Shown here in pieces: positions 1 through 45,270 of a DNA stretch of 45,270 bases. The notes under the pieces were generated by a model, which ran no database searches, had not been told where the DNA came from, and was given only the letters and a program-made list of their open reading frames with translations. The stretch is from Candidatus Staskawiczbacteria bacterium (GTDB lineage Bacteria > Patescibacteriota > Minisyncoccia > Minisyncoccales > Staskawiczbacteraceae), in assembly GCA_903845295.1 (NCBI GenBank), contig CAIMWV010000001.1, forward strand, positions 1-45,270, written 5' to 3'. Numbering within the stretch: the first letter of the stretch is position 1; every line of letters begins with the position of its first letter. Made by a program: the position numbers and the translations under genes.

Positions 1-1
1 C

Positions 2-97
2 GGATTGGAAGCGACAATCGTAACAAATGCAAAAAGCAAAGTAGAGGGGCTGGAATTATATAAATTATTAGGATTTCCTATAAAGGAAAGCAAATAA
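2..97 (+). CDS. rplE: 50S ribosomal protein L5 (uL5), C-terminal fragment truncated by the window edge
   Basis: Frame from base 2 reads GLEATIVTNAKSKVEGLELYKLLGFPIKESK*, typical L5 C-terminus; followed by S14/S8/L6 in spc-operon order. Confidence 0.85.
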   Translation, partial: GLEATIVTNAKSKVEGLELYKLLGFPIKESK

Positions 98-187
98 ATA
101 TTATAGAAATGGCTCCGCCATTTCTATAATTAATCGCTCGGTCGGAGTATGAAAATAAATTTTCACATTCCTCCCTTACTCATAATT

Positions 188-373
188 ATGGCAAAAGTAT
201 CACAAGAAGCAAAAGCAAAAAAGAAACCGAAATTTTCCAGCAGAAAGATCAGACGCTGTTTTCGATGCGGCAGAAGGCACGGTTTCATGAGGGCGTTCGG
301 CCTTTGCAGGATATGTTTCAGGGAATTGGCGAATAAAGGAGAAATTCCGGGAATTAAAAAATCAAGTTGGTAA
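188..373 (+). CDS. rpsN: 30S ribosomal protein S14 type Z (uS14), zinc-binding
   Basis: [61 protein letters not shown]; CxxC...CxxC; start refined from ORF 149 to ATG 188. Confidence 0.95.
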
Positions 374-392
374 ACATAAAAATTTCAAAACT

Positions 393-782
393 ATGACTGA
401 TCCCATAACAGACATATTAAACCAGATAAAAAATGCGCAAGCTGTCGGTAAGACAGAGGTTTTGGTTCCTTCCTCAAAAATAAAAAACGAAATTGCAATG
501 ATTTTATCCAAAGAAAATTTTATCGGAGAAGTCAAAAAGGCCACGAAGGAGAAGATCAAAGCTTTAAAAATTTCCTTGAAATATGATAATGGGGTTCCGG
601 CAATAGCAGGATTTAAAAGAATTTCGAAGCCCGGGCAAAGAATCTACAACGGAGTTTCTGAAATAAAAAGAGTGCGTGGAGGATATGGAATATCAATAAT
701 TTCGACATCAAAAGGTCTTATGACGAATACAGAAGCAAGAAAAGCAAAGTTGGGCGGAGAAGTAATCTGCCAAATTTGGTAA
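393..782 (+). CDS. rpsH: 30S ribosomal protein S8 (uS8)
   Basis: MTDPITDILNQIKNAQ...; C-terminal GISIISTSKGLMTNTEARKAKLGGEVICQIW. Confidence 0.96.
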   Translation: MTDPITDILNQIKNAQAVGKTEVLVPSSKIKNEIAMILSKENFIGEVKKATKEKIKALKISLKYDNGVPAIAGFKRISKPGQRIYNGVSEIKRVRGGYGISIISTSKGLMTNTEARKAKLGGEVICQIW

Positions 783-869
783 CCCTTCGGCAGGCTCAGG
801 GTTATCCTGAGGACATTCGGCTGAGCTCAGTCGAAGCCCGGAGTCGAAGGATAATTAATATATAAAATT

Positions 870-1418
870 ATGTCAAGAATAGGCAAAAAACCAATAGAAA
901 TCCCACAGGGGGTGAAAACGGAAATCACAGAAAAAGAAATAAAGGTTTCCGGCCCCAAAGGAGAATTAAAGCAGACTATACACCATGAAATCAAAGTTGA
1001 ATTAAAAGACGGCAAGATTTTAGTTTCTCCAAAAACAGAGCTTTCAAAGAAAGGCAGGGGATTGTGGGGCTTATACAGGGCTTTAATATCAAATATGGTT
1101 ACGGGCGTTTCCAAGGGTTTTGAAAAAAAATTAGAAATTGAGGGAGTCGGATTTAAGGCAAACGTTGAAGGGGATAATCTGGTTTTGAACCTAGGATTTA
1201 CAAATCCTGTTAAAATAAAAAAAATACCCGGAGTTGATTTTAAAGTGGAAAAAAATGTTATTATAGTTTCCGGTTCGGATAAGGAAAGGATCGGATATAT
1301 TGCGGCACTGATCAGGAAACAGAAAAAAGCAGAGCCGTATAAAGGCAAAGGAATCAGATATCAGGGAGAAAAAGTCAGGAGAAAAGAAGGTAAAAAAGTA
1401 GTAGCATCTAGCAAGTAA
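870..1418 (+). CDS. rplF: 50S ribosomal protein L6 (uL6)
   Basis: MSRIGKKPIEIPQGVK...PYKGKGIRYQGEKVRRKEGKK. Confidence 0.97.
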   Translation: MSRIGKKPIEIPQGVKTEITEKEIKVSGPKGELKQTIHHEIKVELKDGKILVSPKTELSKKGRGLWGLYRALISNMVTGVSKGFEKKLEIEGVGFKANVEGDNLVLNLGFTNPVKIKKIPGVDFKVEKNVIIVSGSDKERIGYIAALIRKQKKAEPYKGKGIRYQGEKVRRKEGKKVVASSK

Positions 1419-1478
1419 AAGCAAGGCATACCCTTCGCCTGCGGGCTCAGGGTGATTTCCTCGCTTCGCTCGAAAATC

Positions 1479-1829
1479 ATGTCAGTAAAAAAAGACAAAA
1501 GAATAAGAAGGCATAAGAAAATAAGGATAAATATGCATGGCACCAAAGACAGGCCGAGGCTTTTTGTTTTCAGGTCAAACCAGCATATCTACGCCCAATT
1601 GGTTGACGATGACAAGGCAAAAGTTTTGCTTTCTGCATCAGATAAGGACTTAAAGCTGAAAAAGGGAGAAAAGAAATCTGATGCTGCAAAAGAGCTCGGT
1701 AAATTAATGGCCAAAAAAGCTATAGAAAATAAAATTGAAAAAGTTGTTTTTGACAGAGGAGGAATTGTTTTTCATGGCAGGATAAAGGCATTGGCCGACG
1801 GAGCAAGGGAAGGAGGGTTGCAATTCTAA
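1479..1829 (+). CDS. rplR: 50S ribosomal protein L18 (uL18)
   Basis: MSVKKDKRIRRHKKIRINMHGTKDRPRLFVFRSNQHIYAQ; start refined to ATG 1479. Confidence 0.95.
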   Translation: MSVKKDKRIRRHKKIRINMHGTKDRPRLFVFRSNQHIYAQLVDDDKAKVLLSASDKDLKLKKGEKKSDAAKELGKLMAKKAIENKIEKVVFDRGGIVFHGRIKALADGAREGGLQF

Positions 1830-1897
1830 TTTAAAAGTTAATATTAGAACCGCTTATTACATAGCTGTAATTCTGCGGAATTAAATAAAATTTTCAC

Positions 1898-2515
1898 ATG
1901 GCAGAAGAAATAAAAAAAGAAGCGCCCACGGGGGACAAAAAAGCAAATGACGGCTTTGTGCCGATTCCTACTGGCAGCGACCAGCCGGCTCCACAGAGAG
2001 CAGGGGGACAAAGAAATGATGGCTTCAGGCAGAGAAGGCCCGGTTTTGGCAGGGCCGGATTTGGCAGAGACAGGCAAAAAGACGAGTTCCAGACAAAACT
2101 TTTGGATTTAGCCAGAGTTACCAGAGTAACTGGCGGAGGCAAAAGAATGAGTTTTCGCGCAGTTGTTGTTGCCGGAGACAAAAAGGGCAAAGTTGGCATT
2201 GGCATAGACAAAGGAAAAGATGTTTCTCAAGCTATTGAAAAGGCTACCAGGCGCGCCAAAAAGGAGCTAGTCAGCGTTATTATTATAGATGGAACCATTC
2301 CTCATGAAGTTGAGGCAAAATACGGACCAGCGGTAATTTTATTAAAACCACAGAAAAAAGGAAGGGGATTGGTGGCTGGAGGTGCCGTCAGAACTATCTG
2401 CGATTTGGCCGGAATTAAAAATATTTCTTCAAAAATTCTTTCCGGTTCAAAAAATAAATTGAACAATGCAAGAGCCACAATGGAGGCGCTGAAAAAGTTA
2501 AAATCAAAAACATAA
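1898..2515 (+). CDS. rpsE: 30S ribosomal protein S5 (uS5) with extended basic/Gly-rich N-terminus
   Basis: RVTRVTGGGKRMSFRAVVVAGDKKGKVGIGIDKGKDVSQAIEKA. Confidence 0.96.
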   Translation: MAEEIKKEAPTGDKKANDGFVPIPTGSDQPAPQRAGGQRNDGFRQRRPGFGRAGFGRDRQKDEFQTKLLDLARVTRVTGGGKRMSFRAVVVAGDKKGKVGIGIDKGKDVSQAIEKATRRAKKELVSVIIIDGTIPHEVEAKYGPAVILLKPQKKGRGLVAGGAVRTICDLAGIKNISSKILSGSKNKLNNARATMEALKKLKSKT

Positions 2516-2517
2516 TT

Positions 2518-2949
2518 ATGCAACTTCACGAATTAAAACCAAAACATAAAAATAGGGCTAAAAAAAGAGTAGGCAGGGGAGGAGCACATGGAACTTATTC
2601 GGGCCATGGAATGAAGGGTCAAAAGTCAAGAGCCGGCAGAAAAATGGAACCTATTATCAGATCATTAATTAAAAGATATCCTAAATTGAAAGGATACAGA
2701 AGTTTTGCCATAGACAATTATTTTGCAGTGGTTAATCTTGAGGTTTTAGAAAAAACTTCAAAAGACGGCGAAACTATAAATCCGGAAAATTTGATTAAAA
2801 AGGGGCTTATTAGTAAAATGAAAGGAAGAACGCCAAAAGTTAAAATTTTAGGTACAGGCAAACTTACAAAAAAATTAGTTGTAGAAAATTGCAAAACATC
2901 GAAAACAGCGAAGGAAGCCGTAGAGAAAGCGGGAGGTTCAATTAAATAA
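2518..2949 (+). CDS. rplO: 50S ribosomal protein L15 (uL15)
   Basis: MQLHELKPKHKNRAKKRVGRGGAHGTYSGHGMKGQKSR; directly follows S5 with no L30 between. Confidence 0.95.
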   Translation: MQLHELKPKHKNRAKKRVGRGGAHGTYSGHGMKGQKSRAGRKMEPIIRSLIKRYPKLKGYRSFAIDNYFAVVNLEVLEKTSKDGETINPENLIKKGLISKMKGRTPKVKILGTGKLTKKLVVENCKTSKTAKEAVEKAGGSIK

Positions 2950-3005
2950 CAAAGCAAGGTATACCCTTCGCCCTGCGGGGCTCAGGGTGATTTGCTTCGC
3001 AAATC

Positions 3006-4283
3006 ATGTGGTACGAAAAAATAATTTTTCTTTTTAAGAACAAAGAATTAAGAGCCAAATTTTTATTTGTAATTTTTCTTTTTGTTGTTTTTCGGTTGGC
3101 GGCGAATATTCCAATACCGGGAATCGGCGCCGAAAATTTAAGAAAATTCTTTGACCAAAATCAGGTTTTTGGCCTTTTAAATTTGTTTACAGGCGGCGCC
3201 CTGAGTAATTTTTCAATTGTTTTGCTTGGGTTAGGCCCTTATATTACAGCTACGATCATTTTGCAGCTTTTAACAATGATTTTTCCGGGTCTGGAAAAGC
3301 TTTATAAGGAAGAAGGAGAAGCCGGCAGGCAAAAATTCAACCAATATTCAAGATTGCTTACAATTCCACTGGCTGCATTTGAAGGATATGGAATGCTTAT
3401 AGTTTTTGCGAAAGAGGGCATTATTTCCGGGCTTTCATTACCGGTTATGATCTCAGCTATTTTAACAATCACGGCCGGAGCAATGTTTTTAATGTGGATT
3501 GGTGAAATAATTTCTGAACAGGGAATGGGCAACGGTATTTCTTTATTGATTTTTGCCGGTATAGTTGCAAGAGTTCCAATTAATATTTTTCAGACATTTT
3601 CGACTTATAATCCCGCTCAGATTCCTTCTTATGTCGCATTTTTTGTACTTTCTATAGTTATAGTTGCCGGAGTTGTTTTGATTACCGAAGCTCGCAGAAA
3701 TATTCCGGTTTCCTACGCAAAGAGAGTCAGAGGCATGAAGATGTATGGAGGAACTTCAACTTATTTGCCGTTAAGCGTTAATCCGGCCGGAGTTATACCA
3801 ATTATCTTTGCCTTGTCTATACTTTTGTTCCCGGGAATGATAGCCAGCTATTTTGGCACATATTCAGGGATGGTTGGCAGCGTAGCCACAAACATCGGCG
3901 TATTTTTTAACAATGTTTGGATACACGGAGTTCTATATTTCTTATTAGTTATTCTTTTCACATATTTTTATACCGCAGTAACTTTTGATCCGAATACAAT
4001 CGCTGAAAACCTGCAGAAAATGGGCGGGTTTGTGCCGGGAGTAAGGCCGGGACAATCAACTGCTATTTTCGTAAAACACATTTTAAACAGAGTGTTGTTT
4101 ACAGGCGCAATATTTTTAGGATTAATAGCAATATTGCCGTCAATTGTTGCAGGCCTTACGGGCGTGACCGGATTTACATTTTTGGTTGGAGGAACCTCGC
4201 TTTTGATCGTTGTGAGCGTTGTTTTAGACACAGTAAGGCAAATTAATGCGCAATTGCAAATGCGCGAATACGAGACATTCTAA
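3006..4283 (+). CDS. secY: Protein translocase subunit SecY
   Basis: 425 aa, multi-TM, NIPIPGIG...LLNLFTGGALSNFSIVLLGLGPYITATIILQLLT, ARRNIPVSYAKRVRG. Confidence 0.97.
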   Translation: MWYEKIIFLFKNKELRAKFLFVIFLFVVFRLAANIPIPGIGAENLRKFFDQNQVFGLLNLFTGGALSNFSIVLLGLGPYITATIILQLLTMIFPGLEKLYKEEGEAGRQKFNQYSRLLTIPLAAFEGYGMLIVFAKEGIISGLSLPVMISAILTITAGAMFLMWIGEIISEQGMGNGISLLIFAGIVARVPINIFQTFSTYNPAQIPSYVAFFVLSIVIVAGVVLITEARRNIPVSYAKRVRGMKMYGGTSTYLPLSVNPAGVIPIIFALSILLFPGMIASYFGTYSGMVGSVATNIGVFFNNVWIHGVLYFLLVILFTYFYTAVTFDPNTIAENLQKMGGFVPGVRPGQSTAIFVKHILNRVLFTGAIFLGLIAILPSIVAGLTGVTGFTFLVGGTSLLIVVSVVLDTVRQINAQLQMREYETF

Positions 4284-4286
4284 TCT

Positions 4287-4979
4287 ATGCCTAAACAAGC
4301 TATAATGCTATTTGGCCCTCCCGGAGCCGGCAAAGGAACCCAGGCAGAACTTTTATCTGATAAAACCGGATATTATCATTTCGAGTCCAGCAAAGTTATA
4401 GAAGCTTGTTTCAATAAGGAAAGTCCGGAAAAAGTTTTTAAGATAGAAGGCAAAAGCTATAAAGTTAAAGACGAAAAAAAACTATGGAACACAGGAGAAC
4501 TTAACAGCCCGCCTTTTGTTGTTTTTCTGATGGAAGAAAAAATAAAGGAATTGGCCGAAGAAGGAAAATCTATTATCTTTTCTGGCTCTCCGAGAACTGT
4601 TTATGAAGCAGAAAAAGAAATACCTATTTTGAAAAAGCTTTATGGCATAAAGAATATCAGATTTATATTACTTGAGATAAAAGCCGAAACTACAATTTTC
4701 AGGAATTCTCACAGAAGAATTTGTGAATTAATCCGCCATTCAATTTTATTCAGTCCTGAAACAGAAAAACTGACAAAATGTCCCCTGGACGGCTCAGATT
4801 TAGTCAGAAGAAAAGGTTTAGATGACCCCGAATCAATTAAAAGAAGATTGGAAGTTTTTAAAGAGCAAACTTTTCCAGTAATAGAGATTATACAAAAATA
4901 CGGCGTGCATCTGCATAAAGTGAACGGGGAACAAACTGTGGCAGATGTCCATAAAAACGTTTTGAATTCTATAAAATGA
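4287..4979 (+). CDS. adk: Adenylate kinase family
   Basis: P-loop GPPGAGKGTQAELL; position after secY; DDPESIKRRLEVF. Confidence 0.9.
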   Translation: MPKQAIMLFGPPGAGKGTQAELLSDKTGYYHFESSKVIEACFNKESPEKVFKIEGKSYKVKDEKKLWNTGELNSPPFVVFLMEEKIKELAEEGKSIIFSGSPRTVYEAEKEIPILKKLYGIKNIRFILLEIKAETTIFRNSHRRICELIRHSILFSPETEKLTKCPLDGSDLVRRKGLDDPESIKRRLEVFKEQTFPVIEIIQKYGVHLHKVNGEQTVADVHKNVLNSIK

Positions 4980-5725
4980 CAATAATCAAATCAGAAAAAG
5001 AAATTCAAATAATAAAAGAAGGCGGAAAAATTTTAGCCACCGTTGTAAAGGAATTAGAGAAAATGGCTAAACCCGGAATTACAACTTTAGAATTAGACAG
5101 AGCCGCAGAGGCTCTTATTTTGTCTTTTGGGGGCAAACCGGCTTTCAAAGGTTATGACGGCTTTCCTTATTCTCTCTGCGCCTCGGTAAATGAAAATATT
5201 GTGCATGGGTTTCCTTCAGATTATGTTTTGAAAAATGGCGATATATTAAAATTAGACCTTGGAGTCTTATATAATGGTTACAATACAGATATGGCAATAA
5301 CAGTTGCTGTCGGAGAAGTTTCCTTTGAGGCAAAACGACTGATGAATGTTACAAAAAAATCTTTAAGGTTAGGAATTAAAAAAGCAAAAATTGGAAATAC
5401 AATTGGAGATATTGGAAACACCGTCGGCAGATTTATTGAAGACCAGGGATTTGGAGTTGTAAGGGACTTGTGCGGCCACGGAATCGGAAAAAACGTCCAC
5501 GAAGACCCGAAAATCCCAAACTTCGGGAAAAGGGGGACAGGAGAAAAACTGGCTGAAGGAATGGTAATTTGCATTGAACCGATGGTAACAATGGGCGACT
5601 GGCAGATAAAAAGATCCAAAGACGGTTATGGTTACCAGACAAAAGACGACTCTCTTTCAGCTCATTTTGAACACACGCTTGCTATTACCAAAAACGGGCC
5701 GGTTGTATTGACAGAAATAGATTAA
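4976..5725 (+). CDS. map: Methionine aminopeptidase type I
   Basis: LCGHGIGKNVHEDPKIPNFGKRGTGEKLAEGMVICIEPM; overlaps adk stop (ATGA). Confidence 0.97.
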   Translation: MTIIKSEKEIQIIKEGGKILATVVKELEKMAKPGITTLELDRAAEALILSFGGKPAFKGYDGFPYSLCASVNENIVHGFPSDYVLKNGDILKLDLGVLYNGYNTDMAITVAVGEVSFEAKRLMNVTKKSLRLGIKKAKIGNTIGDIGNTVGRFIEDQGFGVVRDLCGHGIGKNVHEDPKIPNFGKRGTGEKLAEGMVICIEPMVTMGDWQIKRSKDGYGYQTKDDSLSAHFEHTLAITKNGPVVLTEID

Positions 5726-5736
5726 TATGATACAAT
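5708..5736 (+). promoter_or_regulatory. sigma70-like promoter of GC-rich cassette 1
   Basis: TTGACA (5708-5713) - N17 - TACAAT (5731-5736); overlaps the 3' end of map. Confidence 0.75.
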
Positions 5737-5750
5737 ATAAATATAAATTC

Positions 5751-5851
5751 GGACTTTGAAAACTTATTTTTGTCCCCGCTAAAGAGCATTTATATGTTTT
5801 TTCGCGGGGACAAAATCTTTTTTCGACGCGTGGGCGAAAAAAGATAAGTCC
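5751..5851 (+). promoter_or_regulatory. Structured 5' leader (nested hairpins) of cassette 1
   Basis: 12-bp perfect hairpin 5768-5779/5804-5815, hairpin 5818-5825/5835-5842, closed by ggactt/aagtcc 5751-5756/5846-5851. Confidence 0.65.
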
Positions 5852-5868
5852 TAGGAAGGGAGCTAAAG

Positions 5869-6105
5869 ATGGCGATATCCGTTTTGAATACGACCGTTCC
5901 CGGGTCTCAACATGAGGCCTGCGAGGGCTGTGGCAGTTCGTCAGTCAGCATCCAGTTAACCGATGAAGCTAACGCGGCTTGGTTCTGCGGAACCTGCGCG
6001 GGAGACTCGGAGAAGGTTGGGGTCGCATTTGCGAAGATGCGAAGGGTGTTGACGGCCCGCACGGAGGGAAGGAAACTCCACCTGGGACTGGCTTGCTCCA
6101 ACTAG
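5869..6105 (+). CDS. Small GC-rich-encoded Cys-rich (zinc-ribbon-like) protein, unknown function
   Basis: MAISVLNTTVPGSQHEACEGCGSS...WFCGTCA, CxxC-N18-CxxC; SD ggaaggga upstream; own promoter and terminator. Confidence 0.7.
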   Translation: MAISVLNTTVPGSQHEACEGCGSSSVSIQLTDEANAAWFCGTCAGDSEKVGVAFAKMRRVLTARTEGRKLHLGLACSN

Positions 6106-6126
6106 GAAGCTAGTATTTTGTTTATG

Positions 6127-6156
6127 GGCAGCGCGCGTTGTGCTGCCTTTTGTTTT
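6127..6156 (+). terminator. Intrinsic terminator of cassette 1
   Basis: ggcagc-gcgcgttgt-gctgcc followed by ttttgtttt. Confidence 0.7.
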
Positions 6157-6170
6157 GCAGATTTATATAT

Positions 6171-6199
6171 TTGACAAAGAAATATTTATAAATTAATAT
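6171..6199 (+). promoter_or_regulatory. sigma70-like promoter of cassette 2
   Basis: TTGACA (6171-6176) - N17 - TAATAT (6194-6199). Confidence 0.75.
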
Positions 6200-6319
6200 T
6201 TAACCATTGTTCTTTAAAATTTTTATATTTGACTCCACATTTTAGGGCGTTTAAGTGTTTTAAAATGTGGAGTTAAGGGTTTTGTTTCAGTTTGAGCCCG
6301 CAGAAATGGAGGAGGATTT

Positions 6320-6646
6320 ATGGCTTTAATTGTTTTAGAGCGTGATCAGAAATCAGATCATGCCTGCCAGGCTCAGGGCTGTCCTTTTGTGCCATGTAAG
6401 GCGAGTACATTCATCTTGGAAGACACATCAGATCGCATGCTCGGCTTTTGTGCCAATTGTGCTGAGCCATGGGGAGAAGGCAACGGTTTCGGGGATAGGG
6501 TTTATCTGACTTTCAATTTGCCGATTCCTGAACGCCCTAAACCCGAGCCTGCTTCCAAACGGCCGATAAGTAAAGAGGAGCGCGAGTTTCTGGTTGCTAA
6601 GGGTAGCAAACCGAGCCGCCGGCTAGACATCGGCATACCGGCTTGA
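6320..6646 (+). CDS. Small GC-rich-encoded Cys-rich protein, similar in layout to 5869-6105
   Basis: MALIVLERDQKSDHACQAQGCPFVPC...GFCANCA; SD ggaggaggattt; leader hairpin actccacatttta.../taaaatgtggagt. Confidence 0.7.
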   Translation: MALIVLERDQKSDHACQAQGCPFVPCKASTFILEDTSDRMLGFCANCAEPWGEGNGFGDRVYLTFNLPIPERPKPEPASKRPISKEEREFLVAKGSKPSRRLDIGIPA

Positions 6647-6668
6647 TACATCCCTTTTTTGCCGTAGA

Positions 6669-6706
6669 CCCCGCAGTCGCACCAAGCGATTGCGGGGCTA
6701 TTTTTT
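6669..6706 (+). terminator. Intrinsic terminator of cassette 2
   Basis: ccccgcagtcgc-accaa-gcgattgcgggg then tattttttac. Confidence 0.85.
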
Positions 6707-6732
6707 ACAATTTTTTATAGAATACATTAATA

Positions 6733-6761
6733 TTGACAAATTTTTATTTATGTTATACAAT
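6733..6761 (+). promoter_or_regulatory. sigma70-like promoter of cassette 3
   Basis: TTGACA (6733-6738) - N17 - TACAAT (6756-6761). Confidence 0.78.
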
Positions 6762-6833
6762 ATCAGTATCAAAACACTGTGTTTTGGTCTGCGATTAACT
6801 TCGCAGTTTGTAAACTAAAACAAGGAGATGGCC

Positions 6834-7190
6834 ATGGTTTACGTTGCGTTGATTCTCGGTTTCAACTTCTTGGTTGGCACTGGTATCGCCACCGCAGTTA
6901 TCATCAGCCGCCTGCGGAGTCGCCGGTCACAGATCGACTGGGACGCGCCATTGGCTGCCAGCCGTCAGCCACAGATCGACTGGGACGCGCCATCGACGGC
7001 CGCTGGGTGGGATCCGGATGATGAGTACCGCCAGCGCAAGGCCGCAGAACGTGAGCGCCAGTTGGCAAAGCGCGAGCCGAAGCTGCGCGCGGTGATTCGC
7101 ATGTTCATCATCCGCGACGATGGCACCAGGATTCCGTTGGCCTACGGCGCCACGGTGCCTCTCGGCGCCACGGTCGAGCTTCGCGGCTAG
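6834..7190 (+). CDS. Small single-TM protein with duplicated IDWDAP motif, GC-rich, unknown function
   Basis: MVYVALILGFNFLVGTGIATAVIISRLRSRRSQIDWDAP...QIDWDAP...; SD aaggag 6 nt before ATG 6834 favours this start over ATG 6828. Confidence 0.65.
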   Translation: MVYVALILGFNFLVGTGIATAVIISRLRSRRSQIDWDAPLAASRQPQIDWDAPSTAAGWDPDDEYRQRKAAERERQLAKREPKLRAVIRMFIIRDDGTRIPLAYGATVPLGATVELRG

Positions 7191-7215
7191 GACCCGCTGA
7201 TTGTGAAGGTTAAGA

Positions 7216-7257
7216 AGTCCCGCAGAATCGTTTAACGATTGCGGGACTGTTTTTTTA
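7216..7257 (+). terminator. Intrinsic terminator of cassette 3
   Basis: agtcccgcagaatcgt-tta-acgattgcgggact followed by gttttttt. Confidence 0.85.
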
Positions 7258-7292
7258 CATTTCGATATTTTATGATAGAATATATTAATATT

Positions 7293-7994
7293 ATGAAATC
7301 TTTAATTGTAGCTAACTGGAAAATGAATCCGGAAAGCGCCAAAGAAGCGAAGGCTCTTTTTAGCGCAGTGAAAAAAGGAATAGCCGGATTGAATAAAAAA
7401 ATAGATGTTGTTATGTGCCCGCCATACGAATATTTAGGCCTTTTAAAGGGTTTAATTTTGGGAGCGCAGAATTGTTTCTATGAGGAAAAAGGAGCTTACA
7501 CAGGCGAAATTTCAGCTTTAATGCTGAAAAATATGGGCGTTGAATATGTTATTTTGGGGCATTCTGAGAGGAGACGAATGGGCGAAACTGATGAGCAAAT
7601 TAATAAAAAGCTCGTAAAGGCCGTCCAGGCGGGATTAACGCCTATCCTATGCGTCGGCGAAAAAAAAGAAGATAAAGACCGGGGTAAAAAACAAGAGGTT
7701 TTAGAAGCCCAAATTAAGCAATGTTTAGGGGGGATTACCGCAGATGTAGTTATAGCATACGAACCTGTCTGGGCTATTGGAACGGGGGATAATTGCGGGG
7801 TTGACGAAACCAAAGAGTCAATTGATTTTATAAGAAAATTTGTTAAAACTGGAACAAGAATACTTTACGGGGGGAGTGTGAAAAGCGATAATTCCGGTAG
7901 TTATTTAAAAGAAGCTGGTGCTAATGGTTTGTTGGTTGGCGGAGCTTCATTAAATGCCAAAGAATTTATTGGAATTGTAAAATCAGCGGAGTAA
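7293..7994 (+). CDS. tpiA: Triosephosphate isomerase
   Basis: MKSLIVANWKMNPESAKEA...GHSERRRMGETDEQINKK...AYEPVWAIGTG...ILYGGSVK; start refined to 7293. Confidence 0.97.
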   Translation: MKSLIVANWKMNPESAKEAKALFSAVKKGIAGLNKKIDVVMCPPYEYLGLLKGLILGAQNCFYEEKGAYTGEISALMLKNMGVEYVILGHSERRRMGETDEQINKKLVKAVQAGLTPILCVGEKKEDKDRGKKQEVLEAQIKQCLGGITADVVIAYEPVWAIGTGDNCGVDETKESIDFIRKFVKTGTRILYGGSVKSDNSGSYLKEAGANGLLVGGASLNAKEFIGIVKSAE

Positions 7995-8003
7995 ATAATA
8001 TTT

Positions 8004-8038
8004 AAAAAGGCCGTTCTGCAATATTGAGCGGTCTTTTT
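8004..8038 (+). terminator. Intrinsic terminator after tpiA
   Basis: aaaaaggccgttctgcaatattgagcggtcttttt. Confidence 0.7.
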
Positions 8039-8041
8039 GTA

Positions 8042-8070
8042 TTGACGTGGCTTGTGAAAAGGTGTAAAAA
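8042..8070 (+). promoter_or_regulatory. Promoter of the structured ncRNA
   Basis: TTGACG (8042-8047) - N17 - TAAAAA (8065-8070). Confidence 0.6.
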
Positions 8071-8075
8071 AAAGA

Positions 8076-8438
8076 TATCCGGGCGGTTGGCGTGCTTACA
8101 AGCACATTTGTGGCATGAGCCTCCCGCGAAGTTGGGCTCATAATATGATGTGGGGTCCGAGAGATTCCGCGCCAACCGCCCTAGCTGTCATTTGACATTC
8201 AAGGTTGGAACGATTGGTAGTTCTTTTGAGGGGGTTCTCTCTAGCCGCGTTTTCTCAGTAGCGGCGAGCGAAAAGAAAACCTGAGGGAATTCCGCTCAAA
8301 AGAGGACTGTCTGTCACGCATATCTCTCCCGGGCTAACAAATGATTGGAGAGAAATACTGCAAAGTTTGCGTGATGGCGGCTTAGTGCCGCGCCAGTCGT
8401 TCCTTCATATTCCCAGTGCTTTAGCGCTGGTTTTTTTT
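8076..8438 (+). ncRNA. Orphan ~355-nt highly structured non-coding RNA, unidentified family
   Basis: 12-bp perfect stem 8081-8092/8170-8181; 11-bp stem 8207-8217/8393-8403 enclosing three helical arms; promoter upstream and terminator at the 3' end; no plausible ORF. Confidence 0.75.
8413..8438 (+). terminator. Intrinsic terminator of the ncRNA
   Basis: ccagtgctttagcgctgg followed by tttttttt. Confidence 0.85.
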
Positions 8439-8462
8439 GCACACCGGAGAAAACAGCGGAAG

Positions 8463-8491
8463 TTGACAGGAATATAAATTTTTTGTATTGT
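8463..8491 (+). promoter_or_regulatory. Promoter of the YkuK-like gene
   Basis: TTGACA (8463-8468) - N17 - TATTGT (8486-8491), then SD ggagg. Confidence 0.6.
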
Positions 8492-8500
8492 GGAGGATAT

Positions 8501-9022
8501 ATGTCAGACGAAATACAAAACGGAAAATTTTTTAGCCCCAGCAAGGGTGATTTAAGCTTTGAGCAGGTCATAAATGAAATTTTTGGCTATATGCAGGAAT
8601 CTCCGGAGAGCTCTTATGAAGTTGTGGTCGGATGCGATTCGCCGTCATCTGAAAAGCCATTTTTTCCGATTGCCATCGTTATTTTAAGAAAGGGCTTTGG
8701 CGGCAGGTTTTTTCTTAAAAAAATGCATTATCCGGAAGAATTTTTGAAAAGGTTTGTTGTCTGGAAAAACAGGATCTTGCAGGAGGTTTATTTATCCTGT
8801 GAATTAGCCCTTCTTTTAAGGGAAGTTTTGGAAAATAAAAATAAAGAATTAAATTATAATTTCAATTATCAGTTTGAATATATCCACGCTGATGTGGGCG
8901 AGCACGGCAAAACAAAAGAAATGATAAAAGAAGTGGTCGGTTTGATCAAAAGCAATGGCTTTGAAGCAAGAATAAAACCGCATTCATTCGCCGCGACAGT
9001 TGTTGCAGACAGGTACACATAA
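8501..9022 (+). CDS. YkuK/DUF458-family RNase H-like protein
   Basis: MSDEIQNGKFFSPSKGDLSFEQVINEIFGYMQESPESSYEVVVGCDSPSSEKPFFPIAIVI...HADVGEHGKTKEMIKEVVGLI; start refined to 8501 (SD ggagg). Confidence 0.8.
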   Translation: MSDEIQNGKFFSPSKGDLSFEQVINEIFGYMQESPESSYEVVVGCDSPSSEKPFFPIAIVILRKGFGGRFFLKKMHYPEEFLKRFVVWKNRILQEVYLSCELALLLREVLENKNKELNYNFNYQFEYIHADVGEHGKTKEMIKEVVGLIKSNGFEARIKPHSFAATVVADRYT

Positions 9023-9097
9023 ATTTAATTTGTAAAACCGCTGAGAGGCGGTTTTTGGATGTTGCGCGAAACTATTTTTTAATGTAAAATAATAAAT

Positions 9098-10846
9098 ATG
9101 AAGTCGTCTGAATTGCGTCAGAAGTTTTTAGATTTTTTCGCAAAGCATGGGCATAAGATAATCCCCAGCGCTTCTTTGATTCCGGAAAATGACCCGACGG
9201 TTTTGTTTACTACAGCAGGAATGCATCCGTTGGTACCTTATTTGCTGGGCCAAAAACATCCGGAGGGGAAAAGATTGACTAGTTCGCAAAAATGCATAAG
9301 AACCGGAGATATTGACGATGTCGGCGACGATACCCATGTGACTTTTTTTGAAATGCTTGGAAATTGGTCTTTGGGAGACTATTGGAAAGAAGATGCAATG
9401 AAAATGAGTTTTGAATTTTTAACCAAAGAACTAGGGATTCCGTTGGGGAGACTGGCATTTACATGCTTTGCCGGCGATAAAAATGCGCCAAAAGACGAAG
9501 AATCCGCAAAAATTTGGGAAAGCCTGGGCGTAAAAAAAGAAAGGATTGCTTTTCTGGCCAAGGAAGATAATTGGTGGGGCCCGGCAGGAAAAACCGGTCC
9601 TTGCGGTCCGGATACGGAAATGTTCTATTGGAAGCTGAACGACAAGCCGGCACCGAAAGTTTATGACCCGAAAGATAAAAATTGGGTTGAAATCTGGAAC
9701 GATGTTTTTATGCAATATGTCAAAGACGAAAATGGTAATTATTTAGGGGCTAGCCAGAAAAATGTTGATACCGGGATGGGTTTGGAAAGGACATTAGCTG
9801 TTTTAAATGGAAAAGAAAATGTTTATGAAACCGATTTATTTGAACCTATTATAAAAAAAATTGAAGAATTATCCGGGAAAAAATACGAGGACAACAAAAA
9901 ATTGTTCAGAATTTTAGCTGACCATGCCAAGGCATCTGTATTTTTGGCATCTGAAGGAATTGTGCCTTCAAATGTTGAACAAGGTTATATTCTGAGAAGA
10001 TTATTAAGGAGAGCAATCAGATACGGGAGGATTTTGCAAATGCCAGAGGATTTTTTAACTTATCTGATAAAATCAGTTGTTGCAATTTATAAAGATGCTT
10101 GTCCGGAATTGGCGGAGAACGAGGATGGGGTTATTTTCATTGTGCGACAAGAAGGAAAAAAGTTTGAAAAAACTTTGGATAACGGTTTGAGGGAATTCGG
10201 AAAATTGGAATCTGTGTCCGGTAAAGATGCTTTTAATCTCTATCAAACCTATGGATTTCCCATTGAAATAACGGAAGAACTGGCAAGAGAGAAAGGCTTG
10301 AAAATTGATATTGAAGAATTTAAAAAAGAATTGGAAAAACATCAGGAGCTTTCAAGGACGGCCGGGGCAGGAATGTTCAAGGGCGGGCTGGCTGATGCGA
10401 GTTTAGAAACTACAAAATTGCACACGGCTGCTCATTTAATGCTTGCCGGTTTGAGAAAAGTTTTAGGAGAAGATGTTTATCAGAAAGGAAGCAATATTAC
10501 CGCCGAAAGACTGAGGTTTGATTTTTCTTACAAAGAAAAAATGACCGGTGGACAACTAAAAGATGTGGAAAATTTTGTAAATGGTATAATAAAGAAAGAT
10601 TTACCCGTAAGCTGCGAAGAAATGTCTTTGGAAAAAGCCAGAGAATTGAATGCTATGGGAGTTTTTGAGTCAAAATACGGAGAAAAGGTAAAAGTTTATA
10701 CTATCGGCTCCGGCGACAATGCAGTCAGCAGGGAAATTTGCGGCGGGCCTCATGTTGGAAGAACAGGAATTTTGGGGCATTTTAGAATTCAAAAGGAGGA
10801 AAGTTCATCCTCAGGAGTTCGCAGAATTAAAGCGATATTAGAATAA
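9098..10846 (+). CDS. alaS: Alanyl-tRNA synthetase, short form ending after the editing (SAD) domain
   Basis: MKSSELRQKFLDFFAKHGHKIIPSASLIP...HTAAHLML...CGGPHVGRTG; 582 aa. Confidence 0.96.
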   Translation: MKSSELRQKFLDFFAKHGHKIIPSASLIPENDPTVLFTTAGMHPLVPYLLGQKHPEGKRLTSSQKCIRTGDIDDVGDDTHVTFFEMLGNWSLGDYWKEDAMKMSFEFLTKELGIPLGRLAFTCFAGDKNAPKDEESAKIWESLGVKKERIAFLAKEDNWWGPAGKTGPCGPDTEMFYWKLNDKPAPKVYDPKDKNWVEIWNDVFMQYVKDENGNYLGASQKNVDTGMGLERTLAVLNGKENVYETDLFEPIIKKIEELSGKKYEDNKKLFRILADHAKASVFLASEGIVPSNVEQGYILRRLLRRAIRYGRILQMPEDFLTYLIKSVVAIYKDACPELAENEDGVIFIVRQEGKKFEKTLDNGLREFGKLESVSGKDAFNLYQTYGFPIEITEELAREKGLKIDIEEFKKELEKHQELSRTAGAGMFKGGLADASLETTKLHTAAHLMLAGLRKVLGEDVYQKGSNITAERLRFDFSYKEKMTGGQLKDVENFVNGIIKKDLPVSCEEMSLEKARELNAMGVFESKYGEKVKVYTIGSGDNAVSREICGGPHVGRTGILGHFRIQKEESSSSGVRRIKAILE

Positions 10847-10926
10847 ATTTTCAATTTCTAGTTTTCATTAAATTTTCAATTATCAATTAGGAATTTAATA
10901 GAAATTAAAAATTATAAATTAATAAA

Positions 10927-12225
10927 ATGGCAAAAAAAATCTACGATATCAGGCCTCCTAAGATAGTTCATAAAGCAGCAGCCTCAAGCGAATCTCGCCA
11001 AAGACGGCAAAAAGAACCACAAGATGCCGAAATGATAAAACACCAAGGCCGCCACAAGAAAGAAGGCCATTCTGTTTGGTGGTCAGTTTCAATTTGCATT
11101 TTAATAGTTATACTTGTTGTCGGCGTATATTTGTTTTTCAAGCTGCCCAAAGCCACTATCGCCATTTGGCCGAAAGTAGATACATTGAGTTTCCAGCAGA
11201 CGATAGTAGCTGATAAATCAGTGACTTCGGTAGATCTTGCCAAGGCTGTTATTCCGGCCCAGTATTTTCAGGCAACTAAAACAAATTCGCAAGATTTTCC
11301 GGCTACCGGAAATGCATCAAACGGAGGCGAGGCTCAGGGAACCATAACAATATACAATAAATATGATCCGCCAATGCCTTTTACTTTTAAAGCAGGCACG
11401 CATTTCATGTCTGACTCCGGTAAACTTTTTGTTGCTTTGCAAAAAATTGTAATTCCGGCAGCCAAAAAATCCGGGAGTAAAATTACGCCTGGATCAGTTC
11501 AGACACAAGTCCAGGCTGTCGAGGGTGGAAGCGATTATAATATAGCTCCGTCTAATTTTTCGATACCCGGACTGAAAGGAACTTCTTATTATTACAGCAT
11601 TTATGCCACATCTACCAGTGCTATGACAGGTGGCTATACCGGCAAAGTTAAAAAAGTAACAGACGACGACATCCAGGGAGCTAAAGATGTTTTAACCCAA
11701 AAAACAACATCTGATGCGATATCTGCTTTAAAAAGCCAGATTTCATCTGATTATATATTATTAGATAATGCAGTTTTATCTATTGTTACCGACGCTTCAA
11801 CCCCGATAAAATCCGGGACAGTTACAGATAATTTCAATTACCATGTGTCAGTTCAGGCAAGCGCTTTGGTCTTCAAAAAATCTGATTTAGATCAATTTGC
11901 AAAAAATTATATTATTTCTCAAATGCCGGAAGGGAAAACTTTGCTGGACAGCAGCTTTAAGATAAATTATTCAGCCAGTACAGTAGATGTCTCGGGCGGA
12001 AAAGCAACTCTTAATTTAGATTTTTCATCAGGCACTTATAAGAATATTGATAAAAATTCCTTGTCTTTGTCAATGCTTGGCGAGAATGCCGATCAAATAA
12101 AAGAAACCATAAATAGCAGCTTAGGAGATCAGGCCTCTAAAATCCAAATAAATTTCTGGCCATTTTGGGTAGCTTCAGCCCCAAATAATCAGAACGCAGT
12201 CAATATAGAACTGAAATTCCAATAA
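10927..12225 (+). CDS. Single-TM membrane-anchored protein with large extracytoplasmic region, conserved hypothetical
   Basis: Basic N-terminus, TM WWSVSICILIVILVVGVYLFF, then Ser/Thr-rich ectodomain. Confidence 0.55.
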   Translation: MAKKIYDIRPPKIVHKAAASSESRQRRQKEPQDAEMIKHQGRHKKEGHSVWWSVSICILIVILVVGVYLFFKLPKATIAIWPKVDTLSFQQTIVADKSVTSVDLAKAVIPAQYFQATKTNSQDFPATGNASNGGEAQGTITIYNKYDPPMPFTFKAGTHFMSDSGKLFVALQKIVIPAAKKSGSKITPGSVQTQVQAVEGGSDYNIAPSNFSIPGLKGTSYYYSIYATSTSAMTGGYTGKVKKVTDDDIQGAKDVLTQKTTSDAISALKSQISSDYILLDNAVLSIVTDASTPIKSGTVTDNFNYHVSVQASALVFKKSDLDQFAKNYIISQMPEGKTLLDSSFKINYSASTVDVSGGKATLNLDFSSGTYKNIDKNSLSLSMLGENADQIKETINSSLGDQASKIQINFWPFWVASAPNNQNAVNIELKFQ

Positions 12226-12229
12226 AGAC

Positions 12230-12258
12230 TTGACCTTTTAAACTTAATTTGCTAATAT
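12230..12258 (+). promoter_or_regulatory. Promoter of infA with ~130-nt leader
   Basis: TTGACC (12230-12235) - N17 - TAATAT (12253-12258). Confidence 0.7.
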
Positions 12259-12394
12259 ACTATTATTGTCGAGGATAGTGAGAAAAATACAAATAAGCAT
12301 ATTTGTATTTTCGAACGACGAGGAGGCAGCTTCGCTTTTGGCGAAGGCTGAACTCCCGCCAGACAACAAAGGATTTAATATCCTTTATATACAA

Positions 12395-12628
12395 ATGGCC
12401 CCAAAAGAGGGAAAAAACAATCAAGTCATTAAAAAAGAAGGAAGGGTTACAGAAGCTTTGCCAAATGCTTTTTTTAAGATAGCATTAAGCGATGGAAAAG
12501 AGATTTTAGGATTTCTGTCGGGAAAGATGAGGATGAATAGAATTACCATTTTACCGGGAGACAGGGTTACTGTAGAAATGACTCCTTATGACGAAGGAAA
12601 GGGCAGAATTGTATATAGATTAAAATAG
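12395..12628 (+). CDS. infA: Translation initiation factor IF-1
   Basis: [66 protein letters not shown]; start refined to ATG 12395. Confidence 0.93.
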
Positions 12629-12716
12629 AAAAAATAAAGAAATAAAAACTAAAAACTTTTTAGATTTTTCTTTTTTTATAGAGAAGGGGATAATAATTTT
12701 ATATTTTTTTCCAATT

Positions 12717-12833
12717 ATGAAAGTCAGGCCGTCAATCAGAAAAATATGTAATGATTGCAAAATCGTCAGAAGAGAGGGAAGGCTTTACGTTATTTGCAAA
12801 AAGAATCCAAAACACAAACAGAGACAAGGATAA
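12717..12833 (+). CDS. rpmJ: 50S ribosomal protein L36 (bL36)
   Basis: [38 protein letters not shown]; below the ORF-track length cutoff. Confidence 0.96.
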
Positions 12834-12842
12834 TTTAAAATC

Positions 12843-13232
12843 ATGCCAAGAATTGCCGGGGTAAACATACCCGAAAACAAAAGAATAGAAATTTCATTAA
12901 CCTATATTTATGGGATAGGCAGGTCTTTGAGTAGAAAAATTTTAGATGAATTAAAAATAGATATAAACAAAAAAGCATCTGCTTTAAATCCGAAAGAAGT
13001 CAACGATTTAAAAGAATTTATTGAAAAAAAATATAAGATTGAAGGCGATTTGAGAAGGCAAATTATGGTAAATATAAAAAGATTGAAAGATATCGGAACA
13101 TGGCGCGGATACAGGCATATCAAGGGTTTGCCGGTAAGGGGGCAGAGAACAAAAACAAATAACAGGACAGTAAGAGGAAACGTCAGAAAAACAATGGGTT
13201 CTGGCAGGAAACCGCCGGCAGCGCCGACATAA
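12843..13232 (+). CDS. rpsM: 30S ribosomal protein S13 (uS13)
   Basis: MPRIAGVNIPENKRIEISLTYIYGIGRS...GLPVRGQRTKTNNRT. Confidence 0.97.
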   Translation: MPRIAGVNIPENKRIEISLTYIYGIGRSLSRKILDELKIDINKKASALNPKEVNDLKEFIEKKYKIEGDLRRQIMVNIKRLKDIGTWRGYRHIKGLPVRGQRTKTNNRTVRGNVRKTMGSGRKPPAAPT

Positions 13233-13341
13233 AGGAGCGTAGCGAACACTTATCCCGAGCATAGCGAGGGATACACCAAAATTAGTATATATCCTTCGCC
13301 CCGCGGGGCTCAGGATGATTTATTCACTTCGTTCATAAATC

Positions 13342-13800
13342 ATGGGGAAAAAGCATATTATCGAAACAAATCAAGAAGAATTAATAAAAGAACAGGAGAA
13401 AATTGATAAAACAGTTGGAAAAGAAGTTAAAACAAAGCCAACTGTAGCCGGAGTCCAGACTGGAAAAATTTATATTTCTTCTTCTTATAACAATACAATA
13501 CTAACCCTTACCAATTCAAAGGGCCAGGTTTTAGCATGGAAGTCGGCCGGCTCAGTCGGGTTTAAGGGAACTAAAAAGTCAACTTCTTTTGCTGCGTCGA
13601 GAGTGGCAGAAACCATAGCGAATATCTGTAAAAAAATGGGCATTGTTGATAAGATAGAAGTTCTGGTCAAAGGCATCGGAGCTGGCCGCGAATCTGCCGT
13701 AAGAACATTAATAACGCAGGGATTGAATGTTGTTTCTATAAAAGACATAACGCCCCTTCCGCATAACGGATGCAGGCAGAAAAAAGTAAGACGAGTATAA
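13342..13800 (+). CDS. rpsK: 30S ribosomal protein S11 (uS11)
   Basis: GKIYISSSYNNTILTLTNSKGQVLAWKSAGSVGFKGTKKSTSFAAS...PHNGCRQKKVRRV. Confidence 0.97.
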   Translation: MGKKHIIETNQEELIKEQEKIDKTVGKEVKTKPTVAGVQTGKIYISSSYNNTILTLTNSKGQVLAWKSAGSVGFKGTKKSTSFAASRVAETIANICKKMGIVDKIEVLVKGIGAGRESAVRTLITQGLNVVSIKDITPLPHNGCRQKKVRRV

Positions 13801-13817
13801 ATTAAGTCAAAAGTCTT

Positions 13818-14447
13818 ATGCAATACGATCAATGTAAAACTTGCAGACGGTTGGGACAAAAGCTCTTTTTGAAGGGCGATCGTTGTTTTTCGCAAAAATG
13901 CGCCATGGTGAGAAGACCGTCGACCCCGGGACCCAAAAAAAAGAGAAGGGGCGGTACTCCGTCAGAATATAAAAAATCATTGGAGGAAAAACAAACTTTA
14001 AAAAAGTGGTACGGACTTTCTGAAAGGCAATTTAAAAGATATGTAAAAGAAACGCTTGAAAAGATGGATAAGGTTGACGATGTGTCAGCTGAACTTATCA
14101 GAAGATTAGAAAAAAGATTGGATAATGTTATTTTCAGGTTAGGATTTGCGAAGTCCAGAGTGCAGGCAAGGCAGCTAGTATCTCACAGCTATTTTTTGAT
14201 AAACGGCAAGCCAGTTAATATACCGTCTTACCAAGTCAAAAAAGACGATTCAGTTGCCATAAAAGAAAATAAAAAAGCAAAAGGTATATTCAAAGAATTA
14301 GCAAATGAACTGAAGAGAAAAGAAGTGCCGGCATGGCTGTCGCTTAATAAAGAAAAATTAGAAGCAAAAACTATCGGGGAGCCGAACTTAGATGAAGTCA
14401 AGCCTCCGGCAGAAATTTCATTAATATTCGAGTTTTATTCACGTTAA
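13818..14447 (+). CDS. rpsD: 30S ribosomal protein S4 (uS4), Cys-containing N-terminus
   Basis: CKTCRRLGQKLFLKGDRCFSQKC...RLDNVIFRLGFAKSRVQARQLVSHSYFLINGKPVNIPSYQV. Confidence 0.97.
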   Translation: MQYDQCKTCRRLGQKLFLKGDRCFSQKCAMVRRPSTPGPKKKRRGGTPSEYKKSLEEKQTLKKWYGLSERQFKRYVKETLEKMDKVDDVSAELIRRLEKRLDNVIFRLGFAKSRVQARQLVSHSYFLINGKPVNIPSYQVKKDDSVAIKENKKAKGIFKELANELKRKEVPAWLSLNKEKLEAKTIGEPNLDEVKPPAEISLIFEFYSR

Positions 14448-14526
14448 TTTTAGATTTTAGCCTTCAGGGTGATAGTCCCGAGCAGTGCCGAGGGACTGAT
14501 ATCTGCGGGTTAAAAGCTAATAAAAA

Positions 14527-15477
14527 ATGATTCCTCTTCCATTGCCTCCAAAAGTAATTCAAAAGAAGAAAAACCAGGCGGTTTTTGAGGTAGAAGGATT
14601 ATACCCGGGATACGGCGTTACCATTGGCAACGCTTTGAGGAGAGTTTTATTGTCCTCTTTGCAGGGAGCGGCTGTCACTGAAGTTAAAATAAAAGGAGTC
14701 CCGCATGAATTTTCAACAATTTCCGGTGTTTTAGAGGATACCATAATGATACTTTTGAATATAAAAAATTTAAGATTCAAGATTTTTGAAGGAGAATCGC
14801 AAAAAGTCCAGTTAAAAGTAAAGGGAGACAGCGAAGTAAAAGGATCTGATTTCGAATATCCTTCACAGATAAAATTAATAAATCCTGACTTGCACATCGC
14901 TACAATTACGGACAAAAAAACAGAATTAAATATTGAGCTTTTAGTTGAAAAAGGAATTGGATACGTGCCAAGAGACCAAATAAAAACAAAGAAAGCAGAA
15001 ATTGGAGCTATTGCAGTGGATGCCATATTCACCCCAATAAGAAATGTAAATTTCCAAGTTGAAAATATGCGCGTTGGAGACAGGACAGACTTTGATAAAT
15101 TAAGTTTGGAAATTGAAACCGACGGCACAATCACTCCGGAGGAAGCCTTTTTTGAAGCTTGTGATATTTTAATAAAACATTTTAATATTATTTTTGAGGG
15201 CAAGGCGGGTGAAGGGAAAAAGGAAAAGACCGAAGGGCAACCCTCTGAAAAAGTCCCCGAAGTCCAAGAAGATGTGACTAAATTAGTAGTCGAGGATTTG
15301 AAATTAACCGGCAGAACGGTTAATGCCCTGTTGAGCAATGGCATAAAAACCGTAGGCGGAATTGTTAAAAAATCAGAAAAGAGTTTAGCTGAGTTAGAGG
15401 GCATGGGGGACAAAGCAATTTCAGAAATAAAAAGAAAATTAAAGAAGTTAGGCCTAGAATTAAGAGGAGAAGAATAA
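14527..15477 (+). CDS. rpoA: RNA polymerase subunit alpha
   Basis: EGLYPGYGVTIGNALRRVLLSSLQGAAVTEVKIKGVPHEFSTISGVLEDTI; alpha-CTD LTGRTVNALLSNGIKTVGGI. Confidence 0.97.
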   Translation: MIPLPLPPKVIQKKKNQAVFEVEGLYPGYGVTIGNALRRVLLSSLQGAAVTEVKIKGVPHEFSTISGVLEDTIMILLNIKNLRFKIFEGESQKVQLKVKGDSEVKGSDFEYPSQIKLINPDLHIATITDKKTELNIELLVEKGIGYVPRDQIKTKKAEIGAIAVDAIFTPIRNVNFQVENMRVGDRTDFDKLSLEIETDGTITPEEAFFEACDILIKHFNIIFEGKAGEGKKEKTEGQPSEKVPEVQEDVTKLVVEDLKLTGRTVNALLSNGIKTVGGIVKKSEKSLAELEGMGDKAISEIKRKLKKLGLELRGEE

Positions 15478-15478
15478 C

Positions 15479-15829
15479 ATGCGTAAGCTGAACAAAGGCA
15501 GAAAATTTTCAATGAAGGTGGGTCCGAGAAAGCTGATGTTAAGAGTATTAGTGAATAATTTTCTGTTGCACGAAAAAATAAAAACTACAGAAGCCAAAGC
15601 AAAAGAATTAAGATCTATTGCTGAAAAAATGATTACGAAAGCCAAAAATATTGATTTGGCAAATCGCAGATTATTGGCGCGGGATTTGACTCCGGAGATG
15701 ACAAAGAAAATAATTGATAATATTGCCCCCAAATATAAAGAGAGACAAGGAGGATATACCAGAATTATAAAATTAGGACCCCGTAATTCAGACGGAGCTC
15801 ATATGGCAATTATTGAGTTTGTAAAATAG
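15479..15829 (+). CDS. rplQ: 50S ribosomal protein L17 (bL17)
   Basis: MRKLNKGRKFSMKVGPRKLMLRVLVNNFLLHEKIKTTEAKAKELRSIAEKMIT. Confidence 0.96.
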   Translation: MRKLNKGRKFSMKVGPRKLMLRVLVNNFLLHEKIKTTEAKAKELRSIAEKMITKAKNIDLANRRLLARDLTPEMTKKIIDNIAPKYKERQGGYTRIIKLGPRNSDGAHMAIIEFVK

Positions 15830-15837
15830 AAATTATA

Positions 15838-16206
15838 ATGAAAACTACAGAGCAAATACAAAGAAAAATCATTACAGTAGATGCGGAAAACAAATCCTTG
15901 GGCAGACTGGCTGTCGAGGTAGCTGTTTTGCTCCGCGGGAAAAACAAGCCTAATTACGTTCCCTATAAAGATGTAGGGGACACTGTTGTTGTAAAAAATG
16001 TCGACAAGATGAAATTTACCGGCAATAAGCTGGAAAACAAAAATTATTTTCATTATACGGGATATTTAGGAAACTTGAAGAAGAAGACGTTAAAAGAGTT
16101 TTTAATCAAAAGAGGACCCAAAGAAGTTTTAAGAAACGCCATAATGGGCATGCTCCAAAAAAATAAATTAAGGGCAAGACAAATTAAAAGATTAAGATTT
16201 GAGTAA
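15838..16206 (+). CDS. rplM: 50S ribosomal protein L13 (uL13)
   Basis: VDAENKSLGRLAVEVAVLLRGKNKPNYVPYKDVGDTVVVKNVDKMKFTGNK. Confidence 0.96.
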   Translation: MKTTEQIQRKIITVDAENKSLGRLAVEVAVLLRGKNKPNYVPYKDVGDTVVVKNVDKMKFTGNKLENKNYFHYTGYLGNLKKKTLKEFLIKRGPKEVLRNAIMGMLQKNKLRARQIKRLRFE

Positions 16207-16207
16207 T

Positions 16208-16798
16208 ATGCCAAGAACTAAAAAAATAACTACAAAAGTAGAAGAAAAAAAGGAAGAAAACGCACCTGCCGTCACTGAAGCTGCAGTAAATAAGGAGGAA
16301 ATCAAAGCCCCCGTTATTGAAATTGAGCAGAATTTGTCAGAGGATATAGGAGAAGATGACATTTCAAAAGAGATTGCAAAAACAATAAAAGAGACGGCCG
16401 GCAAATCAGACCGCTATTTTGAAGCAATTGGCAGGAGAAAGACAGCGGTTGCCCGCGTGCGTCTTTTCACAAAAGGAGACAAAGAATTCATAGTAAACAA
16501 CAAGCCATATCAGCAATATTTCCAGACACAGGAAGACCAGGAAACAGCCGTTGCTTCAATGAAAAAAATGAAATGCCTGGATAAGTTCAGGATAATAGTC
16601 AAGGTGAAAGGCGGAGGGCACAGAGCACAGGCAGGAGCTATAAGGCATGGGACAGCCAGAGTATTGGTAGATTTCAATCAAAACTTCAGAAAACGCTTGA
16701 GAAAGGCAGGATTTCTGACAAGGGATCCAAGAATGAGGGAAAGAAAGAAATTTGGACTGAAAAGAGCAAGACGAGCTCCGCAGTGGGCCAAGAGATAG
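16208..16798 (+). CDS. rpsI: 30S ribosomal protein S9 (uS9) with ~65-aa N-terminal extension
   Basis: YFEAIGRRKTAVARVRLFTKG...GFLTRDPRMRERKKFGLKRARRAPQWAKR. Confidence 0.96.
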   Translation: MPRTKKITTKVEEKKEENAPAVTEAAVNKEEIKAPVIEIEQNLSEDIGEDDISKEIAKTIKETAGKSDRYFEAIGRRKTAVARVRLFTKGDKEFIVNNKPYQQYFQTQEDQETAVASMKKMKCLDKFRIIVKVKGGGHRAQAGAIRHGTARVLVDFNQNFRKRLRKAGFLTRDPRMRERKKFGLKRARRAPQWAKR

Positions 16799-16835
16799 CG
16801 CAGGTCCTGAGCCTGTCGAAGGGCAAAAAGATAAT

Positions 16836-16864
16836 AAAAAAGTCGCCAGAAATGGCGACTTTTT
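16836..16864 (+). terminator. Intrinsic terminator after S9
   Basis: aaaaagtcgcca-gaaa-tggcgacttttt. Confidence 0.85.
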
Positions 16865-16970
16865 GTTTAACTTGTATTTTTTATAGTTTAGTGTAAATTT
16901 AGAATGGCAGCTTGAGGCGTTCTCTTGCTGTTGTACGTTGAGTCAAACAAGACTGGAGGGAGGAAGAGCC

Positions 16971-18572
16971 ATGAGTGCGAAAATCGCGAGGGCGCTATTG
17001 AGCGTCTCCAATAAGGCCTGCATCGTCGAGTTTGCCCAGGCGCTTGTAGCGATGGGCATAGAGTTGCTTTCCACAGGCGGAACAGCCAGTTCTTTGCGCG
17101 CCGCCGGAGTCAATGTCAGGGATGTCAGTGAACTGACAGGCTTTCCGGAAATCATGGATGGCCGCGTCAAAACGCTGCATCCCAAGGTTCACGGAGGGCT
17201 GTTGAAGAGGCGCGGTAATCTAAAGCACGAAGCCGAGGCAACTACCAATGGAATCGGAGAGATTGATCTGCTCGTGGTCAACCTCTATCCTTTCGAAGAG
17301 ACAGTGGTTAAGCCAGGCTGTACATTCGCCGATGCAATCGAGCAGATTGATATCGGCGGCCCGGCCATGCTGCGTTCTGCCGCAAAGAACTCGGAATTCG
17401 TGACCGTTGTCTGTGATCCGGGCGACTACGCCAGTGTACTGGTGGAATTGCGAGCCAATAGCGGCAACACCCTGCTCGCAACGCGAATGGAGCTCGCGGC
17501 CAAGGTCTTTGCTATGACCAGCCGCTATGACGCGGCCATCTGCAGGTATTTGGAGGTTGAGGGCCAAGCAGGCCCGCCGGCCACCTTCGCCCTGCACGCG
17601 ACCCTGAAACAGGCCCTTCGCTATGGCGAAAATTCGCATCAGAAAGACACTGCGCTGTATGCGTTGCCTTCCGACGAACCATGTGCGGCCAATGGTCGCA
17701 AAGCCTCGGGCAAGGAGATGGGCTACAACAATCTGATGGATATGGATGCCGCGTTCGAAGTTGTCAAGGAATTCCCGCGACCTGCGGCCTGTATCGTCAA
17801 ACACCGCAATCCTTGCGGTGTAGCAGTTGCGGATAGCTTACTTGCGGCCTATCAGGCGGCTTATGCTGGTGATCCGGTTTCGGCCTTCGGTGGAGTACTT
17901 GGATTGAATGGCATATTGGACGAAAGGATCGCTGAGGCGATGCTGGCAGTGAAGGGCTTCAAGCTCGACGCAATTGTCGTACTCGCGATTGTTCCTGGCG
18001 CCCTGGAAATACTGACAACGAAAAAGAAATGGGGCAAGGAAGTCATCGTGGTCGAGACTGGTGGGCCTACCGGTGCAGATGGCATCCTCAGCCTCGGAAA
18101 GCGAGCTATATGGCGCGACGCTCGCACAATTCCGGGCGGCGTGCTGACGCAGTCCTGCGATAGGCTGACGCAAGAGGAGGAGTTCGCCAACCTGAAGACC
18201 GTGACGAAGCGCGAGCCGACTGCAGAGGAAATCGAGGCACTGAAGTTTGCCTGGGTTGTCTGCAAGCACGTCAAGTCTAACGCTATCGTGTTGGGCAGAG
18301 GAAACACGATTGTGGGAGTTGGCGCGGGGCAGATGTCTCGCGTGGACTCGGTTGAAATCTCCATTAAGAAGGCAGGTGATCGGGCCAGGGGCGCGGTGTT
18401 GGCCAGCGATGCCTTCTTCCCATTCCCGGACGGACCTGAAGCTGCGGCAAGGGCTGGTGTGACAGCCATAATCCAGCCCGGCGGCAGTCAGAAGGACAGC
18501 GAAACGATTGCCGTGTGCGACAAATACGGCATCGCCATGGCCTTCACCGGGATCAGGCACTTCAGGCACTAA
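16971..18572 (+). CDS. purH: Bifunctional AICAR transformylase/IMP cyclohydrolase, GC-rich
   Basis: KTLHPKVHGGLLKRR, ALRYGENSHQ, CIVKHRNPCGVAVADSL, GIRHFRH; SD ggagggagg; start refined to ATG 16971. Confidence 0.95.
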   Translation: MSAKIARALLSVSNKACIVEFAQALVAMGIELLSTGGTASSLRAAGVNVRDVSELTGFPEIMDGRVKTLHPKVHGGLLKRRGNLKHEAEATTNGIGEIDLLVVNLYPFEETVVKPGCTFADAIEQIDIGGPAMLRSAAKNSEFVTVVCDPGDYASVLVELRANSGNTLLATRMELAAKVFAMTSRYDAAICRYLEVEGQAGPPATFALHATLKQALRYGENSHQKDTALYALPSDEPCAANGRKASGKEMGYNNLMDMDAAFEVVKEFPRPAACIVKHRNPCGVAVADSLLAAYQAAYAGDPVSAFGGVLGLNGILDERIAEAMLAVKGFKLDAIVVLAIVPGALEILTTKKKWGKEVIVVETGGPTGADGILSLGKRAIWRDARTIPGGVLTQSCDRLTQEEEFANLKTVTKREPTAEEIEALKFAWVVCKHVKSNAIVLGRGNTIVGVGAGQMSRVDSVEISIKKAGDRARGAVLASDAFFPFPDGPEAAARAGVTAIIQPGGSQKDSETIAVCDKYGIAMAFTGIRHFRH

Positions 18573-18622
18573 CAAAGCTCTTTCAATATAAAACAAAGGT
18601 ATCCTTAGAAGGATAGTCAGTC

Positions 18623-18655
18623 GCCGGGGTAGCGTACAGCTTCCCGGCTTTTTTT
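18623..18655 (+). terminator. Intrinsic terminator after purH
   Basis: gccggg-gtagcgtacagctt-cccggc-ttttttt. Confidence 0.8.
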
Positions 18656-18658
18656 ATC

Positions 18659-18743
18659 TTGCTTATTTTTTCACAATTGGTAATATCTAATCAGCACCTG
18701 AAAAATTTAATTCCGAACAGTTCGGATTTTTTCCGGTGGTGCT
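18659..18743 (+). promoter_or_regulatory. Promoter and structured, attenuator-like leader of the purM-like gene
   Basis: TTGCTT - N16 - TAATAT (18681-18686); nested stem agcacc/ggtgct 18693-18698/18738-18743 enclosing tccgaa-cag-ttcgga-tttttt. Confidence 0.65.
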
Positions 18744-18758
18744 AAGTGGAGGTGGGTC

Positions 18759-19919
18759 ATGAATAGCGCGAATGGCGTTGTAGAAACTAAGTACACCCAA
18801 GATGGAGTAAACGTGGTTGAAGGAGACACATTCAGCCGCTTTGCCGGTAATCTCTGCCGAACAACTTACGGAAACTCTCGGTACGTTGAGGTGCGGGATT
18901 TTTCCCGCGGCCATTTCCGGGGTCCCCGAGGTTTCCGGCTGAAGGGAATACCCGAAGACTGTTGGCTGGACGCCACTCCTGATGGCGATGGGACCAAGGT
19001 AGTGCTGGTTGACGCCGCCGGCGACTATGACAACGCGGCTTATGGCTGGATTGCGATGGTATGCGGAGACATCACACGCTGGGGCGGAATTCCGCTGGTC
19101 TTGGTTAACAACCTGGATACGGAAACCATCGGCAAACGCGGCCAGCCGGTCAACGATGCGTTCCGTGCCATGATGGTTAGTGTTCAGCGGATCGCAAATG
19201 AGCAACAGCTCATCATGTTCAAAGGTGAAACCGCAGAACTTCCGGGCTGTGTAACTTCGCCAAACACAATGGCTCTCGCAAAGTATCTCTGGTCAGGGGT
19301 CGCCATCGGCGCTTATAACCCCAGAACCATCATCACCGGCGATCAGATTCAAGAAGGCATGGTGGTCATGGCTCTGCGCGAACTGGGCCTGCGCAATAAC
19401 GGCATCAGTTCGGCGCGTAAGGCCATTGTTATGGCATTCGGGTCGCTCTCTTGTCCTGAGGCCAAGGAGGCTGTCAAAAAGGCGGCAACGCATGCCGTTC
19501 TCTACGACAAATTCCTGGCAACCGCCAATGGTTGGTTTGCTGAAGACTTCAATCCGCTTGTCCCGATGTATCTAATCGTGCATGTGACGGGCGGGGCCAT
19601 CAAGTCGAAGTTTGCCGAGGATATTCTCTTCCCGAGAGGACTTTCGGCGCATCTCGACAATCTGTGGGAACCGCCGGAGATTATGCAGCAGTGCGCTAAA
19701 TGGCGCGGCATGAGCGATGAGGAATGCTACGAAACCTGGCATGGCGGACAAGGGGCGCTTGCGGTGATCGACGCCGCTTACGAGCTGAAGTTCGTCAATT
19801 TGGCGAGAATCTTCGGTGTCGAAGCAAGATGCGCCGGCAAGATCACCAAAGAAGACCGGCCTACCATGGTAATTGAATCCAAATTCACCGGGAAGACCAT
19901 TCCATGGTTTGCGAAGTGA
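18759..19919 (+). CDS. purM: PurM-like AIR synthase (divergent), GC-rich
   Basis: DGTKVVLVDAAG...MVCGDITRWGGIPLVLVNNLD...GETAELPGC...GLRNNGISSARK...VHVTGGA; SD ggaggtggg. Confidence 0.75.
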   Translation: MNSANGVVETKYTQDGVNVVEGDTFSRFAGNLCRTTYGNSRYVEVRDFSRGHFRGPRGFRLKGIPEDCWLDATPDGDGTKVVLVDAAGDYDNAAYGWIAMVCGDITRWGGIPLVLVNNLDTETIGKRGQPVNDAFRAMMVSVQRIANEQQLIMFKGETAELPGCVTSPNTMALAKYLWSGVAIGAYNPRTIITGDQIQEGMVVMALRELGLRNNGISSARKAIVMAFGSLSCPEAKEAVKKAATHAVLYDKFLATANGWFAEDFNPLVPMYLIVHVTGGAIKSKFAEDILFPRGLSAHLDNLWEPPEIMQQCAKWRGMSDEECYETWHGGQGALAVIDAAYELKFVNLARIFGVEARCAGKITKEDRPTMVIESKFTGKTIPWFAK

Positions 19920-19972
19920 AAGCTTCCTTTGTGGAGTGATCCGCGCAAGCAACATTTTTCAGAAAACCACAG

Positions 19973-20006
19973 GCCCGACGATTGCAGTTTCGTTGGGCTC
20001 TTTTTT
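19973..20006 (+). terminator. Intrinsic terminator after the purM-like gene
   Basis: gcccgacga-ttgcagtt-tcgttgggc-tctttttt. Confidence 0.85.
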
Positions 20007-20053
20007 ACATTTTTGCCTATTGCATATATTTTTTGAAATGATAAAATACTAAT

Positions 20054-20722
20054 ATGTTAAAAGAACTTATCGACCAGTTTTATTTGGAGAACCAGAAAAA
20101 TAAGGATCAGACAAAATTTTATATTACAGATGCAGGCAAATGTCCGCGGTCTGTTTTTTTTAAATTTAAAAATGCGCCCCGCGAGCCTATGGATGCCAGG
20201 ATTTTGCGTATATTCGAGCGCGGAGAAAATATCCACAGATCCATTTTTAATATTTTATACCGATTGAGATTAGGCGTTGTCACAGAAATTCCAATTCCTT
20301 CGCAGGAAATAATCTCCGGCAGGGCAGACGCTATTTTATGTGTTGGAAATGAAAACTATGTATTGGATATAAAAAGCATAAACAGCATGATTTTCAGGAA
20401 TATGTCGGCTCCCAAAGAGGAAAATGTCTATCAAATACAGCTTTACCTGCATTTTTTTAATATTAAAAAAGGAATCCTTCTTTATATAGATAAAGACCAG
20501 CAGGAAATGAAGGAATTCTTTATTGACTACGACGAAGCCCTTTGCAAATCACTCATGGACAAGTTTAATGCTCTGAAAGACCAGGTAGAAAAAAATATTT
20601 TGCCGGCGCGATTGGCCGATTACCCGCGCAATTGGCAGTGCAACTATTGTCCATTCAAAGATGTCTGTAAAATGGAAAATGGAGAGGAATATAAAAAGCA
20701 GACAGAACCTCAAAAACCATAA
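20054..20722 (+). CDS. PD-(D/E)XK nuclease family protein (Cas4/RecB-like, four-Cys cluster)
   Basis: ITDAGKCPRS...ISGRADAILCVGNENYVLDIKSIN (D-x(n)-DIK)...YQIQLYLHFF...CNYCPFKDVC. Confidence 0.75.
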   Translation: MLKELIDQFYLENQKNKDQTKFYITDAGKCPRSVFFKFKNAPREPMDARILRIFERGENIHRSIFNILYRLRLGVVTEIPIPSQEIISGRADAILCVGNENYVLDIKSINSMIFRNMSAPKEENVYQIQLYLHFFNIKKGILLYIDKDQQEMKEFFIDYDEALCKSLMDKFNALKDQVEKNILPARLADYPRNWQCNYCPFKDVCKMENGEEYKKQTEPQKP

Positions 20723-20725
20723 AAA

Positions 20726-20765
20726 CAAAAAGCCGCTTGTCCTGAAAGGAACCCAGCGGCTTTTT
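20726..20765. terminator. Bidirectional intrinsic terminator between convergent genes
   Basis: aaaaagccgct...agcggcttttt between 20054 (+) and 21921 (-). Confidence 0.85.
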
Positions 20766-20772
20766 GTTTTTA

Positions 20773-21921
20773 TTACGGAGTTATTTTTTCTGATGACATC
20801 AATATTTTGTTTGTCAGAATATAAAGTTTGCCGTCTTGTTGGTTAAAAAATATTTGAGGATTTTCAATATCGATTTCTTTGCCCGGGGATATAACTATTG
20901 TCTGAGGTAAAATTTCTGAATTAATATTTCCGCGGTAATCAGTTTCAGAAATTGCGATTTTGTTTCCGGCAGCGAAAATAATGTAGTTATTATTGAGCCA
21001 CAAACAGTCGGTAATCTTTCCAGATGATTTGTATAAAATATTTTTTTGGGGAGCCGCAGTTGAAATTAGTGAAACGTAAATATTATTATCGTTATAAAAG
21101 ATTATACTTGCGCCATCCGGAGAAATTTTCGCGTCTTTGACGGGAGCATCAAAATTATCTAGGTTATTTGTTTTTGTATTTAAAAACAGGAGATTGCTGT
21201 TGTTATTAATGAAGATATTGCTGTTATTGTTTATTATTTTATAAGAGCCGGTTTTGACTATTTTTATCGGAGTTAAAATAAGTTTTATTGGGCTAGCGGT
21301 TAAATTTGCCAAGTCAGATTTGTAAAGAAACCCGTCAGTGCCTATCCATATGATATTATTGTTTTGCAAAGCAAATGCAAGTATTTTTTTTAAGACAGGG
21401 GTTGATTTCTGGACAGCGGGTAACCCAGAGTTTTCCGGGGCATCGGAGTAATACAGATTGTTATTTTTTATAATAAATTTTTCTTGCTTATTGAAGGGGG
21501 AAGGTAAACCTTGGGTCGTTTTACCTGTCTGTGTAGTCAAGTCTGTGAGGACTTCAAACTGCATATTTTTTTTGATCAAAAGCACATTTTCCAACTTCGT
21601 AACCTGGTTTTTCTGTACAGGTATGGTTTTCAAGTAATCATAATAACCGCTTTTTTCGACTAAAACAGTATGGTCTTTGGGCAGCAAGCTTTGCACAAAA
21701 ATTGAATTTGAAAACATGCCAGGTTTTTCTGTAATTTTAGAGTCAACAATGATCTCTCCGGCTGCAGGGTATGTTCTCACATAAATGCCTCCAGTTGATG
21801 TAATTTCCATCTTTTCAAAATCAAACCTGTATCCCATGGAATAAAGCACTAAAATCGGGGCTATAACAAAAAAGCAGGCCACGCAAACAAGCAGTATTAT
21901 TAAGCGGGTTTTTTTTCTCAT
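20773..21921 (-). CDS. PEGA-domain membrane-anchored protein; the only supported minus-strand CDS
   Basis: N-terminal TM LIILLVCVACFFVIAPILVLYSMGYRFDFEKMEITSTGGIYVRTYPAAGEIIVDSKITEKPGMFSNSIFVQSLLPKDHTVLVEKSGYYDYLKTIPV. Confidence 0.7.
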   Translation of the reverse strand: MRKKTRLIILLVCVACFFVIAPILVLYSMGYRFDFEKMEITSTGGIYVRTYPAAGEIIVDSKITEKPGMFSNSIFVQSLLPKDHTVLVEKSGYYDYLKTIPVQKNQVTKLENVLLIKKNMQFEVLTDLTTQTGKTTQGLPSPFNKQEKFIIKNNNLYYSDAPENSGLPAVQKSTPVLKKILAFALQNNNIIWIGTDGFLYKSDLANLTASPIKLILTPIKIVKTGSYKIINNNSNIFINNNSNLLFLNTKTNNLDNFDAPVKDAKISPDGASIIFYNDNNIYVSLISTAAPQKNILYKSSGKITDCLWLNNNYIIFAAGNKIAISETDYRGNINSEILPQTIVISPGKEIDIENPQIFFNQQDGKLYILTNKILMSSEKITP

Positions 21922-22028
21922 AATTATAGCTATATTATCATAAAACAGTTGTTTTTTCCATATTTTTGCAGCTTTTCAAAAGTAAATTTTTATTGTAAAA
22001 TTAAACATTAGCCAGCGTGTCTATAATT

Positions 22029-22850
22029 ATGAAAGTTTTTTCAGCAACGTATCCGGACGTTATAAAATTTGATAAAAAGCCCAACGAGGACTTTTATTTA
22101 GTTTCCAAAAAGCTTCCTATTTTTGTAGTGGCTGACGGAGTAACCCGCTCGCATTTTGAAGATGGCAGGTACGCCCACTACAGCGGAGCCAGGAAGGCGG
22201 CAGAAATCTTTTGTAAAAGTGCATTGAGTTATTTAGAAGAAAGATTTAATCCTGAAAAAATAAAAGAAGCTTTTGATTTCGCCAACCAAAAAATAAAAGA
22301 TCTGAATATAGAAGCCGGCATAAATAAAAAATTAAATTACATAGAATATGATTGGTTAGATACAGTCGGAGTTGCCGGAATGATTTCAGGGGGTAATCTT
22401 TATTACGGATATGTCGGTGACTGCGGATTGATTATTTTTGATAAAAACAACAAGAAAAAATTCCAGACTGAAGACATGGTTTCTCCGGCGGTAAAAAAAT
22501 TTATAGAAAGTTATAAAAATTGGAAAAACTTTGCATCAAATCAAAAAAGGCTGATTATACACAAAGAATTGCGGAATAATACTGACAAAAAAGGATATGG
22601 CACATTCAGCGGGGAAAACGGAGTAAAAAATTATTATAATATTGGCTCTGAAAAACTTGAAGAAGGGGACTTAGTTGTTTTTTATTCTGACGGTTTTTTA
22701 GAATATATAGGAGACAAGCATTTTATCGATATATTGAGGAAGGGCGACAGGAAAGAACTAAATAAGGCCATGTTCTGGAAGGTTATAAAAAATCCGATAA
22801 AATGCGGCCATGACCGCACATTTATCGCAATAAATTTTGATAAAAAATAA
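22029..22850 (+). CDS. PP2C-family Ser/Thr phosphatase-like protein
   Basis: NEDFYLVSKKLPIFVVADGVTRSH...DTVGVAGMISGGNLYYGYVGDCGLIIF...GDLVVFYSDGFLEYI. Confidence 0.75.
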   Translation: MKVFSATYPDVIKFDKKPNEDFYLVSKKLPIFVVADGVTRSHFEDGRYAHYSGARKAAEIFCKSALSYLEERFNPEKIKEAFDFANQKIKDLNIEAGINKKLNYIEYDWLDTVGVAGMISGGNLYYGYVGDCGLIIFDKNNKKKFQTEDMVSPAVKKFIESYKNWKNFASNQKRLIIHKELRNNTDKKGYGTFSGENGVKNYYNIGSEKLEEGDLVVFYSDGFLEYIGDKHFIDILRKGDRKELNKAMFWKVIKNPIKCGHDRTFIAINFDKK

Positions 22851-22914
22851 CGTAAAAATAGGGTATTGATAATTTTGAGATTATCAATTAATATACAGTA
22901 TTATATACGATATT

Positions 22915-24174
22915 ATGTCTGATAAATTTATTATCAATGGTGGGAAGCCATTGGAAGGAGAAATCGAAGTAAGAGGTTCAAAAAATGCAGCCGGTCCTGC
23001 CCTGATCGCTTGTTTGCTTACGCAGGAAGAATGCATTGTTGATAATGTGCCTTGTATTGAAGATATTTTGAATATTCTGGATATAATGAAGAGTATGGGC
23101 ATTAAGGTTGAAAAGACGGGCGAGGAAACATTTAAAATAAAGGCAGAAAAAGTTGAGGCAGATAAAATGGATTTTGAAAAAATCTCAAAAACCAGAATTT
23201 CCGTATTATTTCTTGGAGCCCTTTTATCCAGAGTTAAAAATTTTAAAATGCCGCCGCCCGGGGGAGACAGGATAGGGCTTCGTCCGATTTCCGTCCAGTT
23301 GAATGCTTTAGAAAAATTAGGAGCAAAAATTGAAAAACGAGACAATGTTTATGAAGTCAGCCGTGAAAAACTTACAGGGAAAGAGATCGTTTTAGAGGAA
23401 TTTTCCGTAACAGCTACTGAGGCTATAATGCTGGCAGCTGTTTTGGCGGAAGGGAAAACTGTTATAAAAGGAGCTGCTGCAGAACCGCAGATCCAGGATT
23501 TAGGCCAGATGCTTTTGAAAATGGGGGCTAAAATAGAAGGATTCGGAACCCATGTTATTAAAATTGAAGGAGTTGAAAAATTGCATGGATGCACTCATTC
23601 GGTAATCCCGGACCCGATAGAGGCGGGAACTTTTATAATTATCGGAGCCTTGACTCCGGGAAAGGTAAAAGTAACGGGCGTTAATTTGTCGCATTTAGAT
23701 TTGTTTTTGGCAAAACTTGAAGAGATGGGGGTTAATATAGAAAAAGGAGAAGATTATGTTTCAGTATCCCATTCGCCGAATTTGAATTCAGTAAAAGTGC
23801 AGGCGCTTCCGTATCCGGGATTCCCGACAGATTTATTGCCGATAATAATCCCTCTTTTAATTATGGCCCAGGGGAAAAGTTTGGTGCACGATCCTTTATA
23901 TGAAAACAGGTTTAATTATATCCAGGAGTTGAAAAAGATGGGGGCGGATATTGAAATGGTTGATCCTCACAGAACTTTTGTTTTCGGCCCGACAAAACTT
24001 TCTGGCGCGAATATTGATTCCTGGGATATAAGAGCAGGAGCCTGTTTAGTAATCGCGGCTTTGCTGGCAGAAGGGAAAACAACCATTGAAAACGTCTTTC
24101 AAATCGACAGAGGATATGAGAAGATAGAAGAGCGCTTACAAAAGATTGGCGCAGATATAAAAAGAATAAAGTAA
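22915..24174 (+). CDS. murA: UDP-N-acetylglucosamine 1-carboxyvinyltransferase, Asp at the catalytic Cys position
   Basis: FIINGGKPLEGEIEVRGSKNAAGPALIA...PPPGGDRIGLRPISVQLNALEKLGAKIE; GEL-type repeats, 419 aa. Confidence 0.93.
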   Translation: MSDKFIINGGKPLEGEIEVRGSKNAAGPALIACLLTQEECIVDNVPCIEDILNILDIMKSMGIKVEKTGEETFKIKAEKVEADKMDFEKISKTRISVLFLGALLSRVKNFKMPPPGGDRIGLRPISVQLNALEKLGAKIEKRDNVYEVSREKLTGKEIVLEEFSVTATEAIMLAAVLAEGKTVIKGAAAEPQIQDLGQMLLKMGAKIEGFGTHVIKIEGVEKLHGCTHSVIPDPIEAGTFIIIGALTPGKVKVTGVNLSHLDLFLAKLEEMGVNIEKGEDYVSVSHSPNLNSVKVQALPYPGFPTDLLPIIIPLLIMAQGKSLVHDPLYENRFNYIQELKKMGADIEMVDPHRTFVFGPTKLSGANIDSWDIRAGACLVIAALLAEGKTTIENVFQIDRGYEKIEERLQKIGADIKRIK

Positions 24175-24347
24175 GAGAGCCACAGCGATACTTACCCCAG
24201 AGACAGTTTTTGTCTTAGACAAGAACTGAACTCTCGTCGCCCTCTATGCTAATTGTTTGGACAGGTAAAAAATAAAATTATAAAATAAATTTTGGTTATT
24301 CTGCCCCTTTGTGACAGCTTAGAGGGCGGGGTGCTCACTTCGTTCGC

Positions 24348-25355
24348 ATGTTTAATAATAAAATTGCCATTGATTTAGGAACCTGTAATTCTCTTGTCTA
24401 TGTCCAGGGCAAGGGAGTTGTTTTATATGAGCCCTCTGTTGTGGCGATTTCTTTAACTGATAATAAAATTTTAGCGGTGGGCGAGGGTGCAAAAGAAATG
24501 ATCGGTAGAACCCCTGCGGATATAAAAGTTTACAGGCCACTTAAAGACGGAGTAATCGCAGACTACAGGGTAACGCAGGCAATGCTCCGTTATTTTATAA
24601 ATAAAACATCTGGCAGATTTAAAATGTTTAAGCCGGAATTAGTTATTTCTGTCCCCGCTGGGATTACCAGTACAGAAAGAAGGGCTGTAATTGAAGCGGC
24701 GTTAGCCGCCGGAGCAAAATCAGCCTACGTTGCTAAAGAGCCGATTTTAGCCGCTATCGGTGCAGGCATTCCTATTAACTCATGTTCGGGACACATGATA
24801 GTTGATATAGGCGGAGGTACTTCTGAAGTAGCAGTAATTTCTCTGGGAGGAATTGTGACGTGGCACTCTGTAAGGATTGCCGGAGATAAGATAGATGTGG
24901 CGATAGGCGAATATATAAAGAAAAAATATAATTTGGCCGTCGGAACCCAGTCAGCCGAGGAAATAAAAATAAAAATAGGCACGGCACTTCCGCAAAAAGA
25001 GTTGAGGTTTTTAGAGATACAGGGTAGGGATTTGATTTTGGGATTGCCGAGAAATATTAAAGTATCTAACAACGAAATTTGCGAAGCGATATCAGATGTT
25101 TTGGCCGAAATTGTGCAAGCTGTAAAGCACGTGCTGGCGGAAACTCCGCCGGAACTTTCTGCTGATATAATGAATAAGGGAATTATTATGGCTGGCGGCG
25201 GATCATTATTGCCGAAAATAAATGAATTGGTTGCCCAAAGTACGGGCGTTCCGTGTTTTGTGGCAGAAGAGCCGCTTTTCTGCGTTGTAAAGGGAACCGG
25301 AACAGTGCTTGAGAATTTAGAAGAATACAAAAAAGTTGTGATGAGCAAAAAATAG
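24348..25355 (+). CDS. mreB: MreB/MreB-like actin homologue (copy 1)
   Basis: IAIDLGTCNSLVYVQGKGVVLYEPSVVAI...VDIGGGTSEVAVISLGGIV. Confidence 0.95.
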   Translation: MFNNKIAIDLGTCNSLVYVQGKGVVLYEPSVVAISLTDNKILAVGEGAKEMIGRTPADIKVYRPLKDGVIADYRVTQAMLRYFINKTSGRFKMFKPELVISVPAGITSTERRAVIEAALAAGAKSAYVAKEPILAAIGAGIPINSCSGHMIVDIGGGTSEVAVISLGGIVTWHSVRIAGDKIDVAIGEYIKKKYNLAVGTQSAEEIKIKIGTALPQKELRFLEIQGRDLILGLPRNIKVSNNEICEAISDVLAEIVQAVKHVLAETPPELSADIMNKGIIMAGGGSLLPKINELVAQSTGVPCFVAEEPLFCVVKGTGTVLENLEEYKKVVMSKK

Positions 25356-25445
25356 AAATTACCTGCGGCAATTTATATAATTACGTCGCTCGGTCGGAAT
25401 GAAAATAAATTTTCACTCCTCCCTCGCTAGTAATTATAAAAAATA

Positions 25446-26348
25446 GTGATAATCGGACATGAAAAGCAATGGGATTTTCTGAAAAATAAATTTGAGCTGA
25501 ATCAACTTTCTCATGCGTATTTGTTTACAGGAGCCAAAGAGATTGGGAAGAAAACATTTGCCGTAGAATTTGTAAAATATATAAACTGTTTGAATAGATT
25601 GAATCAACCCGCCACTACCAGTTCGCCTGCGGGCGAATGGTGTGGGGGCAAGTGCGTAAATTGCCAAATGATAGAAAAAAACAGCTTTCCGGATCTGTTG
25701 ATTGTAAAATCTGCCAACAGCACATCATCAATCAAAAATGAAAAAGACAGCTTGGAAATTGATATCGGACAAATAAGGGCTGCTCAAAATTTTTTAAGCT
25801 ACAAGTCTTATTACGGTTCCTTTAAATCAGTGATTATAGATGATGCCGAAAGAATGAACATTGATGCTCAGGATTGTTTTTTAAAAAACTTAGAGGAGCC
25901 AAAAGGAAAAACCCTGCTCATTCTAATTTCTTCCAAACCCGATATGCTGTTGCCGACTGTAGTTTCCAGATGCCAGACATTAAAGCTTCTCCGGCCGAAA
26001 GATTTGCCGTTAAATTCCGAAAGATTAAAAAAAGACCAAGAAATTTTAAAAGACCTGATGTCGGTGATTAATTCAGACTTTTCAGAAAAATTCAAATATG
26101 TAAAATCGATTGATTTTGATCAGCAAGATCCCAATGAGATTTTAGAGGCAATGCAAAGGTATTTGAGGCATTTATTGCTTCTAGAAACAGGAGTTGAAAA
26201 AATAAAATCAGATGTTCCGGCTTTAAGAGACTGTTCAATTCAAAAAATTAAAAAGATTATAAACTTGATAGACGATGTAAATAATAGATTGCTTTTTACA
26301 AATGCCAATCCAAAGTTAGCTTTAGAAATATTATTAATGGAGTTTTAA
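25446..26348 (+). CDS. holB: DNA polymerase III delta' subunit (clamp-loader AAA protein), GTG start
   Basis: IIGHEKQWDFLKNKFELNQLSHAYLFTGAKEIGKKTFAVEF...AERMNIDAQDCFLKNLEEPKGKTLLILISSKPDMLLPTVVSRCQ. Confidence 0.85.
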   Translation: MIIGHEKQWDFLKNKFELNQLSHAYLFTGAKEIGKKTFAVEFVKYINCLNRLNQPATTSSPAGEWCGGKCVNCQMIEKNSFPDLLIVKSANSTSSIKNEKDSLEIDIGQIRAAQNFLSYKSYYGSFKSVIIDDAERMNIDAQDCFLKNLEEPKGKTLLILISSKPDMLLPTVVSRCQTLKLLRPKDLPLNSERLKKDQEILKDLMSVINSDFSEKFKYVKSIDFDQQDPNEILEAMQRYLRHLLLLETGVEKIKSDVPALRDCSIQKIKKIINLIDDVNNRLLFTNANPKLALEILLMEF

Positions 26349-26355
26349 AAATACA

Positions 26356-26910
26356 ATGAATTACAAAGAATTCATAGACAAAGTTAAGCCGGAGTTTGAA
26401 AAATCCTTCAAATTTTTAGAGCAGGAACTGGCAAAGATACGCACGTCCAGAGCCAGCCCTACTTTGGTTGAAGACATAGAAGTGAATGCTTTCGGATCAA
26501 AATTTACAATAAAACAACTGGGCGCAATTTCTGCCCCGCAGATAAATCAGATAGTTATACAGCCATGGGATATTTCATATATAGAACCCATAGAAAAGGC
26601 GATTTCCCAATCAGGATTGGGAATGTCTTGCGCTGTCGATAAAAATATTATCCGGTTGAATTTGCCTATGCTTACTGAAGAATATCGGTTGGCATTAAAC
26701 AAAATTTTAAATGAGAAAGCAGAGCAGGCAAAGCAGGTGATAAGGAGGCAAAGGGAAGATACCTGGAATAAAATACAGGCATCTCAGAAAGCAAAAGAAA
26801 TCTCAGAAGACGATAAGTTCCGCGGGAAAGACGAGCTTCAGAAAGTAGTCGATGAATACCACGAAAAAATAAAAAGCTTGGTAGAAAAGAAAAAGAACGA
26901 GATAATATAA
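26356..26910 (+). CDS. frr: Ribosome recycling factor
   Basis: FLEQELAKIRTSRASPTLVEDIEV...RREDTWNKIQ. Confidence 0.96.
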   Translation: MNYKEFIDKVKPEFEKSFKFLEQELAKIRTSRASPTLVEDIEVNAFGSKFTIKQLGAISAPQINQIVIQPWDISYIEPIEKAISQSGLGMSCAVDKNIIRLNLPMLTEEYRLALNKILNEKAEQAKQVIRRQREDTWNKIQASQKAKEISEDDKFRGKDELQKVVDEYHEKIKSLVEKKKNEII

Positions 26911-26924
26911 TAAAATTTAACTTA

Positions 26925-28055
26925 ATGATATCTGCAATTTTAATTTTAGCAATCGCTTTTCTAAGTTTAATAGCCCTGATGATTATACACGAGTTCGGGC
27001 ATTTCATCATAGCCAAAAAATTCGGCGTAAGGGTTGATGAATTCGGCATCGGATATCCGCCGAGGATTTTCGGCAAAAAAATAGGCGACACGATTTATTC
27101 TATAAACTGGATACCCCTTGGTGCATTTGTGAAAATTTATGGAGAGGAAGGAGGAGTTGATGATTACAGAAGTTTCACAAATCTTAAGATCTGGCAAAGA
27201 GTTTTAATTATCATAGGAGGGGTTGCGGCATTTTGGATAGCAGCTGTGATCATTTTTTCCATTGTTTTTGCAATGGGAACTGATTTGCCGGTGGGAGATC
27301 AGGATGTCCAAGGATTAACTAATGTGCAAGTGAAAATAGTTTCGGTTTCGCAAAATTCTCCGGCAAGCGGAGCAGGGCTTGAAATTGCTGACACGATAAA
27401 GGACATAAAAGTGGGGAACTCCGATACAAAAATTAACAAGATTGCGGATTTTCAAAAAATTACGATTGATAATAAAGGGAAAGAAATAACTTTGACAATT
27501 GAGAGAAACGGCAAAACTTTTGATGCCAGCCTGACGCCAAGAGTGAATCCGCCCTCAGACCAGGGGGCAGTGGGAGTCGGATTGGAAAGAATGGCAACTC
27601 TCATTAAAAAATATCCATTTTACGAAGCCCCAATCCAGGGAGCAATTTATACCTGGCAAACAACAGTAAATGCCTTAGGGGGATTGTACGCTACTTTAAG
27701 CGGTTTATTTGCGGGCAAAGGCGCTCCGCAAGGAGCAGAATTCGCAGGGCCTCTTGGCATAACGGTATTTTTAGCTAATGCGGCAAGCTATGGAATCGGA
27801 TTTTTCCTGTATTTTATAGGGATCATTTCTGTTTTTATCGCCATATTTAATTTATTTCCCATACCGGCTTTAGACGGAGGGAAACTGATATTTTTGCTGA
27901 TTGAAAAAATAAAAGGCAGGCCGGTTTCAGCAAGAGTGGAACAGGGGATTACTATGGTATTTTTTATAATATTAATATGCCTTTCCCTTTTTATAACAAT
28001 AAAATTTGACATCCCGCGCTTCTCAGACTTTTTGAAATCATCATTATTCAGATAA
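26925..28055 (+). CDS. rseP: RseP-type site-2 protease (M50) with PDZ domain
   Basis: MIIHEFGHFIIAKKFGVRVDEFGIGYPPRIF (HExxH) ... NLFPIPALDGGKLIF. Confidence 0.93.
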   Translation: MISAILILAIAFLSLIALMIIHEFGHFIIAKKFGVRVDEFGIGYPPRIFGKKIGDTIYSINWIPLGAFVKIYGEEGGVDDYRSFTNLKIWQRVLIIIGGVAAFWIAAVIIFSIVFAMGTDLPVGDQDVQGLTNVQVKIVSVSQNSPASGAGLEIADTIKDIKVGNSDTKINKIADFQKITIDNKGKEITLTIERNGKTFDASLTPRVNPPSDQGAVGVGLERMATLIKKYPFYEAPIQGAIYTWQTTVNALGGLYATLSGLFAGKGAPQGAEFAGPLGITVFLANAASYGIGFFLYFIGIISVFIAIFNLFPIPALDGGKLIFLLIEKIKGRPVSARVEQGITMVFFIILICLSLFITIKFDIPRFSDFLKSSLFR

Positions 28056-28127
28056 AAAACGGAATAGGGCATTCCTCGCCATTAACGGCTCGGGATGAAT
28101 TTTCTTCACTCCGTTCATAAAATTCAT

Positions 28128-29369
28128 ATGTTGCAATCAAAACTTTTTTACAAGACAACTAAAGAGAAATCCGCGGAAGCAGAGGCGGTTTCACACGACC
28201 TGTTGACGCGGGCTGGGTTTGTGGACCAGCTGATGTCCGGAGTTTATACTTTTTTGCCTTTGGGATTCAGGGTTTTAAAAAATATTGAAAATATAATCAG
28301 GAAAAACATGGAAGGTGTTGATGGGCAGGAAATGTTAATGCCTGCTTTGAACCCGAAAGAAAATTGGATGAAAACCGGAAGGTGGAACAGCTTAGACATA
28401 CTTTTTAAAATTAATGGATCTGGAGATAAAGAATATGCTTTGGCTCCAACACATGAGGAAGTTGTGGCTCCTTTGGCAAAGAAAATTATTTTTTCATATA
28501 GGGATTTGCCCTTGTATGTCTTTCATATCCAGAATAAATTCAGGGATGAGCTAAGGGCAAAATCAGGGATTTTAAGAACCAGGGAATTTATGATGAAGGA
28601 TTTATATTCTTTTCATACTGATCAGGCAGACCTGGATAAATATTACGATAAACTGGTAAAAGCATATTTGAATATATTCAAGGAAGCCGGAATCGGGAAG
28701 GTGACTTACAGGACATTTGCTTCCGGCGGAACTTTTTCAAAATATTCCGATGAATTTCAGACCATTACGGATGCCGGCGAAGACATAATTTATATCTGTG
28801 AGAAATGCGGATTAGCCATCAATAAAGAAATAAAGGCAGAAAATCCGGTCTGCCCGAAATGCAGTTCAGACAGATTTGAGGAAAAAAAGGCGGTTGAAGT
28901 GGGAAACATTTTTAAAATGGGAACAAAATATTCTCTGCCCTTTGATTTAAAATTCAAGGATAAAGATGGCGTAGAAAAGCCGGTTATAATGGGTTGCTAT
29001 GGGATAGGCCTAGGCAGGCTTATTGGGGCAGTGGTTGAAGTTAATCACGATGACAGGGGAATTATATGGCCGAAGAACATAGCTCCTTTTTTAGCTCACC
29101 TGATTCAACTGGGGGATAATAAGAAAGTTGAGGCCATGGCTGGAAAAATTTATCAAGATTTACAAAAGCAGGGCATTCAAGTATTATACGATGATAGGCA
29201 AGACAAATCTGCAGGAGAAAAATTCTCAGAGGCGGATCTGATCGGTATACCCTACAGAATTATTGTTTCAGAAAAAACATTGGCTAAAAATTCGGTCGAG
29301 TTAAAAGAAAGGAATAAAAATATAGCAAAGCTGGTAAAAGTTAAACAGCTAACAAAATTACTGAAATAA
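28128..29369 (+). CDS. proS: Prolyl-tRNA synthetase, short form
   Basis: ALAPTHEEVVAPL...FHIQNKFRDELRAKSGILRTREFMMKDLYSFH...GCYGIGLGRLIGA; start refined to 28128. Confidence 0.95.
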   Translation: MLQSKLFYKTTKEKSAEAEAVSHDLLTRAGFVDQLMSGVYTFLPLGFRVLKNIENIIRKNMEGVDGQEMLMPALNPKENWMKTGRWNSLDILFKINGSGDKEYALAPTHEEVVAPLAKKIIFSYRDLPLYVFHIQNKFRDELRAKSGILRTREFMMKDLYSFHTDQADLDKYYDKLVKAYLNIFKEAGIGKVTYRTFASGGTFSKYSDEFQTITDAGEDIIYICEKCGLAINKEIKAENPVCPKCSSDRFEEKKAVEVGNIFKMGTKYSLPFDLKFKDKDGVEKPVIMGCYGIGLGRLIGAVVEVNHDDRGIIWPKNIAPFLAHLIQLGDNKKVEAMAGKIYQDLQKQGIQVLYDDRQDKSAGEKFSEADLIGIPYRIIVSEKTLAKNSVELKERNKNIAKLVKVKQLTKLLK

Positions 29370-29481
29370 AAACGAAATTTAAAGCATTTTTTTTGATTGT
29401 GCAAATGAGCTTGTAACCGTCTTATAAAAAATATATAAAAGGTTATTAAAGTTAAACAGCTAACAAAATTACTGAAATAAA
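29337..29481 (+). repeat. 34-bp direct repeat, copies at 29337-29370 and 29448-29481
   Basis: aaagttaaacagctaacaaaattactgaaataaa occurs twice; the second copy ends on the A of the mreB copy 2 ATG. Confidence 0.95.
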
Positions 29482-30542
29482 TGTTTAAGAAGTTATTTTC
29501 ATTATTATCGATTGATATGGCGGTTGATTTGGGTACTGCTAATTCTTTGGTTTATGTAAAAGATAGGGGAATAATTATCAATGAGCCGTCGGTGGTGGCC
29601 ATAAATAATAAAACCGGCCAGATTTTGTCAATTGGTGAAGAAGCAAAAAAAATGGTAGGACGTACGCCCTCATACATTTCTGCCACGAGACCCTTAGTCA
29701 ATGGAGTTATCTCTGATTTTGAAGTAACAGAGCAGATGTTGAAATACTTTATTGAAAAGGCAGCTGCTGCCGGCAAAAAAATGTTTGGCTTAGGCTTTTT
29801 GCCGAGAGTAATTATTGGCATTCCTTGCGGTGTTACAGAAGTTGAAAGGAAAGCAGTCAGAGATGCGGCAAAAAATGCCGGAGCCAGAACAGTATTTTTG
29901 ATTGAGGAGCCCTTGGCTTCTGCAATAGGCGCAAAATTGCCGATACAGGAGGCGGGCGGAAATTTTATTGTTGATATTGGCGGGGGAACAACGGAGGTAG
30001 CAGTTATATCTTTGGGGGGAATTGTAACTTTTAAAAGCCTTAGAATTGCCGGAGACAAGCTGAATGACGATATTGTGCAATTTGCGCAAAAAGAATACAA
30101 ACTTTTGATCGGGGAAAGAACCGCAGAATTGATTAAAATAAATATCGGTTCAGCCATGCCGTTAAAAGAAAAAAAGGAGATGCCCATGCGCGGGCGAAAT
30201 TTAGTCACAGGCTTGCCGGAGGAAGTTGTAATTTTTAATGACGATGTGCAGAGAGCTTTAGACAGGTCGGTAAAACAAATTATTGCAGCCATAAAAACAA
30301 CGATTGAGGAAACTCCGCCCGAGTTGTTGGCAGACGTCATGTCCAATGGAATCTATTTGTCCGGCGGAGGGTCTTTATTAAGAGGACTTGATGCTTTAAT
30401 TTCAAAAGAAACTAAAATGCCGTGTAAAATAATTGACGATCCTTTGACCGCGGTTGTGCGCGGCGCCGGCATTGCTTTAGAAAATATAGAGATGTTAGAG
30501 GAAGTAATGTCAAGAGACGAGGAAGGCGAAGTCCCATTTTAA
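29481..30542 (+). CDS. mreB: MreB (copy 2)
   Basis: MAVDLGTANSLVYVKDRGIIINEPSVVAINNKTGQIL...VDIGGGTTEVAVISLGGIV. Confidence 0.96.
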   Translation: MFKKLFSLLSIDMAVDLGTANSLVYVKDRGIIINEPSVVAINNKTGQILSIGEEAKKMVGRTPSYISATRPLVNGVISDFEVTEQMLKYFIEKAAAAGKKMFGLGFLPRVIIGIPCGVTEVERKAVRDAAKNAGARTVFLIEEPLASAIGAKLPIQEAGGNFIVDIGGGTTEVAVISLGGIVTFKSLRIAGDKLNDDIVQFAQKEYKLLIGERTAELIKINIGSAMPLKEKKEMPMRGRNLVTGLPEEVVIFNDDVQRALDRSVKQIIAAIKTTIEETPPELLADVMSNGIYLSGGGSLLRGLDALISKETKMPCKIIDDPLTAVVRGAGIALENIEMLEEVMSRDEEGEVPF

Positions 30543-30571
30543 AAATAGTAATCGCTATTGATCGCTATCGT

Positions 30572-30853
30572 ATGATTTCAAAAGAAGAAGTAGAACATAT
30601 TGCGAAACTGGCGAGGCTGGAATTGACGGAAAAGGAGGTAGAAAAAATGCAGAAAGATCTGTCAGCCATTTTAGATTATTTCAATTTATTAAAAAATGTG
30701 CCCGCAATCAAAATGGAAAAACCCGCCTCCGGTAAGGCGGTGCCGTGGAGGGAGGACGAATCAAAACCTAAAGATGCGGGTTTGGCTGAAAAACTTATTG
30801 CAGCGGCTCCGGATAAAAAAGACGATTATATCAAGGTAAAAGCAATTTTATAA
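30572..30853 (+). CDS. gatC: Asp/Glu-tRNA amidotransferase subunit C
   Basis: [43 protein letters not shown]. Confidence 0.95.
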
Positions 30854-32262
30854 TGAATTTAACAGAACTTACAATCACACAAGCTCATAATGGTTTAAAG
30901 AACAAAGAGTTTTCTTCTGTTGATTTAACCAAAGCTTATTTGGAAAAAATAAAAAAATCAGACAAGGAATTGAATGCCTTTCTGTCTGTAACCGAAGAGC
31001 TAGCTTTGTCACAAGCAGAGTCAGCCGATAAAAAAATAAATTCAGGAAATTTCGGCGAACTGACAGGAATTCCTTGCGCGATAAAAGATGCGATTTTGGT
31101 TGAAGGCCAGAAATGCACGGCGGCGTCAAAGATTTTAGAAAATTATGTTGCGCCATACGATGCAACCGTCATACAAAAACTTAAAAAAGAGGGAACTGTT
31201 ATTTTAGGAAAAACAAATACAGATGAATTCACAATGGGTTCATCTACTGAAAATTCCGCGTTTGGCGTGACAAAAAATCCGTACGACAAAACACGAGTTG
31301 CAGGAGGGAGCTCGGGAGGTTCTGCGGCAGCTGTAGCTGCGAATGAGGCTTGCTATGCATTAGGTTCTGATACCGGCGGATCGATAAGACAGCCGGCCTC
31401 TCTATGCGGAGTTATAGGGCTTTGTCCGACATATGGATCAGTTTCTCGTTACGGCTTGATTGCCCATGCCTCTTCGCTTGATCAAATTGGACCTCTTACT
31501 AAAAACGTCGAAGATGCAAAAATAGTTTTTGAGGCAATTTCCGGAAAAGATAAAATGGATGCGACTTCAACTGATTATAAATTTGAGGAAGCTAAAGTGG
31601 AATTAAAAGGATTAAAAATCGGAGTTCCTAAAGAATATTTTGCCAAAGGAATTGATAAAGAAGTTGAAAAGATAATTAAAAATTCAATTAAAAAAGCACA
31701 AGATCAGGGAGCAAAAATTAAAGAGATAAGCTTGCCGAGCTCTGAATACGCTTTGGCTTGCTATTATATAATTGGCCCAGCCGAAATATCGGCTAATTTG
31801 GCAAGATTTGACGGAATAAAATATGGATTATCTGTTGATGGGAAAGACCTGCTCGATGTCTATTTAAAATCAAAAGGACACGGATTCGGGGCAGAAGTTA
31901 AACGCAGGATTATGATCGGAACATATGTTTTGTCATCAGGATATTACGATGCATATTATAAAAAAGCACAGGAAGTAAGACAGTTTATACGCCAAGATTT
32001 TGCAAAAGCCTTTGAAAAAGTTGATTTGATATTCTGTCCAGTTTCTCCATTTCCGGCGTTTAAAATAGGCGAAAAAGCAGATGATCCGATTTCTATGTAT
32101 TTAGCTGATATTTACACTATTCCTATGAAATTAGCTGGTTTGCCAGGAATTTCTTTACCAGTTGGAAAAATTGGAGAATTGCCGGTCGGTTTGCAAATTA
32201 TTGGAAATCATTTCCAGGAAAACAAAATTTTAGCTATCGCTGAGACGATTGAAAAATTATAG
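30853..32262 (+). CDS. gatA: Asp/Glu-tRNA amidotransferase subunit A
   Basis: [24 protein letters not shown]...[33 protein letters not shown]. Confidence 0.97.
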
Positions 32263-32288
32263 TTTTTGTGTTAAAGTATTAAATAATT

Positions 32289-32360
32289 GGGCTCGTAGTT
32301 CAGTGGTAGAACGCTGTCCTGATAAGACAGAGGTCGAAGGTCCGATTCCTTCCGGGCCCA
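32289..32360 (+). tRNA. tRNA-Ile(GAT), no encoded CCA
   Basis: Cloverleaf gggctcg/cgggccc; D-arm gttc-agtggta-gaac; anticodon arm ctgtc-ctGATaa-gacag; T-arm gaagg-tccgatt-ccttc. Confidence 0.93.
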
Positions 32361-32493
32361 CAAATACAATCTAATAATTTATATAAACAACATGCTTCTT
32401 CTAAAAAAGGAGTTTTTTGTTTTAAAATCTAGAACATAACTAAAAAACAGAATACTGTTGCTTAAATTTTTTTGGAGTTATATAATTAAGCAT

Positions 32494-32667
32494 ATGCAGA
32501 AATTTTTTTCTAAAATAGATAAAGAAATCCTGATAATTTTGGTTGCATTGCTGTTCGTGCTTTTATTGGCCGGTTTTGCGTTTTATAAATATATGTCCGG
32601 AGTGTATTCTCCGGGCCAGGTTAAGGTGCAAAACTTAACCGGCGGATTGCAAACAGAAACAAGATGA
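32494..32667 (+). CDS. Small single-TM protein overlapping tspO start
   Basis: MQKFFSKIDKEILIILVALLFVLLLAGFAFYKYMSG...; ATGA overlap with the next gene. Confidence 0.6.
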   Translation: MQKFFSKIDKEILIILVALLFVLLLAGFAFYKYMSGVYSPGQVKVQNLTGGLQTETR

Positions 32668-33251
32668 AATACGACAATCTTCTTAAATTTTTTACCAGCA
32701 TAATAATTTGTGAATTGGCTGGGGTAATAGGCTCATTTTTTACAATTTCACAAATTAATGGCTGGTATAAAAATTTGAATAAACCGAGCTTTAATCCTCC
32801 GAATTGGATTTTTGGCCCGGTGTGGACAACCATTTTCGTTTTGATGGGAATTTCTCTATATTTGGTTTGGTCAAAAAAGTGGCATCCCAAAAATAAAATC
32901 AGCCGTGAAAAGGCGAAAACGACAAATCTGACATCTAAGTCAAAAATTTCTGCTGTCCGGGCAATTTCCACGGCGCGACAAAAATTTTCTTCGGGGCCGT
33001 GGCAAAAGTTAAATATAGTTTTGATTTTTACGGTGCAGCTTGTTCTTAATATTTTATGGTCAATAATATTTTTCGGTATACATTCTACCGGATTAGCTTT
33101 TTTTGAGCTGTTGATGCTTTGGTTTGCAATAATATTTACAATGGCAAATTTCTATAGAGTCTCTAAAATTGCGGCATTATTGTTGCTGCCTTATATTTTA
33201 TGGGTTTCGTTTGCGGCAATTTTAAACCTAGCAATTTTTTTAATAAACTAA
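32664..33251 (+). CDS. tspO: TspO/MBR-family membrane protein with a hydrophilic insert
   Basis: IICELAGVIGSFFT...WYKNLNKPSFNPPNWIFGPVWTTIFVLMGISLYLVW...QLVLNILWSIIFFGIHSTGLAFFELLMLW. Confidence 0.88.
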   Translation: MKYDNLLKFFTSIIICELAGVIGSFFTISQINGWYKNLNKPSFNPPNWIFGPVWTTIFVLMGISLYLVWSKKWHPKNKISREKAKTTNLTSKSKISAVRAISTARQKFSSGPWQKLNIVLIFTVQLVLNILWSIIFFGIHSTGLAFFELLMLWFAIIFTMANFYRVSKIAALLLLPYILWVSFAAILNLAIFLIN

Positions 33252-33268
33252 ACGGATGAAATGAGTTT

Positions 33269-33309
33269 ACCCAGCACTTATTTTCCAGCTTGAAAAATAA
33301 GTGCTGGGT
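33269..33309 (+). repeat. Perfect 16-bp hairpin upstream of a small ORF
   Basis: acccagcacttatttt (33269-33284) / aaaataagtgctgggt (33294-33309); outer gagttt/aaactc. Confidence 0.9.
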
Positions 33310-33323
33310 GCTCGCAAACTCGC

Positions 33324-33479
33324 ATGCAAAAATATTTTCCTAAGAATGCGAAAAAGTTTCAGCAGGAACAGAGGACATTTAAGGCTGTTCAAAATAAATC
33401 TGTCAGCAGATTTCAGCAGAATGCATCCAGGCTGGAACATTCCAATGTAAGGAATAAAAATAAGGGCAAAAAAGGATAA
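33324..33479 (+). CDS. Small basic protein (51 aa), unknown
   Basis: MQKYFPKNAKKFQQEQRTFKAVQNKSVSRFQQNASRLEHSNVRNKNKGKKG*; followed by terminator hairpin aaaccgctttta-gcggttta. Confidence 0.45.
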   Translation: MQKYFPKNAKKFQQEQRTFKAVQNKSVSRFQQNASRLEHSNVRNKNKGKKG

Positions 33480-33581
33480 ACCGCTTTTAGCGGTTTATTT
33501 GTTGAAATTTATTTCAAAAAGGTATATGAATAAATGGGATTATTCATATAATTAATAATAGGGTTTTATTTATACAAATAT

Positions 33582-34376
33582 ATGCCAGCTGAAGTTAAAA
33601 TTTTAGTAGAAGGTTTTACAAATGCCGACTCGGTGGCTGAAACAGGCGAAGAGCATACTCAGCCGACTATTTCTCTGGTTAGAGACGGAGATTTAATAAT
33701 GGTGGTTGATCCGGGAATTTTAGAAAGCCAGCAGATTTTGCTAGATGCATTGGAAAAAGAAAATTTAACAGTCCAAGATGTTAATATTGTTTGTATCACG
33801 CATTCGCACATTGACCATTATAGAAATATAGGAATGTTTCCTGATGCAAAAATTTTAGAATACTTCGGGTTGTGGAATAAAACTACCGTTGAAAATTGGT
33901 CTGAAAGTTTTACCGAAAATATCCGGGTTTTACATACTCCCGGGCATGATTATACCGGCATATCTCTTTTTGTGACAACGGCAGACGGGGTTGTTTCAAT
34001 ATGCGGAGATGTTTTTTGGAAAAAAAATTATCCTCAGGACCCGCATGATGATGCTTATGCTTCGAATCCCGAAAAATTAAAAGAAAGCAGGCTGATGGTT
34101 TTGAAAATGGCCGATTGGATAATCCCAGGCCACGGCGGAATGTATAAAAATATCAGGATCAACGCCTCAACTGAAAAAGGGGAAGCAGAAAAGTCAAATG
34201 AGCACCTCGGGTATTTTGCAAAAACAAAAGAAGCTAAAATTGCCGTAAGGTGCAAAAAATGCGGCAGGCAGATGAATCAGAAAGATAAATGCAAATGCAG
34301 GCCGTATCTTTGTTTCAGGTGCTGCGAATGCGGTTTAGATTGCGAGGTTTGCTACTGCAGCCACCAGATTAAATAA
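33582..34376 (+). CDS. Metallo-beta-lactamase-fold hydrolase with C-terminal Cys-rich domain
   Basis: ITHSHIDHYRNIG, HTPGHDYTGISLF, CGDVFW, PGHGG; C-terminal CKKCGRQMNQKDKCKCRPYLCFRCCECGLDCEVCYCSH. Confidence 0.85.
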   Translation: MPAEVKILVEGFTNADSVAETGEEHTQPTISLVRDGDLIMVVDPGILESQQILLDALEKENLTVQDVNIVCITHSHIDHYRNIGMFPDAKILEYFGLWNKTTVENWSESFTENIRVLHTPGHDYTGISLFVTTADGVVSICGDVFWKKNYPQDPHDDAYASNPEKLKESRLMVLKMADWIIPGHGGMYKNIRINASTEKGEAEKSNEHLGYFAKTKEAKIAVRCKKCGRQMNQKDKCKCRPYLCFRCCECGLDCEVCYCSHQIK

Positions 34377-34409
34377 CATAATATATAAGACGGTTGCGAA
34401 TAAAATCAT

Positions 34410-35726
34410 ATGAGAAGGGTAACACTGTGTATAGTCTTTTTTTTATTTTTATCAGGATGCCTTCTGGGGCCCTGCAAGGTTTCGGCTCATCAGCCAAGAA
34501 TTGTTTATTCTCAGCCGGGAGACATCCAGATAAACAATCCTGAGATATCTCAGGCATTTTATGATGAGTTGAAGGGAAAACCTCGAGATTATTTTATCAA
34601 TTCAAGCAAGGATTTTGCATTATATATTAATCTTTTGGTTCCGGAAGAGGCTAACAGAAATGGCAGATATTCTGCCAATATTTTTTTAGTGAACGACAGC
34701 GGAGCAGAACAAATCGGTTCTATGGACGGAGCTTCATTTGAATGGAAGGAATTTTATGAAGAGTTCGGCAGGGATTATTATTTAAAAGGCCCGGAGCTTA
34801 CAAAAGAAGTGCCGGCAGGAAAATATAAAATTGAAATTTATTCAAAGGATAACCAGGGAAAATATGTTTTGGCTGTCGGTCAAAAAGAGTCCTACGACAT
34901 CCAGTCGATATTAAATATTTATTGGCAACTGCCGTTGTTAAAGGTGTCGTTTTTTAAAACATCGGTATTACAATTTTTTCTTACGCCTTTTGGAATAGCC
35001 GGCATCGGAGTAATAGGGGCGATATTAATACTTCTGGCTTTTATTAATTATTTGGTGGGGCTTATTAAAGCAATTATAAAACACAATCAGGCAAAGACCT
35101 TGCTTTTAACTTCAGCCGGCATGCAGATGAAAGATGATATAATAAAATTATTGCAAAAACCAGCCTATGATGTGACAGTTGCTTTTATTACAACTGCCGC
35201 AAAACCAGAGGAAAATCTTGATTATCTGCAAAAAGATTGGAATATTATGAAAGAAATAGGTTTTAATATTGAGGAGGTTGACATTGAGGGAAAAAAAGAA
35301 GCCGAAGTCATGAAATTACTGGAACTGAACGATATTATTTTTGTTGAAGGCGGAAATACTTTTTACCTGTTAAAAGCGATGAGGGCCTGTAATTTTGAAA
35401 AAGTGATACGGAAATTATTAAAACAAGGCAAGGTTTATATTGGGGCTTCGGCTGGAAGCGTGGTGGCCGGGCGTACTATACAAACAGCCGGCTGGAAAGA
35501 TGCAGACAAAAATACTGTCGGTTTGAAAGATTTGAAAGGATTGAATCTTGTGACGTTTGATATTTTTGCACACTATCAGCCGGAATATGCAGAAATTATA
35601 AAGCAGAAAATAAGCGATCCAAGGAAAAGAGCGAAGAATTTAAGAATTTTGACAGATGATCAGGCAATTCTGGTCCAAGGGAAAGAAGTAGACCTTATTG
35701 GAGAAGGCGAAGCAATTGTTATATAA
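34410..35726 (+). CDS. Membrane-anchored protein: secreted N-terminal domain, TM, C-terminal peptidase S51 (dipeptidase E-like) domain
   Basis: Signal FFLFLSGCLLGPC; TM FGIAGIGVIGAILILLAFINYLVGLI; S51-like KTLLLTSAGMQ...IIFVEGGNTFYLLKAM...VYIGASAGSVVAG. Confidence 0.8.
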   Translation: MRRVTLCIVFFLFLSGCLLGPCKVSAHQPRIVYSQPGDIQINNPEISQAFYDELKGKPRDYFINSSKDFALYINLLVPEEANRNGRYSANIFLVNDSGAEQIGSMDGASFEWKEFYEEFGRDYYLKGPELTKEVPAGKYKIEIYSKDNQGKYVLAVGQKESYDIQSILNIYWQLPLLKVSFFKTSVLQFFLTPFGIAGIGVIGAILILLAFINYLVGLIKAIIKHNQAKTLLLTSAGMQMKDDIIKLLQKPAYDVTVAFITTAAKPEENLDYLQKDWNIMKEIGFNIEEVDIEGKKEAEVMKLLELNDIIFVEGGNTFYLLKAMRACNFEKVIRKLLKQGKVYIGASAGSVVAGRTIQTAGWKDADKNTVGLKDLKGLNLVTFDIFAHYQPEYAEIIKQKISDPRKRAKNLRILTDDQAILVQGKEVDLIGEGEAIVI

Positions 35727-35837
35727 TTATTAAAATTACAAAAGAAAGAGGTGTTCAGCGTAAATGAGGCCATCAATGTATAAGATATATCAAGGCCTCA
35801 TTTCCGAAGCAATCTTGTTCGCTCTGCTCACAAGACA

Positions 35838-36056
35838 GTGAAAATTTTTATTAAAGCGAAACCCAATTCTAAAGAGGAAAAAGTGGAACAGGTGGATGAA
35901 AACCATTATATTGTTTTTGTAAAAGAGCCGCCAATCAAGGGTAAAGCGAACGATGCGATTAGGAATGCATTGGCAATATATTTTAAAACAGGGTCATCTT
36001 GTGTTCGGATTGTTTCGGGTTATAATTCGCGAAACAAAATTGTTGAAATAGTATAA
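35838..36056 (+). CDS. DUF167/YggU family protein, GTG start
   Basis: KIFIKAKPNSKEEKVEQVDENHYIVFVKEPPIKGKANDAIRNALA. Confidence 0.85.
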   Translation: MKIFIKAKPNSKEEKVEQVDENHYIVFVKEPPIKGKANDAIRNALAIYFKTGSSCVRIVSGYNSRNKIVEIV

Positions 36057-36080
36057 TATATTATTTAAAAAAATAAAATT

Positions 36081-36293
36081 ATGGAAGAATTAAACGTTCA
36101 CGGACATATTGTTAATTTTGAAGATGGTTCAAGACAAGGCGCTCACTATTTAATTAATTTAGGTTATGGCCAGGCCGAAGTGATTTTTAATAAAGCTGTC
36201 AGTAATGGTTCGGTTACATTCGAGTGCGATGCCGGCGGATATAAATTATCATGGGCTGGCGGATCGAGTTATACTATTTCGAAAAAATATTAA
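36081..36293 (+). CDS. Small protein, paralogue A of a tandem pair
   Basis: MEELNVHGHIVNFEDGSRQGAHYLINLGYGQAEVIFNKAVSNGSVTFECDAGGYKLSWAGGSSYTISKKY aligns end-to-end with the next ORF. Confidence 0.6.
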   Translation: MEELNVHGHIVNFEDGSRQGAHYLINLGYGQAEVIFNKAVSNGSVTFECDAGGYKLSWAGGSSYTISKKY

Positions 36294-36322
36294 AAATAAA
36301 TATAAATTTTAATATTCTAAAC

Positions 36323-36538
36323 ATGGAAACAAAAACAATAATTTACGGCCATACCGTGTCCCACGATGAGAGCGTCAGCGGAGGGATGTATTTTTTAACT
36401 CGCCAAATCAATGCCCAAGAGGCAAAAGTATTTTTTGACGAGGCGTATAATTATGGTTCTGCCACATTCCAGGACCATATGGGATACAAATATAAATTAG
36501 TCCATCATGGAGCGGAGTACCAGCTAGTCAAGCCATAA
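36323..36538 (+). CDS. Small protein, paralogue B of a tandem pair
   Basis: METKTIIYGHTVSHDESVSGGMYFLTRQINAQEAKVFFDEAYNYGSATFQDHMGYKYKLVHHGAEYQLVKP; start refined to 36323. Confidence 0.6.
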   Translation: METKTIIYGHTVSHDESVSGGMYFLTRQINAQEAKVFFDEAYNYGSATFQDHMGYKYKLVHHGAEYQLVKP

Positions 36539-36593
36539 ATTATCCAAATTTTATATCAAATCAGCCCGCATCCGAGGGCTTTTTGATTACACG

Positions 36594-36622
36594 TTGACAC
36601 CAGTTTAATTTTTTTGTAAAGT
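36594..36622 (+). promoter_or_regulatory. Promoter of pyrF-pyrE
   Basis: TTGACA (36594-36599) - N17 - TAAAGT (36617-36622). Confidence 0.6.
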
Positions 36623-36654
36623 CATTATACAAAGGATTTCACATGCGCATTGTG

Positions 36655-36830
36655 CGTTGTGGTCCTTTCGAGGCCCTTTGACATTTGAAAATAGGACGAG
36701 AGCAGATATCTTCGGCGTTGATGGTTGGCTTCCAATGGGGGCCCCAACGCATACTTGGTTGCTTTCTATAAGACCAAGAAGATATTGCTCGACTCCGACA
36801 ACAGAGTGTCGAAGCAAGGTGTCGCCTGTC
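36655..36830 (+). ncRNA. Structured 5' leader RNA of pyrF (candidate riboswitch/attenuator)
   Basis: Three-way junction: 36700-36712/36779-36790 encloses 36715-36720/36745-36750 and 36754-36759/36773-36778. Confidence 0.6.
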
Positions 36831-36887
36831 CTTTGGATGGGTCCCGTGTCCTCAGAATAAGGGGGAATAAGTAAAGGAGGATTCGCC

Positions 36888-37775
36888 ATGGGTTTTCGGG
36901 CGATGTTGGAAAAAAGACAGAAGGAGGCCAAGACCTTGGTTTGTGTGGGGCTTGATCCTCTCGGAGACAAGCTGCCTGACTGCATGAGGGTTGGGGATGA
37001 TGTGGCGCAGAACATAAGGGTTTGGATGACGAAGATCGCTGATGCGACGGCGCCATTCGCCTCGATGTTCAAACCGCAGCGGGCGCACTGGGAGGCAATC
37101 CGCGGAGGGGAGCAAGCTCTCAGGGAATTGGTTACGATCATCCATGAAAAGCATCCGGGGATTCCGGTGTTTGGAGACTGCAAGCGCGGCGACATTGGCC
37201 GCACCCAGCAGCAGTACCGCAAAGCGCATCTGGATCTGGACGGCTTCAACGGCATGAACTTTTCGCCCTACATGGGCCGGGACTGCATGTCTGGGCTCGT
37301 TGACAAGAAGAGCCCTGGCAGGGCTCTGGTAGGGCTGTGCTACACAAGCAATCCGGACGCCAGGGAAGTTCAGGACGTGAAGCTCGCCGACGGCAGATGT
37401 TATTGGGAATTCATTGCCGAGCGCACATTGGCTTGGGCCAAGGAACTCGGTGTTGTCGAAGACGCTGGCATGGTGATGGCGGCAGCTTACGAACTTCCGC
37501 CAAAAGGATCAGGTCAGGTTTATGCCGAACATCTTCGGCGTTGCCGCCAGATAGTCGGTAACAGCCTGTGGTTCCTTATTCCCGGCGTCGGCGCCCAGAA
37601 AGGCGCTGTCGCTGAGACGGTGCGCTATGCCTATGCCGGGCCTGGAAGCATCGCCATTAACTCATCGTCGGAAATTGATTTTGCCAGTTCCGGCGCCGAT
37701 TTCGCCGAGGCGGCTGCGAAGAAGGCCATGGAATTGCGCGATGCGATAAACCTCGCGCTTCCGCAAACCGCCTAA
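36888..37775 (+). CDS. pyrF: Orotidine 5'-phosphate decarboxylase (long, type 2-like), GC-rich
   Basis: CVGLDPLGDKLP, FKPQRAHWE, GDCKRGDIGRT, NFSPYMGRD, IPGVGAQKG; SD aaaggagg. Confidence 0.93.
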   Translation: MGFRAMLEKRQKEAKTLVCVGLDPLGDKLPDCMRVGDDVAQNIRVWMTKIADATAPFASMFKPQRAHWEAIRGGEQALRELVTIIHEKHPGIPVFGDCKRGDIGRTQQQYRKAHLDLDGFNGMNFSPYMGRDCMSGLVDKKSPGRALVGLCYTSNPDAREVQDVKLADGRCYWEFIAERTLAWAKELGVVEDAGMVMAAAYELPPKGSGQVYAEHLRRCRQIVGNSLWFLIPGVGAQKGAVAETVRYAYAGPGSIAINSSSEIDFASSGADFAEAAAKKAMELRDAINLALPQTA

Positions 37776-37878
37776 CGCAACTCTATCCAGGTGTTTTAAT
37801 CCGCCGTTGTATATTCGCGGCGGATTGATTGGGAAGTTTTGAAGTTTGGCACCTAACCCAAAGAAAGGCAGGTAAAAC

Positions 37879-38526
37879 ATGAAAACCTGGAAACAGGTTT
37901 TTCAGGAAGCGGGAGCCGTCTGGATTCACGATGGGCGGCCAACCGCTCCGCATGCAGAGCTTACGTCCGGGCTTCATTCGGACGGATTTGTGAACTGCAC
38001 GTTCGTTACTCGTCAGCCGGGTCTGATTCGGCAAATGGTCTCAAAGAACCAGCCGATCGGCATGGAGACGAACCTTTGGCCGATTCTGGCCCCGCTCATG
38101 AACCAGCTCGACTGGGTGGTCGGTTCGGCGTTCGGGGCAATTACCCTTGCTTCCGCTATTGCCGAGGAAGCTGGCGGCGGGGTGATGGCCGGCTTTACGG
38201 AAAAGGACGGCGACCTGATGAAGTTGGCCCGTTTCGAGATCGGGAAAGGCCGACGGGTGTTGGTGGTCGAAGACGTAATTTCGACCGGAGGTTCCACGCT
38301 CAAAACCATCGCCGGCATTCTCGCCAGCGGTGTACCGGCGGAGAATATTCTCCCGTACATCGTTTGTCTGGTGAACCGTTCTGGTTTCGGGACTCTGGAT
38401 GGTCGGACAATTCGGGCTCTCCTGGAACCCGAAATTCACACGTGGCAACCGGCTGGGTGCCCGCTGTGCCAAGGCGGTTCCAAGGTGCTTCGGCCCAAGA
38501 AACATTGGGCCGAGCTCACTAAGTAA
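37879..38526 (+). CDS. pyrE: Orotate phosphoribosyltransferase, GC-rich
   Basis: HAELTSGLHSDGFVN, VVGSAFGAITLASAIAEEAG, PRPP motif VLVVEDVISTGGST. Confidence 0.92.
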   Translation: MKTWKQVFQEAGAVWIHDGRPTAPHAELTSGLHSDGFVNCTFVTRQPGLIRQMVSKNQPIGMETNLWPILAPLMNQLDWVVGSAFGAITLASAIAEEAGGGVMAGFTEKDGDLMKLARFEIGKGRRVLVVEDVISTGGSTLKTIAGILASGVPAENILPYIVCLVNRSGFGTLDGRTIRALLEPEIHTWQPAGCPLCQGGSKVLRPKKHWAELTK

Positions 38527-38554
38527 GTCCCTTCGGGGAATAGAATGAATCTAA

Positions 38555-38594
38555 AGGTCTTTTGGCATTTGCACGCCATTGGACCTCTTTTTTT
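38555..38594 (+). terminator. Intrinsic terminator after pyrE
   Basis: aggtcttttggc-atttgcac-gccattggacct-cttttttt. Confidence 0.8.
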
Positions 38595-38758
38595 GTAAAT
38601 TTTGAACAGGTCTTGAGTCTTCACCCTAAAGGCAAAACTTTTATAAAACAATTAAAATATCATTAAATAATTTATTTTTTAAACGAAACTTATTGTGGGA
38701 AGGGTGAAGACTTGATTTAATTTTATAAGCGTTTAATATAAAGTATAATAAATCAACA

Positions 38759-40417
38759 ATGGCCAAGGCAAAGAAAAAGAAATCAGCAATGAAAAGAAAG
38801 AAGTCGAAAATTTTTAAACTTGCAAAACGCAGGAAAGTTTTAAATAAGAAAAAAGTAAAAAAAGTTGTTGGCAAAAAAGCGGCTAAAAAAACTGCAAAGC
38901 CTAAAAAAATAATTTCCAGGAAAATAAAAAGAATTGTACCGCATAAGCCCAAAAGACATACTGTAAAAAACCTTGTATCGGGTTTTCCGGCAGAATCCCT
39001 ATTTAAAGCAAAAATTAAGGTTATCGGAATCGGCGGAGGCGGGGGATCAATTGTCTCTGAAATAGGCAGGTCTCTTAAAAAAGCAACTTTTGTCATTGCC
39101 GACACAGATATCAGGGCTTTAAGAAAGAAGTCAGGAATAAAATACCTTTGGTTTGGCGGAGATTTAACCCATGGTTTGGGAACAGGAGTCAACGTAGAAC
39201 TGGCAAAACAAGCCGCAGAATCAGCCAAAGAAAAAATCAGCAGCATTTTTGAAGACCAGGACATTATAATTTTTGTTGCTTCATTGGGCGGCGGGCTGGG
39301 ATCTGGAGCTACGCAGGTTTTTGCCGAGGCTGCAAGAGAGTTCGGCGGAATTACTCTTGGCATATTTACTATGCCCTTTAAATTCGAGGGAAAAAATAAA
39401 CACCGCATAGCCCAAAATGCATTGAAATCCTTGCGCAAATCATTGAATGTTTCGCTGGTTATTCCCAACGAAAAGATTTTTAAAATTATAGATGAGACAA
39501 CCCCGATCACAAACGCTTTCTCAACCGTCAATAAAAGCCTTATAGAATCTTTGGAGAGCCTGATAGATTTAATTTCTAATCCGGGAATCATAAATATTGA
39601 TTTTGCTGATTTGCGCACAATCTTAAAAGGCAGGGGAAATTCAGCCTTTTTGAATACCATCGAGGAGTCGGGCAAGGGCAGGGCGGAAAAAATTTGTGAA
39701 AATATATTTAAAAATCCTTTACTGCAGAATAACGGTTTTGAGGCGGAAAAGATTTTATTTAACGTCGCCGGCGCTGAAAATCTTTCAATGTTTGAAGTGG
39801 AAAAAATCAGCAGCCATATAGGCAGATCGAACCCGAAAGCAAAAATTATATTCGGGATTTCCAAAGATTCCAATTTAAAAAATAAAATAAAAACTACAAT
39901 TTTAATGACAGGTTTAACCCCTGGGGTCAAAATTGAAGAGGAAATTCCTAAAGAAACTCCAGTTGAAAAAATAGAACTTAAAAAATTAGCTGTAAAGGAA
40001 AAAGCTGAAAAAGCCGAAATTGTCCAAAAGAAACCTCAAGACGCAAGTATCCAAAAACCAAAAAAAATAAAAAAACCAAAAAATAAGAAAACTCCGGAAA
40101 AGCCTGCTAAAAAGTCAGAAAAATCCAAAGATCGCTCAGGCCACCCAAAAATCCAAAAGCCAGCCACTAATGGCGGTAAAGATGAAAAGCCGGTTTCTTT
40201 TATTCCTGTATTTGAAGTTCCTACCCCTGCAATTCCAATCTTAGACCAGAAAAAAATGGAAGTTAATCAAGCAGCGCTGGAATCGAATAAGAAAACTATA
40301 AGAAGAAGCGGCCTGGAAATTAAAAAAGCAGAGGAGCTTCAGGAGAAAAAGAGGTTGGCTCAGGAAAAAGAATGGGAAATCCCTGCATTTTTGAGAAAGG
40401 TTAGGTTTAGAGGTTAG
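38759..40417 (+). CDS. FtsZ-like tubulin-superfamily GTPase with basic N-terminal extension and Lys/Pro-rich tail
   Basis: KVIGIGGGGGSIVSEIGRS...FVASLGGGLGSGATQVFAEAAREFGGITLGIFTMPFKFEGKNKHRIAQNALKSL; extension MAKAKKKKSAMKRKKSK... Confidence 0.8.
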   Translation: MAKAKKKKSAMKRKKSKIFKLAKRRKVLNKKKVKKVVGKKAAKKTAKPKKIISRKIKRIVPHKPKRHTVKNLVSGFPAESLFKAKIKVIGIGGGGGSIVSEIGRSLKKATFVIADTDIRALRKKSGIKYLWFGGDLTHGLGTGVNVELAKQAAESAKEKISSIFEDQDIIIFVASLGGGLGSGATQVFAEAAREFGGITLGIFTMPFKFEGKNKHRIAQNALKSLRKSLNVSLVIPNEKIFKIIDETTPITNAFSTVNKSLIESLESLIDLISNPGIINIDFADLRTILKGRGNSAFLNTIEESGKGRAEKICENIFKNPLLQNNGFEAEKILFNVAGAENLSMFEVEKISSHIGRSNPKAKIIFGISKDSNLKNKIKTTILMTGLTPGVKIEEEIPKETPVEKIELKKLAVKEKAEKAEIVQKKPQDASIQKPKKIKKPKNKKTPEKPAKKSEKSKDRSGHPKIQKPATNGGKDEKPVSFIPVFEVPTPAIPILDQKKMEVNQAALESNKKTIRRSGLEIKKAEELQEKKRLAQEKEWEIPAFLRKVRFRG

Positions 40418-40648
40418 CGCCAGCATAAAATAGATAAAAAAAATAAATTGTGTGAGCTAAGCTCGATAATCTGCTCGCAACCATCATTTTAAAAATATCT
40501 TGTACCCTTCATATAGAAATTATATAAAAGGCTATATAGAAGGTTGCTGAGAAAAATAGAATTTAAATCATAATTAGGTTTTGAGTGTCGGATTTTAAGT
40601 ATTTTATTTAATATCTTAAATTCAACACCAAATACCCACGCCTATTTT

Positions 40649-41536
40649 ATGGAAGAACAAAAAGAAGTAAAAAAAGCGATTATTCCGGTGGCGGGATTAG
40701 GCACCAGGTTTTTACCGCTCTCCAGGGCAATATCCAAGGATTTTTTCCCTTTGGTGGATAAGCCTATAATCCAATACATAATTGAAGAGGTTAAGAAATC
40801 CGGCATCAAGGAAATAGTTTTTGTCATCAGCCCCGGCCAGAAAACCATCTTTAATTATTTCCAAAAAGATCCCGAGCTGGAAAAAACGCTGGTAAAAAGG
40901 AAAAAAGACAAGATACTGAAAGAAATGAAAGATTTCGAAGAAGTTTTTGAAGGAATTACATTTTCTTCCGTTGTTCAAAAAACACCGCTTGGCGACGGCC
41001 ACGCTATTTTACAGGCGGCAAAGAAAATAAAGGGGGAGCCGGTTGCCGTCTCATTTGGCGACGACATTATAGATTCAAGCGAACCGGCACTATCCCAGCT
41101 GATCAATATTTTTAAAACATGCAATGCGCCGGTAATAGCTTTGAAATCTTTGCCAAGGGAAAAAATTCCGGCTTATGCGGGTCTGACCGTTGAAAAGATT
41201 GCAAACAGGCTTTATAAAATTAAAAAGATAACAGAGAAGCCCGAGCCTTCGGAAATTTCTTCAGACCTGACCATTTGCGGAAAGTATGTCCTGACTCCGG
41301 AAGTTTTCCAATATCTTAAGAAAGCAACTCCTTCGAAAAAAGGAGAAATAATTTTAGCCGAAGTTTTTGATAAAATGCTTTCTGACGGAAAAATTATTTA
41401 CGGATGCGAACTGAAAGGCGATTGGTTGGAGTGCGGAGACAAACTGAAATGGTTAAAATCTTTTTTCTATTTGTCGCTGAAAGACCCGAGGTTTAAGGAT
41501 GAACTGAAACAATATTTAAAAACAATAAAGTATTAA
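40649..41536 (+). CDS. galU: UTP-glucose-1-phosphate uridylyltransferase
   Basis: KAIIPVAGLGTRFLPLSRAISKDFFPLVDKPIIQYIIEEV. Confidence 0.95.
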   Translation: MEEQKEVKKAIIPVAGLGTRFLPLSRAISKDFFPLVDKPIIQYIIEEVKKSGIKEIVFVISPGQKTIFNYFQKDPELEKTLVKRKKDKILKEMKDFEEVFEGITFSSVVQKTPLGDGHAILQAAKKIKGEPVAVSFGDDIIDSSEPALSQLINIFKTCNAPVIALKSLPREKIPAYAGLTVEKIANRLYKIKKITEKPEPSEISSDLTICGKYVLTPEVFQYLKKATPSKKGEIILAEVFDKMLSDGKIIYGCELKGDWLECGDKLKWLKSFFYLSLKDPRFKDELKQYLKTIKY

Positions 41537-41626
41537 AAAGATAAAACAACCTATACACGGGTTGTTTTATTTACTGAAAAATTAAGTTATAATTATACAA
41601 TTAGCTTAGAGTTATAATTTATAAAT

Positions 41627-42556
41627 ATGTTGTACGATTTAATTATTATCGGGGGAGGGCCGGCTGGCATTACAGCCGGTATTTATGCCGGCAGGCAGCG
41701 GATGAAAACTCTTTTGATTACGAAAGAATTTGGCGGACAAATGGCTAAAAAAGCCACAGAGGTCTGCAATTATCCGGGTTTTGAAAAAATCTCAGGGACA
41801 GAACTGATAGAAAAATTTGTTGAGCAATTGGAAAAACAGGAATCTGTTGAAATAAAATTCTGCCAGGCAGAAAAAATTGAAAAAGAAAAAAATACTTTTA
41901 CGGTTACCACTACTGAAAATGAAAAGATTTTAAGCAAAACCGTTATAATTGCCACAGGAGCTGACCCCAGGCCACTTGAAGCTATAGGAGAAAAAGATTT
42001 TATAGGCAAAGGCGTCAGTTACTGCGTTACATGCGACGGACCGATATTCAGGAATAAAACAATAGCAATAATTGGCGGAGGGAATGCAGGGCTTGAAGCC
42101 GCCGCGTTTATGACAAACTACGCCAACAAAATTTATGTTTTGGAATTTGGGCCGGAAATAAAAGCAGACAAGGAAAATCAAAAAGAAGCTGAAAAATCCG
42201 GCAAAGTTGAAATTATCACAAACGCCGCCGTAAAAGAGATTAAAGGGAGTGCAATGGTAGATTCCTTGATTTATCAGGATAATGTTTTAAAAGAAAATAA
42301 AACTTTAGAAGTCCAGGGAGTTTTTATAGAAATCGGGAGCCAACCCGCGACAGCTTTGGCAAAAGGATTAGTTGATTTTACTAAGAGAGACGAAATAGAA
42401 GTTGAGCCGGAGACATTCCAGACAAAAACCCCTGGCCTTTTTGCAGCCGGAGATAATAATTCAGGTCCGTATAAACAAATTGTCACAGCCGCCGGCGAAG
42501 GATGCAAAGCTTGTCTGGCGGCATACGACTATTTAAGGGGACTAAACAAATTTTAG
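41627..42556 (+). CDS. trxB: Thioredoxin reductase
   Basis: IIGGGPAGITAGIYAGRQ, GVSYCVTCDGPIFRNKTIAIIGGGNAGLEAA, LFAAGDNNSGPYKQIVTAAGEGCKAC. Confidence 0.93.
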   Translation: MLYDLIIIGGGPAGITAGIYAGRQRMKTLLITKEFGGQMAKKATEVCNYPGFEKISGTELIEKFVEQLEKQESVEIKFCQAEKIEKEKNTFTVTTTENEKILSKTVIIATGADPRPLEAIGEKDFIGKGVSYCVTCDGPIFRNKTIAIIGGGNAGLEAAAFMTNYANKIYVLEFGPEIKADKENQKEAEKSGKVEIITNAAVKEIKGSAMVDSLIYQDNVLKENKTLEVQGVFIEIGSQPATALAKGLVDFTKRDEIEVEPETFQTKTPGLFAAGDNNSGPYKQIVTAAGEGCKACLAAYDYLRGLNKF

Positions 42557-42559
42557 CGC

Positions 42560-43771
42560 ATGAGTAAAATAAAAAGCATAATTGCGAGAGAGATTAAAGA
42601 CTCACGGGGGAATCCGACGGTTGAGGTCGAATTGGAAACCGATAAAGGAGTTTTTTTGGCGTCTGTTCCATCGGGCGCATCAACCGGGCAAAATGAAGCG
42701 CTGGAATTACGAGATGCGGATGGGAAAGGCGTGTCGAAAGCGATAGAAAATGTAAACAAAATTATTGCACCAAAACTTAAAGGAAAAGACGTATTAAATC
42801 AAAAGGAGATAGACGGGCTGATGATTGGTTTAGACGGAACCCCAAACAAATCAAAATTGGGAGCAAATGCAATCTTAGCTGTTTCAATGGCAGTTTGCAG
42901 GGCAGGAGCCGGCAGCCAAAAAATTTCTTTGTATGAATATATCGCTGATTTGGCGGGTGCAGAAACACCAAGGATTCCTTTTCCGATGTTCAACATTTTA
43001 GAAGGTGGCTCTCACGTTCATTTAGAAAAACATTTAGATATCCAGGAATTTATAATAATTCCGCAAAAAAAGACATTCGCGGAAAATTTAGTTTCGTGCA
43101 ATAAAATTTTCCTGAACTTGAAGGAACTTATTGAAAAAAGTTATGGCAGGGTGGAAATGGGGGATGAGGGCGGGTTTGCGGTTCAAATATCCAAAACCGA
43201 ACAGGCGCTATATCTTTTAAAAAGCGCAATAAAGGACGAGGATGCAAAAATTGCTCTAGATTGCGCTGCTTCGCAATTTTTTAGTGACGGAAAATACAAA
43301 GTAGACGGCCAAGAATTTACAGATGCCGGGCTTTCGCAATTTTATGAAGACTTGGTGAAAAATTTTGCGATTATATCAATTGAAGATCCTTTTGCGGAAG
43401 AAGATTGGAATGGTTTTGAGTCTATTGTGCGACAATTGGGCAATAAAATTATTATTGTGGGAGACGATTTGACAACGACGAATATCAAAAGAATCAAAGA
43501 GGCGCACAATAAATCAGCCTGCAACGGAGTTATTTTAAAATTAAATCAAATCGGAACGGTTTCTGAAACGATTGAAGCATCAAATTTGGCAAAATCATTC
43601 GGCTGGAAAACAATAGTGAGCCACCGCAGTGGCGAAACTATGGATAATTTTATCGCTGATCTAGCAGTCGGTTTGAAAGCAGACTTTCTAAAAGCCGGCT
43701 CTCCCGCAAAACCAGAAAGGATGATAAAATACAGTAGGCTATTAGAAATCGAAAAAGAACTGAAAAAATAA
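42560..43771 (+). CDS. eno: Enolase
   Basis: AREIKDSRGNPTVEVELETDKGVFLASVPSGASTGQNEALELRD...GDDLTTTNIKRI...VSHRSGET. Confidence 0.97.
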   Translation: MSKIKSIIAREIKDSRGNPTVEVELETDKGVFLASVPSGASTGQNEALELRDADGKGVSKAIENVNKIIAPKLKGKDVLNQKEIDGLMIGLDGTPNKSKLGANAILAVSMAVCRAGAGSQKISLYEYIADLAGAETPRIPFPMFNILEGGSHVHLEKHLDIQEFIIIPQKKTFAENLVSCNKIFLNLKELIEKSYGRVEMGDEGGFAVQISKTEQALYLLKSAIKDEDAKIALDCAASQFFSDGKYKVDGQEFTDAGLSQFYEDLVKNFAIISIEDPFAEEDWNGFESIVRQLGNKIIIVGDDLTTTNIKRIKEAHNKSACNGVILKLNQIGTVSETIEASNLAKSFGWKTIVSHRSGETMDNFIADLAVGLKADFLKAGSPAKPERMIKYSRLLEIEKELKK

Positions 43772-43772
43772 T

Positions 43773-44618
43773 ATGGAAAACAAACCACTACCTACTTCGG
43801 AAAAAGGAAGCAGCTCATTTGAAGAAAAAAAGACAAATTTTTTCGTGAAAATTGGCTTGAAATTAAAGCCCGAATTTTTACTGCACCGAGAAGCTGGTTT
43901 ATGGGAAAAGGATACAAAAAAAGAAGAGGGGACAGAAAATGAAGATAATGCAGAAAATTGGAGGAGTGTATCAGAGCATTGCCTCATGGAAGTAGCCAGG
44001 GTTTCGGTATTTGCAGAACAATTAGGATTATCAGAAAGCGTAACTAAAGATTTAATTGAGGCCGCGGCACTGCACGATTTTTTTAAAAAAGAAGAAATGA
44101 AAAAGGCGGGACCGAACGGCTTGAGTTGGTATGATATGGAAGTTGCTTCGAAAAGGGCAGCAGAATTTTTGAGGAAAAAAGGAATAAGAGAAAAAGTCAT
44201 TACACTGGTAAATTCTGTTTCCTTAGACTCATTGAAAGATATGGAAAAGATTTGTGGGAAAATACACCTTTCAGGATCAGACATAGCGCGCCTTGTTTTA
44301 CATTATGTGGATGACTATACGCAGGGAAGCGATTGGGTGGAGCCGGCTGTTGTCAGCGGAGGGAAAAAAATGAATTCGCTAGATATCCGCGTTGCTAAGG
44401 CAGAAGGAAACCCAAAATACAAACAATTGGACGAAGACGGGAAGAAATTTTTTGGGGGAGAAATGCCGCACGAGGCGCAGCGCAGGATCGGCCACCTTGT
44501 TGAAAAAAGATTATTTGATATTTTGAATGCGAAATCAGCTCAGAATATCGACCCGGAAGACTTGCCTCAATTTATAGATCAGCAGATAATAGCAAAAATA
44601 GAATCGGAAAACATTTAA
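43773..44618 (+). CDS. HD-domain-like putative hydrolase
   Basis: SVSEHCLMEVARVSVFAEQLGLSESVTKDLIEAAALHDFFKKEEM (His ... HD pattern). Confidence 0.55.
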   Translation: MENKPLPTSEKGSSSFEEKKTNFFVKIGLKLKPEFLLHREAGLWEKDTKKEEGTENEDNAENWRSVSEHCLMEVARVSVFAEQLGLSESVTKDLIEAAALHDFFKKEEMKKAGPNGLSWYDMEVASKRAAEFLRKKGIREKVITLVNSVSLDSLKDMEKICGKIHLSGSDIARLVLHYVDDYTQGSDWVEPAVVSGGKKMNSLDIRVAKAEGNPKYKQLDEDGKKFFGGEMPHEAQRRIGHLVEKRLFDILNAKSAQNIDPEDLPQFIDQQIIAKIESENI

Positions 44619-44631
44619 TCCAAAAAAATTT

Positions 44632-45270
44632 ATGTCAAAATTATTTTTATTAAGGCATTTTAAATCGCAGTGGAATTTAGACGATAGGTTCGCTGGCTGG
44701 GTTGATAATCCTTTGTCAGAGGAGGGGATAAAGGAATCAGAAAATATTGCTCAACAATTTGTCGGTTTTGATATGGATGTAATATATACTTCTCCATTGT
44801 CAAGAAATCATCAGACAGTTTGCAGGACACTAAGGTTAATTGGTCGGGATGCGAGAGCTTCCCTCAAAGAGGGAGCTCCCATCCTAGAAAAATATCCGCT
44901 TTTTATACATTTAGACGGCGGAAAAATGCAAAAATGGGGTAATTTTACCGATATCAGCGAAAATGATTTAACCACTTATGTTTCAGAAAAATTGAATGAA
45001 AGATATTATGGGAAATTGCAGGGTTTGAATAAACAAGATACAATCAAAAAATATGGAGAGGAACAAGTCCATTTATGGCGCAGGAGTTATGATATCGCTC
45101 CTCCCGGAGGAGAAAGCGAAAAAGACGTTTACAAAAGGACAATTCCTTTTTATAAAAAATATATTGAAAAAGATTTGAAATCTGGGAAAAATGTTTTGGT
45201 GGTGGCCAGCCATAATAGCTTGAGGGCAATAGTAAAATATATTGAAAATATATCCGATGAAAAAATTATC
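44632..45270 (+). CDS. gpmA: Phosphoglycerate mutase (histidine phosphatase family), truncated by the window edge
   Basis: Open frame MSKLFLLRHFKSQWNLDDRFAGWVDNPLSEEG...TSPLSRNHQTV...ERYYGKLQGLNKQD...PPGGESEKDV; missing from the ORF track because it runs off the end. Confidence 0.88.
   Translation, partial: MSKLFLLRHFKSQWNLDDRFAGWVDNPLSEEGIKESENIAQQFVGFDMDVIYTSPLSRNHQTVCRTLRLIGRDARASLKEGAPILEKYPLFIHLDGGKMQKWGNFTDISENDLTTYVSEKLNERYYGKLQGLNKQDTIKKYGEEQVHLWRRSYDIAPPGGESEKDVYKRTIPFYKKYIEKDLKSGKNVLVVASHNSLRAIVKYIENISDEKII

Follow-up and report, generated by a model that had tools for sequence, protein, structure and literature searches.

The window, a 45,270-nucleotide stretch of contig CAIMWV010000001.1 from a Candidatus Staskawiczbacteria bacterium, is part of a Patescibacterial genome and has a GC content of ~35–42% over most of its length. 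Several GC-rich islands (positions 5869–7190, 16938–18572, 18759–19919, and 36888–38526) interrupt this AT-rich sequence and encode small unnamed proteins, purH, a purM-like gene, and pyrF-pyrE. The three small island proteins matched no Pfam or NCBIfam family. The pyrF gene (36888–37775, plus strand; 58% GC) encodes an orotidine-5'-phosphate decarboxylase (TIGR02127, E 3e-45, above the cut-off) and is followed by a gene for a pyrE-like orotate phosphoribosyltransferase (37879–38526, plus strand; TIGR01367, E 4e-21, below the cut-off of that family).

A sigma-70-type promoter (TTGACA-N17-TAAAGT, 36594–36622, plus strand; 10/12 match) lies upstream of pyrF, from which we infer a transcript start near 36629–36631. 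Two congener loci, L009 and L016, have a promoter at the equivalent position. A Shine-Dalgarno sequence, AAAGGAGG (36873–36880, plus strand), precedes the pyrF ATG at 36888. An initial annotation of this DNA had placed a candidate riboswitch or attenuator between the promoter and this ATG; both landmarks are present, every sequence that it quoted occurs exactly where it was placed, and the leader between them is predicted to fold strongly. The sequence of the leader can also be read as a mini-ORF (MRIVRCGPFEAL and a stop codon; 36643–36681, plus strand) with AAAGGA six bases 5' of its ATG, which may be chance. A 67-amino acid ORF spanning the leader (36657–36860) matched no Pfam or NCBIfam family.

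The pyrF leader is predicted to form a long branched hairpin

In the predicted ensemble of 36630–36920, the helices of the three-way junction described in the initial annotation (36700–36790, plus strand; 36700–36712/36779–36790, 36715–36720/36745–36750, and 36754–36759/36773–36778) have pairing probabilities that are mostly near 1. Values were 0.76–1.0 for gagca/tgctc, 0.61–1.0 for atatctt/aagatat, 0.98 for gcgttg/caacgc (dropping to 0.35 at its inner end), and 0.82–0.99 for cttggt/accaag, except for an outermost pair at 0.19. The two elements proposed to flank the junction were replaced by others. A 5' stem, gtcct/aggac, had a pairing probability of 0.00; GTCCTTT (36662–36668) instead pairs with AAAGGAT (36631–36637) to form a 38-nucleotide 5'-terminal hairpin (36631–36668, plus strand; outer stem pairing 0.62–1.0, z -3.9). 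A 3' hairpin near 36790–36811 does not form, and this stretch is part of a basal stem (36670–36696/36794–36823) that the first reading had missed. Because the basal stem encloses the junction, the junction is carried on a 154-nucleotide hairpin (36670–36823, plus strand).

We compared the stability of these intervals with that of shuffled sequences. The interval originally annotated gave a z of -2.9 (2/200 shuffles equally stable) and the whole leader (36630–36887) a z of -3.2 (0/200). The long hairpin reached -4.5 on the plus strand and -2.6 on the minus strand, and 36631–36823 reached -5.2 and -3.3, respectively – values flattered by interval boundaries that were themselves taken from the predicted structure. 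In an unregistered 160-nucleotide sliding scan, the z at the leader was only -1.9, and detection of the signal therefore requires the boundaries of the domain itself. Adjoining the Shine-Dalgarno sequence, 36824–36887 had no excess structure (z 0.15). Within the predicted ensemble, AAAGGAGG is partly paired (mean unpaired 0.48) and the start region (36879–36888) pairs with 36834–36844.

Relatives of the leader were not found

Blastn searches with the leader returned short chance matches only from 382 genomes of the phylum and no homologue from 36 genomes of the family or from the bacterium's own genome, phages, and plasmids. A covariance model of the domain, limited in reach because it was built from one sequence, found only itself among the 36 family genomes and had no match in 44 fetched loci. 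Of these loci, 8 had been fetched for a motif and 36 came from pyrF searches (some of them weak or partial matches); no homologue was found upstream of pyrF at any of the 36. With no homologue found, no covariation is available for the leader. A search for pyrF in viral contigs found none. At congener loci L009 and L016, pyrF-like genes follow the same upstream gene but have short leaders that lack the long-hairpin domain. Two pyrF relatives, L002 and L003, likewise have short leaders that consist of a hairpin, a CUUUGA motif, and a Shine-Dalgarno sequence.

These results raise the prospect of an incidental structure, in which foreign DNA of high GC content would simply happen to fold and would serve as nothing more than a leader. 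The lack of conservation in any search, the ability of congeners to manage with short leaders at the same site, and the modest z of the unregistered scan are consistent with this explanation, to which we give a minority weight. Against it stand the stability of the whole leader, which no shuffle equalled, and a fold that is stronger on the transcribed strand. A further argument against it is that, in this genome, GC-rich genes with long leaders mostly share the tendency, as described below.

Long leaders of GC-rich genes tend to have stable predicted folds

We surveyed leaders in further stretches of the genome, where a simple script was used to call the genes and their promoters. Among leaders of at least 100 nucleotides – leaving out one that holds a tRNA and an attenuator before leuA – the median z was -5.2 for GC-rich genes (n=9) and -0.5 for low-GC genes (n=31; p=0.00075). 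The GC-rich genes with long leaders include purD, unnamed proteins, and pyrF, and structure therefore follows no single pathway. The stable leaders are mutually dissimilar. Short leaders of GC-rich genes were not unusually stable (median z -0.5), and GC-rich and low-GC genes could not be told apart by the stability of their first 60 nucleotides (p=0.10). The purD leader (L085:4007–4234, plus strand; z -5.4) is predicted to form one long rod, the base of which pairs a boxA-like sequence, GCTCTTTGA.

Other candidate RNA elements were observed in this genome. The leuA leader (L078:19443–19544, minus strand; ahead of leuA at L078:17621–19285) is attenuator-like: it contains a 33-residue ORF with 9 leucines (MQNIGDKKLNLQLNLLLSLLLVSQEVFDKDKRI), then a hairpin, and two stems that exclude each other, an antiterminator (-18.6) and a terminator (-20.3), ahead of a T run. 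At the gathering score, it matched no Rfam family. A SAM riboswitch (Rfam RF00162, above the gathering score) is present at L107:13729–13847 (plus strand). Within the window, a GC-rich stretch between a tpiA-like gene and the next gene (8078–8430, plus strand; z -6.3) ends in a terminator-like hairpin and is possibly a non-coding RNA; no relative was found in the family, and it matched no Rfam family.

A candidate boxA-like element lies in the basal stem

We identified a boxA-like sequence, GCCCTTTGACA (36673–36683, plus strand), on the 5' side of the pyrF leader's basal stem. It matches 10 of the 11 positions of GYTCTTTRANA (p=0.046 for the whole leader, p=0.017 for the first 70 nucleotides). 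The motif was first noticed in pyrF leaders and then scored with a preset consensus, TGYTCTTTRAMAAYT, from known boxA sequences. In predicted nascent chains, it is largely free until transcription reaches ~36800 and fully paired from 36820. The boxA-like motifs of the purD leader and of the leader at window position 5869 likewise pair at the base of these long leaders, and at window position 6320 the motif pairs with the Shine-Dalgarno region. Since UCUUU is complementary to Shine-Dalgarno sequences, an anti-Shine-Dalgarno role is possible.

Scoring the first 70 nucleotides of leaders, we found boxA-like motifs enriched in two of four GC-rich subgroups. Long leaders of GC-rich genes in the first of two sets (10 leaders) gave p=0.003; this set includes window leaders in which the motif had already been seen. 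Short leaders of GC-rich genes in the second set (13 leaders) gave p=0.0016, a value that is truly weaker because three pairs are duplicates on an inverted-repeat contig. These pairs are identical leaders in opposite orientation at ~10.7–16.9 kb of L111 (G000:C26), a large inverted repeat that is perhaps an assembly artefact. Neither the other two GC-rich subgroups (p=0.14 and 0.13) nor any low-GC subgroup reached significance. Across the family, GYTCTTTGACA occupied a leader position at 8 of the 31 examined sites, versus 1.3% of random positions. A genome-wide count of GKYCTTTGAHA revealed no enrichment (9, versus 16 for the reversed pattern), and a 16S search, aimed at boxA in the rRNA leader, gave no match.

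Some mRNA leaders that carry a boxA (consensus GYTCTTTAANA), such as that of Escherichia coli suhB, are bound by the Nus complex (PMC5725501). The pyrF leader resembles that of suhB in having a candidate boxA-like motif in a 5' untranslated region, and nusB is present in the genome. It differs in that the motif has one mismatch, lies ~205 bases ahead of the start codon, and is placed within a long stem. In further contrast to suhB-type leaders, whose regulation includes a Rho-dependent step, no match to rho was found in the genome (G000, rated 95% complete), and Nus binding at the pyrF leader is putative. An ambitious extension of these observations would be that leaders of GC-rich acquired genes across the family are built around a boxA-like element in or beside a 5' hairpin, that Nus factors regulate these mRNAs without Rho, and that the long hairpin of pyrF buries the element once complete. 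We regard this as unlikely.

Attenuator, riboswitch, and small RNA explanations

Pyrimidine attenuators and PyrR-binding leaders are long leaders that precede pyrimidine genes. The pyrF leader is similarly long and similarly placed, but it lacks an Rfam match to such families and an intrinsic terminator. At the Rfam gathering score (Rfam 15) the leader had no match of any kind; with E values up to 5, the sole match was a chance fragment of Flavo-1 on the minus strand. No intrinsic terminator was listed on the plus strand across 36594–36888.

The mini-ORF suggests a translation-coupled attenuator, in which a ribosome on 36643–36681 would open the 5' hairpin and the basal stem. Consistent with such a device, AAAGGA lies six bases ahead of the ATG, the mini-ORF stop codon falls in the basal stem, and the same genome has an attenuator-like leader with a Leu-rich peptide before leuA. 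We nevertheless find this explanation improbable, as the leader has no intrinsic terminator, Rho was not found, the peptide has no telling codon run, and a single Shine-Dalgarno–ATG pair in a 250-nucleotide leader can arise by chance.

The initial annotation favored a riboswitch or attenuator that senses nucleotides or PRPP. As an orphan riboswitch, the junction would bind a pyrimidine, orotate, or PRPP and alter pyrF-pyrE expression through the start region. The position of the three-way junction before a pyrimidine operon and the predicted pairing of the start region with upstream sequence speak for this proposal; however, it is unsupported, because the leader matches no Rfam family and lacks an intrinsic terminator, the other pyrF loci searched yielded no homologue, and the two congeners have no such domain at this site. 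It is further weakened by leaders of similar stability that this genome carries on functionally unrelated genes and by the lack of excess structure around the start region, and we consider it very improbable. Least probable of all is a separate small RNA gene before pyrF: the fold is self-contained and a second structured non-coding stretch exists in the window (8078–8430), but on the plus strand no terminator separates the structure from pyrF, and no second promoter is listed between the structure and the Shine-Dalgarno sequence.

A proposed lineage-specific structured leader

The best reading of these data is that the pyrF leader is a lineage-specific structured leader. Specifically, we propose that 36631–36823 is the structured 5' untranslated leader of a pyrF-pyrE mRNA and one of several stable, dissimilar leaders on GC-rich, probably acquired genes, acting through its structure – a reading to which we assign a probability of roughly 0.5. 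Its most likely function would be in mRNA stability or translation, possibly with the involvement of Nus factors, and would need no ligand. The 5' hairpin and the long three-way-junction hairpin may protect the 5' end of the mRNA, and the structure may set the level of translation. It may also control access by NusB/NusE to the boxA-like element, which would be open early in transcription and enclosed by the basal stem after the leader has been completed.

Bacterial mRNAs of the ompA type carry stabilizing 5' hairpins. The pyrF leader is comparable in having a hairpin at its predicted 5' end and a Shine-Dalgarno sequence further downstream, though it is much longer and branched, and its stabilizing effect is putative. 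Judging by titles and abstracts, none of the papers retrieved for Patescibacteria on regulation, boxA motifs, or mRNA leaders describes such leaders there, and a term search of one listed paper found riboswitches only as a proposed tool (PMC11665869).

For the pyrF leader itself, the evidence argues against a ligand hunt as a starting point. To our knowledge, little is known about gene regulation in Patescibacteria. Structured leaders that are common to GC-rich, probably acquired genes, and not to one pathway, would bear on how foreign DNA is expressed in these bacteria.
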